Source: Nitrosopumilaceae archaeon (lineage in GTDB: Archaea; Thermoproteota; Nitrososphaeria; Nitrososphaerales; Nitrosopumilaceae). From it: 64,000 bases of DNA. The translations under genes were made by a program, and so were the position numbers. The DNA lies in assembly GCA_035631875.1 (NCBI GenBank), contig DASQHX010000011.1, positions 248,001 through 312,000 of the forward strand, in the 5' to 3' direction. The notes under the pieces are model-generated. The model was not told the DNA's origin. It saw only the letters and a program-made list of their open reading frames with translations, and did not search any database. Below are positions 1 to 64,000 of this stretch, in pieces; position 1 is the stretch's first letter; each line of letters opens with the position of its first letter.

Positions 1-3
1 AAT

Positions 4-567
4 GTGAATTTTGAATGTATCCAAGATTGTTCAAACTGTTGTATTGAAAGAGAATATTATCCTACAATAAAGTTTGGTAAAATAGGCGTTCTAATTTTAC
101 CTGAAGAAAAGGAAAAAATAGAATCATATGCAAAAACCCACAATCTAGAAATTTCAATTCTTCCACGTATTGGTATTTCGCATGAAAAATCTGATGGGCC
201 AACAGAAATTATTGCATATCAGTTAATGGGAAAAGACTCTAACGGTAATACATGTCCTTTTTTGGATACTGAAAGTAATGAAAAGTCTCCACACGGTGGA
301 TATAAGTGTAAAATATATCAAAACAGACCCCTTGCTTGCAAAGCATATCCTGTAATTGAATCATCACCTGTAGTTTTGGATTCAAAGTGCAAATTTTGTG
401 AAAAATGTGGGATTACTGCTACAAATGTAAATCAAGAAATGGAATCACTTGTTAATATTAAAAATAAAATGAAAACAACTGCTCCTTTTGTATGGAGATA
501 CGCTACTGGTATATGTGATGAACACAATAAAAATAAAATTGCAACTGGTTGGTTTTTAGAAATTTAA
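4..567 (+). CDS. YkgJ-family cysteine-cluster protein
   Basis: The 187-residue protein has the YkgJ (CxxxCxxC zinc/iron-chelating) layout. An N-terminal cysteine cluster (C5, C9, C12, C13) is followed by a Cys before PFLD, then the C-x-IYQNRPLACKAYP signature, and a late CKFCEKCG cluster. Proteins of this family are thought to bind a metal or Fe-S cluster; the reaction is unknown. The GTG at position 4 is the first possible start in this frame. Only three bases lie upstream, so the true N-terminus could lie outside the window. The 3' end overlaps the opposite-strand zinc-ribbon gene by 4 bp. Confidence 0.75.
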   Translation: MNFECIQDCSNCCIEREYYPTIKFGKIGVLILPEEKEKIESYAKTHNLEISILPRIGISHEKSDGPTEIIAYQLMGKDSNGNTCPFLDTESNEKSPHGGYKCKIYQNRPLACKAYPVIESSPVVLDSKCKFCEKCGITATNVNQEMESLVNIKNKMKTTAPFVWRYATGICDEHNKNKIATGWFLEI

Positions 568-725
568 GATTTGTTTACTCTTTCATGAGTTCCTGGATAA
601 GTTTCAAAGATTTTTTGTGAATAACATTTACTACACAAAAATCCTTTGATATTCCATTTTTCCATTGGATGATAGACATGATCCAATGGTCCATTACATA
701 GGGAACATTTTTGATTTTCTTCCAA
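564..725 (-). CDS. Small CxxC...CxxC zinc-ribbon protein (53 aa)
   Basis: This short reading frame on the minus strand encodes 53 residues with two pairs, CSLC near residue 7 and CSKC near residue 31, spaced like a single zinc ribbon. The likely start is a TTG at 725, because an in-frame stop lies about 40 bases upstream with no ATG/GTG between. It is convergent with the YkgJ-like gene (4-bp overlap of stops). The function is unknown; it may be a nucleic-acid or protein-binding zinc module. It is one of several nano-sized zinc proteins in this window. Confidence 0.6.
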   Translation of the reverse strand: MEENQKCSLCNGPLDHVYHPMEKWNIKGFLCSKCYSQKIFETYPGTHERVNKS

Positions 726-793
726 CGTGATAACATTTCTTAATTTTCGTTATAAAAATCATGTTAAATACTACTATTTTATAGAATAAAACT

Positions 794-858
794 GCGGTAG
801 ATTGGATGGCTAGATGCGGACCTCCTGCAAGAGACCTTATCGGTCACCCGTCTGCCGC
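794..858 (+). ncRNA. Candidate small structured RNA
   Basis: The ends GCGGTAG (794-800) and CTGCCGC (852-858) form a 7-bp stem (one G-U pair) closing a 51-nt interior that is notably GC-rich for this genome. Inside, GACC/GGTC can form a smaller hairpin. A TATA-like stretch (about 764-771) lies roughly 26 nt upstream on the plus strand, and a T-rich run (about 860-869) follows, as expected for archaeal termination. It is not a tRNA: it has no TTCRA T-loop and is too short. The strand and the identity (H/ACA-type guide, other sRNA, or just an intergenic hairpin) are inference. Confidence 0.4.
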
Positions 859-873
859 TATTTGTTTTAAAAC

Positions 874-2628
874 TTAGAAAAGATCTTGTACTATCTTTTT
901 TATACTGCCTATCTCGTCTTCTTCTTGTTTTATTTTCTTCTCAATTACTCGTATCATGGCATCTTGCCATACGTGATGAGAAAAGAAATTATGATACGTA
1001 TTTGCAGCAGTCATCTCATCATCTACAACGGTATCCTCTAGAAATTTTGTTACGATGATATCTGTGAGTTTTAAAATTCGTTGATTTAGTTTCAAACTCT
1101 TGAAAATGGGTTCAAGCTTAGCTATATCTTCCTTGAAATCCCCTTTTGTGAGTAGAATTTTTTCATGTAGAATTTTAAAGTATACTGCTACAAAAAAGAG
1201 TGTTGCATATCTCTTTGTCTTATGACCACCTTTCTTTCCATAATTTAGTATTCTCTTGGCATATTCTTTTACAATGTATGGATACAAAAGTAATCTTAAA
1301 TCGTCTTTGAGTCTCTCATTGAAAACTTCATCATATTTGCTACCGCGTGGCAAAAATTGTGCAGGAGAGCTGTATGACTCTGTAGGGCGTTGTTCTATTC
1401 CAGCTACAAATGCCTGTATAGCATCTTTTGCAACAATTACTTTTTTGTGATTTTCAGGAAGATACTTGTTATATGTTGGATCTCCACCAAATTCGCTTTG
1501 CTGTGATTTTGTCTTGGAATCAAAAGAACCAGCTTGAATCTCATAGAAATATCCAAAGTTTTCCATTTGTGATTTAATTGATTTGTGGAAGTCCATAAGG
1601 GAAACCAAATCTTTTCCTCTCACTGCATTTTGGGAATTTCTATATTTTGTAATGTTATTTTGATCTTGTTCATCAGCAGCTTTGATAATTGTTACCGTTA
1701 TGCTACCCTCTAGATTATGGGTACGTTTTGCATGATCTAAAATCGAATTTGATGTCTGAGCACCGTTTACTATTTGTGGTGCATGTAAAAGTATGGCATT
1801 TTCCTCCAATTCTTCAAAGTCACTTACCACAATGGTGATTCCATTGTTATAATAGAAAAATTTGTTAGGTGATTCCTGAAGGGTCTCTCTCAGACCTTTA
1901 TTCACCGTTGTTTTGAATTGCATCCATTGTCTAATATTAGATTCAAAAACATAATCGCGGTTTTTTGTAACAAAGTTTGTTAATTCTCTTAGTTTTAAAA
2001 TTCCAAGTAAAGTGTTTTGATATTTCAGTTTACTTTCAAGTTTTATCGAAGCTTTTTTACCTGCAGCCGGTTTTTTTATTCTATCCCAAAGCCGTTGAAC
2101 GATTATTTCAATATCAAATATCTCAAGTGACTCTTGATTTTGATAATCTACTTTTTGATCTGTAACATATACGCATTCAACTTTTAGATTTTTTTCTCGT
2201 ATTTGAGTTACCAAGCGAGCTAATTCTGGCCGCATTTTTGTAATGTCTTTGTATTGTAAGTTCCTAACATCTTCTTTGAACTTGGCAATTGCTTCCATGG
2301 AATGCGAAGTGCCATACTTGGATTGAAAAAGATAGATTTTATCATCAGAAAAGTCAACTGGAAGATATGCATCTATGCCTAGATCATTTGCGCCATCTAC
2401 TATAGCATCAGTTGCGTCATCCTCAGTTGCTTCAAAAACCCTAGTGAGCACCCAATGAAGAAAGTTATGTCCTTTTTCTACTTCACTTTGCGCATCTTCT
2501 GAATATTCTTTTATACTATCTCGAATATTTTGTGCAAAACCTTCTAGAGGCTGTCCATTTGTAATTTGTTGTAAAACAGGACGAGCCCCAGGGATGAATT
2601 CTAATAAACCGTTAGATCTTTCCGTCAA
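874..2628 (-). CDS. AIPR-family protein (putative phage defence)
   Basis: This 584-residue protein has the AIPR (abortive infection/phage resistance) architecture. The N-terminal part resembles an Mrr/PD-(D/E)xK nuclease fold: GIDA at 84-87 followed by a beta strand ending in QSK (102-104) would supply the acidic and Gln-x-Lys active-site residues. The long middle and C-terminal region contains the family-type YYNNGITI and IVNGAQTSNS motifs (about residues 259-295). AIPR proteins are linked to phage exclusion in bacteria; activity here is untested. No partner methylase or toxin gene is adjacent. The gene stands alone between the candidate RNA and tRNA-Cys, a common setting for acquired genes. 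Confidence 0.8.
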   Translation of the reverse strand: MTERSNGLLEFIPGARPVLQQITNGQPLEGFAQNIRDSIKEYSEDAQSEVEKGHNFLHWVLTRVFEATEDDATDAIVDGANDLGIDAYLPVDFSDDKIYLFQSKYGTSHSMEAIAKFKEDVRNLQYKDITKMRPELARLVTQIREKNLKVECVYVTDQKVDYQNQESLEIFDIEIIVQRLWDRIKKPAAGKKASIKLESKLKYQNTLLGILKLRELTNFVTKNRDYVFESNIRQWMQFKTTVNKGLRETLQESPNKFFYYNNGITIVVSDFEELEENAILLHAPQIVNGAQTSNSILDHAKRTHNLEGSITVTIIKAADEQDQNNITKYRNSQNAVRGKDLVSLMDFHKSIKSQMENFGYFYEIQAGSFDSKTKSQQSEFGGDPTYNKYLPENHKKVIVAKDAIQAFVAGIEQRPTESYSSPAQFLPRGSKYDEVFNERLKDDLRLLLYPYIVKEYAKRILNYGKKGGHKTKRYATLFFVAVYFKILHEKILLTKGDFKEDIAKLEPIFKSLKLNQRILKLTDIIVTKFLEDTVVDDEMTAANTYHNFFSHHVWQDAMIRVIEKKIKQEEDEIGSIKKIVQDLF

Positions 2629-2686
2629 ACTAGCATGATTAGAAATTGGTGTATTTAGAGAAGTTGGTTATTATGATATAATAAAA

Positions 2687-2757
2687 GGTGAGGAAGGGAT
2701 TCGAACCCCTATAGATTCGCTTTGCAGGCGAACGCATAGCCGCTCTGCCACCTCACC
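2687..2757 (-). tRNA. tRNA-Cys (GCA)
   Basis: Read on the minus strand, the sequence forms a full cloverleaf. The acceptor is GGTGAGG paired with CCTCACC. The anticodon stem TTCGC/GCGAA closes the loop CTGCAAA with anticodon GCA, and the T-loop is GGGGTTCGAATCCC. No intron is visible. The next base is T, matching the U73 discriminator usual for tRNA-Cys. It lies between the AIPR gene and the histone gene. Confidence 0.96.
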
Positions 2758-2798
2758 GTACTCAAAAAAGATTTCAATGAACAATTAAATCTTTTAGA

Positions 2799-3020
2799 TC
2801 AGAATTTTGCAAACTGTTTTGCAGCAAGCCTGACGTCTTCAGCCTTTACAGTCTTTCTTCCTGCATGTACTGACATGTCAACAGCACTTTTTGCTATCGC
2901 AACTCCAATTTCTTCTAGAATTCTTCTTAATTCATCTGCTGACTCATCACTAACTCGTTCTGCTCCAGATTTTTTTAAAATGCGATACATTACAGAAAGA
3001 CCAAATTCAGATGATGTCAT
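2799..3020 (-). CDS. Archaeal histone
   Basis: This is a histone-fold protein (73 aa from the chosen start) that compacts DNA as dimers and larger assemblies. The three-helix pattern is clear: MYRILKKSGAERVSDESADE, the long central helix with LEEIG...AVDMSVHAGRKTV, and the terminal KAEDVRLAAKQF helix. The ATG at 3020 is preferred over ATGs at 3056 and 3044. It gives the usual N-terminus (MTSSEFGLS...), and a TTTTATGA box lies about 27 bases upstream, fitting a leaderless transcript. A 12-residue basic extension would be added if the upstream start is used. Confidence 0.93.
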   Translation of the reverse strand: MTSSEFGLSVMYRILKKSGAERVSDESADELRRILEEIGVAIAKSAVDMSVHAGRKTVKAEDVRLAAKQFAKF

Positions 3021-3163
3021 GTGATGATTTTTCTTAACTTTCATAAAAGACTTCAAGTGGAAAAAAACCTACGTAGGAATCGATTTCTACAGACTAACTT
3101 GATGTCACCTTTTTATGTATATTTCATGTGTTACTATTTTAAGGACAAAAACAAAGGTTTTGC

Positions 3164-3922
3164 ATGAGTTGGCTTACTGATGCCCACATTCATCTTTCCG
3201 ATGATGAATTTTCAAAAGATATGCCATTTATTGTTAATTGTATGGATAGATTGAGAATACGAGCTTGCTGTGTATCCATGGATCTTCAAAGTTCAAAAAA
3301 AACACTTGAAGTTAGTAAGAAAAGCAATCTGATATTGCCATTTATCGGTATCCATCCTGAGAAGGCATCTTCAAATGATTTAGAGCAGGTTGTCAATCTA
3401 ATAGAAGAAAATTCAAAATATATTTCTGGAATAGGTGAAATAGGACTTGACAAAACATATGTTTCCGATGAAATTGGATTCAAAAATCAAGAATTGGTTT
3501 TCCATAAAATGCTATCATTAGCTGAAAAACTGAAAAAACCAATCTCCATTCACTCTAGGGCAACATTGGAAGAAATATTGTCCATATTACCATCTTATTC
3601 GATTTCTGGCATCTTATTGCATTGGTTTGCAGGTAGTAAAAAACAACTAAAAACAGTAATGGAACGTGAGTATTTTGTTTCATATGGACCTGCTATGCTG
3701 TATGCAAAAGATAAACAAGTTTTACTTTCAGAAACTAGCGCAGAAAGAATTCTTGTAGAAACAGACGGCCCTGTGAAATTTTCACGATGCTTTGGATTTA
3801 AAGTAGGACAGATATCTTTTCTTCCAAGTGTTGTATTTTGTGCTGCAAAAGTCTTACACACAACATATGATGATATTTCCAACCAATTAGAGCAAAATTG
3901 TAAGCACTATCTTGGTGTATAG
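3164..3922 (+). CDS. TatD-family metal-dependent hydrolase
   Basis: This 252-residue amidohydrolase-fold enzyme of the TatD family (metal-dependent DNases/phosphoesterases) retains the expected metal ligands: H8 and H10 in DAHIHL, E92 in GEIGLD, H130 in SIHSR, H153 in LLHWF and D201 in VETDGP. Length is typical. The natural substrate in archaea is uncertain (DNA 3' ends or another phosphodiester). A small gene of unknown function overlaps its 3' end by 11 bp, suggesting cotranscription. Confidence 0.88.
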   Translation: MSWLTDAHIHLSDDEFSKDMPFIVNCMDRLRIRACCVSMDLQSSKKTLEVSKKSNLILPFIGIHPEKASSNDLEQVVNLIEENSKYISGIGEIGLDKTYVSDEIGFKNQELVFHKMLSLAEKLKKPISIHSRATLEEILSILPSYSISGILLHWFAGSKKQLKTVMEREYFVSYGPAMLYAKDKQVLLSETSAERILVETDGPVKFSRCFGFKVGQISFLPSVVFCAAKVLHTTYDDISNQLEQNCKHYLGV

Positions 3923-4211
3923 GTATAAAAAACCCCTGCTGCCAATCGAAGACGTGAACAGAATCAAACGAATTTCAACAGAGGTACTAGCTATCTATAA
4001 AGAGAAATTTGGAACTGATTTTGCACAAAATAAAAAAATCCTCGATCAAGTTGCTATTGTTAGATCTAAAGGCCTCAAAAATGAGATTGCAGGATACATT
4101 ACGACATACATTAAGCGTGAGATTGAAGAACAAAATGAGAAAGAAGCTCAAAGAATAGAAGCAACAGAATCTGTTGAGCCAGAAGGACTAGAAGAAGAAA
4201 TATTAAATTAA
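3912..4211 (+). CDS. Conserved-looking small acidic-tailed protein
   Basis: The 99-residue protein is predominantly helical, with a basic N-terminal half (IKRISTEVLAIYKEKFG) and a Glu-rich C-terminal tail. I do not recognise a domain. The start is TTG 3912 or GTG 3915, both overlapping the end of the TatD-type gene. The middle (about residues 28-70, basic and regularly spaced) could form a ribosome- or nucleic-acid-contacting helical domain, but that is only a composition-based guess. Confidence 0.65.
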   Translation: MVYRYKKPLLPIEDVNRIKRISTEVLAIYKEKFGTDFAQNKKILDQVAIVRSKGLKNEIAGYITTYIKREIEEQNEKEAQRIEATESVEPEGLEEEILN

Positions 4212-4282
4212 TTTTATATCTGAATTTGCTCTTGTCATCCTGAATCAGAAATTCAATATAGGTAAGAATCTACATTTGATTA

Positions 4283-5062
4283 ATGATAGCGATAAAACTT
4301 CTAGGAGGAGCAAAAAAATCCTTTTCTACAGATAAATTAGAAATTGATAATGACTCGATATCAGTATCTGAATTAATAGAACTCCTTCAGGAAAGGATTC
4401 CAAAAAACTTGGAACAATTAGATATAAAAAATATATTAATTGCAATCAATGGTATAGATTCTTCTACCTTGGAAGGCTTGGCAACTATTCTCAAAGACGG
4501 AGATGTAATTAGTATAATTCCTGTAATTCATGGCGGAAATGTGAAAAGAATATGGTTCAACATATTCAAAACTAGAATAGAATTGATAGGAATAAAAAAT
4601 GATTTTGATGATCCAATAAAATTTCTTGAAGATTTACGTCAAAAGCACACAGATTTGATAATTCAAGGTATTTGTTCTACTTATGTTCTGAACTTGGAAC
4701 ATGCAAAAAAAGTAATTACAATTTCTCTTGTAGCTCAAAAAACTGATAGTATGCTTTCAAACAAACTTGAAACAGATATTTTAATGCGATTTGCCTGTAC
4801 GAGACAAATTAATGAGGCAATTCAAAAAGTTGGCATGAAAAGACGAGAAAATTTTATTTTGATAGCAATTGGAAAAAAATTATCTCTTGATAAACTATAT
4901 TTCTCATTGGAACATCTCTTAACATCTACTGTTTTTTCAAAAAATAACTCTAATTTTCTAAAAAAAGAATTCAGAATATCTGCAAAACAACTACAATCAG
5001 TTGTGTCTCATACCCCACTTGAGGATTTGCTTGCAGAAAAATCAGCTGTACTATTCAGATAA
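4283..5062 (+). CDS. ThiS/MoaD-like domain fused to KEOPS subunit Cgi121
   Basis: Residues 1-85 look like a MoaD/ThiS (ubiquitin-fold) domain. They have the beta-strand start MIAIKLLGG, an ILIAING strand, the L-KDGDVISIIPV element, and finish with an internal HGG (83-85), where free MoaD/ThiS proteins end. Residues about 88-259 match Cgi121/TPRKB of the KEOPS complex, with the diagnostic run LVAQKTDSML..KLE.DILMRFACTRQINEAI. KEOPS makes the t6A modification of ANN-decoding tRNAs from threonylcarbamoyl-AMP, which is supplied by the Sua5 protein encoded 0.5 kb away. Whether the diglycine is used for cleavage, thiocarboxylation or conjugation, or is just a linker, cannot be told. Confidence 0.82.
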   Translation: MIAIKLLGGAKKSFSTDKLEIDNDSISVSELIELLQERIPKNLEQLDIKNILIAINGIDSSTLEGLATILKDGDVISIIPVIHGGNVKRIWFNIFKTRIELIGIKNDFDDPIKFLEDLRQKHTDLIIQGICSTYVLNLEHAKKVITISLVAQKTDSMLSNKLETDILMRFACTRQINEAIQKVGMKRRENFILIAIGKKLSLDKLYFSLEHLLTSTVFSKNNSNFLKKEFRISAKQLQSVVSHTPLEDLLAEKSAVLFR

Positions 5063-5572
5063 ACTGCGTTTTAATTTTTGAGTACTCAAAACATCATTTT
5101 CTTTTAATATTGAAATACCTGTCTTGTTTCCAATAATCTCTACTAGTATTATCCAATCAAATTTTTCAAGTGATACTTTGTTATCAATTTTATCTGCAAT
5201 TGCATCAATTATTTCCTTTGTTGAAATAGCAGAATGTCTCTTCTCAACTGTTATTCTATAGGTATCCTCAACTCTCATTATTTTTGCATGATTGAGGACA
5301 GAATTCACTATGTTTTGTTTTTCAGTAATTACTGTTTCCTGAATAGGTATAATCCTATGACAATATCTCATACTCCATGGTTCTTCCAGAATCTTTTCTT
5401 GAATTTTTTTAATTACTAAAAATGGTTCAAGTGTAGTAATACAAACCACAATACCAGAAAGATTTGTTATGCTTATCTTACTGTTATTGTCTCCAAAACT
5501 TTCTAGAATCGTGGTTATTTCTTGAGCAGCTTCATCCTCAAGATGGCGACTGGATGTTACAATTAGATTCAA
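5051..5572 (-). CDS. THUMP-domain RNA-binding protein (Tan1-like)
   Basis: This 173-residue protein matches the stand-alone THUMP family (Tan1/COG1818). It has an N-terminal NLIVTSSRHLEDEAAQEI segment, the EEPWSMRYCHRIIPI element in the middle and the characteristic TYRITVEKRHSAISTKEIIDAIA THUMP core, ending in ISIL. In eukaryotes Tan1 helps install N4-acetylcytidine on tRNA; the archaeal role is likely tRNA binding. The stop overlaps the convergent Cgi121-fusion gene and the start overlaps the upstream Sua5 gene by 4 bp, so it is probably cotranscribed with sua5. Confidence 0.85.
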   Translation of the reverse strand: MNLIVTSSRHLEDEAAQEITTILESFGDNNSKISITNLSGIVVCITTLEPFLVIKKIQEKILEEPWSMRYCHRIIPIQETVITEKQNIVNSVLNHAKIMRVEDTYRITVEKRHSAISTKEIIDAIADKIDNKVSLEKFDWIILVEIIGNKTGISILKENDVLSTQKLKRSLSE

Positions 5573-6168
5573 AGTAATGCTGTTAGCTCCGTTTTGGTTA
5601 TTTTTCCAGGTCTTAATATTTTCAAATTACCTTCAACTATTTCTACAATTGTGGATTCACTAGAATTTAATATTCTTCCGCCATCTAAGAAAACATCGAA
5701 TCCTGAAAAATTCTCTAGTACTTCCTTTGAATTAGAAAATGATGGATTTCCAGAATGATTTGCACTAGTCCCAACCATGATTCTACATTCCTTCAAAAGT
5801 GATAGTATACAAGTATGATTAGGAACTCGTACAGCAATTTTGTCATCTAACTTCATAGACTCACTAATTTCTTTATCTTTTAATTTTAAAACTAGGGTTA
5901 CCGGTCCTGGCCAGAACCTGTCTGCAATTTTATTAGATAATTTATCAAATATGGCAATTTTTGATATCTCTTCTTTTGAATATCCAAGGACAGGCAAATT
6001 TTTGGATTGTGACCTTTTCTTTATACTGTAGATCGCATCAACAGCTTTTGGATTTCGTGGATCGCATCCTATACCATAAACTGTATCTGTAGGAAACACA
6101 ACTAAACCGCCTTTCTTTACTGTAATGGCAGCTAATTTGATCCCATCTGGATCGCAAGCGACAATCAC
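5569..6168 (-). CDS. sua5: L-threonylcarbamoyladenylate synthase (Sua5/YrdC)
   Basis: This 199-residue Sua5/YrdC/TsaC-family enzyme makes threonylcarbamoyl-AMP from threonine, bicarbonate and ATP for t6A biosynthesis. Visible are the N-terminal FPTDTVYGIGCD motif (25-36), the KKRSQSKNLPV substrate loop (about 50-60), WPGPVTLVLKL (86-96) and the TSANHSG signature (134-140). It ends shortly after the YrdC core, so the extra C-terminal Sua5 domain is absent (TsaC-like length). It forms an operon with the THUMP gene and lies near the Cgi121 fusion, giving a small t6A neighbourhood. Confidence 0.9.
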   Translation of the reverse strand: MIVACDPDGIKLAAITVKKGGLVVFPTDTVYGIGCDPRNPKAVDAIYSIKKRSQSKNLPVLGYSKEEISKIAIFDKLSNKIADRFWPGPVTLVLKLKDKEISESMKLDDKIAVRVPNHTCILSLLKECRIMVGTSANHSGNPSFSNSKEVLENFSGFDVFLDGGRILNSSESTIVEIVEGNLKILRPGKITKTELTALL

Positions 6169-6243
6169 GATTTTTTCAAAAGGAGATGAAGTAAATTATG
6201 TCTTGTTATTAAACAATATAAGATTGGTTGACGTACCGTATCT

Positions 6244-6357
6244 ATGGATGAAGAAATTCAACAATGTCAATGTCCACCTGGAGGCGAAACATATGTCAAT
6301 GAAGACGGTATGGACATCTGCGTTTCATGTAATGGTTGGGTAGGAGCTTCCGTCTAA
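6244..6357 (+). CDS. 37-residue cysteine-rich mini-protein
   Basis: A short ATG-initiated frame encodes 37 residues with cysteines arranged as CQC near the start and CVSC near the end, framing PPGGETYVNEDGMD. This resembles a minimal metal-binding knuckle. A TATA-like element (about 6219-6226) sits about 25 bases upstream of the ATG, supporting a leaderless mRNA. No known domain is recognised. The reading frame is divergent from sua5. Confidence 0.5.
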   Translation: MDEEIQQCQCPPGGETYVNEDGMDICVSCNGWVGASV

Positions 6358-6473
6358 AGATTATTGTTGAAACACCATTCCGAGGAACTTCAACCATCTA
6401 CATTTTATGTTTCAAAACCAAAAATAGATGCCAACCTAAATCCTTAATAGTAATTTGCTTTTGTCTACTGACG

Positions 6474-6560
6474 ATGTCCGACGAATTAGATAATGATTTT
6501 GAGGATGATTTTGATGATGATATAGAAAACGAAGAAGATGCAGAAGAAGATAAAAGCTAA
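6474..6560 (+). CDS. Very short acidic protein (28 aa)
   Basis: ATG at 6474 opens a 28-residue frame composed almost wholly of Asp and Glu after MSDELDN. Its TAA overlaps the stop region of the convergent winged-helix gene by 4 bp. A T/A-rich promoter-like stretch lies 25-35 bases upstream (around 6440-6450). An extended in-frame version reaching back to 6336 has unconvincing composition. Real expression is plausible but unproven. Confidence 0.4.
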   Translation: MSDELDNDFEDDFDDDIENEEDAEEDKS

Positions 6561-6847
6561 ATTCTTAAACCAAATGTTTCTGCAAATTCTCTGAATCCGC
6601 GATATGCCTGCAAAAATTCTCTTCCTCTTGAACTAATCTTATACTTGCATGCTCTATCAGAGCTTGTTTGTTCTAAAAGGCCTTGTTGCACTAATGTTTC
6701 TAAAATTTTTGATATTCTTCCATAAGAGATGTTAGCTTTTCGTATGAGATAGGTAACACTGGCACCCGTCTCATCTGGTACCTCATCTCTTGTAGTAGTA
6801 AGTATATCACCAATTATACTCATGTGTGTTCTATATATTGCCGCCAA
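6557..6847 (-). CDS. Winged-helix DNA-binding regulator
   Basis: This 96-residue protein has the HTH_45/ArnR1-like winged-helix pattern common in Thaumarchaeota: IIGDILTTTRD, ASVTYLIRKANISYGRISKI (helix-turn-helix, about 29-48), LVQQGLLEQ and a wing ending in YKISSRGREFL. It probably acts as a transcription regulator. Its start overlaps the 3' end of the upstream membrane-protein gene by 17 bp, so the two are likely cotranscribed. Such regulators are sometimes coupled to a membrane partner, but nothing here shows that directly. Confidence 0.8.
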   Translation of the reverse strand: MAAIYRTHMSIIGDILTTTRDEVPDETGASVTYLIRKANISYGRISKILETLVQQGLLEQTSSDRACKYKISSRGREFLQAYRGFREFAETFGLRI

Positions 6848-7466
6848 ATTTCATACCTCTTAATGGAACTTTGGAAATGGGTACAAACAGTGCTCCCAAT
6901 CCTACTATCTTAGTTGAGATTGATATCACATAAAGGACTGATTTTGGAAACACTACAGAATACCACCCAAGAAATTCTCCTAATGCAAGTAGCCCTAGAC
7001 CAGAAGCAACGAAAATCGTACTAGTCTTCCTGTTTTCCATATATGACATTATTGTCTCTATTGTCCCATATACCAGTAGGATAAAAGAAATTGACCTTAT
7101 AATATGCTCAATTGAATTACCTGGAATGATAAAAAATGGTACAACAATTGATTTCAAATATCTTGATTTGGGGAAAAATGACTTGATGCCATGAGAAAAT
7201 GCGATAAAAAAATATCCCACTGTCTGAATTCCAATTCCTAAAGTTTGGATTCCTGGTTCTATTTTTCCCGAATGAACGAAAAAAGAATCGCCAATGTATC
7301 CCAATCCTACAACACCAAATCCTATGCTTATTGACAAAAAAGCAATTGTTAAACGGAAAAGTGTTGGGCTTCCAGTATTTTTAAAACCAATATGTGCAAA
7401 AATTCCTATGAGCAGACCTACTCCAAAACCTACTAAATTAAGAATTATTTCAAGTACAAATTCCAA
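6831..7466 (-). CDS. Multi-pass membrane protein, unknown function
   Basis: The 211-residue protein has about six or seven hydrophobic helices, starting at residues 5-28 and 38-58 and ending with a helix around 178-196. No catalytic motif is recognised. The layout resembles the small seven-helix membrane proteins frequent in thaumarchaeal genomes. It lies directly upstream of and overlaps the winged-helix gene, suggesting a membrane-regulator pair. Confidence 0.75.
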   Translation of the reverse strand: MEFVLEIILNLVGFGVGLLIGIFAHIGFKNTGSPTLFRLTIAFLSISIGFGVVGLGYIGDSFFVHSGKIEPGIQTLGIGIQTVGYFFIAFSHGIKSFFPKSRYLKSIVVPFFIIPGNSIEHIIRSISFILLVYGTIETIMSYMENRKTSTIFVASGLGLLALGEFLGWYSVVFPKSVLYVISISTKIVGLGALFVPISKVPLRGMKFGGNI

Positions 7467-7516
7467 CTAATCGCAGTATCATTCAAAATTAATTAAGTCT
7501 TACAGGTAAATTTTTT

Positions 7517-7723
7517 CTACCAATCGTCAAGAGTTCCAGATGTGGTACCTTCTGTAGCCGAAGCATAATCTCCTAGAACATCAGAATATCTGGCATCTTT
7601 GTATGTAAGATATTTTACATATTCACCATATGTCATATCAAGTGAACAATGCGAACATTTGACAAATGAAAAATCATCTCCCATCTCTGCTATATCATTG
7701 CATTTTGGGCATTTTATCTTCAC
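7517..7723 (-). CDS. Small zinc-ribbon protein (68 aa)
   Basis: Residues 1-30 form a zinc ribbon (CPKC at 5-8, CSHC at about 23-26). The remaining tail is polar and rich in Tyr, Asp, Ser and Thr and ends in DDW. A TATA-like AT-rich stretch lies just upstream. The domain type is clear, but the target is not. Together with the genes at 564-725 and 6244-6357 it makes this end of the window rich in tiny zinc proteins. Confidence 0.7.
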   Translation of the reverse strand: MKIKCPKCNDIAEMGDDFSFVKCSHCSLDMTYGEYVKYLTYKDARYSDVLGDYASATEGTTSGTLDDW

Positions 7724-7794
7724 ATTATATCTATGTTAATTACGCTAATATCTCTTTATTAAAAGAATAAATTGCGACAATTTGTTGTCACATT

Positions 7795-8070
7795 ATGGTA
7801 AAAATATGTACCAAATGTAAAAAAGAAATTCCAGCAGAAGTAGAACTTGATCTTATGGCTGCAAATTATCCATGCTGTACTGAATGCTGGGCTGAATGGA
7901 AACAATACAGAGTTATGGTTATGAATGAAATGAAGCTTGACATGTCAATGCCAGATCACAGAAAGGTTCTCAAAAAATATGAAAAAGTCTTTGTTGGTGT
8001 TTTAACACCTGAAGGCGACATTGTAAACTTTGCCGATGAAAACAAACGAAATCCAGAAAAACCAACTTAA
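7795..8070 (+). CDS. YggX-like protein with added zinc-ribbon cysteines
   Basis: The 91-residue product begins with two cysteine pairs (CTKC at 5-8; CTEC at about 28-31). It continues with a helical segment (WAEWKQYRVMVMNEMKLDMS...RKVLKKYEKVFVG) that follows the YggX/Fe(2+)-trafficking pattern of W-x2-W, NE-x-L, an Asp/Arg turn, and L-x4-E-x-FF-G. YggX proteins protect Fe-S clusters from oxidation in bacteria. The four-cysteine N-terminus is unlike the single conserved cysteine of the bacterial family. Function by analogy (iron handling) is therefore inference. The gene ends 4 bp into a convergent gene. Confidence 0.6.
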   Translation: MVKICTKCKKEIPAEVELDLMAANYPCCTECWAEWKQYRVMVMNEMKLDMSMPDHRKVLKKYEKVFVGVLTPEGDIVNFADENKRNPEKPT

Positions 8071-8531
8071 ATTCCAATCTCCATTTTTGCTCTATCTGGT
8101 ATCGTGAGAAGTAGTCGCTTTTTTTTATTATCATTCAAAACATCAGTTATTTTTTTAACTGATTTAGAAATTATGTCCTTTTCACCTTGATTCAAGGATA
8201 GATACACTTCCAAAATTCCATCTAGATTAAATAAAATGATTTTTTGTGGATTTTCTGTAATTTCGTTGATGTATGTAGTAAACATGACAGTTCTTTGCTC
8301 TTCTGATAAAGTACTTAAAATTTCAAGCCAAGTCTTAAACAGTTTTGAAAATTTATCAAATGGGATTGTAGGTCCAGCTTGGAGAGCATTATTTATTATC
8401 TCCATTTTATCTGATGATGACATTGAAAAAAACTCGATCAATCTTTTTTTCAAAATAGGTTTTCGAAGAAACTCTGGAAGATTTGCTAATGAAATTATGA
8501 TATTTCCAGCATAGTTTGGTTCTGACAACAA
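8067..8531 (-). CDS. Conserved-type helical protein, unknown function
   Basis: A 154-residue cytosolic protein predicted to be almost all alpha-helical, with no cysteine, no transmembrane segment and no recognised motif. Repeating hydrophobic heptad-like stretches (LPEFLRKPILKKRLIEFF, FSKLFKTWLEILSTL) suggest a helical-repeat or four-helix fold. It is divergent from purA, sharing a 75-bp promoter region. Confidence 0.6.
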   Translation of the reverse strand: MLSEPNYAGNIIISLANLPEFLRKPILKKRLIEFFSMSSSDKMEIINNALQAGPTIPFDKFSKLFKTWLEILSTLSEEQRTVMFTTYINEITENPQKIILFNLDGILEVYLSLNQGEKDIISKSVKKITDVLNDNKKKRLLLTIPDRAKMEIGI

Positions 8532-8577
8532 AATTGCACTGACTCACTTTGTTAAAATTGTATTGGTATAATTTGGC

Positions 8578-8584
8578 TTAAATA
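8578..8584 (+). promoter_or_regulatory. TATA box of purA
   Basis: The TTAAATA element is centred about 26 bases before the purA ATG at 8607, the distance expected for an archaeal TATA box and a leaderless transcript starting at or next to the ATG. No Shine-Dalgarno sequence precedes the start, consistent with that reading. Confidence 0.55.
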
Positions 8585-8606
8585 TGTCCAGCTATGTTTT
8601 CCTTGT

Positions 8607-9611
8607 ATGCCTTCAACAGTTATTGTGGGTGGATTTTATGGAGATGAAGGGAAAGGTAAGATAATTTCTTATCTTGCAATGAAAGATAATCCGGTGATTG
8701 CTGTAAGGGGTGGTGCAGGTCCAAATGCTGGTCACACAATTGAATATGACAATAAAAAATACAAAGTAAGAATGTTACCAAGTGCATTTTTGAATAAAAA
8801 TACTAGGCTTCTTATTGGACCTGGAGTAGTGGTAAGTCCAGAAATTCTTTTAAAAGAAATAGAAGAATTTGGGGTATCGGATAGATCATTTGTAGATTTT
8901 CAATGTGGAATTATTGAAGAGTCCCATAAAGTAGCTGATTCTCAAGGTAGGTTGAAAGAATCAATTGGTAGTACCGGTTCAGGTACGGGACCTGCTAATG
9001 CAGATAGAGCAATGAGAACGCTAAAGTTAGCTAAAGACATCGATTCTCTAGCACTTTATCTTGAAGATGTACCTAATGCCATTAACTATGCTTTACAACA
9101 AAATGAGAATGTTCTTGTTGAAGGAACACAAGGGACATTTCTCTCATTATGGCATGGAACATATCCGTATGTTACATCTAAGGATGTTACTGCATCAGGA
9201 ATATGCTCTGATATTGGACTAGGACCAAAGAACGTAACTGATGTAATGGTGGTTTTCAAGGCTTATGTGACCAGAGTTGGTACAGGTCCTTTAAAGAATG
9301 AACTTTCTCCAGAACAAACAACTACAAAAGGATGGCAAGAAATTGGAACTGTAACTGGCAGACAACGAAGAGCAGCTGAATTTGATTTTGAACTTGCAAA
9401 AAGGGCAATTATGCTTAACAGCGCAACTCAAATTGCCATAACCAAGCTTGACGTAATTTTCCCCGAATGTGTACACATGCAGTCTTTTTTGGATCTTAGC
9501 TCACCAGCAAAATATTTCATCAAATCAATTGAAGATCAACTTAAGGTACCAGTCACTCTTATTGGTACTGGCCCAGACGTAAATGATATAATTGATCGAC
9601 GAGAATCATAG
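8607..9611 (+). CDS. purA: Adenylosuccinate synthetase
   Basis: PurA condenses IMP and aspartate using GTP to give adenylosuccinate, the first dedicated step to AMP. The GTP-binding loop GDEGKGK (12-18) with catalytic D13, and the catalytic His in AGHTI (H43), are present. GSTGSGTGPANADR (about 121-134) and the GRQRRAAEFD element follow. At 334 residues it is the short archaeal form, lacking insertions of the roughly 430-residue bacterial enzyme. It is monocistronic or leads into the next gene after a 54-bp gap. Confidence 0.96.
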   Translation: MPSTVIVGGFYGDEGKGKIISYLAMKDNPVIAVRGGAGPNAGHTIEYDNKKYKVRMLPSAFLNKNTRLLIGPGVVVSPEILLKEIEEFGVSDRSFVDFQCGIIEESHKVADSQGRLKESIGSTGSGTGPANADRAMRTLKLAKDIDSLALYLEDVPNAINYALQQNENVLVEGTQGTFLSLWHGTYPYVTSKDVTASGICSDIGLGPKNVTDVMVVFKAYVTRVGTGPLKNELSPEQTTTKGWQEIGTVTGRQRRAAEFDFELAKRAIMLNSATQIAITKLDVIFPECVHMQSFLDLSSPAKYFIKSIEDQLKVPVTLIGTGPDVNDIIDRRES

Positions 9612-9665
9612 AGATTAGAATAGTAACTAACTACCTTTTAATGGGGTATTTTTTTCAAGAAATCT

Positions 9666-10322
9666 GTGATAAAACTACCACATTACATTCAAGTTGCTGA
9701 TATAATCGAATTTTCAAGACTAGTATGCGCTTTTGAAAGAGTCCCGCGTACATCTTTTTCATTTGATCTTGATGGTCAACATGTTATTTCTGTCCAAATG
9801 GATCTTCTTAAAGAAAAACCAATAATCTATTTTACTCCAATAGATAAGATTGGTCATTATCTTTCATATGGATTTAAGGGAGGAAAAGAAGATTCTGAGA
9901 TTGTTAATACCATCACAAATCCTACGTATCTTTATTCACCAATTGTCAGAATAAAATCATTGCCTCCGTCTCTAAAACCAGAAACAAATAAAGAATTAGA
10001 AGTAACTTATGAGCCGCTTGAGCTTGAAGACATTACAAGTCTGATAAAACTAAGCTATGGATTTGAAGAAGCTCCATTCCCGCTTTTTGCTTTTCAAAAT
10101 GGAACAAATTGGATGATAGGCGTCTTTATGAATTTTAATGAATCAGACGAAGTGTCCTATTTCTGTCATGTTAAATTAGATAGTGAACCGATGAAACCCT
10201 TTTTGAAATATTCAAGTAAGGATGGATTGGAACCTACTTTTGTAAGTGCTATAACAGAACATGGTTATTCCTACCTTAAAGTAATAAAACTAAAAGATAA
10301 ACATCCACTAGTTAAACTATGA
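9666..10322 (+). CDS. Hypothetical protein upstream of pyrF
   Basis: The 218-residue soluble protein starts at GTG 9666. It appears to hold two related halves: FSRLVCAFERVPRTSFSF near residue 17 and SLIKLSYGFEEAPFPLFAF near residue 122 look like a duplicated module. No catalytic motif is recognised. It overlaps pyrF by 4 bp and is surely cotranscribed with it, but a link to pyrimidine synthesis is not shown by the sequence. Confidence 0.7.
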   Translation: MIKLPHYIQVADIIEFSRLVCAFERVPRTSFSFDLDGQHVISVQMDLLKEKPIIYFTPIDKIGHYLSYGFKGGKEDSEIVNTITNPTYLYSPIVRIKSLPPSLKPETNKELEVTYEPLELEDITSLIKLSYGFEEAPFPLFAFQNGTNWMIGVFMNFNESDEVSYFCHVKLDSEPMKPFLKYSSKDGLEPTFVSAITEHGYSYLKVIKLKDKHPLVKL

Positions 10323-11065
10323 CTGGTTATAGAACAAGAATAAAAGAATCTGCATCTGGTAAAAGCAGAATCATATTAGCAAACGATTTGGAAAACCTAT
10401 CTATTCAAAAACTAGAAAGTAATACAATAAAAAATATAAAAACACTAAATAAATTTCTATGTGCAATTAAATTTAATTTTCATCTAATATTACCACTTGG
10501 AATAAAAAGTCTTACAAAAATAAATCATGTTGCTCATGATGCGGGCTTACAAACTATTGCAGATATAAAATTAAATGATATTGGAAATACAAATAAAATC
10601 ACAACTGAGAAATTGTGGCAAGCAGGATTTGATGCGGTGATCGTAAATCCAATAATGGGCTCCGAAAATCTGCAAAGTCTTATTGAATCTGCACATAAAG
10701 ATGATCATGGGATTATAACACTTGTTCATATGAGTCATCCAGGTGCAAAATTAGGATATGGTCTTACCGTACTACAGAACAAAAAGACATTAAAAATTAA
10801 TGAATTATTTTTGGAATGGTCTTGTTCTATGAAAGCAGACGGCATTGTAGTTGGTGCAACAGTTCCACAAATAATAAAGTCATGCTCCAAAAGATCAAAA
10901 GGACGATGTGAAATTTACTCCCCCGGAGTTGGTACGCAAGGTGGGGATCCAATCAATGCAATTCGGTGTGGTTCAAATTATCTAATTGTTGGACGAACAA
11001 TTTTGAATGCAAAAGATCCTATTTTGGAAGCAAAAAAACTTCAAGAACTAAGTCTTAGCATCTAA
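10319..11065 (+). CDS. pyrF: Orotidine-5'-phosphate decarboxylase
   Basis: PyrF converts OMP to UMP, the last step of de novo pyrimidine synthesis. The catalytic D-x-K-x2-D motif is present as ADIKLNDIGNTN (D82, K84, D87). The phosphate-gripping end YSPGVGTQGGDP (about 200-211) and the LIVGRTIL strand are also present. The 248-residue length is normal for the archaeal enzyme. It is translationally coupled to the upstream hypothetical gene. pyrD and pyrK lie about 23 kb further on. Confidence 0.93.
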   Translation: MTGYRTRIKESASGKSRIILANDLENLSIQKLESNTIKNIKTLNKFLCAIKFNFHLILPLGIKSLTKINHVAHDAGLQTIADIKLNDIGNTNKITTEKLWQAGFDAVIVNPIMGSENLQSLIESAHKDDHGIITLVHMSHPGAKLGYGLTVLQNKKTLKINELFLEWSCSMKADGIVVGATVPQIIKSCSKRSKGRCEIYSPGVGTQGGDPINAIRCGSNYLIVGRTILNAKDPILEAKKLQELSLSI

Positions 11066-11463
11066 TTTCTTAGTTTTTTCATTACATTTTGTGCGTTCTT
11101 ATAGGTTAGTTTCTTTAATGCATCATTATATCCAAGCCAGATAAATCCTTGATGCTCATGAGAAATCTTAACATCTGCAGTATTTGTTTTAGCAAGAAAG
11201 AAAACAACTTCTTTGTGAACCAATTCCCTATCACGTTGATAATGATATTCTACTTTATCCTCAAAACCATCGACAAAACTCACGTCAGTTATGCCTGTTT
11301 CTTCTCTGATTTCTCTTATCACTGTCTCCTTTAGAGTTTCACCTTCTTCGATATTTCCCTTGACAAAATCCCAATGACCAGAAGGATAGTTTAGAAGAAG
11401 ATACATCTTGCCAGAGGGAGTTTCTCTAAATAAAACTGTCCCTGCTGATCTTTCCTCAATCAT
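11062..11463 (-). CDS. Nudix hydrolase (Ap4A hydrolase-like)
   Basis: A complete Nudix box occupies residues 36-58 (G-x5-E-x7-REIREETGI), the Mg-binding catalytic helix. Length (133 aa) and the start SAGTVLFRE...LLLNYPSGHWDFVKG resemble the archaeal/eukaryotic bis(5'-nucleosyl)-tetraphosphatase branch. It likely hydrolyses diadenosine polyphosphates or related nucleotides; the exact substrate cannot be read. It converges with pyrF with a 4-bp overlap. Confidence 0.9.
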   Translation of the reverse strand: MIEERSAGTVLFRETPSGKMYLLLNYPSGHWDFVKGNIEEGETLKETVIREIREETGITDVSFVDGFEDKVEYHYQRDRELVHKEVVFFLAKTNTADVKISHEHQGFIWLGYNDALKKLTYKNAQNVMKKLRN

Positions 11464-11501
11464 TACTTAGGACAATTAGTTCAGCTACGTATTCTTTTCT
11501 A

Positions 11502-12284
11502 CTATTTTCCTAATCTTCGTGCTCTTCTTTGGAATGTTCTAATTGCTCTCATAAGATCTATCTTTCTAAATTCCGGCCAGTATACATCCATAAAAACAAG
11601 TTCACTGTAAGCACTTTGCCATACTAAAAACCCACTGAGTCTTTTTTCTCCAGAAGTTCTCAATATCATATCTGGTGATGATTGTGGAAGATGTGATGTA
11701 TAAAGACAGGACTCGATAACGTCTTTGTCTATTGCATCTACATCAAGTGAACCTTCTTTGATTTTGACTGCAATCTTTTTCACAGCATCTACTAATTCAT
11801 TCTGACCACCATAAGCTATAGCTATGTTAAGATAATGATCATCGTAATCCTTTGTAGTATCATCTAATCTATTCAAAACTTCTTTTAGAAATTCTGGCAA
11901 TATCTCAACGCGACCAATAGCTTTTATCCTCATACGATTTTTGTGTATTCGCGGATCGTTATACAATTTTTCGAGTCTAGCTTTTATCAAACTATAAAGA
12001 TACTGTAATTCAGCATCATCACGAGCCAAATTCTCTTCGGACAAAACATAAAGTGTTATTATCTTTATGTCAAGTTCTTCGCACCAGTCTAATAATTTTT
12101 CAACAGCATCAGCTCCGCTGAAATGACCGTCAATCTTTAGAACTAGATTTCTTTTTGCCCATCTCCTATTGCCATCCAATATTATTGCAATATGGTTTGG
12201 AATTACCCCATTCCTGATTTCCTTTTCAAGCTTGTTTGAATAGACTTTATAAAACCCAGCGAAATGAAGCGCCTTTTCTTTTAT
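11502..12284 (-). CDS. uppS: Cis-prenyltransferase (polyprenyl diphosphate synthase)
   Basis: This enzyme makes the long polyprenyl diphosphate used as lipid carrier for glycosylation. The family core NHIAIILDGNRRWAKRN is present, with the catalytic Asp in DGNRRW. The C-terminal RTSGEKRLSGFLVWQ and DVYWPEF motifs are also present. No ATG, GTG or useful TTG lies upstream of the conserved N-terminus; the in-frame TTG is the Leu of ILDGNRRW and would remove the N-terminal strand. The most economical start is ATA at 12284, overlapping the upstream stop in an ATAA arrangement, giving 260 aa, a normal family length. The coding region is secure; the start is inferred. Confidence 0.85.
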   Translation of the reverse strand: MKEKALHFAGFYKVYSNKLEKEIRNGVIPNHIAIILDGNRRWAKRNLVLKIDGHFSGADAVEKLLDWCEELDIKIITLYVLSEENLARDDAELQYLYSLIKARLEKLYNDPRIHKNRMRIKAIGRVEILPEFLKEVLNRLDDTTKDYDDHYLNIAIAYGGQNELVDAVKKIAVKIKEGSLDVDAIDKDVIESCLYTSHLPQSSPDMILRTSGEKRLSGFLVWQSAYSELVFMDVYWPEFRKIDLMRAIRTFQRRARRLGK

Positions 12285-13423
12285 TCCGATAATACTTCAC
12301 CGCCTTTCTTCCTTCTATATCTACGGAAGAGCAGTGAGGCAGATATCAGTATTACTGCTAGTCCAAGTAATAGTGGCGGAAGTAGAGTGAATGGACTTTC
12401 ATTATGTGTCATAATTGTTGTGAACTGTAACACAATAGGATAAAGTGTTATCAAAACAACAATTCTAAGTATGTCCGTTATTGATCTTATGCTTCCTTTG
12501 AACCAACTGCTTAACAATGATCCCCCAAACATAGATCCTACACCCATCCACAAAAATGGTAACATTCCAGAAACAAAAGTACCAATCACCACTTTATCTG
12601 TGGCCAGTTTCAATATGTCTGGTTTTGCCGTAATTAGATCTGGATTAATAGCTCCTAATCCTGAGGGTATTGAAACTAGAATCAAAAGTATCCCAGTTAC
12701 CATTGTAAATGTTCTGATAAATCCTGCAGGTGTAGGTTTTACCCAATGTGACCAAGCTCGATCAACATCAAAAGCCCTGATTAGAAATGCTCCGCCAAGA
12801 ATGCTTACTAAAACTGCAAAAATCTCTCTGGTCATTCCAAGTACTGTGGCGATCCCTCCAATCAAAAGCAAAATTCCTGGAACTCCAAGGAAAAATTTTG
12901 AATATTTTGAATCAAAAGCAATTGCTTTCAAATATCTTCCAAAAACTGCATATGAATATTCTACACTTCTGCTAGCCCGCATGACCACTCTTCGAACTGA
13001 AACAATGGGTAATACATTTTGAATTATCGGAATGACACTTTCATCATCTTCGCCATCAGAAACAATGACTGCCCCATTTGCAGTATATTTTTCCATAACT
13101 GATTTTACTTGTAAAACTATTTTCTCATCAGCTTCTACTCCTCTGTTTTCTGTACCTGAAACAAGAATTACTTCTGCTTGATATCCTTTGCTTACTAGAT
13201 CTTCATAGGTTTTTACTGCTGCAAAAATTGAATTAGAATCAGCATCTTCAGGATCTTCTAACGCAAGTCTCTGCGCAGCATCAATACATGCATTTCTACC
13301 AACAATTGGTGTGATAACCCCTGCTTTACCAATATCATCATCTCTATCAACACAAATTACTAATAATCTGTTGGTCCTACCCTCAATAGTATTTTTTTGC
13401 AGATTAGTCTCTTTTGTTGACAT
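12281..13423 (-). CDS. DUF373 membrane protein
   Basis: The 380-residue protein has a soluble N-terminal half beginning with RLLVICVDRDDDIGKAGV, the hallmark of the archaeal DUF373 family. About six transmembrane helices follow in residues 175-375. The role of DUF373 is unknown. It overlaps uppS by 4 bp or directly abuts it, so the pair is cotranscribed. A connection with lipid-carrier or envelope chemistry is suggested by context only. Confidence 0.9.
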   Translation of the reverse strand: MSTKETNLQKNTIEGRTNRLLVICVDRDDDIGKAGVITPIVGRNACIDAAQRLALEDPEDADSNSIFAAVKTYEDLVSKGYQAEVILVSGTENRGVEADEKIVLQVKSVMEKYTANGAVIVSDGEDDESVIPIIQNVLPIVSVRRVVMRASRSVEYSYAVFGRYLKAIAFDSKYSKFFLGVPGILLLIGGIATVLGMTREIFAVLVSILGGAFLIRAFDVDRAWSHWVKPTPAGFIRTFTMVTGILLILVSIPSGLGAINPDLITAKPDILKLATDKVVIGTFVSGMLPFLWMGVGSMFGGSLLSSWFKGSIRSITDILRIVVLITLYPIVLQFTTIMTHNESPFTLLPPLLLGLAVILISASLLFRRYRRKKGGEVLSE

Positions 13424-13518
13424 GATATATACAAAAATTGTATTTCCTATTAATTAATCTAATTTATACATCATCAAACCATTGTTATCAAAAAATTTGA
13501 CTCAAAAAATCACACGTC

Positions 13519-14028
13519 TCATGGTTTTGTCTCATTAGCCTTTATTGCGTACGATTCAGATTCCTTTTTCACAGAGTCCAACTTTTGTAGTTCGTTTTGA
13601 AGATCATTAATTGAGACGTTGCTTTTGACCTTGTTTGCGATGACTATGGTCTCTGTTAGATAATCATTGTACTTTTTTAGGGCTTCACCATAATTGAGAT
13701 AACTTTCACGCCATTCCTGAGGCGCTCTACTTTCTATTATCTCAGATAAGAGAGAATCTACTTGTGAGGATGATGTTTGGGCTCTTGTTATAAAATCATC
13801 AGGAGAAAGTGAACCACCAAGCATGTTACTCAACTCGTTATTAGTCTCATTTATTATAATATCGTGTCTCTCTTTGATGCTTTCTAATTCATTACGATAG
13901 TCAGAAATGAGAGGACCAGAGTTAGGGGGTTGGGGAATTAACCATAATGAAAAACTGGCAGCAGTGATTATGCCAAGTATTATTGCAGTAAGAATTATGC
14001 CTTTTTTTGTTGCCACCCCATCCGTCAT
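13519..14028 (-). CDS. Membrane-anchored extracytoplasmic helical protein
   Basis: The 169-residue protein has a single N-terminal hydrophobic helix (about residues 9-30) serving as signal anchor. An outside region rich in Ser, Asn and Glu follows, with a strong coiled-coil tendency (residues 40-70 and 115-165). Asn-x-Ser/Thr sequons (NETN, NVSIN, NETK) would permit N-glycosylation. No domain is recognised. It is separated from DUF373 by about 95 bp. Confidence 0.65.
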   Translation of the reverse strand: MTDGVATKKGIILTAIILGIITAASFSLWLIPQPPNSGPLISDYRNELESIKERHDIIINETNNELSNMLGGSLSPDDFITRAQTSSSQVDSLLSEIIESRAPQEWRESYLNYGEALKKYNDYLTETIVIANKVKSNVSINDLQNELQKLDSVKKESESYAIKANETKP

Positions 14029-14136
14029 GCGATGGCGGTTAAAAGCATAACTGACTCTAACGTAATTTTACATCTCATTAGGCACAAATTTGCTAATTTA
14101 TGAAAGTTGGATCATTTACTCATTAGAAATAACAAA

Positions 14137-14160
14137 AAATTCTACAATTTTATAGAATTT
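14137..14160. terminator. AT-rich hairpin in a 243-bp intergenic region
   Basis: AAATTCTA and TAGAATTT form a perfect 8-bp inverted repeat with an 8-nt loop. An outer pair TAGAAAT/ATTTCTA (14124-14130, 14157-14163) gives an alternative register. It lies between the divergent genes at 14028 (minus) and 14272 (plus), so it cannot be a simple 3'-end terminator for either annotated gene. A regulatory palindrome or small-RNA end is possible. The rest of 14029-14271 shows only AT-rich promoter-like sequence. Confidence 0.35.
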
Positions 14161-14271
14161 CTATATATCTCAACTAATAAACAAATTGTAAAAATTCATG
14201 AGCCTCTAGCGTATAGTGAAATAATTTTTACATCGTCTTCCTAAATACAACTTCATTCGTAAACATGTGAA

Positions 14272-14415
14272 ATGACTACAGCATACTGCGTAAAATGCAG
14301 GAAGAAAGTCGAGATAGCTGGTCCAAAGGAAGTTAAGCTAAAAAACGGTCGACCTGCAGTAAAGGGCACATGCCCAAAATGTGGCACTAACGTTTTTCGA
14401 ATAGGAAAGCCTTAG
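14272..14415 (+). CDS. DUF5679-type zinc-ribbon protein (47 aa)
   Basis: ATG at 14272 opens a 47-residue protein with CVKC (6-9) and CPKC (34-37). The spacer carries VEIAGPKEVKLKNGRPAVKG, matching the short archaeal DUF5679 zinc-ribbon family. Its function is unknown; a link to translation or RNA handling is suggested by its place directly before aIF2-beta, but a 60-bp gap separates them and the mRNA may end between. Confidence 0.75.
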   Translation: MTTAYCVKCRKKVEIAGPKEVKLKNGRPAVKGTCPKCGTNVFRIGKP

Positions 14416-14475
14416 GGACCATTTTCTTCTTTTTTAAACTAAATCAATATAGGTAGCCGTCAGTGAGTTCTGTTA

Positions 14476-14898
14476 TTGGCAAAAGGCGAATATGAAAAAC
14501 TATTAAAAAAAATTCAGGATAAGATTTCTGAAAATAAAAAAGATACTGGTTCTAGGTTTGAACTCCCAGCAGTTGACATAATGTGGCAAGGTAACAGAAC
14601 ATTTTTCAGAAACTTTGCTGACTTTCCAAAACTTCTAAGAAGGGATCCTGAAAAAGTTCTCCAATATCTTTCAAAAGAGTTTGCATCACCAGTTCAAGTG
14701 GCTGGTGATAAAGCAGTATTTGTAGGAAAAAAAGACCCCCATGATTTTACTATGCTTTTGACAAGATACGTAAAAGAATATTTGGAATGTCCGACCTGCA
14801 AAAGTCCTGATACTAGAGTAGAAAAATCAAACAGGCTCACTTTCCTAGTTTGTGAAGCATGTGGTGCAAAATCCTCACTTAAGGGTCCATACGCGTAA
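14476..14898 (+). CDS. Translation initiation factor aIF2 subunit beta
   Basis: This is the beta subunit of the heterotrimeric factor that brings Met-tRNAi to the ribosome. The N-terminal helix, the central alpha/beta domain (ELPAVDIMWQGNRTFFRNF...LRRDPEKVLQYLSKEF) and the C-terminal zinc ribbon (CPTC near 110, CEAC near 131) follow the family order, with normal length (140 aa). The start is TTG at 14476. It heads an archaeal cluster running through aIF1A, Rio1, Dim2 and topoisomerase VI; its stop overlaps the next start by one base. Confidence 0.95.
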   Translation: MAKGEYEKLLKKIQDKISENKKDTGSRFELPAVDIMWQGNRTFFRNFADFPKLLRRDPEKVLQYLSKEFASPVQVAGDKAVFVGKKDPHDFTMLLTRYVKEYLECPTCKSPDTRVEKSNRLTFLVCEACGAKSSLKGPYA

Positions 14899-15194
14899 TG
14901 GCGTTTGCAGTACGAACAGTTATTTATCAACAAAAAAGGATGCTGAATATTTGTGATGCAGATCTAGTTGGAAGAACTCTCACAAAATCAGATTTAACAT
15001 TAAACATTAGCAGAAGTTATTTTGCAGAACGAATTGTTGGGAAGGAGGAAGCAGAAGAACTTTTGAAAACATGTTCAATAATAAACATGGTAGGAAAAGA
15101 AACCATTTCTTTATCTACCAAAATTGGAATAGGATCTTCAAAAGGCGTAAAAGAAATTGAGGACGTTCCATTTCTTTTAGTTTTTAAATTTTGA
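14898..15194 (+). CDS. DUF424 family protein
   Basis: The 98-residue protein matches the archaeal DUF424 family: an N-terminal strand, RMLNICDADLVGRTL, then IVGKEEAEELLKTCSIINMVGKETISL. DUF424 genes usually stand between aIF2-beta and aIF1A or near related translation genes, as here, implying a role around translation initiation or ribosome function that is not yet defined. ATGGCG overlaps the TAA of aIF2-beta (TAATG), so translation is coupled. Confidence 0.88.
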   Translation: MAFAVRTVIYQQKRMLNICDADLVGRTLTKSDLTLNISRSYFAERIVGKEEAEELLKTCSIINMVGKETISLSTKIGIGSSKGVKEIEDVPFLLVFKF

Positions 15195-15242
15195 CAAAAC
15201 ACCACAATTATATACGTTCGAGAGGAACATTTTTTGATCATA

Positions 15243-15554
15243 GTGGGAAAACGTAAAGTTCTAAACGAAAGTGAGCTTAAAGAAATGAAATTACCAGAAG
15301 AATATGAACTTCTTGGTAGAGTTATCAAACTTTTAGGTAGTGATCATGTTTTGGTTAAATGTACAGATGACAAAACACGAATGGGTAGAATTCGTGGAAA
15401 ACTAAAAAGAAAAATCTGGATACGTGATAATGATGTTGTTACAATTGCTCCATGGGATTTCAAATCAGATGAGAAAGGTGATATTACTTGGAGGTATACT
15501 CTGTCCCAAGTTGACTGGTTGAAAAATAACGGTCATTTGCCAAAAGATTTCTAA
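15243..15554 (+). CDS. Translation initiation factor aIF1A
   Basis: The OB-fold factor homologous to eIF1A assists mRNA scanning and start selection on the small subunit. The core reads ELLGRVIKLLGSDHVLVKCTD...RMGRIRGKLKRKIWIRDND, then WRYTLSQVDWLKNNGHLP. GTG at 15243 (MGKRKVLNE) is preferred to TTG at 15234, because a TATA box (AATTATATAC, about 15206-15215) places the transcript start around 15235-15240. It has its own promoter although it lies in the cluster. Confidence 0.95.
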   Translation: MGKRKVLNESELKEMKLPEEYELLGRVIKLLGSDHVLVKCTDDKTRMGRIRGKLKRKIWIRDNDVVTIAPWDFKSDEKGDITWRYTLSQVDWLKNNGHLPKDF

Positions 15555-15591
15555 CATATCCGTAACTAATTTTACACAGTAAATTCAATTC

Positions 15592-16380
15592 ATGATGTTG
15601 TCAGACGAACTTGAGAAGAAACTAGCAGAACGGATTGATCTTAAAGTTCTTGCAAATGAAAGGAGAAGTAAATCACACAAAGGTGTATTTGATAGAAATA
15701 AAGTTGTAGATGATGTTCTAGACAAAACCACAATAATGATCTTATCAAAGATGATAAATTCTGGAATTATATCATATGTTAACGGAACAATTGGTTCTGG
15801 TAAAGAATCCAAGGTGTATTGGGCAGTGGATCCTTCTGGAAAAGATATTGCCCTGAAGATATATCTTGTAACTGCTACTAATTTTAAAAAAAGACTCCCA
15901 TATCTTATAGGGGATCCGAGATTCTCAAGTATTAAAAAAGGAACCAGAAATATGGTGGAACTTTGGGCCAAAAAGGAATTTCGAAATTTGAATCAATGCG
16001 TCAAGGCTGGTATTCCAGCAGTCAAACCTGTTAGCCTGATAAAAAATGTATTAGCTTTAGAATTCGTAGGAAAAGGAGGAGTGCCTGCATCTACTTTGGT
16101 AGAAACTGAAGTCACTTATGATGACTATAAGCAATCAATTTCAATTATTTCAGATCTTTATACCAAGGCTAAACTAGTGCATGCTGACTTCTCTGAATAT
16201 AATGTCTTTAAAACTGAGAAAGGTTTGATTGTACTTGATTTTGGTTCCTCAGTTGATATAAGACATCAAAATGCAAAAGAATTCCTTGAAAGAGATATTA
16301 AAAATATAACTAATTTCTTTGTTAAAAGAGGTTTGACAGTAGAGAATCCATCCGATATACTTGCGAGGATAATGAATTGA
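15592..16380 (+). CDS. rio1: RIO1-type atypical serine kinase
   Basis: This RIO1 kinase/ATPase is involved in late maturation of the small ribosomal subunit. Visible are the nucleotide loop GTIGSGKESKVYWA (65-78), the ATP-binding Lys in IALKIYL (K89), the catalytic loop HADFSEYN (197-204) and the metal-binding LDFGSSVD (215-222). The RIO-specific flexible loop region (about 95-130) is present. ATGATG at 15592 gives two possible adjacent starts. It overlaps the Dim2 gene by 4 bp, a conserved archaeal pairing of two 40S/30S biogenesis factors. Confidence 0.95.
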   Translation: MMLSDELEKKLAERIDLKVLANERRSKSHKGVFDRNKVVDDVLDKTTIMILSKMINSGIISYVNGTIGSGKESKVYWAVDPSGKDIALKIYLVTATNFKKRLPYLIGDPRFSSIKKGTRNMVELWAKKEFRNLNQCVKAGIPAVKPVSLIKNVLALEFVGKGGVPASTLVETEVTYDDYKQSISIISDLYTKAKLVHADFSEYNVFKTEKGLIVLDFGSSVDIRHQNAKEFLERDIKNITNFFVKRGLTVENPSDILARIMN

Positions 16381-16949
16381 GTTTTGAAAAAATTATTCTT
16401 ATTCCACTTGATAGAATTGGTGCATTAATTGGTAAGTCAGGAAAAGTAAAATTAAAAATAGAAAAAATATGTTCAGTTACAATTGATATAGATAGCAAAA
16501 CAGGCGAAGTAACTATTAGAGGAACAGGAAAAATTGAAGATATGCTTCCTTTCAAAGCTGAAGAAGTTGTTATGGCAATAGGTCGTGGATTTTCTCCTGA
16601 AAAAGCAATGCGACTTTTACAGGGTGAAAATGCATTACATGTTATTGACTTAAGAGAATTTGGAGGTAAATCTTCTTCTCAGATTGAAAGGATAAAAGCA
16701 AGAATAATTGGAGAGGGTGGTAGAGTTAGACAAAATATGGAACAACTTAGCGGTGCTAGTATCTCAGTTTATGGACGTACAGTGGCAATAATTGGAGAAG
16801 GAAATCACCTAAGAACAGCAGTAGATGCCATTACCACACTTTCAAATGGAAGTACACATGGAAAAGTTTACAATGACTTACAGGAAGCAAGACGCAGAGA
16901 AAAACTAGAAAGATTACAGCTATGGGAGAACGGAAATGTCTTTGACTAA
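16377..16949 (+). CDS. KH-domain protein, Dim2/Pno1 homologue
   Basis: Two KH domains are visible. The first contains IPLDRIGALIGKSGKVK (about 9-25), and the second contains RIIGEGGRVRQNMEQLSGASISVYG. This is the archaeal partner of Pno1/Dim2, which binds the 3' end of small-subunit rRNA during maturation. The start is TTG at 16377 overlapping the Rio1 stop, so expression is coupled with the kinase. The 190-residue length is typical. The C-terminus is rich in Arg, Glu and Leu. Confidence 0.92.
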   Translation: MSFEKIILIPLDRIGALIGKSGKVKLKIEKICSVTIDIDSKTGEVTIRGTGKIEDMLPFKAEEVVMAIGRGFSPEKAMRLLQGENALHVIDLREFGGKSSSQIERIKARIIGEGGRVRQNMEQLSGASISVYGRTVAIIGEGNHLRTAVDAITTLSNGSTHGKVYNDLQEARRREKLERLQLWENGNVFD

Positions 16950-18780
16950 GGAAACCTTTAGCCAGATCTCACCAAGTGAGTTTTTTTATAGGAATAGAGA
17001 TCTTGCAGGTTTTAGTAATCCTACAAGATCACTATATACATCAGTTAGAGAATTTGTTGAAAATGCATTAGATGCATGTGATCAAAAGAAAATTTTACCA
17101 GATATTCATCTATCAATTAAAGCAGTAGATCCTGAACAACCTGATCCAAAACCATACATACTTTCAGTAAAAGACAATGGTCCTGGTATAGAACCAAAAC
17201 ATGTACCGCTCGCATTTGGAACTGTTCTTTATGGCTCAAAATTCGGATTAAAACAAGCCAGAGGTATGTTTGGACTTGGAGCAACAATGGCTATACTGTA
17301 TGGTCAGATTACAACAAACAAGCCAGTTATTGTAAAAAGTTGCGCCGATGGAAAAACACAAGATGAATTTGTAATGTTACTTGATATACAAAAAAATAAA
17401 CCAGTTATACAAAAACATAACACGAAAGAAGCTTCAAAAACTGGGCTTTCAGTTAGCATTATTCTAGAGGGAGACTATTCAAAGGCAGGAACTAAGATTA
17501 GAGATTATGTGTCGCAAACATCCCTGATCACACCATATGCTTCTATAACATTTGAAGATCCTTCCGGAGAAAAATCTCATTTTCCTAGAATTGTAAAAGA
17601 AATGCCGCCCCCGCCTACCATCATAAAACCACATCCACATGGCATTGATGTAGAGACAATTAGAAGAATGATAGTAGACACTCATTATCAAATACCTATT
17701 GTTGATAATAATATGATTACAAAAGTTCGAAGTGAACTTGGATTGCAGAAAAAAAATCTTAATTCAAAAGGTATTATGGAGCGAGCACAAAAAAAATGGT
17801 CAGGTCTTTCTAGACCTGTAAGAACAGTTGTTGCAATGATGTCATTTCTCAATTTAGATTTTGATGGATTGAGCAAAATTCGTATAGACGATCTTGATGT
17901 TGCAAATAAAAAACTCACATATTGGAATTTTGGTGAATCTAAATCACATCTAGTTGAATTAGATTCAGAGAGTCCATATTACAAACAACTAGCAAATACT
18001 GTACAGGGAGATACTTTACATACCTTTTTAACAAAAAGATTCCAACGAGTTGGACCAACCACGGCAGATAAATTTTGTGAATTTGCCAAATTTAAGTCTG
18101 AAAAAAGAATTGGCAGTATGACCAATGATGAACTTGTTAAACTTGCTGACGCACTTCAAAAATTTGAAGAATTTTTATCTCCGGATCCAAGTTGTCTTGC
18201 ACCGCTTGGAGAAGAGCCATTATCAAAAGGAATAATGAAATTTTTTAATCCGGAATTTGCATCTGTTATTCAGAGAAGTGCTTCTGCTTACTCTGGATTT
18301 CCATTTGTAGTTGAGATGGGAGTTGCATATGGTGGAGATATTCCTGCGGCGGGACTTAAGGTGTATCGCTTTGCCAACCGTATTCCACTTCTTTATGATG
18401 AAGGAAGTGACGTTGTTCTTAAGATTGTAAATGAAATGGATTGGAGTCGTTATAAGATTAAGGGAGATCCTCCTCTTGTTATTGTTTCACATATATGTTC
18501 TACTAGAATTCCATATAAAACGGTGGGAAAGGAAAATGTTGCAGACAGACCTGAAATAGAACGCGAACTTAAAAATGCATTACAGTATTTGGCAAGAAAA
18601 TTGGCAGTACATATGTCAAGGCAAGGAATGGCAGACATGGCAAAAAAAAGAGCCAACCTATATTCAAAATACATCCCACTTATTGCACAATTTGCAACGG
18701 AGCTTTCTGCAAACAAAAAAGAACCAAATTATAAACAACTAATAAAGAAGGGAAGTGAACTTGAAGAACAACAAATCTAA
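16936..18780 (+). CDS. top6B: DNA topoisomerase VI subunit B
   Basis: The ATPase subunit of the type IIB topoisomerase dimerises to capture a DNA segment. The GHKL (Bergerat) motifs are intact: REFVENALDACD (N43), DNGPGIE (80-86) and GMFGLGATMA (110-119). The helix-two-turns-helix region and the transducer domain with its switch lysine follow. At 614 residues it is somewhat longer than compact homologues but normal. It overlaps the Dim2 gene by 14 bp and top6A by 26 bp. Confidence 0.96.
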   Translation: MSLTKETFSQISPSEFFYRNRDLAGFSNPTRSLYTSVREFVENALDACDQKKILPDIHLSIKAVDPEQPDPKPYILSVKDNGPGIEPKHVPLAFGTVLYGSKFGLKQARGMFGLGATMAILYGQITTNKPVIVKSCADGKTQDEFVMLLDIQKNKPVIQKHNTKEASKTGLSVSIILEGDYSKAGTKIRDYVSQTSLITPYASITFEDPSGEKSHFPRIVKEMPPPPTIIKPHPHGIDVETIRRMIVDTHYQIPIVDNNMITKVRSELGLQKKNLNSKGIMERAQKKWSGLSRPVRTVVAMMSFLNLDFDGLSKIRIDDLDVANKKLTYWNFGESKSHLVELDSESPYYKQLANTVQGDTLHTFLTKRFQRVGPTTADKFCEFAKFKSEKRIGSMTNDELVKLADALQKFEEFLSPDPSCLAPLGEEPLSKGIMKFFNPEFASVIQRSASAYSGFPFVVEMGVAYGGDIPAAGLKVYRFANRIPLLYDEGSDVVLKIVNEMDWSRYKIKGDPPLVIVSHICSTRIPYKTVGKENVADRPEIERELKNALQYLARKLAVHMSRQGMADMAKKRANLYSKYIPLIAQFATELSANKKEPNYKQLIKKGSELEEQQI

Positions 18781-19864
18781 AACAGCTAAAACTGCGGAAG
18801 CAAGAAAAGAAAAATTACTTTCAACCCTAAAAAATCAAGGTCTTACAATTTATAATGATTTGGAGAATGGTAAATTTCCACAATTTTCAATTCCGAGCAG
18901 ATCTGTTAGCAATATAGTATATGATAAGAAATTAAGACAATACATTCTTGGTAATTCTAGTGCTGTTCGAAGCGCAAGAAATATGTCACAACTTCGTTCA
19001 TATACACAACTTTCATGGCTTTCATTTTTTGTAAACAGACTAGTAAAAGAAGGAAAATCCTCAACCTTGAGAGATATTTATTATTCATCACAAGCTTTTG
19101 AAATTGATTTTGAAGATCAACCAGAATCTGATAATATAATAGTTGATCTTGAGGCCTTACTTTCATTTCCTCGAGAAGACTTTCATATTTTTCCTGAAGA
19201 ACGAAGCAGTGTTTTTGGGGATCTTACAATAGAATATACTGTACCTGGATATGAAGGAAGGAAAGTTAATCTCTCTGATCATCCTGATGGATATCTGATA
19301 GGACCAAGCCTTAGTAGTGCAGAATTGATAGATACAAGTGCTGAACTTGTGATTGCGATAGAGAAAGGTGGTCTTTTCACAAGATTTGTTGAAGAAAAAG
19401 TTCACAAAAAATTCAAAGCAATAATAGTTGATACTGCAGGTCAAGCACCACGTTCCACCAGAGCTCTTCTGAAAAGACTTAACACAGAACTGGGATTACC
19501 AGTTGTTATCTTAGCAGACGGCGATGTATATGGTGAACACATTGCTATGGTCATAAAATCTGGATCTGCAAACGCTGCCCATTTAAGAGAACTAACAGTT
19601 CCTGATGCAAAGTGGCTTGGCGTGTGGGCTACAGATATTGAAAAATATAAACTTCCAACAATACCTATGACTGAATCCGATATTAAGAGAATATATGATT
19701 TACAAAAGGATCCTCGTTACCAAGAGGGAAACTGGAAGACGCAACTAGAAGTATTCTTAAAATTAAAACGAAAAGCTGAGCTTGAAGCCTTTTCGAAATA
19801 CGGACTGACAAATATTACTGATAAATATCTACCAGAAAAATTAGAGTTATCAAAGAGCCTCTAA
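18755..19864 (+). CDS. top6A: DNA topoisomerase VI subunit A
   Basis: This Spo11-like subunit cuts both strands. The 5Y-CAP domain contains TLRDIYY (104-110), where the catalytic Tyr is expected. The Toprim domain shows the Glu in VIAIEKGG (about residue 208) and the metal-binding pair in ILADGDVYGEH. The start is GTG 18755 (or TTG 18761) inside the end of top6B, giving an extra basic N-terminal stretch. It ends 15 bp into a convergent gene. Both subunits together with topoisomerase IB at 52.4 kb give this organism two unlinked relaxing enzymes. Confidence 0.95.
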   Translation: MNLKNNKSKTAKTAEARKEKLLSTLKNQGLTIYNDLENGKFPQFSIPSRSVSNIVYDKKLRQYILGNSSAVRSARNMSQLRSYTQLSWLSFFVNRLVKEGKSSTLRDIYYSSQAFEIDFEDQPESDNIIVDLEALLSFPREDFHIFPEERSSVFGDLTIEYTVPGYEGRKVNLSDHPDGYLIGPSLSSAELIDTSAELVIAIEKGGLFTRFVEEKVHKKFKAIIVDTAGQAPRSTRALLKRLNTELGLPVVILADGDVYGEHIAMVIKSGSANAAHLRELTVPDAKWLGVWATDIEKYKLPTIPMTESDIKRIYDLQKDPRYQEGNWKTQLEVFLKLKRKAELEAFSKYGLTNITDKYLPEKLELSKSL

Positions 19865-20320
19865 TTTTTTAATTCTTAATGTTAGAACTCCATTTCTGTA
19901 CTTGAAATCATGAATTCCCATATCTGGAGTGGCTTCTATAGGAACTTCTTTAGAAAATTTACTTGATCCCCTTATGTATAAAATGCTATCAATCAATCTG
20001 ACTGTAACTTGATCTTCTGGTCCTGGTACTTCTGCTACAAATACTAATTCTTGATCTCCTTTTATCAAGTCATATACCCAATTCTTTGTATCACTTTCTT
20101 TCGTAGTATATTGTGGCTGTGTATCCTTTGTCATCTTCTTTAATACTCTCACCCAATAAATCATAATGGCAGCTGTAACGCCTATCAAAATAAAACTAAC
20201 ATATCCTTCTGAAGCTCTTAAAGACATAATGTATACTGCTCCAAGAAATAACAATACCATTAGTGGTATTATAAAATCAAGAGATTTGTCATTTGAATAT
20301 CTATTTTTATAGCTTGCCAA
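19850..20320 (-). CDS. Membrane-anchored small heat-shock (Hsp20-like) protein
   Basis: The 156-residue protein starts with two transmembrane helices (about 16-34 and 40-58), then a linker and an alpha-crystallin-type beta domain (about 88-152). That domain carries VFVAEVPGPEDQVTVRLIDS, LYIRG and the late NGVLTLRIKK strand, equivalent to the A-x-x-x-NGVL-x-I/V signature of Hsp20. Soluble Hsp20 proteins bind unfolding clients; tethering this domain to the membrane would place it at the inner face. It converges with top6A (15-bp overlap). Confidence 0.75.
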   Translation of the reverse strand: MASYKNRYSNDKSLDFIIPLMVLLFLGAVYIMSLRASEGYVSFILIGVTAAIMIYWVRVLKKMTKDTQPQYTTKESDTKNWVYDLIKGDQELVFVAEVPGPEDQVTVRLIDSILYIRGSSKFSKEVPIEATPDMGIHDFKYRNGVLTLRIKKLEAL

Positions 20321-20433
20321 AGTTTTCTGTATATTCCACCATTACACCAAATATAAAGGATCTTTGGTTTTCACATCTGGTAAACCTATTGGACTCGAGT
20401 TTTTTTGTTGGTCTAATTTCTAATTAAATTATG

Positions 20434-20453
20434 AAATATTTTGTAAAATATTT
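20434..20453. terminator. Palindrome at the ubiX 3' end
   Basis: AAATATTTT, a 2-nt spacer and AAAATATTT form a perfect 9-bp palindrome that ends at the last base of the ubiX stop codon. A T-rich region and a separate run of seven T lie beyond (20401-20406 area). It is plausibly a transcription-termination aid for ubiX on the minus strand. The remaining bases of the 20321-20452 gap show nothing else. Confidence 0.35.
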
Positions 20454-21010
20454 TAGGTAGTTTCCCATCGTTTGAACAAATCGTGATCGATATCGAATTG
20501 ATCAAGACATTTTCCAACAATGTGATTTAGTACATCATCTATGGTTTTTGGTCTATTGTAGAATCCTGGCATTGCAGGTAGGATGATCACTCCTATTCTT
20601 GCAAGTTTTAACATATTTTCCAGATGTATACTCGTAACTGGTGTTTCACGTGGAACAAGTATTAACTTTCTTGATTCTTTCATCGTAACTCCAGCTGCTC
20701 TTGCAACCAAGGTTTCTTCATAACCATTTGCTATACTTGAAAGTGTTTTCATACTGCATGGAATTACAATCATTCCATCTGTTCTGTGGGTTCCACTTGA
20801 AATACTAGCAGCCATGTTAGAGTCATCAGAATAATGATCTGCAAGAGATCTCACATATTTGAAATCATATTCTGTCTCTAAAACAAGACATTTTTTTGCC
20901 CACTCTGTCATGATTAGATGAATTTCAACGTTATACTTCTTTAAAACTTCTAACATTCTTATTCCATAAAGGATACCCGAGCTACCAGTGATGCCTATGA
21001 TTAACCTCAT
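20453..21010 (-). CDS. ubiX: UbiX-type flavin prenyltransferase
   Basis: UbiX/Pad1-family enzymes attach dimethylallyl phosphate to FMN to make the prenyl-FMN cofactor used by UbiD decarboxylases. The FMN-binding start IIGITGSSGILYGIRML (4-20), SSGTHRTDGMIVIPCSMKTLSSIANG and VPRETPVTSIHLENMLKLA are all present. The 185-residue length is normal. No ubiD gene is visible in the window, so the client enzyme must be elsewhere. Confidence 0.92.
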   Translation of the reverse strand: MRLIIGITGSSGILYGIRMLEVLKKYNVEIHLIMTEWAKKCLVLETEYDFKYVRSLADHYSDDSNMAASISSGTHRTDGMIVIPCSMKTLSSIANGYEETLVARAAGVTMKESRKLILVPRETPVTSIHLENMLKLARIGVIILPAMPGFYNRPKTIDDVLNHIVGKCLDQFDIDHDLFKRWETT

Positions 21011-21095
21011 ATTTGAACTGCTTTAGTTTAATATTTAATTCCAACTATACGATGTATGCCTCATCTTTAATTACATCGCGATTTTCTCAGACGTT

Positions 21096-21455
21096 ATGAG
21101 TGTAAATTTGAATAATGTTGAAGAAAAACTTGTCTCGGAGCTTAGGCTCTCACATATTCAAACAAAGGTATTTGTTTTGGTTATAAAAAATGGCAAAATG
21201 TCAGCAGAAACTATTGCAAAAAAATTAGAAATATCTGATTCAGTAGCACTAGAAGCTGCACAAAGTCTAGTCAGACTTGGTGGTTTTATTGATATAACAA
21301 CAACAGAATTTGAATCAACACATCCAAGATTTGCTGTTGTAAATATGTATAGACGTATGTGCCAAAGAGAAAATATTGAATTTAAAAAAAATATACTTGT
21401 CGATAACATATCTATTGTTTTAGAAAAACCATATGATGATGCAAGAACTAAATAG
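21096..21455 (+). CDS. Winged-helix (TrmB-like) protein
   Basis: The 119-residue protein has an N-terminal winged-helix region: LSHIQTKVFVLVIKNGKMSA, then ETIAKKLEISDSVALEAAQSLVRLGGFIDI. This is the pattern of the TrmB HTH domain (about 15-70). The C-terminal segment has no recognised ligand domain. It probably binds DNA. The downstream cysteine protein follows within 22 bases, so they are probably one operon. Confidence 0.7.
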   Translation: MSVNLNNVEEKLVSELRLSHIQTKVFVLVIKNGKMSAETIAKKLEISDSVALEAAQSLVRLGGFIDITTTEFESTHPRFAVVNMYRRMCQRENIEFKKNILVDNISIVLEKPYDDARTK

Positions 21456-21477
21456 AACCATATCTGGAGAAGAAACA

Positions 21478-21876
21478 ATGTCAACAGATCAAGAGACATG
21501 TAAACATGAAATAGTTTATTTTGGTGTAACAAACATAAATTATGAAAAAAGAACAATTGGCTCAGTTGATATCTGGCGCTGCGTTATATGTAAAAAAATA
21601 TTCTGTGAAGAAAAACAACTAGGAATTGAAAGTATAGTGGATTATGTAGGAATGCCAAAAATAGACAAAGATCAAAAATGGTCAGTTCTTTTATGTAATT
21701 TAAAAAAACATAAAGAAAAATGGAAGCTTGTAAAGCTTAGAAAAGATGATGAGATCCAACATGAATGTCTGGATGAAAAAGTAATAAAACTCAAAGTAAA
21801 TGACTTTAAGATTCAAGATGAAAAACACTGGAATTTTCTTATAGAAAGCTCTGTTAACAAGGCAGTTGAAATTTAG
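21478..21876 (+). CDS. Hypothetical protein with CxxC knuckle
   Basis: From ATG 21478 (preceded by a GGAG-like ribosome site) the protein has 132 residues. An N-terminal CKHEIVYFGVTNINYEKRTIGS..WRCVICKKIFCEE portion has cysteines typical of a treble-clef or half zinc finger, followed by a Lys-rich helical region. An upstream ATG cluster at 21433 would overlap the preceding gene. Not a recognised family. It sits between the TrmB-like gene and a conserved small protein. Confidence 0.6.
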   Translation: MSTDQETCKHEIVYFGVTNINYEKRTIGSVDIWRCVICKKIFCEEKQLGIESIVDYVGMPKIDKDQKWSVLLCNLKKHKEKWKLVKLRKDDEIQHECLDEKVIKLKVNDFKIQDEKHWNFLIESSVNKAVEI

Positions 21877-21885
21877 GAGTTATTC

Positions 21886-22173
21886 ATGAATCTTAGGGTT
21901 CATATCAACAATGTTCATGGAAGTCAAATAGCTGCTAAAATTACTGGCGTTTTTACCCTCGATGAACTTTATTCATTTAGATTCAATGCTATTGCTTTTG
22001 GAAGAATTGGGGGTCATAATATTGGAGCAAAAATTCCTAAATCTACTCAGAAAGCAATTGCCAAATTGGGTTACAATGTAGATGAAGTGATTAACGAACT
22101 TCAACAAAAATTGGTTCATGGAGATATTACTTTGCCAGAAGGACTCAAAAAAGAAACTTTTGCCGACAGTTAA
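21886..22173 (+). CDS. Small conserved-looking protein, unknown
   Basis: This 95-residue protein begins after a clear TAGGAG ribosome-binding sequence seven bases before ATG 21886. It alternates strands and helices ([20 protein letters not shown], then [31 protein letters not shown]). No motif is assigned. It is in the same apparent operon as the two preceding genes and its stop overlaps the convergent MTA-phosphorylase gene by 4 bp. Confidence 0.6.
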
Positions 22174-22961
22174 AACTGAGCTTCTGTTAACGCCTTTTCA
22201 CAAGAACAATTTCTTTGTTGTGGTATTAAATCAGGAATAAGAGTGAGAATTTTCTTTGTAGTTTCAACATTTTTTGATAATGTTTCCAAAACTTCTTTTG
22301 CAGTTACTGGTTTATCTGCCCATACATCATAATCTGTGACAGTTGAAATTGAAGCATAACATATTTGAGCTTCTCTGGCAAGTTGACATTCTGGTACCAA
22401 AGTCATGCCTATAATGTCAGCTCCTATTACCTCTTTATAGAATTTTGATTCAGCACGTGTTGAAAATCTAGGTCCTTCTATGCAAACATATGTGCAATTT
22501 TTATGAATCTTTAAATTTATTTTATCTGCAGCTCTGCTTGCCGCATCTTGAAGTTCTGGACAAAAAGGATCCGCAACAGATATGTGAACTACCTTCTCTC
22601 CCTCAAAAAAAGAATACTTTCTTGACTTTGTAAAATCAATAAATTGTGATGGTAAGACAAAATCTCCAGGCTTGAGATCTGGTTTTAGACTTCCTACTGC
22701 GGAAGGTGCAATTATTCTTTTTATGCCCATTTCTTTGAAAGCCCAAATGTTAGCTCTGAAATTAATTAAATGAGGTGGAATCGTATGTTTTCTTCCATGC
22801 CGTGGCATAAATGCAACTTTTTTGCCTTTGAAAAGTCCTACTGTTATAGAATCTGACGTCTTTCCAAATGGAGTATCAATAGTAATTTCTTTGCTTTCAG
22901 TCAGTAGACCAGAATCATAAATTCCGGTTCCACCAAATATGCCTATTTCTGCTTGTTCCAT
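22170..22961 (-). CDS. mtnP: S-methyl-5'-thioadenosine phosphorylase
   Basis: This PNP-family enzyme splits methylthioadenosine to adenine and methylthioribose-1-phosphate. The phosphate loop GGTGIYDSG (10-18), the [20 protein letters not shown] block, and the [13 protein letters not shown] and [14 protein letters not shown] motifs mark the MTAP branch. A C-terminal pair of cysteines (CSCEK) resembles the disulfide clasp of hyperthermophile MTAPs. The adenine formed can be used directly by the adjoining apt gene, whose stop overlaps the mtnP start by one base. Confidence 0.93.
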
Positions 22962-23473
22962 TAGTATTTCACTAGTGATTCATGCCTGTAGCTTTTAATT
23001 TCTTTTGAACCTTTTAGATCCGTTAATTCTATTATAAATGCAAATCCAGTTACGGTGCCACCAATTTTCTCAACTAGTTTAGCTGCAGCCTTTGCTGTTC
23101 CGCCAGTAGCTAATAGATCGTCACAAATGAGTACTTTTTCTCCTTTTTTTATGGCATCGTTTTGAATTTCCATTGTAGCACTTCCATATTCTATGTTATA
23201 GGAAATTTTCCTAGTAGCTCCTGGCAACTTTCCTTGTTTGCGTATCATTATCATTCCTTTGTTATATCTTAATGCAAGTGCACAAGCTAGGGGAAAACCT
23301 CTTGATTCAATTCCTGCAATTACATCGATCTCATTTGTATGGTAAAGTTTAGCAAATTCATCCACAACTAGCGAGAGAGCAGATGGATCTCTTAGTAGAG
23401 GACTGATATCACGAAACAAAATTCCCTTTTTAGGAAAATCTGGTATTTCTGCAATTTTTTCTTTAAGATTCAC
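22961..23473 (-). CDS. apt: Adenine phosphoribosyltransferase
   Basis: Apt converts adenine plus PRPP to AMP. The PRPP-binding signature [13 protein letters not shown] spans residues 114-126. [18 protein letters not shown] near the N-terminus and [16 protein letters not shown] (52-67) are diagnostic of APRT. The 170-residue length is normal. It lies immediately upstream of mtnP, making a two-gene methylthioadenosine/adenine salvage operon. Confidence 0.95.
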
Positions 23474-23525
23474 AGTATGACAGGCACTAGGTGGATGTAA
23501 AAAATATTTCTAATTAAAAATCTTA

Positions 23526-25661
23526 TTATTGAATACTTAGGTTTGTAGTCGCTTGACCTTTTTCAGATTTTACCTGAATTGCATAAGATCCAGGATTGAA
23601 GCTAATGGGTATCTTCCACACCGTGCTAAAATCTCCTACATTTGTTGATGATATGTTAAAAGATGTAATTTGAGTACCGTTAGTACCAAGCACATTGATG
23701 ATTACGTTAGCATCGTTACCAGCACCGGTGCCAGAAATCGTTACAATGTCGTTCCCCCTGACATAAATTGGAGGAATTCTGTCAAGCTTAACACTTATTC
23801 CTTCATTACCTGATTTTATTGTGAGAGGAATACTTGTGTGATTAATACCACTAGTGGCATCGAGCTGCCAAGTTCCCACCGTACCGTCACTAGGAATTCT
23901 AAAATCTGTTGAGGAAAAGGTTCCTGTTTTGTCACTGAATGTCTCCATAGATTTGACAATAACACCATTGGGATCAGAAAGAGTGACTCGAATTATACAA
24001 TCTGGATTGGACTTACCTAGTATTATGATGGTGTCTCCTAAGAAATATGTGTCCTTTACAGTTTTCATCGTTATTGTTCCACAACCAGTTTGAAGACCCA
24101 CTGCAAAATTTTCTGTTGCTTTATCGTTTCCTCTTGTAACTACAGCTGAATATATTCCAGGGGTGTACGACGTGACATTAAAAGAATAAGCAACTAACCC
24201 ATCAGGTCCTAACAAAACAGTATCTGCAAACTTTTGTTTGCCAGATGGATCTACAATCACTAAATTAAGAGTTGAAGTGGGTGGGCCTGATATGTTGATA
24301 ACAGGCTTTTCTGCATTTTGATAGTTTAGTTTGTCCATTGAAAGTGTAAGCTGTGGTACTGGCTGTTCGCCAACTCCAAAGTAGACAGTAACTTCGTCGG
24401 TTCCTTGTGAAGCCGTTACTATGTAAGTGCCCTTTGTTGCTCCAACACTCATTGGATATGCTATTGCAAATTTTCCATCAGATGTAACATTAAGATCCTT
24501 TGCAAAGATTTGATTCCCTGCGGGATCATTAATTCTAAATGCAATAGGCTGATTGGCAATAGATGTACCATTAATTATTATGGTTTTACCCGGATCAACT
24601 TCTTGTTGTGATGTTGAAAGTACAAACTGATGAGTTGTTACTATATTATGAGCTTTAGATACTTTATTTTTGCCATCAGAAACTACGACTGTATATTCTC
24701 CAAAAGGTGCGTCTATAGGAACTATGGTAGTATACGAATAATGTCCTGTTTTATCCGCAGTTGTTGTAAAAGTTGTAACTGTTTTACCGTTTGAATCTAG
24801 TACTGTTATAGTTAAAGTGACGCCAGGAGTTGCAGTTCCAGAAAGTGTCTTTGATTCTCCTCGGTGGTATATTGAATCTGCAATGATAGTTAATGGTACA
24901 TTCAGAATAGCGATATTAGCTCTTTGATGTATCGGTTGAATTATAGTACTAAATGTTTTTGAATTACCATTTTGATCTTTGATAAAGAAACTTACACTAC
25001 CAGTTGGTTGATCATCTGGAATTTTTGTAGTTACTATAAAATTATCATTATTAGTTGTAAAGGAATCAATCTTGTTATTTCCTATATACAAATCAAGATT
25101 TGCATTAGATGAAAAGCTTTGACCAACAACCCGTACGTTGATACCAGGACTTGGCGTAGAAGGAATAATTCTGAAACTTGAGCCATCAGATATTCCGGAT
25201 TGATTGGTAGATGGTGTTCCAGGTGAAGATGGTGTTCCAGGTGAAGATGTACCAATCTCTCCTGAACCAAGTTCATTGTTTTTTATATCTAATGCTTTCC
25301 ACATTATATCTGGATTTGATTGATCCGTTTTAATAATGAAATTTACTGACTGTCTAGCTTTTATTGGGTTTGTAGAAGTAAAGGTCAGTGTGTCGACAGA
25401 ACTTTTTATGCCAAACCAACCACTGTCTGTCTTAAATGACTTAAAATTCCCTCCTTGACCAATTTGCAAAATTACAGAATTAATATCAGAAATGTCTCCA
25501 GCATTGTTAGTAAATTGCAAAGTTGTCGTCATATCGTTACTTGAGGCAGTTACTGTAACAAGATTAGTTACAGCATGTGCTTCTGTGAAAAATAACGAAG
25601 TAAATGAACTAGATACAAGCAAAACTAAAAGAAGGATTGCCCTAATTGACGTATACATCAT
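23526..25661 (-). CDS. Secreted multi-Ig-repeat surface protein
   Basis: This 711-residue protein has a clear Sec signal peptide (residues 1-30, ending in TEAHA). An N-terminal domain and a Ser/Pro/Gly/Thr linker follow; the linker is encoded by tandem 18-bp repeats at 25209-25244. Then come at least five Ig-like (MG2/Big-type) repeats of about 90 residues, each with a [IV]-x-[DN]-x-x-G strand and a G-x-Y/W turn. Sequons are abundant. There is no C-terminal membrane anchor, so it is probably shed or held by the S-layer. It may serve as an adhesin or surface-layer protein. Confidence 0.8.
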   Translation of the reverse strand: MMYTSIRAILLLVLLVSSSFTSLFFTEAHAVTNLVTVTASSNDMTTTLQFTNNAGDISDINSVILQIGQGGNFKSFKTDSGWFGIKSSVDTLTFTSTNPIKARQSVNFIIKTDQSNPDIMWKALDIKNNELGSGEIGTSSPGTPSSPGTPSTNQSGISDGSSFRIIPSTPSPGINVRVVGQSFSSNANLDLYIGNNKIDSFTTNNDNFIVTTKIPDDQPTGSVSFFIKDQNGNSKTFSTIIQPIHQRANIAILNVPLTIIADSIYHRGESKTLSGTATPGVTLTITVLDSNGKTVTTFTTTADKTGHYSYTTIVPIDAPFGEYTVVVSDGKNKVSKAHNIVTTHQFVLSTSQQEVDPGKTIIINGTSIANQPIAFRINDPAGNQIFAKDLNVTSDGKFAIAYPMSVGATKGTYIVTASQGTDEVTVYFGVGEQPVPQLTLSMDKLNYQNAEKPVINISGPPTSTLNLVIVDPSGKQKFADTVLLGPDGLVAYSFNVTSYTPGIYSAVVTRGNDKATENFAVGLQTGCGTITMKTVKDTYFLGDTIIILGKSNPDCIIRVTLSDPNGVIVKSMETFSDKTGTFSSTDFRIPSDGTVGTWQLDATSGINHTSIPLTIKSGNEGISVKLDRIPPIYVRGNDIVTISGTGAGNDANVIINVLGTNGTQITSFNISSTNVGDFSTVWKIPISFNPGSYAIQVKSEKGQATTNLSIQ

Positions 25662-25785
25662 AACAAAACAAAATCTCTCTCCAAATTAAACTTTAACCAG
25701 CTTTTATTCATGCCAGTATTTTTTTTTGCATTTGGAATGATAGTATAGATGAGTAAAGTACAAATTCTAGCTATTTTCTGAAAAA

Positions 25786-27867
25786 TTATCTTTTATGTGG
25801 AATGGAAGTCTCAGAAACAATATTCTGGTTTTGTCTTATTCTCTCAGCAATCAGTCTATATATTGATCTGAATTGATCCTTTGTTTTATCAGACAAAAAT
25901 TCAGTTTCTTCAAGTGCAATTTTTTCACATATATATCTACAAATATCCTCACGGTCAAATTTCTCCCAACCAAGATGTTGATTTTCTCTCCAGATCTCAT
26001 TTAGATTATCTATTATACTCTTTTTACCTTTTGCAACAAGATCTTCCCTAGTTAGATTGGTGTATCCTTCTTTTCGTAGTTTGATTTCATATGTTTGATT
26101 GACAGCATAGAGATAATCTTCATCTATTATGAGATCTTCTATTGCTTGTCGTGGTTGACCGCCAAGTTCAAAAAATATCATCTGAACTGCTTTGAAACCA
26201 TTTGTTTGCAATAATGTGGAAATCTGACGTGATTGATCTGTGTTATCTAGAAGTACAAATGTGTTGTATCCATGATTTCTGTAAAATATGGAAAGTGGTA
26301 AAACTGAATTTTTGTTGTATGCTGGAACTATGTTCAATGGGTTCATCGAAAGATTAGGATCTTTTAAGAATCTATCAAATGCATTTAGATACATAGAATC
26401 AGTCATTGTTTCTACAATAATGACAGGTCTTGAATTATATCCGATTTGTCTATCAATAATTGACTCTACAAGACCCCTGGATAAGCCATAAAGAATTGGA
26501 GTAAGTGTTAGGTCATCGGCATTCCAATAATCATAATAAATGTGGCTAAGATGTTTTCTCTTATCAAGTTCTACAACAAGTAAGTTTCCTGGAGTATAAT
26601 CAAATATCATAAACGGAGAATGGGTTGCATATAGAATCTGGTTAGACCCAGCAAGATTCTTTAACAAATCAGAAATTCCTCGCTGTTGAGTTGGATGCAA
26701 ATTTCTTGCAGGCTCGTCAAGAAGTAATATCGCTTCTTTTAATTCTGATCTCTGTGTCTCTGCAGCAAAGTTCACAATAAATGAAAACGTCCACTTGAAT
26801 CCTTCTGCTCTTCTGTTCAAAAGCCCAGTGTTTGTAACTGTACCATCTTTATGAACATCAGAAATTACAACACTCAATATGTTTCCTGGATTATATCTTA
26901 ACTCAACATGAATAGGATCACCTTTCCAAGCAGGATTTAATCTCTCACTTAGCTTCCTACTTGTAGTGTGCAAAAGTTTTATCAGTCTTGAAGGAGTACT
27001 TGCTACTTCTTCCAGTTTATTTGCATCAAGTTCTGCTAAATAAAATAAATTCTTGACTGTTTCTGCCTTGTCAAACTCCTCAATGTATTCTAATCCTTTT
27101 GGTCGTATGCCTTTTGATTCTTTCAAAAACTCATTAAGATCGATATTTCCAAGGATCTTTTTGTAATCTGAAAAATAAACAAACCTTGGATGTAATTTGT
27201 CTTCAATAAAATTTTCAAGCGCTGAACGTTCGGTCGTTCCTACAAGTAGATTGTCATAGATATTGTCTACATCTTTGTATATTTTTTCCCATTCTGAAAT
27301 TACTTGCCTGTCTTCTGATGCCAATAGGTAAATCTGATTATTGAATTCTGCCATCATGTTGGTAAATGCATCTCTTGTTCTTGGGGAATGGCCCTGCAAG
27401 AACTTCGTATCTACTCTTATTCGAATGGGATTTGGAATATTAGATACAAAGGTTTCAATACGCTCAGCAAAGTTTTCCCAAGAGTTTAGCCTCTTGCTTG
27501 CCTCGCCACTGATTTTTACATCGCCAAAGTCATATTGTGCTCTTGGATTTGTCTGAGTTCTGTATATTTTTATGGCTTTGATATCCTGTAAGTTTGGGAA
27601 CTTTTCCTGAATTAACTTTATTTCTTTTTCATTTAGTTCAAAATCCCCCTCTGCTACCCGTATTTCTGATTTTAGCTCATCTGTCATCTCATCGCATAGA
27701 TCTAATTCAGAAACTTTGGAATCCTTGTTAAGTAAAGTAAGTGCTTCAAGTATTGTTGTTTTTCCACTCTCATTTCTTCCGACGAAAGCGGCTAAATCAC
27801 CAACTTTTATTTCGCCAGAATCATGAATGCAACGAAATGCACGTACTCTAAATTTTCGAAGTCGCAT
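25786..27867 (-). CDS. OLD-family ATPase/TOPRIM nuclease
   Basis: The 693-residue protein has an N-terminal ABC/SMC-type ATPase with Walker A GRNESGKT (30-37), Walker B AILLLDEPARNLHP and LYATHSPFMI. A C-terminal TOPRIM-like region follows, carrying VIIVETMTDSMYLN and TFVLLDNTDQ. This is the organisation of OLD (overcoming lysogenization defect) endonucleases, a family with anti-phage members such as Gabija GajA. No UvrD-like partner (GajB) is adjacent, so it belongs with stand-alone OLD proteins. No mobile-element ends are seen around it. Confidence 0.82.
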   Translation of the reverse strand: MRLRKFRVRAFRCIHDSGEIKVGDLAAFVGRNESGKTTILEALTLLNKDSKVSELDLCDEMTDELKSEIRVAEGDFELNEKEIKLIQEKFPNLQDIKAIKIYRTQTNPRAQYDFGDVKISGEASKRLNSWENFAERIETFVSNIPNPIRIRVDTKFLQGHSPRTRDAFTNMMAEFNNQIYLLASEDRQVISEWEKIYKDVDNIYDNLLVGTTERSALENFIEDKLHPRFVYFSDYKKILGNIDLNEFLKESKGIRPKGLEYIEEFDKAETVKNLFYLAELDANKLEEVASTPSRLIKLLHTTSRKLSERLNPAWKGDPIHVELRYNPGNILSVVISDVHKDGTVTNTGLLNRRAEGFKWTFSFIVNFAAETQRSELKEAILLLDEPARNLHPTQQRGISDLLKNLAGSNQILYATHSPFMIFDYTPGNLLVVELDKRKHLSHIYYDYWNADDLTLTPILYGLSRGLVESIIDRQIGYNSRPVIIVETMTDSMYLNAFDRFLKDPNLSMNPLNIVPAYNKNSVLPLSIFYRNHGYNTFVLLDNTDQSRQISTLLQTNGFKAVQMIFFELGGQPRQAIEDLIIDEDYLYAVNQTYEIKLRKEGYTNLTREDLVAKGKKSIIDNLNEIWRENQHLGWEKFDREDICRYICEKIALEETEFLSDKTKDQFRSIYRLIAERIRQNQNIVSETSIPHKR

Positions 27868-27979
27868 CTAGCGCCTATGGGCTTGTCTATGATTTAACTT
27901 ATTCGTCAAAGTTATCTGTTGCCGTACTAATTTTTTTGACTAAATAGATATAAGGGAATGAAAGTGGTTAGATAACAAA

Positions 27980-28456
27980 ATGGCTGTGCAAAAGATAGCT
28001 TTGCTCGTTTTTGTTTTTCCAGTTGTAATTTCAATAGTTTTTGGTGTATCAGTACTATCAAATGTACTAGGTCAACCAGATCGACATCTTAACATGTGGC
28101 AATTTGTTTCTCATCAACCAACCCAAACAGGAGACAACGACATTAAAATTCAAAACCTCTTGAATTCTTATTCCGTCTTTACACCAGTAAACATTACTGT
28201 GGCAGTCAATAACACTTCGTTTGATTGTGGTGATCTATATATCACAATTTATAATCTTGACACATCTCCAAACCAAGTAGCGGCACAAAATGGTTACTTT
28301 TCACAATGCTTTGCAGAAAATAATTTGACTTTGCCAATTCATGATACATTTTCACAGATAATCGGAAAATCAGGTAATTACGAAATTGTAGCAGAAATGA
28401 AAGACAAAAACAATCAAAACACCATAAAGTCAACTGCTAACTTTAAAGTTCAATAA
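27980..28456 (+). CDS. Exported protein, unknown
   Basis: The 158-residue product has an N-terminal signal anchor or peptide (hydrophobic residues 6-27), then a beta-rich extracytoplasmic domain. It contains two cysteines that could form a disulfide (FDCGDLY and SQCFAE, about 50 residues apart) and many sequons. The C-terminal NYEIVAEMKDKNNQNTIKSTANFKV strand pair resembles a single Ig-like/immunoglobulin-fold ending. No specific family is recognised. Confidence 0.65.
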   Translation: MAVQKIALLVFVFPVVISIVFGVSVLSNVLGQPDRHLNMWQFVSHQPTQTGDNDIKIQNLLNSYSVFTPVNITVAVNNTSFDCGDLYITIYNLDTSPNQVAAQNGYFSQCFAENNLTLPIHDTFSQIIGKSGNYEIVAEMKDKNNQNTIKSTANFKVQ

Positions 28457-28528
28457 ATCAAATGCTATGTTATTATATTGCTTTGAACCCAAATATTCTG
28501 GGAGCAATTGCATCATTAAGTGATATTT

Positions 28529-29104
28529 ATGGCTAAAAAGAAAGAGAAGAAATCTGCAAAAAAAATAGAAGAAAAGAAAACTGAAAAGAAAATTGCTGAA
28601 AAGAAAAAATTAGCAGTCAAAAAACTAGCTGAAAAGAAAACCACTGAAAAGAAAACAGCCTCTAAAAAAGAACCTGAAGAAGATGAATTTGAAGAAATCT
28701 CAGATAAAGAACTAGAAAACTTTGAGATTGAAGGACTGGACATGGAAAAACTTACTGCTAATGTTCGTAATATTGTAACAAAAAGCGGAGATGAAGGAAT
28801 ATTCCAAAGTGATCTGTGGAAAAAAATGAAATTGACTAGCAGAGATGGTTCTAGATTGGCTCTGAAACTTGAGCGACAAAATATGATAAAACGAGAAAAA
28901 GTTTTAGAAAATGGTCGTTGGACATACAAATTGAAAATCGCACATGCACCAGTAAGTACAGAATCAATTGAAGCCGCACCATGTTTGATCTGTCCAGTGG
29001 AATCAAAATGTACTTTGGAGGGAGAGATAAGTCCAAGAACCTGTCCATTAATTGAACAATGGGTTATAACAGAATTTACTAATGTCAAAAAGCCAAAGAA
29101 ATGA
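28529..29104 (+). CDS. RPC34-like protein with cysteine cluster and Lys-rich tail
   Basis: ATG 28529 gives 191 residues. The first 50 are almost all Lys, Glu and Ala. An acidic linker follows, then a winged-helix domain (TKSGDEGIFQSDLWKKMKLT...ALKLERQNMIKREKV). The end carries four cysteines (CLIC, then KC and TC, before PLIEQW), which fit the Fe-S-cluster motif of archaeal RPC34/RPC39 homologues. That protein is known from thaumarchaea and crenarchaea as a counterpart of the RNA polymerase III subunit. It is 4-bp coupled to rlmE. The basic tail probably contacts nucleic acid. Confidence 0.78.
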   Translation: MAKKKEKKSAKKIEEKKTEKKIAEKKKLAVKKLAEKKTTEKKTASKKEPEEDEFEEISDKELENFEIEGLDMEKLTANVRNIVTKSGDEGIFQSDLWKKMKLTSRDGSRLALKLERQNMIKREKVLENGRWTYKLKIAHAPVSTESIEAAPCLICPVESKCTLEGEISPRTCPLIEQWVITEFTNVKKPKK

Positions 29105-29694
29105 AATTAATTGATGCGCGACGAGATTTTTACAGAAAATTAGCTCATCAAGAAGGATATAGAAGTAGAGCTGCATACAAACTAAAAGAATTAAATAAAT
29201 CATACAGAATAATTGGTCCAGGTTTTTACGTTCTTGATCTTGGATGTTCACCTGGAGGATGGACACAAGTTGCCACTGAACTTGCAGGAAATAAAGGCAA
29301 AGTATTGGGTGTTGATACATCTTTTGTAGAAGAAATTCCAAATGCCCATATCATAAGAGGAAATATTGAAGATGAATCAATAGTTGAAGAGGTTTTTTCA
29401 TATTTTGGGAGAAAAGTAAATGCTGTAATCTGTGATTTATCTCCACAAGTAAGTGGAACATGGTCAATTGATCATGCTAAACAGATTGCACTAAACTATG
29501 CAGCGACTAAGATAATGGATCATGTATTGGCTTACAAGGGAAATGCATTGTTTAAGGTATTTGATGGAGAATATTCTAATGAATTTAGAGATTATATAAA
29601 AAAGAAATTTACCAAAGTGCAGTTGAGAAAACCAAAAGCAAGTAGGAAAACAAGTAGTGAACTCTATTTTGTCTGCCTTGGATACTTATCTTAA
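29101..29694 (+). CDS. rlmE: Ribosomal RNA 2'-O-methyltransferase RlmE/FtsJ
   Basis: This FtsJ/RrmJ family enzyme methylates a ribose in the large-subunit rRNA A-loop. The SAM motif LDLGCSPGGWTQ (45-56), the catalytic Asp in CDLSPQVSGTW (D112), the Lys in FKVFDGEY (K152) and a late Glu in SSELYFV complete the K-D-K-E tetrad with a Lys in AAYKLKEL. The 197-residue length is typical. The start overlaps the RPC34-like gene by 4 bp. Confidence 0.94.
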   Translation: MKLIDARRDFYRKLAHQEGYRSRAAYKLKELNKSYRIIGPGFYVLDLGCSPGGWTQVATELAGNKGKVLGVDTSFVEEIPNAHIIRGNIEDESIVEEVFSYFGRKVNAVICDLSPQVSGTWSIDHAKQIALNYAATKIMDHVLAYKGNALFKVFDGEYSNEFRDYIKKKFTKVQLRKPKASRKTSSELYFVCLGYLS

Positions 29695-29696
29695 TT

Positions 29697-30830
29697 TTAA
29701 AAAATCTGCAATATTTTGTCTATTCGTGCGTCTGTCCTAAACCCTGAAGGGTTTAGTGAAGTCTGACTGACCTTGTATCCTTCATTTTGAAGCTTTTCTA
29801 TTATCTTTGATAGGGATAGTGGGGCACATTGTTTCTTTCGTGCAATCTCGTCTAGAGTAAAATAGGTGCTTGGCATGCCTATTTCATTCTGGCATCTGAA
29901 TAATATTTTTTCACAAGACTTGTCAACTAGGAATTTTTTTTGTTCATCTAACATTGCATCAACAAACGCTTTATCATATAATTCACCAATCCAGAGAGGT
30001 CCAGCAGATTCTAGTTTCGTACCGCAAACTTCGCAAGAGATGCCTTTTTCATTTTGTATTTTTCTGTGACCACAGCTTTTACAATGTACGATATAGCCCA
30101 TATTTTCTTGAGGATCAGTTCTTACTAACACTTTGACATAGACCTTGTAGTAATGCATGTTGGTTTGTACAAAGAGTGGCACAACCTGAACATCCAATCT
30201 ACCAGCTACTAGATGAATACATCCTAGAATCAATCGTATTGCAATTTCGTTTCCATATTCTGTTCTTACAGGAATTCCATAATACTTTCTCTTACATGCT
30301 TCTTGATATAATCCATGTAAGACAGGTAGATCTGTTGCAGTAACTGAAAGAAGACCTCCGTGGGATGTGGCACGTATACCACAATCAAGGAATCTTGTAG
30401 GAGAACCAAAGGGATCGATATCTACGATAGCTCCACGGGTATCTCTTTTAGAATGTAGACTAAGAAATCTACACGCTTCATTTTCCGAAAAATCACACTT
30501 TGTAACATTGTTTAACTTTGATGTTCTTGTGGCAATTTCAATAGCGTTTGGATTGATGTCATTAACAACAACCCTCTCAACAAACTCTATCTCATTTGCT
30601 ACTCGAATACTTCTTGCACCAGTGCCTGCAAGAGAATCAAGAAAAACTTTTGGGCCCTTGAAATTTTGTAAAAATGTTGAATATGCTATAATGGAAAAAT
30701 CTCTACTTATCCTTGCTCTTGGATTGAAAAAAGCTGGTTGTTTAGGTGGAGCATTTACTAAAAGTGAATCTTTAGGGACTAAAAGTTTGGTCTTTCCCTC
30801 TACCGTTTCTACAAGATCATTGATTTCCAA
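29697..30830 (-). CDS. trm1: tRNA (guanine26-N2)-dimethyltransferase Trm1
   Basis: Trm1 makes N2,N2-dimethylguanosine at position 26 of tRNAs. The N-terminal PAFFNPRARISRDFSI segment, the SAM region (FLDSLAGTGARSIRVANE) and the catalytic VDIDPFGSP motif match the family. The C-terminal part has the expected zinc site (CKSCGHRK and CEVCG, about 262-284). The 377-residue length is normal. It converges with rlmE, 2 bp apart. Confidence 0.94.
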   Translation of the reverse strand: MEINDLVETVEGKTKLLVPKDSLLVNAPPKQPAFFNPRARISRDFSIIAYSTFLQNFKGPKVFLDSLAGTGARSIRVANEIEFVERVVVNDINPNAIEIATRTSKLNNVTKCDFSENEACRFLSLHSKRDTRGAIVDIDPFGSPTRFLDCGIRATSHGGLLSVTATDLPVLHGLYQEACKRKYYGIPVRTEYGNEIAIRLILGCIHLVAGRLDVQVVPLFVQTNMHYYKVYVKVLVRTDPQENMGYIVHCKSCGHRKIQNEKGISCEVCGTKLESAGPLWIGELYDKAFVDAMLDEQKKFLVDKSCEKILFRCQNEIGMPSTYFTLDEIARKKQCAPLSLSKIIEKLQNEGYKVSQTSLNPSGFRTDARIDKILQIF

Positions 30831-30889
30831 TTTCTTTCACAATTGCTAGTCTAAAATGATTTAATACATCTAGCGCAACAAAAACACAA

Positions 30890-31510
30890 ATGATAATTTG
30901 TGGTGTAGATGATGCAGGAAGAGGGTCTGTGCTAGGTCCACTTGTCATAGCAGGAATATCTATTGAACGCACAAAGATAAAACACCTATCAGAAATTGGA
31001 GTTAAAGATTCAAAACAGCTTAGTCCTAAAACACGAGAAATACTGTATAAAAAAATAATTGCCATTGTAGACAATTATCACATTGCAAAAATCTCTCCTA
31101 AAATAATAGATGAAAGCGTAAACAAGAACCAACTAAACCACTTGGAAGCAAAATACATGGCCAAAGTAATTGCAAAATTACAACCAAATTCTTCCTATGT
31201 TGATTCATGTGATGTAAATCCAGTCAGGTTTGGTAAAGAAATTTCAAAGCTTGCTAAGTCCGGTAAAATTTTTTCCAGACATCATGCAGATAGTAGATTT
31301 GCTGTAGTTTCTGCAGCCTCTATTGTAGCAAAAGTAAATAGAGATAGGGAAATTGAAAAACTAAGAAAAAAATACGATCTAGGAAGTGGCTATCCATCTG
31401 ATTCTAAAACTATGATCTTCATCAAGAACTGGATATTGGAACATAATAAAACGCCAGAATTTGTGCGTAAAAGCTGGAAGCCAGTTAAAATAATGATGAA
31501 TAAAATCTAG
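30890..31510 (+). CDS. rnhB: Ribonuclease HII
   Basis: RNase HII cleaves RNA in RNA-DNA hybrids and removes single ribonucleotides. The family start GVDDAGRGSVLGPLVIAG is present, but the usual D-E pair is D7-D8 here, with Asp in place of the catalytic Glu. Two further acidic residues (VDSCDVNP and RHHADSRF) complete the four-acid site, followed by VVSAASIVAKVNRD. The 206-residue length is normal. It is divergent from trm1 (59 bp between) and overlaps the convergent fibrillarin gene by 4 bp. Confidence 0.92.
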   Translation: MIICGVDDAGRGSVLGPLVIAGISIERTKIKHLSEIGVKDSKQLSPKTREILYKKIIAIVDNYHIAKISPKIIDESVNKNQLNHLEAKYMAKVIAKLQPNSSYVDSCDVNPVRFGKEISKLAKSGKIFSRHHADSRFAVVSAASIVAKVNRDREIEKLRKKYDLGSGYPSDSKTMIFIKNWILEHNKTPEFVRKSWKPVKIMMNKI

Positions 31511-32181
31511 CCTAGATATCTTGCAATTGCCATTCCGTGGTCTTTTTCATAGGGATCCAAGTTTATTTCCTGAACCATCTCAAAATTGGGACCTAGTTTT
31601 TTAATTTCATTTCTTATTACTTGGGCAGGTTCTTGTACTACATCAATACTTCTGGTTTTAATTACAAGCATCAAATAACCGCCTTTTTTTAGATAAGTTT
31701 TGCAATTAAGAATGGCTATCTCGGTTTGATCTGGTTGTGCAATATCAACATAGACAACATCTACTGTACCATAAACGGAAAAGTATTCTTTTGGCTGTCT
31801 TGCATCTTGCAAAATGGGAACAATATTTGATCTAAATGATGCTACTCTGTCCAAAAAATCTCGTGCAACTCTGCTTGCATGCTCTACACAAAAGACTATA
31901 CCGCTTGGTCCTACAATATCTGAAACATGACTTGCAGTGGTTCCAGTTGAAACTCCGAGATAAAGAACTCTGGATTTTCTAACAATTGGTAAACTTTCAA
32001 GACCGTTCATGATTGCTGCTGCAAGCTTACTTCTGAATGGATCCCACGCCCTAAACTCTTCATCTTTAATTTTTACTAATTTTTCTTTATAGACTTGGTT
32101 CCCCGGGACTAGATTAATCGTAGCTAGTCTTTTTTCACCATCTATTTTAACCCAGAAAATATTATCTTCTTCGTTTTCCAA
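31507..32181 (-). CDS. flpA: Fibrillarin-like rRNA/tRNA 2'-O-methyltransferase
   Basis: Fibrillarin is the catalytic subunit of the archaeal C/D-box guide RNP. FRAWDPFRSKLAAAI, the SAM motif VLYLGVSTGTTASHVSDIVG, ARDFLDRV and DVVYVDIAQPDQ give a clear match. TTG 32181 (MENEEDNIFWVKI) is the chosen start, 224 aa. The frame runs on upstream, but there it only reads the Nop5 tail in another frame. The start lies 20 bp inside nop5, so both proteins are translated from one mRNA. Confidence 0.93.
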   Translation of the reverse strand: MENEEDNIFWVKIDGEKRLATINLVPGNQVYKEKLVKIKDEEFRAWDPFRSKLAAAIMNGLESLPIVRKSRVLYLGVSTGTTASHVSDIVGPSGIVFCVEHASRVARDFLDRVASFRSNIVPILQDARQPKEYFSVYGTVDVVYVDIAQPDQTEIAILNCKTYLKKGGYLMLVIKTRSIDVVQEPAQVIRNEIKKLGPNFEMVQEINLDPYEKDHGMAIARYLG

Positions 32182-33478
32182 ACTTTCTCTTTTTTCCTTT
32201 CTTCCAATCGTCCCTTTGCTTACCTTCTCCGCCAAATTTTCTTCCACCTTGTGGACGATCTCCACCAAATTTTCTTCCGCCCTGTGGACGATCTCCTCCA
32301 AATCCCCTTTGCCCTCTTGAATGACCGCTATCATATTGTTTGGCTCTTAGAGTTTCTTTTTCACTTGGTTCTTTGTATTTTTCACCTATCTCGGTAATTC
32401 TTACATTTAATTTCTCAAATAACATCTGATTCTTACCAGCACCATAAACATCTACACGAGCAGCAATTGCTGCTTTGGCTGCAATTGCCCTTGCAATCTT
32501 ACCACGTTGCCATCTTGGTGCAGCGTGTACCAAAGTATGCTGAAAAAGCAATCCATGTTTTGGTGGCTGTGCTCCGGTTTTAAGAGAGCGGAAAAGTGCT
32601 TTCTCAGCTCCGAGAATCTGTATAGTGCTTGCAGGCATTGATGATAGTCTTTTAAGACTTCCAGCTCTTGCAAGAATTCTTGCTCCAACTGCAGTTCCAA
32701 GTATGCCCGCAATGTTTGGAGCTATAGCTTCCATTTGAGTTTCTACATGTTTTTCTAAATTACTACGCAATTCAAAAAGTTCCAAAATCTGTTTTGCAAT
32801 TGCTTGAACAATGGCTAGATTTTCATCTGAAATCTGTCCGCCCTTACTTTTATTCTGTAAGAGAGAAAGCATTTCCACTTTTGTTTCTGGAAATCCTGCA
32901 TCTGTGTAAACACTTTGAGTAATGTTATCTCTTTTACCAGCTAGAACAATTTTTGAGTAGCCTATTATGCTATCAATAATATTGTCAAGCTCTGGAAAAT
33001 GTAATCCGTACCACTCTCGGAGCCTAGAACTAAGTGCATTTATTATCTTGTCAGTTTCATCCAATGTGTTTATTGCCTGAATTATGTGCAAATCAGGACT
33101 TTCCGAAGTTTCAGTCACTCTGGATGAAGAAAGCTGAATAGCAAAGTCTCTCAGCTTTGTTCTTGCATCTGACTCATCTTTTGCAAAACCAGAATCAACA
33201 AGGACTCTCAGCTTTGATGATTGTATGTGTTCTATCTTGGATTCTTCCATTAATTCAGAATCTATTGAATTTTTTTTCAAAATCTTTAACAATGAAGAAT
33301 CATTAACAAAAATTCCAGAAATAATTTTTGAAAGTGCTTCTTGTAATTGAGTAATATCTGATTTTTCATTTTTTATTTCAACATATTCTTTTGCAGGGTT
33401 TAAAAATGGAATAGATTTTACACATGTATTTTCATTAAATACTGCAATTCCTAATTCTGTTAAAATAACAAAATGCAT
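32162..33478 (-). CDS. nop5: Nop5 (Nop56/58-like) C/D RNP scaffold
   Basis: Nop5 bridges L7Ae-bound guide RNA and fibrillarin. The Nop domain is unmistakable (VEMLSLLQNKSKGG..., NIAGILGTAVGARILARAGSLKRL, STIQILGAEKALFRSLKTGAQPPKHGLLFQ). ATG 33478 (MHFVILTELGIAVF) is preferred over 33517. The C-terminus is a low-complexity arginine/glycine tail with an 11-residue repeat FGGDRPQGGRK encoded by 33-bp direct repeats (32241-32306) and a final Lys/Arg cluster, likely RNA-contacting. This RGG-like tail sits beside fibrillarin, whose eukaryotic form carries a GAR domain itself. Confidence 0.94.
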   Translation of the reverse strand: MHFVILTELGIAVFNENTCVKSIPFLNPAKEYVEIKNEKSDITQLQEALSKIISGIFVNDSSLLKILKKNSIDSELMEESKIEHIQSSKLRVLVDSGFAKDESDARTKLRDFAIQLSSSRVTETSESPDLHIIQAINTLDETDKIINALSSRLREWYGLHFPELDNIIDSIIGYSKIVLAGKRDNITQSVYTDAGFPETKVEMLSLLQNKSKGGQISDENLAIVQAIAKQILELFELRSNLEKHVETQMEAIAPNIAGILGTAVGARILARAGSLKRLSSMPASTIQILGAEKALFRSLKTGAQPPKHGLLFQHTLVHAAPRWQRGKIARAIAAKAAIAARVDVYGAGKNQMLFEKLNVRITEIGEKYKEPSEKETLRAKQYDSGHSRGQRGFGGDRPQGGRKFGGDRPQGGRKFGGEGKQRDDWKKGKKRKFGKRRR

Positions 33479-33571
33479 ATTCACAGTTTTCCAACGCCTT
33501 ACTAAAAAAGGTAACATTCTAGGCGGGCTTTACATTAACTGTTATAAGAGAACAATTTTTTATAATTAGAA

Positions 33572-34480
33572 GTGAAGCCTGATATCTCAACTGAAGTGGG
33601 TGCGATTAAGATTGAACGACCAACAATGCTTGCATCTGGAATTCTGGGTATCTCACTTGATGTTTTTGATCGACTATATAAAGACGGAGCAGGGGCAGTA
33701 GTTACAAAATCACTAAGCAAAGAACCTTGGGAAGGTTATCCAAACCCTACTGTTGTTGGCGTAAAAACAGGTTATCTTAACGCCGTAGGTCTTTCAAATC
33801 CAGGAGCTCCATATTTTGCAAAAATGATTTCGTTAAACAAAACAGTTCCGATAATTGTAAGCCTTGTTGGTTCAATTCCTGAAGACTTTGTTTTTATGAT
33901 TAAACAATTTGAAAATGTCAAAATTCTTGGATACGAGCTTAACTTGTCATGTCCTCATGTGGAAAAAGTAGGACTAGAGGTAGGAGATGATCCTGAACTT
34001 GTACATAAAATAGTAAAATCTGTAAAATCACATTCGCAAGTTCCGGTAATAGCAAAAGTAGGATTGGGTTCTTCAGACTATTTGGAAACCGTCAGAATAG
34101 CTTGTGAGTCTGGTGTTGATGCAATTACTGCAATTAACACGGTTCGTGCCATGGCAATAGATGTAGAAACAACCAGACCCATTCTTAGTCACAAAATAGG
34201 AGGTCTGTCTGGCTCTGCAATAAAACCAATTGCAGTAAGATGTGTTTATGAGATTTCCTCAAAGTTTGATATTCCTGTTATTGGGTGTGGAGGAGTATCA
34301 AGCTGGGAAGATGCAATTGAATTCATACTTGCTGGTGCTAGTGCAGTACAAATTGGTAGTGCGCTAGTAGACAAATGGGTTGGTGTATTTTCAGAAATTA
34401 ATAGCGGCATATCCAAATACATGGAAAAGAAAAATTTTTCAAAGATAAAGGAGATAGTTGGAATTGCAAAGAAATTCTGA
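33572..34480 (+). CDS. pyrD: Dihydroorotate dehydrogenase, catalytic subunit (class 1B)
   Basis: This FMN enzyme oxidises dihydroorotate to orotate. NLSCPHV at about 128-134 carries the substrate/active-site Cys loop. MLASGILG, VIAKVGLG and the phosphate-binding GCGGVSSWEDAIEFILAGASAVQIGS region are present. The start is GTG 33572. The adjacent pyrK gene, overlapping its 3' end, makes this the NAD-linked class 1B (PyrD-PyrK) heterotetramer. Confidence 0.93.
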   Translation: MKPDISTEVGAIKIERPTMLASGILGISLDVFDRLYKDGAGAVVTKSLSKEPWEGYPNPTVVGVKTGYLNAVGLSNPGAPYFAKMISLNKTVPIIVSLVGSIPEDFVFMIKQFENVKILGYELNLSCPHVEKVGLEVGDDPELVHKIVKSVKSHSQVPVIAKVGLGSSDYLETVRIACESGVDAITAINTVRAMAIDVETTRPILSHKIGGLSGSAIKPIAVRCVYEISSKFDIPVIGCGGVSSWEDAIEFILAGASAVQIGSALVDKWVGVFSEINSGISKYMEKKNFSKIKEIVGIAKKF

Positions 34481-35276
34481 TGTACCAACAATTGTAAAGA
34501 TAGAAAAAATAATAGATGAAACTCCCACCGTGCGAACATTGGTCTTCTCAGACGAAGTTCTTTCTAATGTTTTACCTGGACAATTTGCTATGGTTTGGAT
34601 TCCTGGAATAAATGAACTTCCTATGAGCGTAATGATATCGCAGGAAAAAGGAAAGGCTGCATTTACTGTAAGAAAGCACGGTATAGCATCAACTGAACTT
34701 TATTCACTCAAAGCAGGAGAACAAATTGGAGTTAGGGGTCCATACGGGAATTCTTTTACCATAAAGCAAGGCAAGATTCTGCTTGTGGGAGGGGGTACGG
34801 GTTTAGTTCCATTGATGCGCCTGCTAACATTTCTTAAAAAAACAGATGACGTTACATTACTTATTGGTTCAAAAACAAAAAATGAAGTATTTTTTGAAAA
34901 AATGGCAAATCAAATTCTTGAATATAATAAACATCAAGTAATTGTAGCTACAGAAGACGGTTCATATGGAAAATCTGGACTTGTAACACAGGTAGTGGAA
35001 AATTTACTCTCTGAAACAAAATTTGATGCAGTTTATACCTGCGGGCCAGAAAAAATGATGCACAAAGTAGTGCAACTGGCATCGTCAAAAAACATCCATG
35101 TTCAAGCAAGTATTGAAAGAATGATGAAATGCGGTATGGGTATATGTGGGAGCTGTTGTTTTGGCGAAGTTCTGGCATGTAGAGACGGTACTGTCTTTGA
35201 TGGTAAATACCTCCTCACAAACAAAGAATTTGGTCTCACTCATAGAAATAAGGCAGGAATGCTTGAAGACTACTAA
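34458..35276 (+). CDS. pyrK: Dihydroorotate dehydrogenase electron-transfer subunit
   Basis: This FAD/[2Fe-2S] subunit passes electrons from PyrD to NAD. The N-terminal ferredoxin-reductase beta barrel (LPGQFAMVWIPG, then FTVRKHGIASTELYSL), the nucleotide-binding LLVGGGTGLVPLMRL and VYTCGPEKMMH segments and the C-terminal cluster cysteines (MKCGMGICGSC...LACRDG) are all present. The start is TTG 34458 or TTG 34464 within pyrD. The 272 residues are normal for PyrK. Confidence 0.92.
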   Translation: MELQRNSDVPTIVKIEKIIDETPTVRTLVFSDEVLSNVLPGQFAMVWIPGINELPMSVMISQEKGKAAFTVRKHGIASTELYSLKAGEQIGVRGPYGNSFTIKQGKILLVGGGTGLVPLMRLLTFLKKTDDVTLLIGSKTKNEVFFEKMANQILEYNKHQVIVATEDGSYGKSGLVTQVVENLLSETKFDAVYTCGPEKMMHKVVQLASSKNIHVQASIERMMKCGMGICGSCCFGEVLACRDGTVFDGKYLLTNKEFGLTHRNKAGMLEDY

Positions 35277-35336
35277 ACCTTGCTTGGAAATACTGGAAAG
35301 GTTAAAAAGTCATTAGAATCACTCAAAACTTGAAAA

Positions 35337-37061
35337 TTGGCTCATCCGAAAATTGTTTTGACAGCTGATCGTACCCTAATGTCGCCTTATCGTGGAATTT
35401 CTCTAGCTACTTTCTTTGGCTGTGCGCCAGCTATCGATCCTCATAGACCAAAAAATAGCTTTTGGTATTATATCCTCAAAGATCAGGTGACTCCAAAGGT
35501 TCTGTTTGATTTCATATGTAACCCAATTGGTCACAAAAATGGTATTGCTGATTTTGCACCATATGGATTAAGGAAAGTAGAGGCTGCACTTTTGCGAGAT
35601 GGCTTTAAGCGCGAAGATGTAGTTGTAGCACATCCAGATCATGTAGAGAAATTCATTGGTCCAGAAACCCAAGTAGTAGGAACCTATGAAATGGATCCTC
35701 TGGGAATGGGACCAGTAACTATGACCTTCACATATGGTCGCAAACAAATGTCCTATGACGAATTTTACAACAGAGACTTGCACTTAAGAATTAATGCTGC
35801 AAAGAAAAAAAATGGCAGCAACGCCAAAGTAATTGCTGGTGCATCTGGCACTTGGCAGTATAATTATGATCCAAAAAAAATTCAAGAATATGGACTATAT
35901 GCAGTTCTAGAAGGTGAGTTGGGAGGTATCGGTCCAGAAATTGATGGACATGCAGGAGAGTTTTTCAATCACCTAATGAACGGAGATTTTGAAAACATGA
36001 ATCCTTTTGCAAAAAGCGATTTTAAAGTTGACATTAAAGAATTTGGAAAAGATGAAAACAAATATCATGGAAGATTTGTCCATTATTGGGACGAGCCTGA
36101 AATTGATGAAATTCCTAACATAGTTGAGCCCAGTATGCACGGAATGGTTGAGGTAATGCGAGGCTGTGGCAGAGGCTGCAAGTTTTGTGATGTTACACTA
36201 AGACCATTACGATACTACCCTCCAGAGAAAGTCAAACAGGAAATAGAAATCAACATAAAAAAAGGCGGTGCAAAATCTGCATGGCTTCATAGCGATGATA
36301 TTTTTGTCTATGGATTGGATCCAAGAAAAACCAAAAACATGGCTCCTAACAGAGATGCTCTAGAAGATCTTTTCACTGCAGTAATGTCCACTGGAATTGG
36401 ACATACTAACCCAACACATGGCACATTAGCAGGAGCAATCGCAGATGAAAAACTGATTCCAAATATTTCAAAAATTATCAAGGCAGCTGCAGATAATCTG
36501 ATAGGAATTCAATGTGGGTTTGAAACAGGAAGTCTTAGATTAATTGGTAAATATGCAGATAGAAAACTTTCGCCATACAAACCAGAAGAATGGCACTGGG
36601 TTGTAAAAGAAGGAGTAAAAACACTTAATGAAAATCACTGGATTCCTGCATTTACATTGATTATGGGATTAGATAACGATGAAACCGAGGATGATGCATG
36701 GGAGACAATTAGAATAATCAGTGAATTAGAGCAAGAACAGCCAGAATCCATGTTTACCGCAACTCCGCTAACATTTGTTCCAATTGGGTTGTTAGAAAAA
36801 TCACAATTCTTTGATATAGGAAATGAAATGGATGCAGCACAACTTGGTGTCATGTACAAGACTTGGCAACACAACTTCAAATATGGAATTCAAAAATTCA
36901 TGAACAAGACTGGACCTAACAGCTCATTTAGGAAAAAGGCATTTACTGGTTTAGCAAGAACATTGGGTGGAGTGCCATTAAGTGCAATGGAAAAATATGC
37001 AAGACGAAAAGGCAGAGAACACGAGCAAGTTATTGAGAAAATCAAAGCAAAATATTGGTAG
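35337..37061 (+). CDS. Radical SAM enzyme with B12-binding-like N-terminus
   Basis: The 574-residue protein carries the radical-SAM cysteine motif CGRGCKFC at 277-284. It has an N-terminal half of about 220 residues of the cobalamin-binding archaeal type (IVLTADRTLMSPYRG, APYGLRKVEAALL, VVGTYEMDPLGMGPVTMTF). No DxHxxG cobalamin-ligand motif is obvious there. The substrate is unknown. Members of the broader archaeal group include the GDGT ring synthases GrsA/GrsB, which ammonia oxidisers need for crenarchaeol; this gene could be one, but I cannot confirm it. It is read with its own promoter between pyrK and the S30e gene. Confidence 0.8.
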   Translation: MAHPKIVLTADRTLMSPYRGISLATFFGCAPAIDPHRPKNSFWYYILKDQVTPKVLFDFICNPIGHKNGIADFAPYGLRKVEAALLRDGFKREDVVVAHPDHVEKFIGPETQVVGTYEMDPLGMGPVTMTFTYGRKQMSYDEFYNRDLHLRINAAKKKNGSNAKVIAGASGTWQYNYDPKKIQEYGLYAVLEGELGGIGPEIDGHAGEFFNHLMNGDFENMNPFAKSDFKVDIKEFGKDENKYHGRFVHYWDEPEIDEIPNIVEPSMHGMVEVMRGCGRGCKFCDVTLRPLRYYPPEKVKQEIEINIKKGGAKSAWLHSDDIFVYGLDPRKTKNMAPNRDALEDLFTAVMSTGIGHTNPTHGTLAGAIADEKLIPNISKIIKAAADNLIGIQCGFETGSLRLIGKYADRKLSPYKPEEWHWVVKEGVKTLNENHWIPAFTLIMGLDNDETEDDAWETIRIISELEQEQPESMFTATPLTFVPIGLLEKSQFFDIGNEMDAAQLGVMYKTWQHNFKYGIQKFMNKTGPNSSFRKKAFTGLARTLGGVPLSAMEKYARRKGREHEQVIEKIKAKYW

Positions 37062-37099
37062 ATCCAAATACATAAATTGAATTAGAGAAAAGTTGATTC

Positions 37100-37282
37100 G
37101 TGCCAACACACGGTTCGCTTACAAAAGCAGGAAAAGTTAGAGGCCAAACACCAAAGGTCCCAGCAAGAGAAAGGCATGGAATTATTTCCAGCATGAGAAA
37201 TAGAGAAAATTTTAGAAAAAGATTTCAATTAAAAAGAGTTCCTGGACAAAACAAACCAGGACAACGAAGAAAGAGAAAGTAG
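37100..37282 (+). CDS. rps30e: Ribosomal protein S30e
   Basis: A 60-residue very basic protein with the S30e pattern: THGSLTKAGKVRGQTPKV at the start and RRKRK at the end. S30e is found in archaeal and eukaryotic 40S/30S-type subunits. The start is GTG 37100 (Met by decoding). It is probably expressed after the radical-SAM gene; the gap is 38 bp. Unlike the eukaryotic FAU gene, there is no ubiquitin-like fusion. Confidence 0.93.
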   Translation: MPTHGSLTKAGKVRGQTPKVPARERHGIISSMRNRENFRKRFQLKRVPGQNKPGQRRKRK

Positions 37283-37401
37283 CATAATAAATTCTGTTAA
37301 AATTATAACCATATCTGTAAATTAGTTTTTTACAATAAAGTGTAATTTTTTAGTACATACCATGATACATTATAGTTTTTTCACCACAAGACAGCGATTG
37401 C

Positions 37402-37542
37402 ATGAGCTACGAAGAAATATCCATAGAGGAAATGTGGAAAGCAATTGAAAGTTTTGGTATTGATCGTAGAATGTTAGAAAAAACAAACCCAAGTAATCAA
37501 AAAATCAAAGATCTATATCAGTCGATAAAAAGCAAAAAATAA
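37402..37542 (+). CDS. Small hypothetical helical protein (46 aa)
   Basis: ATG 37402 opens a 46-residue frame starting MSYEEISIEEMWKAIESFG and ending in SIKSKK. It appears amphipathic and helical, with no recognised domain. A TATA-like TTATAG lies about 30 bases upstream (around 37368-37373), fitting a leaderless mRNA. Coding status is likely but not proven. Confidence 0.5.
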   Translation: MSYEEISIEEMWKAIESFGIDRRMLEKTNPSNQKIKDLYQSIKSKK

Positions 37543-37673
37543 TAGAATCATCAGACTGAAAATTTTCAGGTCAACTAAACTACAAATTATACAAAACCAT
37601 GGAAATCAATTTAGTTGATTGCGTAAAGACATTTGATAAAAGAATAGTTATGTTGGCAATTCAGGCAACAAAC

Positions 37674-38018
37674 ATGGCAGAAGAAACTCCAGTAAAAAAA
37701 TCATTCATTCAGGAATTTATGGAATTTTTACAAAAGTTTTCGGTAATTGGACTAGCAATTGCTTTTGTTATTGGTCAGGCAGCTTCCAAGTTAATTAGTT
37801 CATTTGTAAATGATATCATAACTCCATTCATAGGATTACTTACGCCAGATGTTGGAGATTTGAACAAAATAGGAATTACTATTGGCAAATCCACATTTTC
37901 ATATGGCGATCTTATTTCAAATGTAATAAACTTCCTAATAATTGCAGTTGTAGTTTTCTTGGCTTACAAACAACTTTCTAAGGTTGGCTTGATGAAAGAT
38001 CCGCCTGTAAATAAATAA
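37674..38018 (+). CDS. mscL: Large-conductance mechanosensitive channel MscL
   Basis: This 114-residue protein has two transmembrane helices (about 18-40 and 70-95). The first holds VIGLAIAFVIGQAASKLISSFVNDIITPFIG, the TM1 pore-lining and post-TM1 signature of MscL. It releases solutes upon hypo-osmotic shock. ATG 37674 (MAEETPVKKSFIQEF) is the natural start; a longer frame to 37599 adds an unlikely tail. The length is slightly shorter than E. coli MscL (136 aa). Confidence 0.87.
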   Translation: MAEETPVKKSFIQEFMEFLQKFSVIGLAIAFVIGQAASKLISSFVNDIITPFIGLLTPDVGDLNKIGITIGKSTFSYGDLISNVINFLIIAVVVFLAYKQLSKVGLMKDPPVNK

Positions 38019-38093
38019 AAATTCTACAACTGCAGATCATATGATCCTTACATCATACTCTTATATCATTACGTACAACTCATTGTACCTATA

Positions 38094-38207
38094 ATGTCAA
38101 CAACTGGATCGTGTAAAAAGTGTGGATATCAAGCAAGGCCTAGAAGAGATTATCATGTTGATATGGACGTACCAGTTTGTCCAAAATGTAATAATGAATT
38201 AACCTAG
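38094..38207 (+). CDS. Small zinc-ribbon protein (37 aa)
   Basis: ATG 38094 opens a 37-residue protein with CKKC and CPKC about 19 residues apart, with RPRRDYHVDMDVPV between, a minimal zinc ribbon. A TATA-like element (CATCATACTC to ATATCATT) lies upstream. It has no close recognised family and is the last chromosomal gene before the mobile island. Confidence 0.6.
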   Translation: MSTTGSCKKCGYQARPRRDYHVDMDVPVCPKCNNELT

Positions 38208-38452
38208 AACAGAAATATTCAACTTGTAAGATGACAGAATTAAGGATAGTGTTTTATGAATTTTAATCAAATCATTTTTTCAAAAAATCAACTAAAATAG
38301 TTTTAGTTTAATTTTAGAAAATTCTGATTGTTTCCAACCATGGGAATAGTTAAAACCTTGTGTTAGAAAGTGAATAGTGGTGTGGTTAGGCAATAGTACG
38401 GTTTAGTGAACTTCATAAAAATGCACTAATATCAACCATAGAAATTGTTTTA

Positions 38453-38674
38453 ATGAGTTTGGGAAATACCAAGTATAATCTTGTTATAGCCAAACTTGAA
38501 GCCTACAACCAAGCGATGAGGGATTCCTACAAAGATCCAGAAGTTCTAAAAATTGTCCTAAAGTCAGTATATGGATCTGAATATGATCACATCATTAATG
38601 AGATCAAACTACATCTAGGTGAAATAGTCAACGAAGATGGCATACCAGAATTTTTTAAAATCATGGAAAGTTAA
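38453..38674 (+). CDS. 73-residue passenger ORF in element A
   Basis: ATG 38453 opens a 73-residue predicted helical protein (TKYNLVIAKLEAYNQAMRDS near the start). Its stop falls right where homology to the transposase tail begins, so the gene may be complete and was brought next to the remnant by internal deletion of the transposase gene. No domain is recognised. Codon use is AT-rich, like its neighbours. Confidence 0.5.
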   Translation: MSLGNTKYNLVIAKLEAYNQAMRDSYKDPEVLKIVLKSVYGSEYDHIINEIKLHLGEIVNEDGIPEFFKIMES

Positions 38675-38678
38675 CAGA

Positions 38679-38960
38679 CAGACTAGACCAATTCACATTC
38701 GTCATATCCACTTGAAAGGTGACATGAACAATAACAAGATGGAGAGAATGAATGGAGAGTTTAGAGATAGAGAAAAGGTTGTGAGAGGAATCAAAACAAA
38801 GGATTCTGTTCTCATTAATGGCTATCAGATGTATCACAATTACTTACGCCCACACATGGGATTAGAAGGAAAGACGCCTGCCGAAGCCTGCGGAGTAAAG
38901 ATTGAAGGAGATAACAAGTGGTTAACTCTGATACAAAATGCTAGTAGGAGAGAAGCTTGA
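38679..38960 (+). pseudogene. Truncated IS6-like transposase (C-terminus only)
   Basis: This reading frame aligns with the last 95 or so residues of the intact transposase at 40699-41820: NNNKMERMNGEFRDREKVV.GI, YHNYLRPHMGLEGKTPAEACG and NKWLTLIQNAS are shared. The N-terminal SWIM and zinc domains and the first two catalytic Asp are missing; the last catalytic Glu survives. It cannot encode an active enzyme. DNA identity by eye is roughly three-quarters, so it is a sister element, not a recent copy. Confidence 0.8.
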
Positions 38961-39094
38961 CGGTCTATGAGTGTCCGTTATGTAAGATCAAGCTAGACCT
39001 TGATTATGATTATCAATTAAGATATTTTTGGTGTGATGATTGTATGGAAAGAATTAGAAGATATTGGAAACCCTTGAATATTTGTAGCTCATAA
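38957..39094 (+). CDS. Small CxxC protein coupled to the transposase remnant
   Basis: TTG 38957 overlaps the remnant's TGA stop (TTGA) and opens 45 residues beginning MTVYECPLC and containing WCDDC, a zinc-ribbon pattern. The intact element places a different small gene at exactly the same coupled position (ATGA at 41817), so this seems a passenger translationally tied to the transposase. Function unknown. Confidence 0.5.
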   Translation: MTVYECPLCKIKLDLDYDYQLRYFWCDDCMERIRRYWKPLNICSS

Positions 39095-39101
39095 TATTTC
39101 T

Positions 39102-39335
39102 ATGAGTAAGCTTGAGGAATTAAAGAACCACTCAGAATTTAAGAAATTCCTACTCGATAATTTTCTTGCAATGATAAACGAACTTGTTGAACAAGAGACC
39201 CAAGTAGTAAATAATTATTATAACAATCGTACGATGCCATTTGATTTATACAACTTGACATTAAGAGAAATCCAAACAAAAATCCAATGTAAAAAGGAAG
39301 TATATCTACGCTTAACAGATGAAGAACTAGAATAG
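39102..39335 (+). CDS. 77-residue helical passenger ORF in element A
   Basis: ATG 39102 opens a 77-residue soluble, helical, acidic protein. It begins MSKLEELKNHSEFKKFLLDN, and residues 30-50 include a run of Asn/Tyr. No domain is recognised. It lies between the small CxxC gene and the right end of element A, so it is likely part of the same element's cargo. Confidence 0.45.
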   Translation: MSKLEELKNHSEFKKFLLDNFLAMINELVEQETQVVNNYYNNRTMPFDLYNLTLREIQTKIQCKKEVYLRLTDEELE

Positions 39336-39402
39336 ATATTTTTATCAACCGAAGTAAACAGCGAAAAAAATCTACGAAATCAACCTACAAGGTAACAGTT
39401 CC

Positions 39403-39410
39403 ATAAAACA
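39403..39410. repeat. 8-bp target-site duplication, left copy
   Basis: ATAAAACA lies immediately before the left inverted repeat. The identical 8-mer occurs immediately after the right inverted repeat at 42144-42151. An 8-bp duplication is the standard product of IS6-family transposition. Its other neighbour is the right end of element A. Confidence 0.85.
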
Positions 39411-39426
39411 GGTTCTGTAAACTTGA
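39411..39426 (+). repeat. Left terminal inverted repeat of element B
   Basis: GGTTCTGTAAACTTGA, the partner of 42128-42143. GG-x2-CTGT is the shared start of many IS6-family ends. The bases after it (TGGCTC) already diverge from the right end, so the repeat is about 16 bp. Confidence 0.85.
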
Positions 39427-39504
39427 TGGCTCATTGGTTGGCAACTTCTTTTTGTCAACCATCGGCTCATTTTTACTGCAACCTAAGATTCATGCTAATG
39501 AATT

Positions 39505-39720
39505 TTGGGGATTGTGGGTTTACTGAAAGACAGTCTAGCCATTGCTTTCTTCATTTCGATCATAAGTATAATGATGATTACTGGAAGTCTTACGATATTT
39601 GGTCTTCAAACCAATGCGGAATCTATACTTGGAGTAAAAATTGGGTATTATGGAGCAACTGCTTTATCTTGCCCATTTTTAGTGATCATGTTATTATTCG
39701 GCTTCTGCATGAAACCATGA
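39505..39720 (+). CDS. Small membrane protein carried by element B
   Basis: This frame encodes 71 residues with two hydrophobic helices (about residues 10-33 and 46-68). The probable start is TTG 39505 or a GTG a few codons later. An overlapping out-of-frame reading (39423-39728) has unlikely composition. No domain is recognised. Its stop is 4 bp from the next gene's TTG start, so they are likely cotranscribed. Confidence 0.5.
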   Translation: MGIVGLLKDSLAIAFFISIISIMMITGSLTIFGLQTNAESILGVKIGYYGATALSCPFLVIMLLFGFCMKP

Positions 39721-39724
39721 TCTA

Positions 39725-40510
39725 TTGATAAATCAAAAATGGACAAATCGACTAGCATGGGGAGTTTTAATTATTTTTAGTATAGCCATAATCGTAGTTC
39801 TTTGCATTTTTGTTCCCAAAATATTTGATGATTATAAGGAAACACAAAAACCTGAACCAAAGCCTAATTGGCTTAATATTCATAAAATATCATCACCTAA
39901 AATGATTAAATCGGCATACATGCAAGCAGTCGCAACATACAGAACAATTGATGATTTTACAGTTGGAAATCCAATCACTTATGGCATTGCTATTGTAACT
40001 AATAATACAGATTATTTTACAGAAGTGATTGGAGTAAATTCTACAGATATATTTTATTCTTCATTGGGGGATCATGATTCTCAAGCAAGTGCAGATAATC
40101 TTTTGGGTCTTGAAAGAACCCCAATGAAAGATGTTGGATATAGTGATTTATTTAATTTTACACATAACGATATTTTCCTTACTGCAAACGGTACAATAAC
40201 ACCTGTAGCCGAAGGAGAACAAAATGTAACGGTATTATTTTTTTCAGGTAAACATGTTTACGATGGATATTATGAACTTAGACCGCTACCAATCTCATCA
40301 GGATTATCAAAATTACAGGCAGAAACTAATAGAAGTTTGCAAAAAGAAATTGCTCAAACTAACCTTACAAATGATACTGTTTTGGCATTAACGATAGTCG
40401 TTGTTTTTGCTATTCCAATAGGTCTTGCAGTGGAATATCGTATTGAACGACATTTTTATGAATTAGAAAAAAAAGACAATGCTTCAGATTCACTTCCTAG
40501 GTTTTTCTAA
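39725..40510 (+). CDS. Two-anchor extracytoplasmic protein carried by element B
   Basis: This 261-residue protein has an N-terminal transmembrane helix (about 12-31), a 190-residue outer domain with many sequons (NNTD, NSTD, NLT, NDT), and a second helix (about 222-240) followed by a short cytoplasmic tail. The outer region resembles a sensor- or receptor-type domain in layout only; no family is recognised. The start is TTG 39725. Its end overlaps the minus-strand ribbon-helix-helix gene by 14 bp. Confidence 0.6.
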   Translation: MINQKWTNRLAWGVLIIFSIAIIVVLCIFVPKIFDDYKETQKPEPKPNWLNIHKISSPKMIKSAYMQAVATYRTIDDFTVGNPITYGIAIVTNNTDYFTEVIGVNSTDIFYSSLGDHDSQASADNLLGLERTPMKDVGYSDLFNFTHNDIFLTANGTITPVAEGEQNVTVLFFSGKHVYDGYYELRPLPISSGLSKLQAETNRSLQKEIAQTNLTNDTVLALTIVVVFAIPIGLAVEYRIERHFYELEKKDNASDSLPRFF

Positions 40511-40634
40511 GATACTCACTAAGAATTACTCGGATAGTCTCAGCTACAGTCGCTAACATTCTCTCTTTGCGTTCCTTCTCTAATACTCGTTCCATTTCCT
40601 CAGGCACAGATACTAGGATTCGTTTCATTTGCAT
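40497..40634 (-). CDS. Ribbon-helix-helix DNA-binding protein (45 aa)
   Basis: On the minus strand, 45 residues start MQMKRILVSVPEEMERVLEK and continue with TVAETIRVILSEYLRK. This is a textbook RHH (CopG/Arc-like) pattern: a beta strand followed by two helices with AETIR at the start of the second. It is divergent from the transposase (64 bp between starts), and the gap is full of palindromes. A likely role is repressing its own promoter and that of the transposase. No toxin gene is adjacent. Confidence 0.8.
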   Translation of the reverse strand: MQMKRILVSVPEEMERVLEKERKERMLATVAETIRVILSEYLRKT

Positions 40635-40652
40635 ATACCTAATGATAACTAT

Positions 40653-40672
40653 CGATATATTTATTAATATCG
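40653..40672. promoter_or_regulatory. Inverted repeat between rhh and transposase
   Basis: CGATAT and ATATCG arms with an 8-nt AT spacer, preceded by GATAACTATC. This lies over the expected promoter of the minus-strand RHH gene. RHH proteins bind such short palindromes as dimers or tetramers, so it is a plausible operator. Confidence 0.5.
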
Positions 40673-40679
40673 CTAACTA

Positions 40680-40697
40680 CTATATCAATAGATATAG
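40680..40697. promoter_or_regulatory. Perfect palindrome just before the transposase ATG
   Basis: CTATATC, AATA, GATATAG: 7-bp arms and a 4-bp spacer, ending one base before ATG 40699. It includes the TATA-like element of the transposase. A bound RHH protein here would block transposase transcription. Confidence 0.55.
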
Positions 40698-40698
40698 A

Positions 40699-41820
40699 AT
40701 GAAATCACTAACAAACAACAGACAAGAAAAAGGAAAAGAGATAGCCCTTAATCCTAATGTTCAGATTCTAAGAATTAGCGATAATCTCTATCATGTCAAA
40801 TCTCAAACAACAAAAAGAGAGTATGATGTCATATCAACAGAATCAGGTTGGATCTGCGGATGCCCTGACCACACTTATAGAAAGATTTGTTGCAAGCATA
40901 TTCACGCAGTTGAATTTAGTATCAGGCTTCGAGAACAAGTGAGAAAAGAAAACGCAGTAACAATAGAGCAACTAAACGTTTCAGTTTGTCCTCATTGCAA
41001 TTCTGATAAAATAGTAAAGCATGGAATAAGACACAATGAAAATTTTGATATTCAAAGATGGTTCTGCAATGAATGTAACAAGTGGTTTAGTTTCAATATT
41101 GGTTTTGAAAACATGCGAGCAAATTCACAGGCAGTAACATCAGCAATGCAACTCTACTTTACAGGCGAATCTCTAAGATCAATTCAAAAGTTCTTGAGAT
41201 TGCAAGGTGTAAACGTATCACATCAGGCTATTTACAAATGGATTAAAAAATACACTAAACTCATGGAAAATTATCTATCAAAGATTACTCCACAAGTAGG
41301 CGACACATGGCGAGCCGATGAAGTCTGGGTTAAAGTAAAAGGCGATATGAAATACCTTTTTGCATTAATGGATGATGAGACTCGTTTTTGGATAGCAAAA
41401 GAGGTTGCAAATTCCAAAGAAAAGCATGATGCAAGTACGTTATTCAAACAGGCAAAAGAGGTAACTGGAACAAAGCCAAAGGTGATAATCACAGATGGAT
41501 TGAGAAGCTATGCAGATGCGTATAACAAGGAATTTCGAACACAACAAAATCCTAGAACAGTTCACATAAAGCAAATTAGATTGCAAGGACAAAGGAACAA
41601 TAACAAAATGGAAAGGCTAAATGGAGAGTTTAGAGATCGTGAGAAAGTAGTAAGGGGAATCAAGAAAGATGATTCTCCATTGATTTCAGGTTATCAAATT
41701 TATCACAATTACATTAGACCTCACATGGCATTAGACGGTAAGACGCCATCAGAAGTTTGCGGAATTACAATTCAAGGTAACGATAAATGGAAAACTTTGA
41801 TTCAGAAGGCTAGCTTATGA
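40699..41820 (+). CDS. IS6-like transposase with SWIM and zinc-ribbon domains
   Basis: 373 residues from ATG 40699 (the upstream frame to 40567 overlaps the RHH gene and is rejected). The order is a SWIM-type zinc finger (CGCPDHTYRKICCKHIHA, about 60-80), a zinc ribbon (CPHC near 100, CNEC near 125), an HTH region (SLRSIQKFLRLQGVNVSHQAIYKWI), then the DDE core. That core has an Asp in WRADEVWVKV, an Asp in IITDGLRSYADA and a Glu in NNNKMERLNGEFRDRE. The DDE core is IS6/IS240-like. SWIM domains are uncommon in classic IS6 enzymes. It appears intact. Confidence 0.9.
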   Translation: MKSLTNNRQEKGKEIALNPNVQILRISDNLYHVKSQTTKREYDVISTESGWICGCPDHTYRKICCKHIHAVEFSIRLREQVRKENAVTIEQLNVSVCPHCNSDKIVKHGIRHNENFDIQRWFCNECNKWFSFNIGFENMRANSQAVTSAMQLYFTGESLRSIQKFLRLQGVNVSHQAIYKWIKKYTKLMENYLSKITPQVGDTWRADEVWVKVKGDMKYLFALMDDETRFWIAKEVANSKEKHDASTLFKQAKEVTGTKPKVIITDGLRSYADAYNKEFRTQQNPRTVHIKQIRLQGQRNNNKMERLNGEFRDREKVVRGIKKDDSPLISGYQIYHNYIRPHMALDGKTPSEVCGITIQGNDKWKTLIQKASL

Positions 41821-42065
41821 ATAATTATGTAAGGTTTGGATGGGCATTTTTGAGTGTAGGAGGCTTTATTTTATTTATTTTTTTGGTAAATGATCTTCCA
41901 AATGCATGTATCAATCCACCTCAGTCATCCTCTCATTTTCCTCCTGATACCAAAGCTCCAGTAGAAAGATGCTGGCTTATCTTTGCACATTTTCCAGAAA
42001 TAATAATCAGTATTGCAATGATCATAACAGGAATTGTTTTAAGGTCAGTAGGTCGTAAGAAATGA
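41817..42065 (+). CDS. Small membrane protein coupled to the transposase
   Basis: ATG 41817 overlaps the transposase TGA (ATGA). The 82 residues hold two transmembrane helices (about 6-26 and 55-76) separated by a Pro/Ser-rich loop with two cysteines that may form a disulfide outside the membrane. Function unknown. Translational coupling suggests that it is made whenever the transposase is. Confidence 0.55.
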   Translation: MNNYVRFGWAFLSVGGFILFIFLVNDLPNACINPPQSSSHFPPDTKAPVERCWLIFAHFPEIIISIAMIITGIVLRSVGRKK

Positions 42066-42127
42066 TATTGGATAGGTTATCAAATGAGCCGACAGTTGAC
42101 ACGATGAAAAAATCAGGGGATGTGCTG

Positions 42128-42143
42128 TCAAGTTGACAGAACC
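42128..42143 (-). repeat. Right terminal inverted repeat of element B
   Basis: Reads GGTTCTGTCAACTTGA on the minus strand, one mismatch from the left end. It is followed by the second ATAAAACA (42144-42151) and then the radA promoter region, so the element ends 47 bp before the radA ATG. Confidence 0.85.
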
Positions 42144-42163
42144 ATAAAACAACAAGTTTAATA

Positions 42164-42188
42164 GGTACTCGTACCGTACCATACGGTA
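42164..42188. promoter_or_regulatory. Twin palindromes in the radA leader
   Basis: GGTAC-TC-GTACC (42164-42175) overlaps a longer perfect inverted repeat TACCGTA-CCA-TACGGTA (42172-42188) that ends two bases before the radA ATG. A TATA box (TTTAATA) is at 42157-42163. The repeats would fall on the transcription start and first bases of the mRNA: an operator or an RNA hairpin are both possible. Confidence 0.5.
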
Positions 42189-42190
42189 AG

Positions 42191-43189
42191 ATGGATGAAG
42201 TAAGATTAGACAGTTTAGATGGGGTCGGCCCAGTAACTACCAAGAAGCTAAATGATGCAGGTATTCATAACATAATGGATCTGCTAGTGAGAGGTCCAGT
42301 GGATATAGCAGAGATCACTGGAATGGAATTTGATACTGCGGCAAAACTAGTAACCAAAGCAAGAGAGTCTCTTATTGAATCTGGACAACTTCAAAAAGAA
42401 TTTGTTAGTGCTACTGAAATTTATAAAAGAAGACAGGATATTGGAAAGGTTTCTACTGATACAAATGCATTAGATATGTTATTTGACGGTGGAATTGAAA
42501 CACAAGCTGTCACAGAAGTTTATGGTGAATTTGGTTCTGGAAAAACACAGTTTTGTCATACAATGTGCGTGAATGTTCAAAAACCAAAAGAAGAAGGCGG
42601 TCTAGATGGAGGAGTTTTGTATATTGATACTGAAAATACATTCAGACCTGAAAGAATTGTTTCTATTGCAAAAGCAAAAGGTCTTGATCCAGCAAAAGCA
42701 TTAGATAGAATTATTGTTGCCAAAGCATACAATAGCTCACACCAAGAGCTAATAATGCAAGAAGCAGGCACAGTAATAGAAGAAAATAAAATTAAACTAA
42801 TTGTAGTTGATTCCGCAGTAGGATTGTTTAGATCGGAATATCTGGGAAGAGGAACACTTTCTATTAGACAGCAAAGATTGAACAAATTCATGCATCTTCT
42901 AACAAGAACTGCTGAAACATACAATGTTGCTGCCATTGCAACAAACCAAGTAATGTCATCCCCAGATACATTCTTTGGTGACCCGACACGTCCAATTGGA
43001 GGAAACGTTGTTGCACATTCAAGCACATACAGGGTGTACTTTAAGAAATCTGGAAAGAAGAGGATTGCAAGAATGGTTGACAGTCCACATCATCCAGAAC
43101 AAGAAGTAATATTCACTCTGACCGAAGCTGGTGTATCAGATCCAGAAGAAGAATCAAAGAAGAAAAAGAAAGACGAATCTGAGGAATAG
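42191..43189 (+). CDS. radA: DNA recombinase RadA
   Basis: The archaeal Rad51/RecA homologue forms filaments on single-stranded DNA and exchanges strands. The N-terminal helix-hairpin-helix region (SLDGVGPVTTKKL), FxxA-type interaction segment, Walker A GEFGSGKTQ (112-120), Walker B KLIVVDSAVGLF and L2/core motif ATNQVMSSPD are intact, 332 aa. The C-terminal tail is acidic and Lys-rich. No intein is present. It is transcribed from a promoter squeezed between the mobile element and its own start. Confidence 0.96.
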   Translation: MDEVRLDSLDGVGPVTTKKLNDAGIHNIMDLLVRGPVDIAEITGMEFDTAAKLVTKARESLIESGQLQKEFVSATEIYKRRQDIGKVSTDTNALDMLFDGGIETQAVTEVYGEFGSGKTQFCHTMCVNVQKPKEEGGLDGGVLYIDTENTFRPERIVSIAKAKGLDPAKALDRIIVAKAYNSSHQELIMQEAGTVIEENKIKLIVVDSAVGLFRSEYLGRGTLSIRQQRLNKFMHLLTRTAETYNVAAIATNQVMSSPDTFFGDPTRPIGGNVVAHSSTYRVYFKKSGKKRIARMVDSPHHPEQEVIFTLTEAGVSDPEEESKKKKKDESEE

Positions 43190-43310
43190 ACACACACCTC
43201 ATTTTTCCTTGTTTTAAGGAATAGTACAGATGATTATCTATAATTAAGATCTAAACATGCCAAAATAACTAGTAAGTGTTAAATTATGGACAACTCAAGT
43301 CTTTACGAAT

Positions 43311-43610
43311 ATGACTACAAAGAAACCACATGGTCGTTCTCATGGATTCATGCACAAGTCACGTTCTGTCATGACCAAGGATAGAATAAGAGGAGTATCT
43401 TTCCTAATGAGAACATTTGTCAAAGGAGACAAGGCTCTTGTAATCATAGATCCTTCACAACACAAAGCATTGCCACATCGAAGATACCATGGCAAAGTTG
43501 GAACTATAACAAGTGTTGGACGCAGAGTTGTAACAATGGATGTTAAGCTAGGTAATAAAACAAAAACTCTCATAACAAGATTAGATCATATAAAACCATT
43601 TGGTGTATAA
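43311..43610 (+). CDS. rpl21e: Ribosomal protein L21e
   Basis: 99 residues, basic. The L21e core is present: HGRSHGFMHKSRSV, MRTFVKGDKALVIIDPSQHKALPHRRYHGKVGTI, then VGRRVVTMDVKLG. It begins the archaeal order L21e - Rpb4 - DUF655 - KsgA - Mtq2, all on the plus strand with minimal gaps. A TATA-like AT-rich stretch lies about 30 bases before ATG 43311. Confidence 0.96.
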   Translation: MTTKKPHGRSHGFMHKSRSVMTKDRIRGVSFLMRTFVKGDKALVIIDPSQHKALPHRRYHGKVGTITSVGRRVVTMDVKLGNKTKTLITRLDHIKPFGV

Positions 43611-43612
43611 AC

Positions 43613-43939
43613 ATGGAAGAGATAAAAAAGAAACAACCAATTTCTGTATCTGAAGTTAAAGAAATTATGGAAAAATCTGATCCAGAATCTATGGATCAAA
43701 TACAAAGATGGACATTTGACTATGTATCCAAATTTGCAAAAATTGACGGAAAGGCTGCAAAAAAACTCAAGCAACAACTTGTTAAAGAATGTGGAATTAC
43801 AGAAGAGGAAGCAGTAGAAATTGTAAATAACCTCCCAAGTACAGAGGCAGAGTTACGTGCATTTACCTTTGGCTGGAAAAAACTAATTCTAGCAGAAACG
43901 CTAGAAAAAATGTTAAAAATTATCAAGGAGAACGTGTAA
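43613..43939 (+). CDS. rpo4: RNA polymerase subunit Rpo4 (Rpb4/F)
   Basis: The 108-residue subunit F/Rpo4 pairs with Rpo7 to form the polymerase stalk. ISVSEVKEIMEKSDPESMDQIQRWTFDYVSKFAKI, followed by ALKQQL-type and LPSTEAELRAFTFG elements, follows the archaeal Rpb4 pattern. It starts 2 bp after rpl21e. The cluster position (between L21e and DUF655) is the usual archaeal one. Confidence 0.92.
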   Translation: MEEIKKKQPISVSEVKEIMEKSDPESMDQIQRWTFDYVSKFAKIDGKAAKKLKQQLVKECGITEEEAVEIVNNLPSTEAELRAFTFGWKKLILAETLEKMLKIIKENV

Positions 43940-43955
43940 GTCCACTAAGGAGTAG

Positions 43956-44522
43956 ATGTTCTTGGAAAGAACTCAACCTAGAAAATACGAAGAGTACGCA
44001 TACGTTTTAGATTTTGTAATGCGAGGCAAATCTTCTACAGTACGAGGACGAGACGGAATCATAGTAACTGCACTAGGCGAAGAAAGATTAACAATTCTGG
44101 AATTACTTGCATTACCCAACTCTACGTTTGAGATTGGGGAAAGAGTGTACATTGGAAAAGAAGGACGTACAAAAATACTATCAGTTTTGGGTAGATTAGA
44201 ATATAATGAAATATCGTCAGCCGCACAAAGCGAGCTTTCAGGCGTAGTAGAAAAAATTGTCATACAAAACGAACAACGATTTATAGACTATCTAAATAAT
44301 GCACAACCACTTACTCCAAGGATCCATGCGCTAGAATTAATCCCAGGAATAGGAAAAACATACATGAAAACAATGCTTGCAGAAAGAGAAAAGAAAAAGT
44401 TTACCGACTTTAAGGACTTGCAAGACAGAGTAGGACTCAAAGAACCAATAAAGCAAATCGCAAAGAGAATACTTGAAGAAATTACTGGCGAGACCAGAAT
44501 GAATCTCTTTGTGAGACGATGA
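43956..44522 (+). CDS. DUF655 RNA-binding-type protein
   Basis: 188 residues with the DUF655 layout. An N-terminal strand region contains EYAYVLDFVMRGKSS. The C-terminal helix-hairpin-helix module (LELIPGIGKTYMKTMLAERE...DLQDRVGLKEPIKQIAKRI) probably binds nucleic acid. The family occurs almost always between rpoF/rpl21e and ksgA, implying a role tied to translation or RNA metabolism, still undefined. It overlaps ksgA by 4 bp. Confidence 0.9.
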   Translation: MFLERTQPRKYEEYAYVLDFVMRGKSSTVRGRDGIIVTALGEERLTILELLALPNSTFEIGERVYIGKEGRTKILSVLGRLEYNEISSAAQSELSGVVEKIVIQNEQRFIDYLNNAQPLTPRIHALELIPGIGKTYMKTMLAEREKKKFTDFKDLQDRVGLKEPIKQIAKRILEEITGETRMNLFVRR

Positions 44523-45229
44523 AAAAGCGACAATTACTTGGACAACATTTTCTGGTTTCTCAATCAACTGCAAAATCTATTGTTGATTCTGCAGAAATAA
44601 CAAAAAAAGATACAGTTCTTGAAATTGGCACCGGTAGAGGAATCATGATTCCACACTTGTGTCATGTGGCAAAAAAAGTGATATCTGTGGAAAAAGATAA
44701 GGAATTATATTCACAAGCATTAGAAAAGTTTGAGAATTTTCCTAATCTAACACTAAAACAAGGAGATGGTTTTAAGATGGATCTTGATTTTACAATTTTT
44801 GTATCAAATCTTCCATACTCTGAGAGCAGAAACGCCATAGAATGGTTAACTCAAAAAAAATTCTCTCATGGGATAATTATGGTACAAAAGGAATTTGCTG
44901 AAAAACTTGTAGCAAAGCCAGGAAGCAAAAACCACAAGGCAATAACCGTGATTGCAAATCATTGTACAGAAATTAAGCACATGATGGATGTGAAAAGATC
45001 CGATTTTTCCCCCCAGCCAAAGGTAGAATCTGTTATACTAAAATTGACTAAAAAACAACAGATCTCAAAAGACCTCATACATACAGTAAACAAGCTTTTT
45101 TCATACAGGAGAAAGACGCTCCATAATGTTGCTAAACAATTTGGAATTTTGGTTCACTCTGACAAAAGATTTGAAGACTTGACAAATGGTGAAATAATTG
45201 ATCTTGCAAAACAAATCAATAAAAACTGA
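44519..45229 (+). CDS. ksgA: 16S rRNA dimethyladenosine transferase KsgA/Dim1
   Basis: This enzyme adds two methyls to each of two adjacent adenines in the small-subunit 3' helix. GQHFL at 8-12, the SAM motif VLEIGTGRG (33-41) and the catalytic NLPYSES (97-103) are present, then VQKEFAEKLVA and FSPQPKVESVIL. At 236 residues it has the shorter C-terminal domain seen in some archaea. Its 3' end overlaps the next gene by 32 bp. Confidence 0.94.
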   Translation: MKKRQLLGQHFLVSQSTAKSIVDSAEITKKDTVLEIGTGRGIMIPHLCHVAKKVISVEKDKELYSQALEKFENFPNLTLKQGDGFKMDLDFTIFVSNLPYSESRNAIEWLTQKKFSHGIIMVQKEFAEKLVAKPGSKNHKAITVIANHCTEIKHMMDVKRSDFSPQPKVESVILKLTKKQQISKDLIHTVNKLFSYRRKTLHNVAKQFGILVHSDKRFEDLTNGEIIDLAKQINKN

Positions 45230-45740
45230 ATATTATTCTCCAGCAGAGGATACGTTATTTTTTGCAAATCACATCCAAAATGAAAAAGGAAAATCTGCCC
45301 TTGACATTGGCACTGGTTCTGGATATCTTGCAAATATTTTATTGCCAAACTTTGAGGTTGTAATAGCAACTGACATTAGCTTTGATGCAACAAGGAAAGC
45401 TTACCAATTAATCCAAAATTGCATCTGTTGTAATTCTGCAGACCCGATTATTATGAAATTTGATCTTGTCATTTGCAACATGCCATATCTGCCCTCTGAA
45501 AAAATTATTGATCCAGCAGTTGATGGTCTAGGTGAGGGATTGGTAATTCCACTTCAAATAATAAAATCAGCAAAAAATGTCATAAAAAAAGGAGGCAAAA
45601 TGATATACTTGACGTCATCACTTGCAAATCACAAAAAGTTATTGGAGAGGACTGAACATCTAGGATTTCATGCAAGGATAGTGGCAACAAAGAAAATGTT
45701 TTTTGAAGAATTGATCCTAGTTGAAGCCGTTTTAAAATGA
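45198..45740 (+). CDS. Release-factor glutamine methyltransferase (Mtq2/HemK2-like)
   Basis: The 180-residue class I methyltransferase resembles HemK2/Mtq2, which methylates the Gln of the GGQ motif of aRF1. The start YYSPAEDTLFFANHI, the SAM loop LDIGTGSGYLA (about 38-48) and the substrate motif NMPYLPSE (NPPY in most members; the second position is Met here) are seen. TTG 45198 is inside ksgA; an ATG-free start suggests a TTG or an unseen alternative such as ATT. Cluster context is standard. Confidence 0.88.
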   Translation: MILQNKSIKTEYYSPAEDTLFFANHIQNEKGKSALDIGTGSGYLANILLPNFEVVIATDISFDATRKAYQLIQNCICCNSADPIIMKFDLVICNMPYLPSEKIIDPAVDGLGEGLVIPLQIIKSAKNVIKKGGKMIYLTSSLANHKKLLERTEHLGFHARIVATKKMFFEELILVEAVLK

Positions 45741-45803
45741 GAATTATAATTATTCCATTAAATCATGATAGCATTTTAATGAGACTTTACATCAAATAAT
45801 ACC

Positions 45804-46262
45804 ATGAAAGCTACTTTTGGAGCAGGCTGCTTTTGGCATGTTGAAGCATTATTTCGACAGGTAAAAGGAGTAAAATCCACAACAGTAGGATATCTTGGAG
45901 GTTCTCTCAAAGATCCAACCTATGAAGATGTGTGCTCTGGGCAAACTGGACATGCTGAAGTAGTTCAAATAGAATATGACCCAAACATGGTATCATATAA
46001 TGATCTTCTTACAGTCTTTTGGAATAACCATGACCCAACCACATTAAACAGACAAGGTCCAGATGTAGGAGATCAATATAGATCTGCTATATTTTTCTAC
46101 GATGCAGAACAAGAAGAAACTGCAAAAATTTCAAAGGAAAAATTACAAAACTCTGACAAATTCAAGGGAAGGAAAATTGTTACTGAAATCATACCTGCAT
46201 CTTCGTTTTACAAAGCGGAAGATTATCATCAGCAATATTTTGAAAAGTGCGGACTACATTAA
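45804..46262 (+). CDS. msrA: Peptide methionine-S-sulfoxide reductase
   Basis: MsrA repairs oxidised Met residues. The catalytic motif [12 protein letters not shown] has C9. [39 protein letters not shown] and the C-terminal [12 protein letters not shown] region (resolving Cys near the end) are all normal, 152 aa. It is transcribed alone after the L21e cluster, behind a 63-bp gap. Confidence 0.96.
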
Positions 46263-46292
46263 ACAAACTCGATTTTCATTATTGATAATATT

Positions 46293-47327
46293 TTATTTTC
46301 TCAGTTTTTGTGATGCTGTTTGTGCTATGACTTCGGCCATCTTTGAGGTTGTGGCATTACCGCCAATATCAAAGGTAACGTACTTGCCTTCGTTGATTAC
46401 TTGTTCTGTTGCAGAAAATATTGCTTCTTTTATTTGAGATTCTCCCAAATATTCAAGCATCCATGCACCAGATAAGATAGCGGCAGTTGGGTTTACTTTG
46501 TTTTGACCCTTAAATGAAGGTGCACTTCCATGTGCTGCCTCAAACATGGCATAAGAGTCTCCCATGTTTGCAGAATAAACTAATCCTATGGAACCAATTA
46601 TTCCAGAGGCCAATTCTGATATTATATCCATAAACAAGTTTGTACTTATTAGAACAGAACCGTTGAACTGTTCAGGTTTTATCACTAGCTGCTGGGTCAT
46701 GTTGTCAATGTACAACTCCTCAACATTAATTCCAGGATTTGCTCTTGCTGCTTTTTCAACTTCCTCCCAAAACATTCCATCCGTAACTTTGAGAATATTT
46801 CTCTTTGTGATTGCTACAATCTTTTTCAAATTATATTGTTTTGCCCATGAAAATGCCGAGTTTATGAATCGACTACTTCCATGACGCGTTATTTTTCTAA
46901 TTGCTATTGCTGCCTCTTCAGATATCTTGAACTCTATTCCTGTGTACAAGCCCTCCGTAGCTTCCCTAAAACATACAAAATTCAGTTCTTTGGTTGGTGA
47001 TAATCTCTGGTATGTTTTGATCGGTCTGATGTTGGAGTATAGTTCAAATTTTTGCCTAAGAGTGACTGCTACACTTCTTGGTGCATTTGGTATTGGAATT
47101 GTTGTAGTGGGACCTTTAAAACATGCGTTAGTTTCTCCAAGTAATTTCATGGTGGAATCTGGAATGTATGTCACATCCCGACGAGCATTTTTTTCCCACT
47201 GTTCAGATCCTGCTTCACACAAGATTAATTCAGTTTGGGTATTGCATGATTTTAGTACATGTAACATTGCATCAACAATTTCAGGACCTATTCCATCTCC
47301 TTTCATTACTGAAGCTCTTTTTCCCAA
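46293..47327 (-). CDS. Isocitrate/isopropylmalate dehydrogenase family enzyme
   Basis: 344 residues of the beta-decarboxylating dehydrogenase family: VMKGDGIGPEIVDAML at the start, the substrate-arginine block, then GSIGLVYSANMGDSYAMFEAAHG and KVNPTAAILSGAWMLEYLGE. The loop FREATEGLYTGIEF resembles isocitrate and homoisocitrate dehydrogenases (REN-x-E-x-LY-x-GIE) more than isopropylmalate enzymes. It probably acts on isocitrate in the incomplete TCA cycle, but 3-isopropylmalate or homoisocitrate cannot be excluded. Confidence 0.88.
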   Translation of the reverse strand: MGKRASVMKGDGIGPEIVDAMLHVLKSCNTQTELILCEAGSEQWEKNARRDVTYIPDSTMKLLGETNACFKGPTTTIPIPNAPRSVAVTLRQKFELYSNIRPIKTYQRLSPTKELNFVCFREATEGLYTGIEFKISEEAAIAIRKITRHGSSRFINSAFSWAKQYNLKKIVAITKRNILKVTDGMFWEEVEKAARANPGINVEELYIDNMTQQLVIKPEQFNGSVLISTNLFMDIISELASGIIGSIGLVYSANMGDSYAMFEAAHGSAPSFKGQNKVNPTAAILSGAWMLEYLGESQIKEAIFSATEQVINEGKYVTFDIGGNATTSKMAEVIAQTASQKLRK

Positions 47328-47453
47328 AACATGCGAAATTGCAGATCCAGTATATTTAACTCTAACTAGAAATTTTCATAACTCTAGTCAGGTCAATTAA
47401 TTTTAAAACAAAAGCTAATCCTTAAACAATGATTTAACATTGGTAAATTCAAT

Positions 47454-48200
47454 ATGAAAATAGTACAAATTTCAGATATTCATGTTGGTTCCCAATTCCA
47501 AGAAGAAGTTTTTGATACTGTGGTAGATGAGGTAAATGAACTGGCGCCTTCTGCCATACTTGTAACTGGAGATCTTACCAATGAGGGATTACTCAAAGAA
47601 TATGAAAAATGCAAAGTAAAGTTCTCAAAGTTTGATGCAGAAAAAATCATTACAATTAGCGGTAATCATGATTATAGAAACACTGGATATCTATTATTCA
47701 AAAAATACTTTCCATTTGATGCAGTAAACGAGCTTGATGATAATACCGTCCTGATAACTTTGGGTACGGCAAGACCAGACAGGGATGAAGGTGAGGTTGG
47801 ATACAGACAAAATTTGTGGCTGGAACGTACGTTGAAAAAATACGAGAAAAAGAACAAGATTGTTGCCATGCATCACCATCTTGTAGGCGTACCTGATACT
47901 GGAACTGACAGAGTGACAGTAATTGATGCTGGTGATGTATTAAGAACTGTACTTTCAGGAAAAGTTGATCTTATTTTATGTGGTCACAAACACAGACCTT
48001 GGATTTGGAATTTTGGCAATCTTTTGATTGCAAATGCAGGAACCGCTTCATCAGAAAGAATGCGTGGATTATTTGAGAACACATACAATATCATAACAAT
48101 TGAAAAAAACAAAATCAAAATTGATTTAAAAATTGTAGGAGGAAAACAAATTCCAATGCAAGATCTTGTTGCACACTACAAGCGTTTTGGTGAAGAGTAA
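47454..48200 (+). CDS. Calcineurin-like metallophosphoesterase
   Basis: 248 residues. The full metal-binding set is visible: SDIHVGS (D8, H10), TGDLTNEG, GNHDYRNT, MHHHLVG and GHKHRPW. This is a class III phosphodiesterase of the CpdA/Icc kind; the substrate (cyclic nucleotide or another phosphodiester) is unknown. No signal peptide, so it acts in the cytoplasm. tRNA-Ser follows 38 bp downstream. Confidence 0.9.
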   Translation: MKIVQISDIHVGSQFQEEVFDTVVDEVNELAPSAILVTGDLTNEGLLKEYEKCKVKFSKFDAEKIITISGNHDYRNTGYLLFKKYFPFDAVNELDDNTVLITLGTARPDRDEGEVGYRQNLWLERTLKKYEKKNKIVAMHHHLVGVPDTGTDRVTVIDAGDVLRTVLSGKVDLILCGHKHRPWIWNFGNLLIANAGTASSERMRGLFENTYNIITIEKNKIKIDLKIVGGKQIPMQDLVAHYKRFGEE

Positions 48201-48238
48201 GCTAGATTAATTAACAGATCTAATTTCAGCACCTGTAT

Positions 48239-48322
48239 GCGGGGGTCGCCTAGCCTGGTAGGGCGTGGGATTGCTAATCCCATGTCCGTAAGGACCCGTG
48301 GGTTCGAATCCCACTCCCCGCG
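48239..48322 (+). tRNA. tRNA-Ser (GCT)
   Basis: A class II tRNA with a long variable arm. The acceptor is GCGGGGG/TCCCCGC and the D arm contains CCTAGCCTGGTAGG. The anticodon stem GGGAT/ATCCC encloses TGCTA with anticodon GCT. The variable arm is formed from ATGTCCGTAAGGACCC, and the T-loop region is GTGGGTTCGAATCCCAC. No intron is seen. A TATA-like GATTAATTAA lies about 30 bases upstream. Confidence 0.96.
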
Positions 48323-48373
48323 CTTTTTGCGATCAAACACTTAGACTTAATAATGCGATTTTGAGAATCAAAA

Positions 48374-48538
48374 ATGATGGTAAGGCGCAAAACTGTAAAA
48401 CCAAAGTCAAGCGGCCCAAGAAACGTTACCACCGGGTTATGTCCAAAATGCGGAACAATTGGCAAGATTTTGATTATAGGTCTGACTGGCAGTGAGAAGG
48501 GTAAATGTCAAGCCTGTAACGCTGAATTTGTATTATAG
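48374..48538 (+). CDS. Small zinc-ribbon protein (54 aa)
   Basis: ATGATG at 48374/48377 opens a 54-residue protein with a Lys/Arg-rich N-terminus, CPKC at 23-26 and CQAC at 45-48; the strand between carries GTIGKILIIGLTGSEKGK. This is a zinc ribbon with a basic tail, possibly ribosome- or RNA-associated. The family is not identified. Confidence 0.65.
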   Translation: MMVRRKTVKPKSSGPRNVTTGLCPKCGTIGKILIIGLTGSEKGKCQACNAEFVL

Positions 48539-48603
48539 CAAAAACTGACAATTACCTCAATAAAATAAACCATAAATTTTTAAGATCAATTTCCAACCCT
48601 AAA

Positions 48604-48780
48604 ATGGGTATGACAGATAACGAGGAATCAATTTATGAACGAGTGGCAAGACTTGAGGACGAAATTGCTACATTGAGAAGCGAAATGGACGTTCTAAAAG
48701 GTACATTACGCAACAAAATAATTCGATATGAGCATAAATTGATAAAACAAGGCACTGACGTTGAATCTATTGTTGATTAA
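48604..48780 (+). CDS. Short coiled-coil protein (58 aa)
   Basis: ATG 48604 opens 58 residues rich in Glu, Arg and Leu in a heptad-like pattern (YERVARLEDEIATLRSEMDV), ending TDVESIVD. It resembles a SlyX-type short coiled coil in composition only. It overlaps the end of a convergent gene by 14 bp. Confidence 0.55.
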   Translation: MGMTDNEESIYERVARLEDEIATLRSEMDVLKGTLRNKIIRYEHKLIKQGTDVESIVD

Positions 48781-49594
48781 ATTTTTCTTTAATGTTTCTT
48801 ATTAAATCCAAAACATAGTCAACATCATCAGCTTCTGGTGCAATCTCAAGATACCTGTTCAAAGATCTTAATGCAAGTTCATACTTTAACTGTCTTGATT
48901 CCAAAATTCCTTTGTCCCTTATCTCTTCTGGTGATTCTGGCTCGATCCCAAGTATCATGTTTATGCAGTGAAGTGCCATGGTGTAGTTAAATGACTGTGT
49001 GTAAGAATTCTTCAAATTTCTGCCTATTCTAATAAGAATATGTTCTGGTCTAATTTCATTTAAAAAATCTGGTGAAAATTCCACACTGCCGCCATAATTC
49101 CTATCTAGTATTTCTTGCAAATCTTCAATAGAAAGCAGTCTACCTTTATTGAAAGGATCTAAAATTAATTCCTCGGAATATTTTACAAGAAAATGACTAG
49201 GAAAACCCACAGGACGTAAATCCAATCCTATGTGACTTGCAAGTTGTATGTATATGATGGAAAGTGTTATTGGTATTCCGCTTTTTTTATCCAGTACAAC
49301 ATTTAGAAAATTATTTTTTGGGTTGTAGTAATCATCACTGTCCCCAGTAAACCCTAATCCATCAAACATGTATTCGTTTAACATAGAAACAAGATAGGTA
49401 GGATTCTTTACTTCAGAAAGAGAGTTTTTCAGATCTTCTCCCATTGAATGTAACTTTTGAATATAATCACTTATGTTAAGATCTGGATATTCAAGAGTCT
49501 GGGATAGTTTTAGACATTTTTCAACCAAGGTGTATCTGGGATTTGTTGCAAAAGATATCCAGTCTGCAACAAGTGGATCAAAATCTTGACTCAT
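48767..49594 (-). CDS. SirB1/transglutaminase-like domain protein
   Basis: 275 residues. The N-terminal two-thirds match the SirB1 (Transglut_core2) family: LNEYMFDGLGFTGDSDDYYNPKNNFLNVVLDKKSGIPITLSIIYIQLA, GFPSHFLVKY and ILDPFNKG. The C-terminus has TPR-like helices (LESRQLKYELALRSLNRYLEI). The catalytic Cys of true transglutaminases is absent from that stretch, so it is likely non-enzymatic. The role is unknown. The start is 4 bp inside the next upstream gene, so the two are co-expressed. Confidence 0.82.
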   Translation of the reverse strand: MSQDFDPLVADWISFATNPRYTLVEKCLKLSQTLEYPDLNISDYIQKLHSMGEDLKNSLSEVKNPTYLVSMLNEYMFDGLGFTGDSDDYYNPKNNFLNVVLDKKSGIPITLSIIYIQLASHIGLDLRPVGFPSHFLVKYSEELILDPFNKGRLLSIEDLQEILDRNYGGSVEFSPDFLNEIRPEHILIRIGRNLKNSYTQSFNYTMALHCINMILGIEPESPEEIRDKGILESRQLKYELALRSLNRYLEIAPEADDVDYVLDLIRNIKEKFNQQ

Positions 49595-50781
49595 AATCTT
49601 TTCAGGTATGTTTCTGGATTTTTTAACTCTCTAGTTGTTGGCGGATTATCAATTAATGTTCGATAGGTATCTCTGCCCATCTTTGAAAATACAGATGATG
49701 TGAAATCCATTCCCATGCTCTTTCTTACTTGGTATGAGGAAATGTCGGTATTTGCAAAGGTTACAAGATAATCCTGAAACTCCTTGTCATCTTTTAATAT
49801 GTTTTGAACTGCAAACTCTGCCATTCCCTCCATTGTGGAAAACGCAGCATGATGAATTTGGATTGGTTTTAGCCATCGTTGATAAATATCTAAAAGCTGC
49901 GGTAACATCTCAGAAATTTTAGGATCTATTGTGACCTTGGTAAAAGTCATCACGTCAGGACCAAGAACTCCTACGATAAAAGTATCCGGATTTAACATGA
50001 AAAATAGATTTGCTCTTCTTGCTATTGGAAATTCTTCTGGTACCGGAGGTAACTGCAAATATTCAGAAAGCTTGTTGACTGTACTGTCATCTATCGATAA
50101 AATTATTTTTGCTAATTCTTCATTTATGGCATTTACTTCCATGACTGCCTTTTTGTTAATATCATGTAAATTGCCTTGAATTGCATGAATTTGTTCTTCT
50201 AGTATAGTCATCTTTAACGCACCAACATATCCTGAATTTACATATGCAAATTTGGTCTCATATGGTTCTCCTTGTTTTTGTAGTATGATTTGGGGATAAC
50301 TAGAGAGCACAAACTTGTTCAAAAATATTGTAGAATTTAGATAATCACCATAAGTTGTAGATATCTTTGAGATGTATGATTTTGCATATGTGGAATAGAC
50401 AAGAAATTTTATAGGATCTTTTTTCATGAGCTGTGCCATCTTGTCGCTATTTTCATGAGCTATAGCGGTAAAAAGTTCGTTAACAAACTCAACAGAATCT
50501 TTTGTAGGGAATACTTTTTTTCCCTTTAATTGTTTTAATTCAATTAAATCCAAAAATTCTAAATTTGTTTCTGATGGAACAGAAATACCGGTAAACTGGG
50601 AAACTTTTTCTGCCAACTTTGGGAAAATATTCCTTGATAGCGTATCTATATCTTCAAACTTGATTGTTGTTGGTAGTGCTTGAATAGCCTTTGAAAGAGA
50701 CTTTGTAATGTCTTTTTCCTCGTTTATTTCAACTGAGAGCTGATCCAATAATGCTAGTGCAAACTCGTCAAATTCTTCCAT
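49591..50781 (-). CDS. Large helical protein coupled to the SirB1-like gene
   Basis: From ATG 50781 (MEEFDEFALALL; an alternative ATG at 50814 adds 11 residues), 396 residues, mostly helical and soluble. The middle holds ILEEQIHAIQGNLHDI, which resembles a zinc-protease HExxH helix with the first His replaced by Glu. Further on is AAFSTMEGMAEFAVQ, the E-G-x-A-E-F/Y pattern that often supplies the third zinc ligand in such peptidases. It may thus be a degenerate or novel metallopeptidase-like protein; no family is recognised. It is translationally coupled to the SirB1-like gene. Confidence 0.6.
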   Translation of the reverse strand: MEEFDEFALALLDQLSVEINEEKDITKSLSKAIQALPTTIKFEDIDTLSRNIFPKLAEKVSQFTGISVPSETNLEFLDLIELKQLKGKKVFPTKDSVEFVNELFTAIAHENSDKMAQLMKKDPIKFLVYSTYAKSYISKISTTYGDYLNSTIFLNKFVLSSYPQIILQKQGEPYETKFAYVNSGYVGALKMTILEEQIHAIQGNLHDINKKAVMEVNAINEELAKIILSIDDSTVNKLSEYLQLPPVPEEFPIARRANLFFMLNPDTFIVGVLGPDVMTFTKVTIDPKISEMLPQLLDIYQRWLKPIQIHHAAFSTMEGMAEFAVQNILKDDKEFQDYLVTFANTDISSYQVRKSMGMDFTSSVFSKMGRDTYRTLIDNPPTTRELKNPETYLKRL

Positions 50782-50921
50782 CTTACTCGTGATAAATGTG
50801 AACCAATTTAACATTAACTTTGAGATTTTAAAGTAGCAGAATTAGCAGAAAATTACGAACAAGACGAAAAATTCGAAGAATTTCAGAATTAAATGCGTAA
50901 AGACAGGTCTTGTAATCTGAT

Positions 50922-51026
50922 TTATCTGTCTCTGTCCCAATGACAGTCGCAATTACATCCCTTTTGGCATTTTATTCGTTTACAATCAGAGCAAATGTTT
51001 TGTCGCCAAAAATGATCAGAACCCAT
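50922..51026 (-). CDS. Cysteine-rich mini-protein (34 aa)
   Basis: On the minus strand ATG at 51026 opens 34 residues with five Cys (ICSDC, KC, GCNCDC): a compact Cys knuckle, ending CHWDRDR. A short basic metal-binding peptide is possible. It lies in the 300-bp gap before the next plus-strand ORF; expression is not proven. Confidence 0.45.
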   Translation of the reverse strand: MGSDHFWRQNICSDCKRIKCQKGCNCDCHWDRDR

Positions 51027-51082
51027 ACAATTGTTAGTAGCTACAATTAGATAGATTTTGTGTATAAAAGTAAAGAGGCAGT

Positions 51083-51256
51083 ATGGGACTTGGTTGGCTC
51101 AAATGCGATTTTAGCAATCAAAAATTATCGCCAAAATTTCTTTTTAAAAAGATGCATGCTTATCAAATCCATCCTAAACTCACAGAGAAGAATGTTTTAC
51201 AGATTGTAAAAATCTCATATAGATGTGACCAACATATGCAATTCACAGTCAACTAA
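51083..51256 (+). CDS. Small hypothetical protein (57 aa)
   Basis: ATG 51083 opens 57 residues, with two cysteines about 43 residues apart and a basic middle (SPKFLFKKMHAYQIHPKL). A TATA-like TGTATAAAAG lies 22 bases before the ATG (about 51061-51070), supporting expression from a leaderless transcript. No domain is recognised. Confidence 0.5.
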   Translation: MGLGWLKCDFSNQKLSPKFLFKKMHAYQIHPKLTEKNVLQIVKISYRCDQHMQFTVN

Positions 51257-51298
51257 TATACTAGATTTCTTATTACTAGTAAGGAGTGATAAGAAAAT

Positions 51299-51502
51299 TT
51301 GAAATTCTATATTGAATTTGAACCATGTAAAGAATGCAAAGATATGATTAGAGAATTTGAAAACTCTGACGAAACTCAAATACATGAAGACTCTAAAAAA
51401 TTTTTACGACACATCACATACAATCACAGCGAGATAGTACAAGCTATAGTCAAAGATTTCCCAAAGGAAGCAAAACGGGAAGACTTTTCTTGGTTCAAAT
51501 AA
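51299..51502 (+). CDS. Small CxxC-containing protein (67 aa)
   Basis: TTG 51299 opens a 67-residue acidic protein with CKEC near residue 10 and a later helix carrying RHITYNHSEIVQAIVKDF. The arrangement (CxxC then H-x-x-x-x-H) could form a zinc finger of C2H2 kind, but the spacing is unusual. A ribosome-binding sequence (AAGGAGTG) sits about 10 bases upstream. Confidence 0.55.
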   Translation: MKFYIEFEPCKECKDMIREFENSDETQIHEDSKKFLRHITYNHSEIVQAIVKDFPKEAKREDFSWFK

Positions 51503-51574
51503 AATCTTCCTAAACTTTCCCTCTTGTTTTAATCATATCGTATCATAGAATGTATTAAACTAGATTTTAGGGAG

Positions 51575-51667
51575 TACCGGGGGTGGGTTTCGAACCCACG
51601 ACCTCCAGATTATGAGTATTACCCTTTGTGTGGACTGGCACTCTAGGCCAGGCTGAGCTACCCCGGC
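51575..51667 (-). tRNA. tRNA-Met (CAT), elongator type, with 17-nt intron
   Basis: On the minus strand the acceptor is GCCGGGG/CCCCGGT with A73, D-stem GCTC/GAGT and T-arm GTGGGTTCGAAACCCAC. The anticodon arm works only if about 17 nt (51618-51634) are removed from the 5' side of the anticodon stem: CCAG and A rejoin to pair with TCTGG around the loop CTCATAA, anticodon CAT. The intron thus splits the stem, a non-canonical position known in thaumarchaeal and crenarchaeal tRNAs. The acceptor and lack of three G-C pairs in the anticodon stem fit the elongator rather than initiator form. Confidence 0.9.
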
Positions 51668-51790
51668 ACAGATTACGCCTGATTTTTTATGCAATTAAAT
51701 GTAATTGTTAGGATACACGCGGATTCAAAATATGGGCAGATTTAATTTTTGTTGGAAAAAGGATTAGACCTTTTCTCAGGTCACAGTTTT

Positions 51791-51844
51791 TTATCTTTTT
51801 TTTGCTTTTGCTTTTGATTTAGATTTTGCTTTGGCTTTTGCCAT
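51791..51844 (-). CDS. Lys/Ala-rich micro-ORF (17 aa)
   Basis: On the minus strand ATG 51844 opens 17 codons that translate to MAKAKAKSKSKAKAKKR. A TATA-like ACTTAATA lies about 26-33 bases upstream of the ATG, so a leaderless transcript is plausible. The strict small/basic alternation resembles a histone-tail or nucleic-acid-coating peptide. There is no ribosome-binding site. It may be a genuine micro-protein or a chance run in a Lys-rich AT genome. Confidence 0.4.
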   Translation of the reverse strand: MAKAKAKSKSKAKAKKR

Positions 51845-51891
51845 GTAAAGTCTCTCTTTACACCGCTATTAAGTGCTATGAAATGTGTTAA

Positions 51892-51931
51892 TTATCAAAT
51901 TAAGAGAGTAAAATTTTTGATAATTTGATAA
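51892..51931. promoter_or_regulatory. Inverted repeat between the micro-ORF and TRAM gene
   Basis: TTATCAAATT and AATTTGATAA, perfect 10-bp arms 20 bp apart, lie in the intergenic region of two divergent units (micro-ORF minus, TRAM plus). Such paired sites may bind a dimeric regulator controlling both. The remaining sequence to 51989 contains the TRAM promoter. Confidence 0.45.
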
Positions 51932-51989
51932 ATTACATCACTTTTTATTGGACGAAATTATACCAACAAACAAGAAAGGAGGTGCAACG

Positions 51990-52310
51990 ATGAGTTATAA
52001 CGACGGCGGTTTTGGAAGATCTAACCGAGGATACGGAGGCGGCCGAGATAGAGATAGAGGATATGGAGGCAACAGACGATTCAACGACGGACCCAAACCA
52101 GTCGAAACAGGAAAAGAATACGACGTTACCATAACGGAAATTAGTAGAAAAGGAGACGGTATCGCAAGAGTAGAAGGCTTTGTGATATTTGTTAAAGATG
52201 GTAAGGCAGGCCAGAATGCAAAAATAAAGATCACCCAAGTAGGTGGACGATTTGCTTCAGCCGAAATAGTAGGTTCTCAATCCGCAGCAGCAGAACCCGC
52301 AGCCGAATAA
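51990..52310 (+). CDS. Gly/Arg-rich TRAM-domain protein
   Basis: ATG 51990 follows a strong ribosome-binding sequence (GGAGGTG, seven bases upstream), unusual for this genome. The first 40 residues are Gly/Arg/Asp/Tyr-rich, RGG-like. A TRAM domain follows (KEYDVTITEISRKGDGIARVEGFVIFVKDGKAGQ...AKIKITQVGGRFASAEIV) and then an Ala/Glu tail. Archaeal stand-alone TRAM proteins act as RNA chaperones, often cold-induced. An RGG extension is a plausible RNA-binding addition. The frame upstream of ATG is non-coding. Confidence 0.88.
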   Translation: MSYNDGGFGRSNRGYGGGRDRDRGYGGNRRFNDGPKPVETGKEYDVTITEISRKGDGIARVEGFVIFVKDGKAGQNAKIKITQVGGRFASAEIVGSQSAAAEPAAE

Positions 52311-52389
52311 GATTTTATCTTATCCAAAAAACTAATTTTTCCCAATTTTTATTTATTTTTAATTATTTTAGAACAAATCTGATCTGGAA

Positions 52390-53955
52390 TCACTGAGATG
52401 CGATTTTTTTCCAGTCTGTTTCCACTTTTGTAACCCACTGGAATTTCTTTTGCAGTGCAGATGTGTACAGTTTTTCCCATTCTAATCCTACATTGTCAGT
52501 CCATGCTTTGAACACTCTTGGGTCAATATAATTACGAAGCGATGTTCCAAGATTGTAGTCTTTTGTTTTCTCAGTAAGCTCTATTGTTAATTTCATCTTT
52601 TCCTCTCGAAGCTTTTGTTTTTCACGTTGTTTCTCTGTCTTTGGTGGAGCGTGCTTTAGTTTTTCTAATGCTTCTTTCTTTTTTTGTAAGGATTCATTGA
52701 AAGTTTTTGGAATAGTTCTTTTGTGATTGCATGTAATTGCAGCTTCAAGATTTGCTAGCTTGGCATGATATATCTTGATATTTTCTGTTTTTGAATCTAG
52801 TTTATCCACATTTTTGAGATAATTTTTCACTACAGTTGTAGCAAGATATGTTCTGAAAACTTTGGCAGTAAGTCCTTTTACTATCTGTCCCAGAAATTCG
52901 TTTACATGCCTTGATGTAATTCCATCAAAAATCAATTCATCTGGTTTTTTCTTTTCTGTAAATTTCTTGAAATTATCATATAGTGTTTTATCTTGGTTGC
53001 TAATTGGAAGCGATTTTTGCCATCTCACACTGTCTTTTCCTAAAAAATCAAACTCGATAGCATCAGGTTTTAGTTTGATGTGCTCAACTCTTAGCGTAGT
53101 TGCACCTACAGTATCTGCCTCATCAGGATCTTTTTCATCTCCTACCCTCATGGCTGTTTTGAATATCAAATAACATACAGTTGCAACCCTTCTTACCTTT
53201 TCGTCACGGTCTGTCATTTTTTTAACTACGTTTTCTAGTACCTTGTCAACATGCTCAGATAGTTTTATTGCCTTGTCATACTTCATCTGGTCGCGCTCTT
53301 GTTTTAAATCAGAAGTATCAGAAAGCCAAACATATTTTCGTTTTTCTGTAAGATAATCTTCCCAGCTTGCAAGCCACATGAAATCCGACTCGTGAATAAT
53401 TTTTCCCCAGTTTCCAGGTGGTACTTTGGCATCCTTTCCAAGATTTAGCGTGACATCTTTTTCTGAAACTCTTGGCTTCCATTTTCCACGTAATGGATGA
53501 TCTCCTCTTCCAATGAAAAGTCCTGGGGGTTCTGCCATCCAGTTTGCAACATCAACTTGCTTTCCATCAATTATCGCAACGCCGTATTTTGCTTTCATTT
53601 TTTCCTTGATCTCTTTTCTTGAGGCTGCAATTTTCTTTTTTTGATCTTTGTCCAGTGTTATCTTGGCGTCTTTTTCCAGATCAACAACCTTGAATGCTGC
53701 AGAAAAATCAATATCAGATAATGACGTGCCTTTGAATTTTGGTGGCAATACCTTTATGAAATCGTCTAGAAAATTTTTGCAAAAGGTTTTATCTTGAACA
53801 TATGGAGTGTCTTTTTTCTTTGCCCACTGGTAGACCATCTCCTCCTGATCTAAACTTAGGGGTACCTTCTCGCCTTTGATCTTGATCGTTATCCCTTTTG
53901 ATTCAAAGGGAGGCGGAAATGCTATTCCATTGTGTTGTAAAGTTTTCCATTTCAT
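52390..53955 (-). CDS. top1B: DNA topoisomerase IB (eukaryote-type)
   Basis: From ATG 53955 (MKWKTLQHNG), 521 residues. It aligns with the core and C-terminal domains of eukaryotic Top1: GIAFPPPFESKGI, FLGKDSVRWQKSL, the AMRVGDEKD motif (catalytic Arg) and NHKRTIPKTF. The C-terminal NLGTSLRNYIDPRVFKAW contains the active-site Tyr, equivalent to the SK-x-NY-x-DPR motif. Thaumarchaea are the only archaea known to carry it; it relaxes both supercoil signs. It is not linked to top6. Confidence 0.95.
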   Translation of the reverse strand: MKWKTLQHNGIAFPPPFESKGITIKIKGEKVPLSLDQEEMVYQWAKKKDTPYVQDKTFCKNFLDDFIKVLPPKFKGTSLSDIDFSAAFKVVDLEKDAKITLDKDQKKKIAASRKEIKEKMKAKYGVAIIDGKQVDVANWMAEPPGLFIGRGDHPLRGKWKPRVSEKDVTLNLGKDAKVPPGNWGKIIHESDFMWLASWEDYLTEKRKYVWLSDTSDLKQERDQMKYDKAIKLSEHVDKVLENVVKKMTDRDEKVRRVATVCYLIFKTAMRVGDEKDPDEADTVGATTLRVEHIKLKPDAIEFDFLGKDSVRWQKSLPISNQDKTLYDNFKKFTEKKKPDELIFDGITSRHVNEFLGQIVKGLTAKVFRTYLATTVVKNYLKNVDKLDSKTENIKIYHAKLANLEAAITCNHKRTIPKTFNESLQKKKEALEKLKHAPPKTEKQREKQKLREEKMKLTIELTEKTKDYNLGTSLRNYIDPRVFKAWTDNVGLEWEKLYTSALQKKFQWVTKVETDWKKIASQ

Positions 53956-54098
53956 ATTATAGATTATCACCAAATTTGTGCCTAAATCTGTTGACTTTGA
54001 TAAAAATTGACTTGGTGGCGTATATCAACCTAACCACTAAATCATACGTAACCTAGAATGGATGGTAAATCAAACCAAAACTTGTGTAAATTTATCTT

Positions 54099-54932
54099 TT
54101 AACTAAAAAGCTCTTTTTTGATGTAATTTTCAAACTCTAGATCTGTCTTGTTCTTTTTTGCCTCAAGAAACATTATGGCATCATTTCCAACTACATATCG
54201 AGGTAATGGATTTTCAGATTTTATTGCCTTGATGATTGTAGTTGCTACTTCTTTGGCAGGTGTACCCATCTCTGACATCATGGTTATTCCAGCGATCACT
54301 TTGTTTGTAATGTCCTTGTATGCAGAATCTGATTTTCGAGATTTTTTTGTTGATGACATGAAATTTGTCTTTATTACTCCAGGTTCAATAATTATGGTAT
54401 TAATTCCAAACGGAGAAAGTTCGTATCTCATTGATTCGCTTAATCCTTCTATGGCAAACTTTGAGCTGATATATCCTGGAGAAACAGGAAATCCTATTTT
54501 TCCAGCAACAGAGCTTACGTTTACTATGATTCCAGATTTTTGTTTTCGCATCACTGGAATGACTTCTTGTGATACTCTGACTACACCAAAAAAGTTTGTT
54601 TCAAATTGTGCTTTTAATTCTTCCATGGAAATATCTTCAAGGCAACCAAATAGTCCATAACCTGCATTATTTATCAAAATATCAATTCTGCCTTTTTCTT
54701 TGACAATCTTGTTTATGGCATTTTTTACACTATTATCCTTGTCAACATCAAGCTCAAGCGTTTCAAGTTTCAAATTTTCTTTTTTTGCAATTTCTCTGAT
54801 GGTATATCCTTTCTTTGTATTTCGCATGGTGGCATATGTGAAGTAGCCTTCACGTGCTAAATCTGAGGCTGTCTCAAAACCAATTCCGCTTGAACTGCCT
54901 GTTACTATGGCGACTTTTTCCATGATTGGCAA
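54099..54932 (-). CDS. Short-chain dehydrogenase/reductase
   Basis: 277 residues of the classical SDR type: TGSSSGIGFETASD (11-24), the NNAGYGL motif, a Ser (in VNVSSVAGK) and the catalytic Y-x3-K in GYISSKFA. NADP preference is likely given the N-terminal basic region (ATMRNTKKG). The substrate is unknown; it resembles the broad-specificity ketone/aldehyde reductases. Monocistronic. Confidence 0.88.
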   Translation of the reverse strand: MPIMEKVAIVTGSSSGIGFETASDLAREGYFTYATMRNTKKGYTIREIAKKENLKLETLELDVDKDNSVKNAINKIVKEKGRIDILINNAGYGLFGCLEDISMEELKAQFETNFFGVVRVSQEVIPVMRKQKSGIIVNVSSVAGKIGFPVSPGYISSKFAIEGLSESMRYELSPFGINTIIIEPGVIKTNFMSSTKKSRKSDSAYKDITNKVIAGITMMSEMGTPAKEVATTIIKAIKSENPLPRYVVGNDAIMFLEAKKNKTDLEFENYIKKELFS

Positions 54933-54963
54933 TTAATTTTGGCATTAATAATTTGTATTGTTA

Positions 54964-57471
54964 TTAGACAAGAGGTTTGTCACCCTCAACTGGCTCAGAA
55001 ACCTCTGTTGACTCACCATCTTTGATTCTCTGTAAAATTTCTGTACAGGCAAGCTTGTGCAAGTATTCATTGTTGTTTCCACATCTATACGAAAATGTAC
55101 ATCTTGGACACCCTGATTCGCTTTTGCAAGTACATTCTTTTACAATGTGCAAGCTTCGCTCAAACGCTTTTTCCAATCTGTCATATAGTGCCCTACTTGC
55201 ACCGTTTCCACCTATGGCTCCATCATAAATGAAGATCAATCCAGATGTGCCAAGTGATATGCCACCTAAATCCTGTGAGACACCGCCCGTAATCATGTTA
55301 CTTCCTTCTATTACAACGTGTTCTGTAGCATGATATCCGCTGGCCTCAGTATATTCTTCATTTTCAGATTTTCCTATTTCATTGACTGGTCTTGGTGCCT
55401 TGAATACAATTCCTTTTGTGACAAAATCAAATTCTAGAGGTTTTTCTAATAACACCCGTTGGCCTTGTGTCACCTCATGACCGATTTCAATATTGACATA
55501 ACCATACACTCTTTTTTGTATATGCAATCTGCAAAATGCAACCTCTATTCCATTTGCATTTCTTTTCTCAAAAATTGTTTCTATAGTTGGCCATTCTTCA
55601 GTTAGCGCTTTGGTATAATACGGATAATCCCTTGGAAGAAATTCAATTTTTGCATTCATCTTCCCAGGATATTCTAATTCCTTTACTTTGTATCTTGTTC
55701 CAGCTAGAAAATAAACTGCTGATTGGTGTAGCTCTTCTAGTGCTATTGGAAGATTTCGCTCTCCAACTTTTTTACCGTTCAAAAAAATGTCAATTGATTT
55801 ACCAATTCCTCTGATACTGTAATCCTCAAGTAAGGATTTGATTTGCTCATGATTTGGAACATATCTGTTCTCCATTAGCACAAGATTTCCAACAGATACA
55901 TGTCTTGCAATCACTTCACCATGTTCAGCTAACTCGTGTTTTGCAATAGGCTTGTCACAGGCCATTGCTAATACTTGAAATTCTTCAATAAAGGGATTTT
56001 TTGGATCAATGTAGATTTTTTCAATATCCTCAAAATAATCAGTAGGATGATTCTTGTAATATTGTGATATTGGATCATTGCCAAGAACCAAAAACGCATA
56101 ACCGTTTTGTCCCTTTCTTGCTGCTCTTCCTATTCTCTGAACCAATCTATTGACTGGTATGGTAGATGAGATTACTCCGTCTACATTACCAACATCTATT
56201 CCTAATTCAAGAGTAGGAGTAGCAGAAATCGCCATCAGAGTATCGTTTTTAAAAGAATTTTCAACTGATCTTCTGTAATTTGCCATCAATCCGGCCCTGT
56301 GTACCTTGATATCAATTTTTTGCCTTCTTGCCTGCATCGCTAAAAGCTCAGAGTTTAGATGAGAATTGTTAAAGACCAAAGTCTTGTGTTTTTTTGTTGT
56401 GAGTTTTTTTAAAATTTCAATCATTAATACCCGTTGTGTTCTAAGAGATGGGAATAACATGCTAAAATCCGTCTTTCCTTTTTTTCCAGAACCTGTTACT
56501 AATTTCATTTGCACTCCAAATAACTGCTCACAAAATGATAGTGCATTTTCTAGCGTTGCAGAAGAAGCTATTATTTGTAAATTAGATGTGATCCTTTTCA
56601 GTCTCTTTATGATATAATGAACGTTTGAGCCAAATATTCCAGAATATACGTGAGCTTCATCAACTATCAAAAATCTTACTGTATTTAATAATGCGGCAAA
56701 TCTGCTTCTGTGCCACATGTGATAGTGTAACACATCAAAGTTTGTTATGATTACTTGTGGAGGACTTTCTAAAATTTTCTTTCTATCTAGTTCTTTCGTA
56801 TCTCCATCAAATATTTCCACTCTAATGCCAAGCTCATCTGCGATTTCTTTTATTTTTGGCAGTTGATCTTTTGATAGAGATTTAGTCGGGTAAACAAAAA
56901 GAGCCTGAACTATATTACTTTGACTTTTTTCAAGAATCTTTTGTAAAATAGGGATTACAAACGCTTCAGTTTTTCCAGAAGCTGTTGGTGCACTGATTAT
57001 TACATTACTCCCCATCATGATATTGCGTATCGCATCATCTTGGAACTTGTAGAATTTTTCTATCTTTTTTGACTCTAAGACACGAGTAATCTTCTCATCT
57101 AATCCAGATTCTGATACCGCATTTCCCATTTGGGGCTCAGGTTCAGTTATGGTTCTAAAATGTGAGACATAGTATTTTCTTGCAAACAAAATGGAGTTGG
57201 TAATCTCGTCAAGTTTGGCGTTACCTATCATTTTTTTTATCTCATCTTCACTTTGAACTATTCCTTCTTTTTCAAGCATTGCGGCTGATTTTTTCTTGGT
57301 TGGGATCTCTCCAGAATCAAACTTGTTAAGAAAATCTAGATATGCTTCATCTGTATTCTTGGTATAGTTTACAATATCTTCTAATTTACAAGATGTACAA
57401 GCAAAGACAATTTTCTGGTTGAATGTTTTCTGCATCTCCATCTTCGATTTACATTTAGGACAAAAGTACAC
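54964..57471 (-). CDS. DEAD/DEAH-type helicase with DUF1998 end (MrfA/Hrq1-like)
   Basis: 835 residues. An N-terminal zinc ribbon (CPKC, CTSC) is followed by a RecA-like helicase: ISAPTASGKTEAFVIP (Walker A), LIVDEAHVYSG, ASSATLENAL and a C-terminal RecA domain ending in QRIGRAARKGQ. The last 230 residues carry the DUF1998 region with four cysteines (CTCK.SGCPRC.FSYRCG). This is the architecture of MrfA/Hrq1/YprA helicases, which act in repair of crosslinks and mitomycin damage. In archaea a role in DNA repair is inferred. Confidence 0.9.
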   Translation of the reverse strand: MYFCPKCKSKMEMQKTFNQKIVFACTSCKLEDIVNYTKNTDEAYLDFLNKFDSGEIPTKKKSAAMLEKEGIVQSEDEIKKMIGNAKLDEITNSILFARKYYVSHFRTITEPEPQMGNAVSESGLDEKITRVLESKKIEKFYKFQDDAIRNIMMGSNVIISAPTASGKTEAFVIPILQKILEKSQSNIVQALFVYPTKSLSKDQLPKIKEIADELGIRVEIFDGDTKELDRKKILESPPQVIITNFDVLHYHMWHRSRFAALLNTVRFLIVDEAHVYSGIFGSNVHYIIKRLKRITSNLQIIASSATLENALSFCEQLFGVQMKLVTGSGKKGKTDFSMLFPSLRTQRVLMIEILKKLTTKKHKTLVFNNSHLNSELLAMQARRQKIDIKVHRAGLMANYRRSVENSFKNDTLMAISATPTLELGIDVGNVDGVISSTIPVNRLVQRIGRAARKGQNGYAFLVLGNDPISQYYKNHPTDYFEDIEKIYIDPKNPFIEEFQVLAMACDKPIAKHELAEHGEVIARHVSVGNLVLMENRYVPNHEQIKSLLEDYSIRGIGKSIDIFLNGKKVGERNLPIALEELHQSAVYFLAGTRYKVKELEYPGKMNAKIEFLPRDYPYYTKALTEEWPTIETIFEKRNANGIEVAFCRLHIQKRVYGYVNIEIGHEVTQGQRVLLEKPLEFDFVTKGIVFKAPRPVNEIGKSENEEYTEASGYHATEHVVIEGSNMITGGVSQDLGGISLGTSGLIFIYDGAIGGNGASRALYDRLEKAFERSLHIVKECTCKSESGCPRCTFSYRCGNNNEYLHKLACTEILQRIKDGESTEVSEPVEGDKPLV

Positions 57472-57566
57472 TACCTTATCAAATATGTATGGTGATTTAA
57501 TTTTTGATTTGTTGCTAATGTTGTTAACTGGTTAAACCTTTAAGCAACAAATCTAATCTTAAACCA

Positions 57567-58457
57567 TTGGAAGTCCTTGTTACTGGCGGAACAGGATTTA
57601 TTGGTTCAAAACTTGTCGATAAACTAGTTAATAGAGGAGTTTCAGTTACCTGTCTTATTAGGCAAGGAGCAATTTCAAATCCTACGGCAAAAACAGTGAC
57701 AGGAGATCTTACCTATCCTGATTTCATACTGCCTGATGAAGAGTATGATGTAGTTTATCACCTTGCAGCTGCATGGCCAGGAGAAAAGGACAAGAAAATT
57801 CTAAGAGCAGTAAACTATGATGGCACAGTAAATTTATTTAGTCTACTAAAAGAAAAAACCAAATTCATTGTGTACGTGTCAGGTCTAGGTATGTTTGGTA
57901 ATCCTGGAAATAATGTTGTGGATGAAAACTCACTAATAAAACCACATACAGAATATGCCAAAATAAGACTAGAAGCTCAAAAATTTCTGGAATCAAACTG
58001 TAAGGAATTAGGAATTGCGTTTAGTGTTGCATATCTTGGAGACGTTTATGGAAATGGAGGATGGTTCAAAAACATCTTAGTTGAGAGATTAAAGAAAGGC
58101 TCGTTTAGAATACCTGGTTCTGGAGAATATTATAGAAGCTTTGTACACGTAGACGATGTTGTATCTGGTCTTGAGTCAATCGCGGAAAAAAATGCCGTAA
58201 ACCAATCTTTTGTTATCACTGATTCTATGCCTGTTACATTCAAGGACTTTGTTAGTTTAGTTTGCAAAGAACTGGGTATAAAAGAACCTGGAACCATTCC
58301 AACAATTTTGGCAAAGGCTGTAATGGGAGGTGATTTTGTTAAGCTTTTAACCACATCAATGAAGACATCAAATAATAAAATTACGTCGATATGTGATTTT
58401 GTGTATAAATCCTATGTCGAAGGTATCCCTGCAACAATTTCTGAAATGAAATCTTGA
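57567..58457 (+). CDS. NAD-dependent epimerase/dehydratase-like protein
   Basis: 296 residues of the extended SDR type: VTGGTGFIGSKLVDKL (5-20), YHLAAAW and FVHVDDVVSGL. The expected Y-x3-K catalytic pair is TEYAKIR, where Lys is replaced by Arg; catalytic ability may be weakened, or the role may differ (e.g. a reductase/isomerase using another acid). The start is TTG 57567, 95 bp from the divergent helicase gene. It may be linked with the downstream methyltransferase (36-bp gap). Confidence 0.82.
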   Translation: MEVLVTGGTGFIGSKLVDKLVNRGVSVTCLIRQGAISNPTAKTVTGDLTYPDFILPDEEYDVVYHLAAAWPGEKDKKILRAVNYDGTVNLFSLLKEKTKFIVYVSGLGMFGNPGNNVVDENSLIKPHTEYAKIRLEAQKFLESNCKELGIAFSVAYLGDVYGNGGWFKNILVERLKKGSFRIPGSGEYYRSFVHVDDVVSGLESIAEKNAVNQSFVITDSMPVTFKDFVSLVCKELGIKEPGTIPTILAKAVMGGDFVKLLTTSMKTSNNKITSICDFVYKSYVEGIPATISEMKS

Positions 58458-58492
58458 ATTGACATATAATATCCAAACATTCCAAATTTTGT

Positions 58493-59182
58493 ATGGGTCT
58501 TGGAAGCTATTGGGGAGAAGTACTTGATGTTCTGGAAGATATAATTCCTGTCTACGATAAGGTCAACTCTGTAATTTCACTTGGCAAGGACAAAGATTTT
58601 CGCATTAAAGGAATTTTTGGAAGAGTAAGACAAGGAAATGTGGTATTAGATGCAGGTTCTGGATTTGGAAACATGTCAAAAACTGCATTAAAGATTTGTA
58701 ATGATGATTTACAAATTACACTTTATGATCCACTGCAACCAATGCTAAAAAATACAAAAAGATTATTTACAAACGATCCAAGTCTAGCTTGCGGAGTGTT
58801 TGAACACATTCCATTTCAAGACGAAAAATTTGATGCTGTAATGTGTGGCTATTCATTGCGTGATGCAATCAGTCTTAAAATTGCTATATCTGAAATTCAT
58901 CGCGTATTAAAAAAAGGTGGCAGATTTGTCATTGTAGATTTGGGAAAGCCAGATAATTCATTTTTAAGATTTGGCGTCTCATTTTATCTTAGAATGATAT
59001 TGCCAATCATAGCAACTGCGGCAGCAGGCAAACTTGGCTTTAAATTTGGAACTCTTTATAGAACATACAAGTTGTGGCCGAAAAATAAAAAACTTGAATC
59101 TCTATTGCTTGACAAATTCTCAAAAGTTGAATTTGAAAAAGGAATGATGGGTGGAGCAATAATGGTTGCTGCATACAAATAG
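58493..59182 (+). CDS. UbiE/MenG-type methyltransferase
   Basis: 229-residue SAM-dependent methyltransferase of the UbiE/MenG class: YDKVNSVISLGKDKDFR at the start, the SAM loop VLDAGSGFGNMSKTA, CGYSLRDA and HRVLKKGGRFVIVDL. This class methylates the quinone ring in menaquinone biosynthesis; thaumarchaea use menaquinones, so that role is likely. It is in a short operon behind the epimerase-like gene. Confidence 0.85.
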   Translation: MGLGSYWGEVLDVLEDIIPVYDKVNSVISLGKDKDFRIKGIFGRVRQGNVVLDAGSGFGNMSKTALKICNDDLQITLYDPLQPMLKNTKRLFTNDPSLACGVFEHIPFQDEKFDAVMCGYSLRDAISLKIAISEIHRVLKKGGRFVIVDLGKPDNSFLRFGVSFYLRMILPIIATAAAGKLGFKFGTLYRTYKLWPKNKKLESLLLDKFSKVEFEKGMMGGAIMVAAYK

Positions 59183-59221
59183 TTTCCAAAACTTTAATTT
59201 TGTAACAATACAACTTGTAGT

Positions 59222-59578
59222 GTGTTAGATTTTTCACTTGATATCATTGGAAATGAATGGATAATCATTGCTTTTGTAGCCATAATTCTGTTTTTAGGAC
59301 CAAAAAGACTTCCTGATGTATCACGAAAGATTGGAAAGCTTATGGGTGAATACAACAAGACAAAAAATATGGTACAAAACGAATTACAAAAGGCAACTAC
59401 AAGCTATAATCTTTCAATACAAGGACCAGTGGAGACAGAAAGACAAAAGCTTGAAACAATTGCAAAGTCACTTGGAATTGATTATATCAATAAAACTGAT
59501 GACGAACTAAAGAATTTGATCGCATCAAAGATGGGTACATCACAGTCATCACAAGGCACCGATAACTCTACACCATAA
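59222..59578 (+). CDS. tatA: Twin-arginine translocase TatA/B subunit
   Basis: 118 residues: one N-terminal transmembrane helix (about 11-27) followed by FLGPKRLPDVSRKIGKLMGEY, the TatA/Hcf106 hinge and amphipathic helix, and a polar tail. It forms the Tat export pore with TatC (not in the window). The start is GTG 59222. The gene lies after ubiE-like and just ahead of the glutamate dehydrogenase gene. Confidence 0.9.
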   Translation: MLDFSLDIIGNEWIIIAFVAIILFLGPKRLPDVSRKIGKLMGEYNKTKNMVQNELQKATTSYNLSIQGPVETERQKLETIAKSLGIDYINKTDDELKNLIASKMGTSQSSQGTDNSTP

Positions 59579-59627
59579 ATTCTCAACAAATTTAAATAGA
59601 ATATCTCGTCACTCAAGATGGTATAAT

Positions 59628-60875
59628 TTGGTAAAGATAGATCCTTGGCAGAATGCATTAAAACAACTTGACGATGCAGCAAAAATTCTGAAACTTGATC
59701 CAGGCGTGCACGAGATGCTTGCAACACCAAAAAAAATTCTTACAGTATCCATTCCAGTTAAAATGGACAACGGAAAGATCAGAGTCTTCACAGGATATAG
59801 ATCACAGCATAATGATTTTCGAGGTCCCCACAAAGGAGGAATTAGATATCATCCAGGTGTTACACTAGAAGAAGTAAAGGCACTCTCAATGTGGATGACA
59901 TGGAAGTGTGCCATAGTTGATGTTCCATTTGGTGGAGGAAAAGGTGGAATCATTTGTGATCCAAAGAAATTATCAGCTGGAGAAAAAGAACGAATGACAA
60001 GAAGATACGCATATGCCATTTCTGAAATTATTGGACCAGGAAAAGATATTCCAGCTCCTGATGTTTACACTACTGGCAAAGAAATGGCTCAGATTATGGA
60101 TGTATATAGTGTAATGCATGGACAAGGAGAACCAGCTGTTATAACAGGAAAACCACTTTCTGTAGGAGGCTCTCTTGCTAGAAATGTTGCAACCGGTTTG
60201 GGTGTAGCATACTGTGTGAGAGAGGGTGCAAAAAAACTCAAACTAAAACTAAGGGGCGCTAGAGTAGTCATACAAGGATTTGGAAATGCGGGAACATTTG
60301 CAGCAGAATACATAGAAAAAATGGGTGCAAAAGTTATTGCAGTTAGTGATTCAAAAGGTTCTATAATAAATCCAAAGGGACTAGATTCAAAAAAAGTTCT
60401 TGATTACAAAAACAAACATGGTTCAGTTATTGGATATCCTGGAAGCAAAAAAATAACAACAGAACAACTTCTAACTACACCATGTGATATACTTGTTCCA
60501 GCAGCTTTAGAAAATCAAATAACACCAGAGATTGCAAAAAATATCAGGTGTAAGATTATAGCGGAAGCAGCAAACGGACCAACAACACCTGAGGCTGATG
60601 TCGTTTTATTCAAGAAAAAAATAATGGTGATACCTGACATTTTGGCAAATTCGGGTGGAGTATGCATATCGTATCTGGAATGGGTACAAAACCTGCAGAG
60701 ATATTACTGGACATTTGACGAAGTGGCAAAAACTATGGAAAAACATATTGTCAGAGGCTTTAATGACACATACAACTTGGCACAAAAACACAAAGTAGAC
60801 ATGCGAAAAGGCAGCATGGTTTTAGCAGTTAGCCGAGTACTGGAATCGTTTGAAGCACGTGGCCTGTGGCCTTAG
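59628..60875 (+). CDS. gdhA: Glutamate dehydrogenase
   Basis: 415 residues. GDH reversibly converts 2-oxoglutarate and ammonia to glutamate, linking assimilation of ammonium to carbon metabolism. The substrate motif VPFGGGKGG (99-107) with catalytic lysines (K69, K93, K105), PAPDVYTTGKEM and the nucleotide-binding IQGFGNAGTFAAEYI stretch are present. The start is TTG 59628. It probably uses NADP(H) or NAD(H); not determinable by eye. A TATA-like AAATTTAAATAG lies about 40 bases upstream. Confidence 0.95.
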   Translation: MVKIDPWQNALKQLDDAAKILKLDPGVHEMLATPKKILTVSIPVKMDNGKIRVFTGYRSQHNDFRGPHKGGIRYHPGVTLEEVKALSMWMTWKCAIVDVPFGGGKGGIICDPKKLSAGEKERMTRRYAYAISEIIGPGKDIPAPDVYTTGKEMAQIMDVYSVMHGQGEPAVITGKPLSVGGSLARNVATGLGVAYCVREGAKKLKLKLRGARVVIQGFGNAGTFAAEYIEKMGAKVIAVSDSKGSIINPKGLDSKKVLDYKNKHGSVIGYPGSKKITTEQLLTTPCDILVPAALENQITPEIAKNIRCKIIAEAANGPTTPEADVVLFKKKIMVIPDILANSGGVCISYLEWVQNLQRYYWTFDEVAKTMEKHIVRGFNDTYNLAQKHKVDMRKGSMVLAVSRVLESFEARGLWP

Positions 60876-60910
60876 GATATCTTCAATAGCAAGGAAAGTC
60901 AAGTTAGATT

Positions 60911-61138
60911 ATGGCCAAAGCATTTGTCGCAGTTCATTGCAACACAGGAAAGGAAAATCAAGTAATCAGAGCATTGATGGAAATAAAAGGAATCTCAGAA
61001 GTTACAGGTGTTCTTGGACTATATGATGTAATAGTGAAGATAGAGTCAGACGACACTAGGAAACTTGAAGAAATTATTACAAAAAAAGTAAGAACCGTAC
61101 CTCATATTCTTACAACCATGACACTAGTTGTCATGTAA
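60911..61138 (+). CDS. Lrp/AsnC-type ligand-binding (RAM) domain protein
   Basis: 75 residues: a complete RAM (SAM) effector-binding fold (FVAVHCNTGKENQVIRALMEIKGISEVTGVLGLYDVIVKIE) with no DNA-binding domain. Stand-alone RAM proteins in archaea are thought to form decamers and bind amino acids, sometimes alongside full Lrp regulators. The place directly after gdhA suggests a nitrogen or amino-acid sensor role. Confidence 0.88.
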   Translation: MAKAFVAVHCNTGKENQVIRALMEIKGISEVTGVLGLYDVIVKIESDDTRKLEEIITKKVRTVPHILTTMTLVVM

Positions 61139-61193
61139 AAAATTTTACAATGTATTGACTAGATTATAAAATAAAAAGTGATTTTAGTCTGGT

Positions 61194-61544
61194 TTAGGAT
61201 GTGCTAAAAGAACTTCCACAGGAACAGCTCTTTGTCACGTTTGGATTGTTGATTTTAAATCCAGCACCCATCAGACTTTCAATATAGTCAACATTTGCAC
61301 CTTTAAGATAGTCAGCACTATAGCTGTCTATTACCATCTTTACACCATTTTCTTCTATTACAAGATCGTCCTCTTCGGCCTTTTGCTCAAAACCCATTCC
61401 ATATGAAAGGCCTGAACAACCGCCGCCTTGAACATACACTCTAAGAAATTCTGGCTTATCTGCTTCCTCTTTCATAAAGGCAATTACTTTTTCTGCTGCT
61501 TTTGGAGTAATTGTAAGCAGTTTGGTGGTCTGTGAGTTACTCAT
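61194..61544 (-). CDS. Fe-S assembly protein, HesB/IscA/ErpA family
   Basis: 116 residues, A-type carrier: C43 in GGGCSGLSYG and C107/C109 in the C-terminal CSCGSSF match the cysteines that bind Fe or a cluster. The intervening FEQKAEEDDLVIEENGVKMVIDSYSADYLKGANVDY stretch is typical. It passes Fe-S clusters to target proteins. Stand-alone, with a promoter divergent from nothing close (the neighbouring hydratase is on the same strand with its own start). Confidence 0.93.
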   Translation of the reverse strand: MSNSQTTKLLTITPKAAEKVIAFMKEEADKPEFLRVYVQGGGCSGLSYGMGFEQKAEEDDLVIEENGVKMVIDSYSADYLKGANVDYIESLMGAGFKINNPNVTKSCSCGSSFSTS

Positions 61545-61622
61545 AACTAATGTGAGTCTTTTAAATTATAATAAGCTTTTCATACTTGACATATTAGGAA
61601 TCTCGTAAAAAATGGGTTTTTT

Positions 61623-62384
61623 CTATTTCTTTGACTTATTTACAAAAGCAGTCATTCTTTCCGCTCTGTCGGGATGAGTAAAACATAATCCCCAAGTGTA
61701 TAACTCCAAGGCAAGTCCTGTATCAATGTCCGAATTTCTGCCTTTGTTAATGGCAATCTTTGACATTCTTACTGCCATTGCAGAATTTTGCGCTATCATC
61801 TTTGCCATGTTATTTGCTTCCTCAGAAAGCTTTGACAATTCAATTACTTGGTTTACCAGACCAATTTCTTTTGCTTCATTTGCTTTTACTTGTCGTCCTG
61901 TATAGATCAATTCTTTTGCTTTTGCAATTCCAACAATTCTCTGTAATCTTTGTGTTCCACCCCATCCTGGACAAACTCCTATGGTTACTTCGGGCTGACC
62001 CATCTTTGCAGTATCTGCCGCAATTCTAATATCGCATGCCAGAGCAAGTTCACATCCTCCCCCTAACGCAAATCCATTTACTGCTGCAATTGTTGGTTTG
62101 CTACAATTTTCAACTGTGAAAGTTAGAAGGTGTCCTGTCTTTGCATATGCTTCTGATTCAATTGGTGTGATGGTAGACATGTATGCAATGTCTGCACCTG
62201 CAGAAAATGCCTTGTCACCTTCTCCTGTAAGTATGATTACCTTGACAGCGTCATCTTTGTCAATCTCGTTGAAAACTGTAATTAGTTCTTTAGCAACTTC
62301 AGTATTCATTGCATTATATTTGTCAGGTCTGTTTATTTTTACAGTAGCAACTCCATCTGATTTTGAGACGTTAACTAGTGACAT
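61623..62384 (-). CDS. Enoyl-CoA hydratase (3-hydroxypropionyl-CoA dehydratase/crotonyl-CoA hydratase)
   Basis: 253 residues of the crotonase fold. The oxyanion loop [11 protein letters not shown] (59-69), the catalytic Glu pair E112 (in GGGCELA) and E132 (in GQPEVTIG), and PGWGGTQRL are present. The gene stands next to the ADP-forming CoA ligase gene, exactly the arrangement of Nmar_1308/Nmar_1309 in Nitrosopumilus. There the hydratase serves two steps of the 3-hydroxypropionate/4-hydroxybutyrate cycle. Function is therefore assigned with good confidence by context. Confidence 0.92.
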
Positions 62385-62426
62385 GAAAAAACTCCAATTT
62401 ACAGGAAATTAAACGTTGTCAGAAGG

Positions 62427-64000
62427 TTAGTGTTTTCCCCATTGATGTAATGCGGATGCAACTGCTACCCATGTTCTAATGTCATCATATACTGGAACAT
62501 TGTGTTTTTCAATCATATCTGAAACCTTTTTTGTATAAGGCCCACCATTTCCACCTACTATGATTGGCTTCTTTTGCTGTTTTGAAAACTCTCCAAGATA
62601 ATCAATGATTGTTTCTTCTAATGGATCATCTTGAAATACAAACCATGGCATGATGATATCCACATTAGGATCTTCCATGAATTTTTGAATTGTGTACCTA
62701 TAATCATCTGCATTTGCTCCGCCAGTTACATCTACTGGGTTTCCACTTCCAATAACATATGTTACAGGATAATGCGCCTTCATTTCTTTTACAGTATTTT
62801 CTGTGACCTTGGCAAGTTCTAATCCAAATCTTTCAAAGTGATCTATTGCTCCAATCATAGGTCCTGCACCATTACTTACAAGACCAATTCTGCCGCCTTT
62901 TGCAGCTGGTTGCCATGCAAGTGCCTTTACTGCTCCTGCAAGTTCCTGATAACTATCTACTGAAATTATTCCAGCTTGTTTGAATGCTCCCATAATTATT
63001 GCATTAGAGCCTCCCAATGATCCAGTATGTGATGCTGCCTGTTTTGCTCCTAGTGTTGTTCTACCACTCTTCCAAATTACAACTGGTTTGTGTTTTTCTG
63101 CCATTACACGCTTTGCAGTCTCTATGAATTTGCGGCCATCTCCAAATCCTTCTACATATAGTGCAATTACTTTGGTCTGAGGATCGTTTGCTAGATACCA
63201 AATCATATCTGCTTCGTCTACATCTGATCTGTTTCCATAGCTTACCATCTTTGAAAGACCAAAAGTATCTGCAGTTTCTAAAAAGCTGATTCCCATAGTT
63301 CCGCTTTGAGATAATAATGCAACAGGTCCTAGTTTAGCTCTTACCATTCTTTCCTGTCCTTGGAATGCGCAATCTAGTCTATTTGCTGCATTGAACATGC
63401 CGATACAATTTGGACCAATTATTCTAATTTTGTGTACTTCTGACAAACGTTTTATTTCTGCTTCCATTGCTGCTCTATCACCACCAAGTTCTTTTCCACC
63501 CCCAGACACGATTACAACATTATGTATTCCTTTTTTTGCACATTCTTCTAAAACCGGTGCTGTAATGGAAAGATCTACACAAACCACTACCAAGTCTACC
63601 TTATCTGGAATTACAGATAATGATGGATAGCATTTGAGTCCCAAAATTTCTTCTGACTTTGGATTTATTGGATATACTTTTCCTTTGTAATCGTGTTTTG
63701 CAATACTATCTAAAACAGAATTGCCAATTTTTCCTGGAGTTGCAGATGCTCCAACCAACGCTACTGACTGTGGCGTAAAAAACGTCTCCATAAATTCTGC
63801 ATTTGGTTGTACTTTAGAAATTGCATCTTTTTTGAATTCCTTTCTTAAAAGTATCTTTGCATCAACAACATAGTATGATTTTGGATACACCACAATTGGG
63901 TTAAAGTCAATGCTGTCAAAGTAGCCTGCATTGTCTGTTCCAATCTTTCCTATCTGAACTAGTGCCTTTGCAAGCATGTTTTGGTCTATTGGTTTGCTTC
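62427..64000 (-). CDS. ADP-forming acyl-CoA ligase (3-hydroxypropionyl-CoA synthetase), partial
   Basis: The reading frame enters from beyond the right edge of the window; about 524 residues are seen. They contain the end of an ATP-grasp domain, then the CoA-binding domain ([21 protein letters not shown]) and ligase domain with the phosphohistidine loop SHTGSLGG. This is the NDP-forming acetyl-CoA synthetase type in the reordered beta-alpha arrangement. The neighbour of the hydratase matches Nmar_1309, which activates 3-hydroxypropionate with ATP to ADP, an energy-saving step in the thaumarchaeal carbon-fixation cycle. The N-terminus is missing. Confidence 0.9.

What the first reader, a model, noticed from the sequence alone, without database searches (positions are those of the whole stretch)
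4283..5062. Ubiquitin-like (MoaD/ThiS) domain fused to KEOPS subunit Cgi121 with internal Gly-Gly
The N-terminal domain ends in the PV-x-GG form used for thiocarboxylate or conjugation chemistry, but continues straight into Cgi121. Either the fold is an adaptor, or the protein is processed after HGG to give a free ubiquitin-like modifier and Cgi121. This would connect tRNA t6A formation with sulfur or ubiquitin-like chemistry.
Basis: partly seen in the sequence, partly recalled or inferred. Interest (0 to 1): 0.6.

Follow-up and report, generated by a model that had tools for sequence, protein, structure and literature searches.

The report
Ubiquitin-like tag fused to Cgi121
In ammonia-oxidising archaea a small ubiquitin-like protein is made as one chain with Cgi121, a subunit of a tRNA-modifying complex; the fusion was described in 2010, but its unvarying Gly-Gly junction and three re-split genes suggest it is a precursor cut into two working proteins.

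Summary
The ORF at 4283-5062 (+) is real: a beta-grasp Ubl (residues 1-85) ending IPVIHGG runs into a Cgi121 domain. The fusion is not new: Makarova & Koonin 2010 (PMC2948915) reported it in all Thaumarchaea then available, next to ribosomal S17e.

What I add concerns the Gly-Gly. HGG is kept in 101 of 102 distinct fused proteins, with synonymous codon changes. It lies before a variable linker and is the only segment below pLDDT 50 in an AlphaFold2 model averaging 91. Outside Nitrosopumilaceae the Ubl is usually a separate gene ending at or just after HGG, directly upstream of cgi121. Within Nitrosopumilaceae three genomes have re-split the gene just after HGG (HGGA*, HGGNK*, HGGGKNKRKL*). The window's genome has no free ThiS-family Ubl and has two canonical JAMM proteins.

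I favour a precursor cleaved after HGG into a Urm1-like modifier or sulfur carrier and Cgi121 (about 0.6), as shown for MoaX (GG|S) and SAMP1-MoaE. Cleavage, the protease and any role of the Ubl in t6A are not shown. A permanent adaptor remains possible.

The parts
4283..4537 (+). Ubl (Urm1/ThiS/MoaD-type beta-grasp) domain, residues 1-85
   Evidence: Pfam ThiS 5e-11 and Urm1; AF2 model; Foldseek to 2g1e, 2l52 SAMP1, 2k9x Urm1, 1jwb MoaD
4529..4537 (+). His-Gly-Gly (residues 83-85), inferred cleavage site after Gly85
   Evidence: 101/102 distinct fused proteins keep HGG; only segment with pLDDT below 50
4538..4567 (+). variable linker / start of Cgi121 (residues 86-95); three relatives are split here
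   Evidence: mean pairwise identity 0.29 against 0.53 and 0.47 in the flanking domains; splits
4547..5062 (+). Cgi121 (KEOPS subunit) domain, residues 89-259, plus stop codon
   Evidence: NF011465 1.3e-34; Foldseek to 4ww7, 8up5, 7kjt; CCA-binding residues of mjCgi121 map to Q128, Q175, I176, I180, G184
3912..4211 (+). ribosomal protein S17e, upstream gene on the same strand (start codon uncertain)
   Evidence: Pfam Ribosomal_S17e 2.9e-18; upstream in 60/60 fused loci with full flanks
5051..5572 (-). THUMP-domain protein, convergent neighbour; its 3' end overlaps that of the fusion gene by 12 bases
   Evidence: Pfam THUMP 5e-8; synteny 59/60
5569..6168 (-). Sua5/TsaC, makes the threonylcarbamoyl-adenylate used by KEOPS
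   Evidence: TIGR00057 1.7e-49; synteny 57/60

Best explanation
The gene encodes a linear precursor: a Urm1-like ubiquitin-fold protein (residues 1-85) joined through a flexible HGG to Cgi121. The chain is most likely cut after Gly85, probably by a JAMM/MPN+ metalloprotease of the cell. That would release (a) a Ubl with a free HGG carboxylate, able to be activated by the cell's E1-like enzyme as a sulfur carrier (for example for TtuA/Ncs6-type tRNA thiolation) or protein modifier, and (b) Cgi121, which joins KEOPS and holds the tRNA CCA end for t6A synthesis. Shown here: the architecture, HGG conservation, the hinge, the separate orthologous genes, the re-split genes, and the presence of E1, JAMM, TtuA-family, Kae1 and Pcc1 genes. 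Inferred: cleavage, the protease, E1 activation and the fate of the Ubl.
For: HGG is among the ten least variable positions of 259, while the ten residues after it average 0.29 pairwise identity. Glycine and histidine codons vary synonymously, so the constraint is on the protein. HGG is the only stretch with pLDDT below 50 in a mean-91 model, so the fold does not require it. Outside the family the orthologue is a separate gene upstream of cgi121, most often ending exactly HGG-stop and otherwise a few residues later, usually in the same S17e-Ubl-Cgi121 order. Three Nitrosopumilaceae genomes are re-split right after HGG, each with a usable Cgi121 start: TGA-TTG (G106), ATGA overlap (G554), ATG inside the HGG codons (G382). 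Three of four frame disruptions falling in a 10-residue linker has P about 2e-4 under uniform placement. Fusions that look separate in origin (G391, G401, and a Ubl-phosphoribosyltransferase in L046) keep HGG. G000 has only two ThiS-family Ubls, both N-terminal fusions with internal GG. The residue after GG is S/A/G/T in 87 of 102; M. tuberculosis MoaX is cut at GG|S and needs it for activity (PMC4326299); HvJAMM1 cuts SAMP1-MoaE after GG in vivo (PMC4443979); CsJAMM cuts SAMP precursors (PMC6043591). G000 has two JAMM proteins with canonical motifs.
Against: No direct evidence of cleavage. The fused state is retained in the great majority of Nitrosopumilaceae, so being made as one chain may matter. 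JAMM genes are near-universal in the sample, so their presence is weak support, and they are not next to this gene. Some Nitrosopumilaceae assemblies with HGG have no detected Ubl-E1 (G015, G006, G027, G033), although congeners have it and assembly gaps cannot be excluded. The three splits come from draft assemblies, and two are in one genus; frameshift error is possible, above all for G382.
Confidence: 0.6

Rival explanations
1. Permanent adaptor: the Ubl stays attached and gives KEOPS a docking domain (for E1, TtuA/Ncs6, proteasome or ribosome partners), coupling t6A to other processes. HGG is kept because it contacts a partner.
For: The fusion is retained across most of the family. Cgi121 keeps its CCA-binding residues, so it should still work in KEOPS.
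Against: HGG is disordered in the model. The orthologue is a separate protein in other families. Three members of the family have re-separated the halves. A docking domain does not obviously need an HGG ending.
Confidence: 0.25
2. Relict or simple hinge: the fusion is neutral, the Ubl no longer does chemistry, and HGG survives as a flexible linker.
For: One fusion (L039/G050) has lost GG (HCS), so the motif is not needed for the architecture.
Against: The His is kept as strictly as the glycines, while neighbouring linker residues drift. The loss is in a genome where no E1 and no JAMM were found (82% complete), as expected if HGG matters only when that machinery is present.
Confidence: 0.1
3. 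Nucleic-acid constraint: CATGGNGGN is kept because it holds an ATG used to start Cgi121.
For: In several split loci the cgi121 start can be the ATG inside the HGG codons (L040, L041, L042, L050 and others).
Against: In fused genes that ATG is out of frame with Cgi121; the His codon is CAC in 12 of 102; many split loci start elsewhere.
Confidence: 0.03

Closest known systems
Thaumarchaeal Ubl-Cgi121 fusion of Makarova & Koonin 2010 (PMC2948915)
   Same: Same fusion, same lineage, same S17e neighbour; a t6A/Ubl link is already proposed there
   Different: The passages read do not discuss HGG conservation, processing, the split orthologues with HGG ends, or the re-split genes
MoaX (MoaD-MoaE fusion) of M. 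tuberculosis (PMC4326299)
   Same: Ubl with internal Gly-Gly followed by Ser, N-terminal to its partner; cleavage at GG|S is required for activity
   Different: Partner is MoaE in molybdopterin synthesis, the natural partner of MoaD; Cgi121 is no known sulfur acceptor
SAMP1-MoaE linear fusion cut by HvJAMM1 in Haloferax volcanii (PMC4443979)
   Same: Archaeal Ubl, internal GG, JAMM protease
   Different: That fusion was engineered from separate genes; here it is natural and the protease is not identified
Urm1 (eukaryotic; Sulfolobus Saci_0669, PMC12645042)
   Same: Beta-grasp fold, HGG tail as in eukaryotic Urm1, S17e neighbour in Sulfolobales
   Different: Urm1 is a free protein; Pfam and NCBIfam rank ThiS/MoaD-type models above Urm1 for this domain
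Ubl-E1 (MoaD-MoeB) fusion of Thaumarchaeota (PMC2948915, PMC11237513)
   Same: Second Ubl of the same genomes, also N-terminal with internal GG (PAVAGG|S)
   Different: Partner is the activating enzyme; tail is AGG, not HGG

Membership tests
Cgi121 (KEOPS subunit) | sequence family match | tested here: met
   NF011465 1.3e-34, 119.5 bits against a cutoff of 40
Cgi121 (KEOPS subunit) | Cgi121 fold | tested here: met
   Foldseek 4ww7, 8up5, 7kjt, E down to 2e-8
Cgi121 (KEOPS subunit) | tRNA CCA-binding residues | tested here: met
   mjCgi121 Gln28, Gln71, Ile72, Ile76, Gly80 map to Q128, Q175, I176, I180, G184; the positions of Met60 and Lys56 carry other residues in the window protein
Cgi121 (KEOPS subunit) | binds Bud32 and stimulates t6A synthesis | not testable with these tools
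   Kae1 and Pcc1 genes found in the genome; Bud32 not searched
Urm1/ThiS/MoaD ubiquitin-like proteins | beta-grasp fold | tested here: met
   AF2 model and Foldseek
Urm1/ThiS/MoaD ubiquitin-like proteins | C-terminal Gly-Gly | tested here: inconclusive
   Gly-Gly is present but internal; terminal only if the chain is cleaved, or in the split orthologues
Urm1/ThiS/MoaD ubiquitin-like proteins | adenylated and thiocarboxylated by an E1-like enzyme | not testable with these tools
   An E1 (fused to its own Ubl) is present in G000
Urm1 proper | HGG tail | tested here: met
   HGG in Cgi121-linked Ubls; the other ThiS-family Ubls recovered end AGG, GGG or SGG
Urm1 proper | Urm1 model is the best match | tested here: not met
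   ThiS 5e-11 against Urm1 1e-5; NCBIfam Urm1_like below its cutoff
GG-processed Ubl fusion precursors (MoaX, pre-SAMP) | Ubl N-terminal to partner with internal GG | tested here: met
GG-processed Ubl fusion precursors (MoaX, pre-SAMP) | cleavage after GG | not testable with these tools
   needs protein experiments

The most novel reading that the evidence does not exclude
Nitrosopumilaceae make their Urm1-like modifier only as a Cgi121 precursor, so JAMM cleavage at HGG sets equal supply of a sulfur carrier/modifier and of a KEOPS subunit, tying t6A37 to Ubl-dependent tRNA thiolation or protein tagging, comparable to eukaryotic ubiquitin-ribosomal protein fusions.
Probability: 0.3. Interest if true: 0.7.

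Novelty: already known. Interest (0 to 1): 0.45.

Why it matters
The fusion has been known since 2010, and the library searched held no experimental follow-up. The conservation and re-splitting evidence turns a vague 't6A meets ubiquitin-like chemistry' idea into a simple test: is the chain cut after HGG in a cultured ammonia oxidiser? If so, these abundant archaea would make a Urm1-like modifier and a KEOPS subunit from one precursor.

Tried and rejected
E1 loss as a natural experiment: several Nitrosopumilaceae assemblies with HGG lack a detected Ubl-E1, but searching two of their genera showed a congener with it in each, so absence may be assembly gaps; dropped as inconclusive. JAMM co-occurrence: nearly universal in the sample, so little discriminating power. 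Start codon inside the HGG codons as the reason for conservation: rejected for fused genes because it is out of frame. Promoter/terminator scan: no more than in shuffles. Disruptions not at the junction: G530 (frameshift inside the Ubl, 70% complete genome) and G441 (middle missing, apparently chimeric) are listed but not used as splits; G523, G535 and G438 run off contig ends. Literature searches for proteome evidence of cleavage found nothing relevant.

Full report
OBSERVATION. The window encodes a 259-residue protein at 4283-5062 (+). Residues 1-85 match ThiS and Urm1, and the rest matches Cgi121. The junction is ...IIPVIHGG|NVKRIWF.... Upstream on the same strand lies ribosomal protein S17e; downstream and convergent lie a THUMP protein and Sua5/TsaC, the enzyme that makes the activated intermediate for KEOPS (the role of Sua5 is established knowledge).

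ALREADY PUBLISHED. Makarova & Koonin (2010, PMC2948915) reported that a Ubl-Cgi121 fusion is conserved in all Thaumarchaea then available, that it is apparently cotranscribed with S17, and that it might link KEOPS with Ubl chemistry. The same paper reported Ubl-E1 fusions in Thaumarchaeota, and a 2024 survey counts MoaD-MoeB fusions in 61 of 98 thaumarchaeal assemblies (PMC11237513). The architecture is therefore known. What follows concerns the Gly-Gly.

CONSERVATION. A search of the family found a match in 205 of 219 genomes, and the roughly 150 best matches listed were all uninterrupted full-length fusions. In 102 distinct fused proteins HGG is intact in 101, with GGT/GGA/GGC/GGG and CAT/CAC all in use, so selection acts on the protein. 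Mean pairwise identity is 0.53 in the Ubl, 0.99 in HGG, 0.29 in the ten residues after it and 0.47 in Cgi121. The residue after GG is Ser in 57, and Ser, Ala, Gly or Thr in 87 of 102. The exception, L039 (genome G050, 82% complete), has HCS; no E1 and no JAMM were found in that genome.

FOLD. AlphaFold2 on an alignment of 52 sequences gives mean pLDDT 91 and pTM 0.67. The only segment of three or more residues below 50 is 83-85, exactly HGG. Foldseek matches the C-terminal part to Cgi121 in KEOPS structures, and the N-terminal part to Ta0895, SAMP1, Urm1 and MoaD. HGG is thus predicted to be a flexible hinge between two ordered domains, yet it is among the most conserved stretches of the protein. 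The Cgi121 part keeps most of the residues that hold the tRNA CCA end in mjCgi121 (Gln28, Gln71, Ile72, Ile76, Gly80; PMC7718258).

ORIGIN. In other families of the order, and in other classes of the phylum, the Ubl is a separate gene directly upstream of cgi121, generally in the same S17e-Ubl-Cgi121 order. These separate Ubls most often end exactly at HGG; some carry one to nine further residues. In several loci the cgi121 start codon can be the ATG hidden in the HGG codons (cATGGNGG). Fusions that look separate in origin occur in G391 (HGG kept), G401 (HGG kept) and G050 (HCS), and in L046 the same Ubl, with HGG, is fused to a phosphoribosyltransferase. No tree was built, so the number of fusion events is an inference from taxonomy and architecture.

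RE-SPLITTING. In Nitrosopumilaceae three genomes have lost the fusion just after HGG: G106 (HGGA-stop, then TTG), G554 (HGGNK-stop with an ATGA overlap) and G382 (HGGGKNKRKL-stop, with the Cgi121 ATG inside the HGG codons). One other disruption (G530) lies inside the Ubl; G441 looks chimeric. Three of four breaks in a 10-residue linker has probability about 2e-4 if breaks were uniform, or 5e-4 if G441 is counted as a fifth. The two halves can therefore exist apart, which does not fit an obligatory fused adaptor.

MACHINERY. The window's genome has two ThiS-family Ubls, this one and an N-terminal Ubl on an E1 (PAVAGG|SEL), and no free one. It also has two JAMM proteins with canonical motifs, a TtuA/Ncs6-family protein, Kae1 and Pcc1. 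In G040 and G044 a JAMM gene sits directly upstream of the Ubl and E1. If any Ubl is to carry sulfur or be conjugated here, a fused one must first be cut.

PRECEDENT. MoaX, a natural MoaD-MoaE fusion, is cut between Gly82 and Ser83 and needs it for activity (PMC4326299). HvJAMM1 cuts a SAMP1-MoaE fusion after GG in vivo, and not when GG is deleted (PMC4443979). A Caldiarchaeum JAMM cuts SAMP precursors (PMC6043591).

CONCLUSION. The best reading is a processed precursor (0.6). A permanent adaptor (0.25) and a relict hinge (0.1) remain. Cleavage, protease, E1 activation and any functional link of the Ubl to t6A are inferred. Absence of E1 in some assemblies could not be used, because congeners have it.

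Noticed in passing
L206:4629-5942 (G000 C11, outside the window): The genome's second Ubl is fused to the N-terminus of an E1-like enzyme, with internal PAVAGG|S conserved across the family; in some relatives (e.g. G049) the two are separate adjacent genes. The same precursor logic may apply.
   Followed up: partly
L046:2802-3632: Orthologous HGG Ubl fused to a phosphoribosyltransferase (PF00156), with cgi121 as the next, overlapping gene.
   Followed up: partly
L040, L041, L042, L044, L045, L050, L198 (junctions): The cgi121 start codon can be the ATG embedded in the CAT-GGN-GGN codons of the upstream Ubl, a gene overlap that could ease fusion and fission by small indels.
   Followed up: partly
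L207:11351-12745 (G000 C9): A second E1-like protein, 465 aa, ThiF domain preceded by an apparent JAB-like N-terminal region.
   Followed up: no
G040 C90:5944-7377; G044 C54:6937-8628: JAMM, Ubl and E1 genes lie in a row on one strand, suggesting a shared pathway.
   Followed up: no
L201, L202 (family f8 of the same order): HGG Ubl next to S17e, but no Cgi121 recognised downstream with my model; it may be divergent or moved.
   Followed up: no
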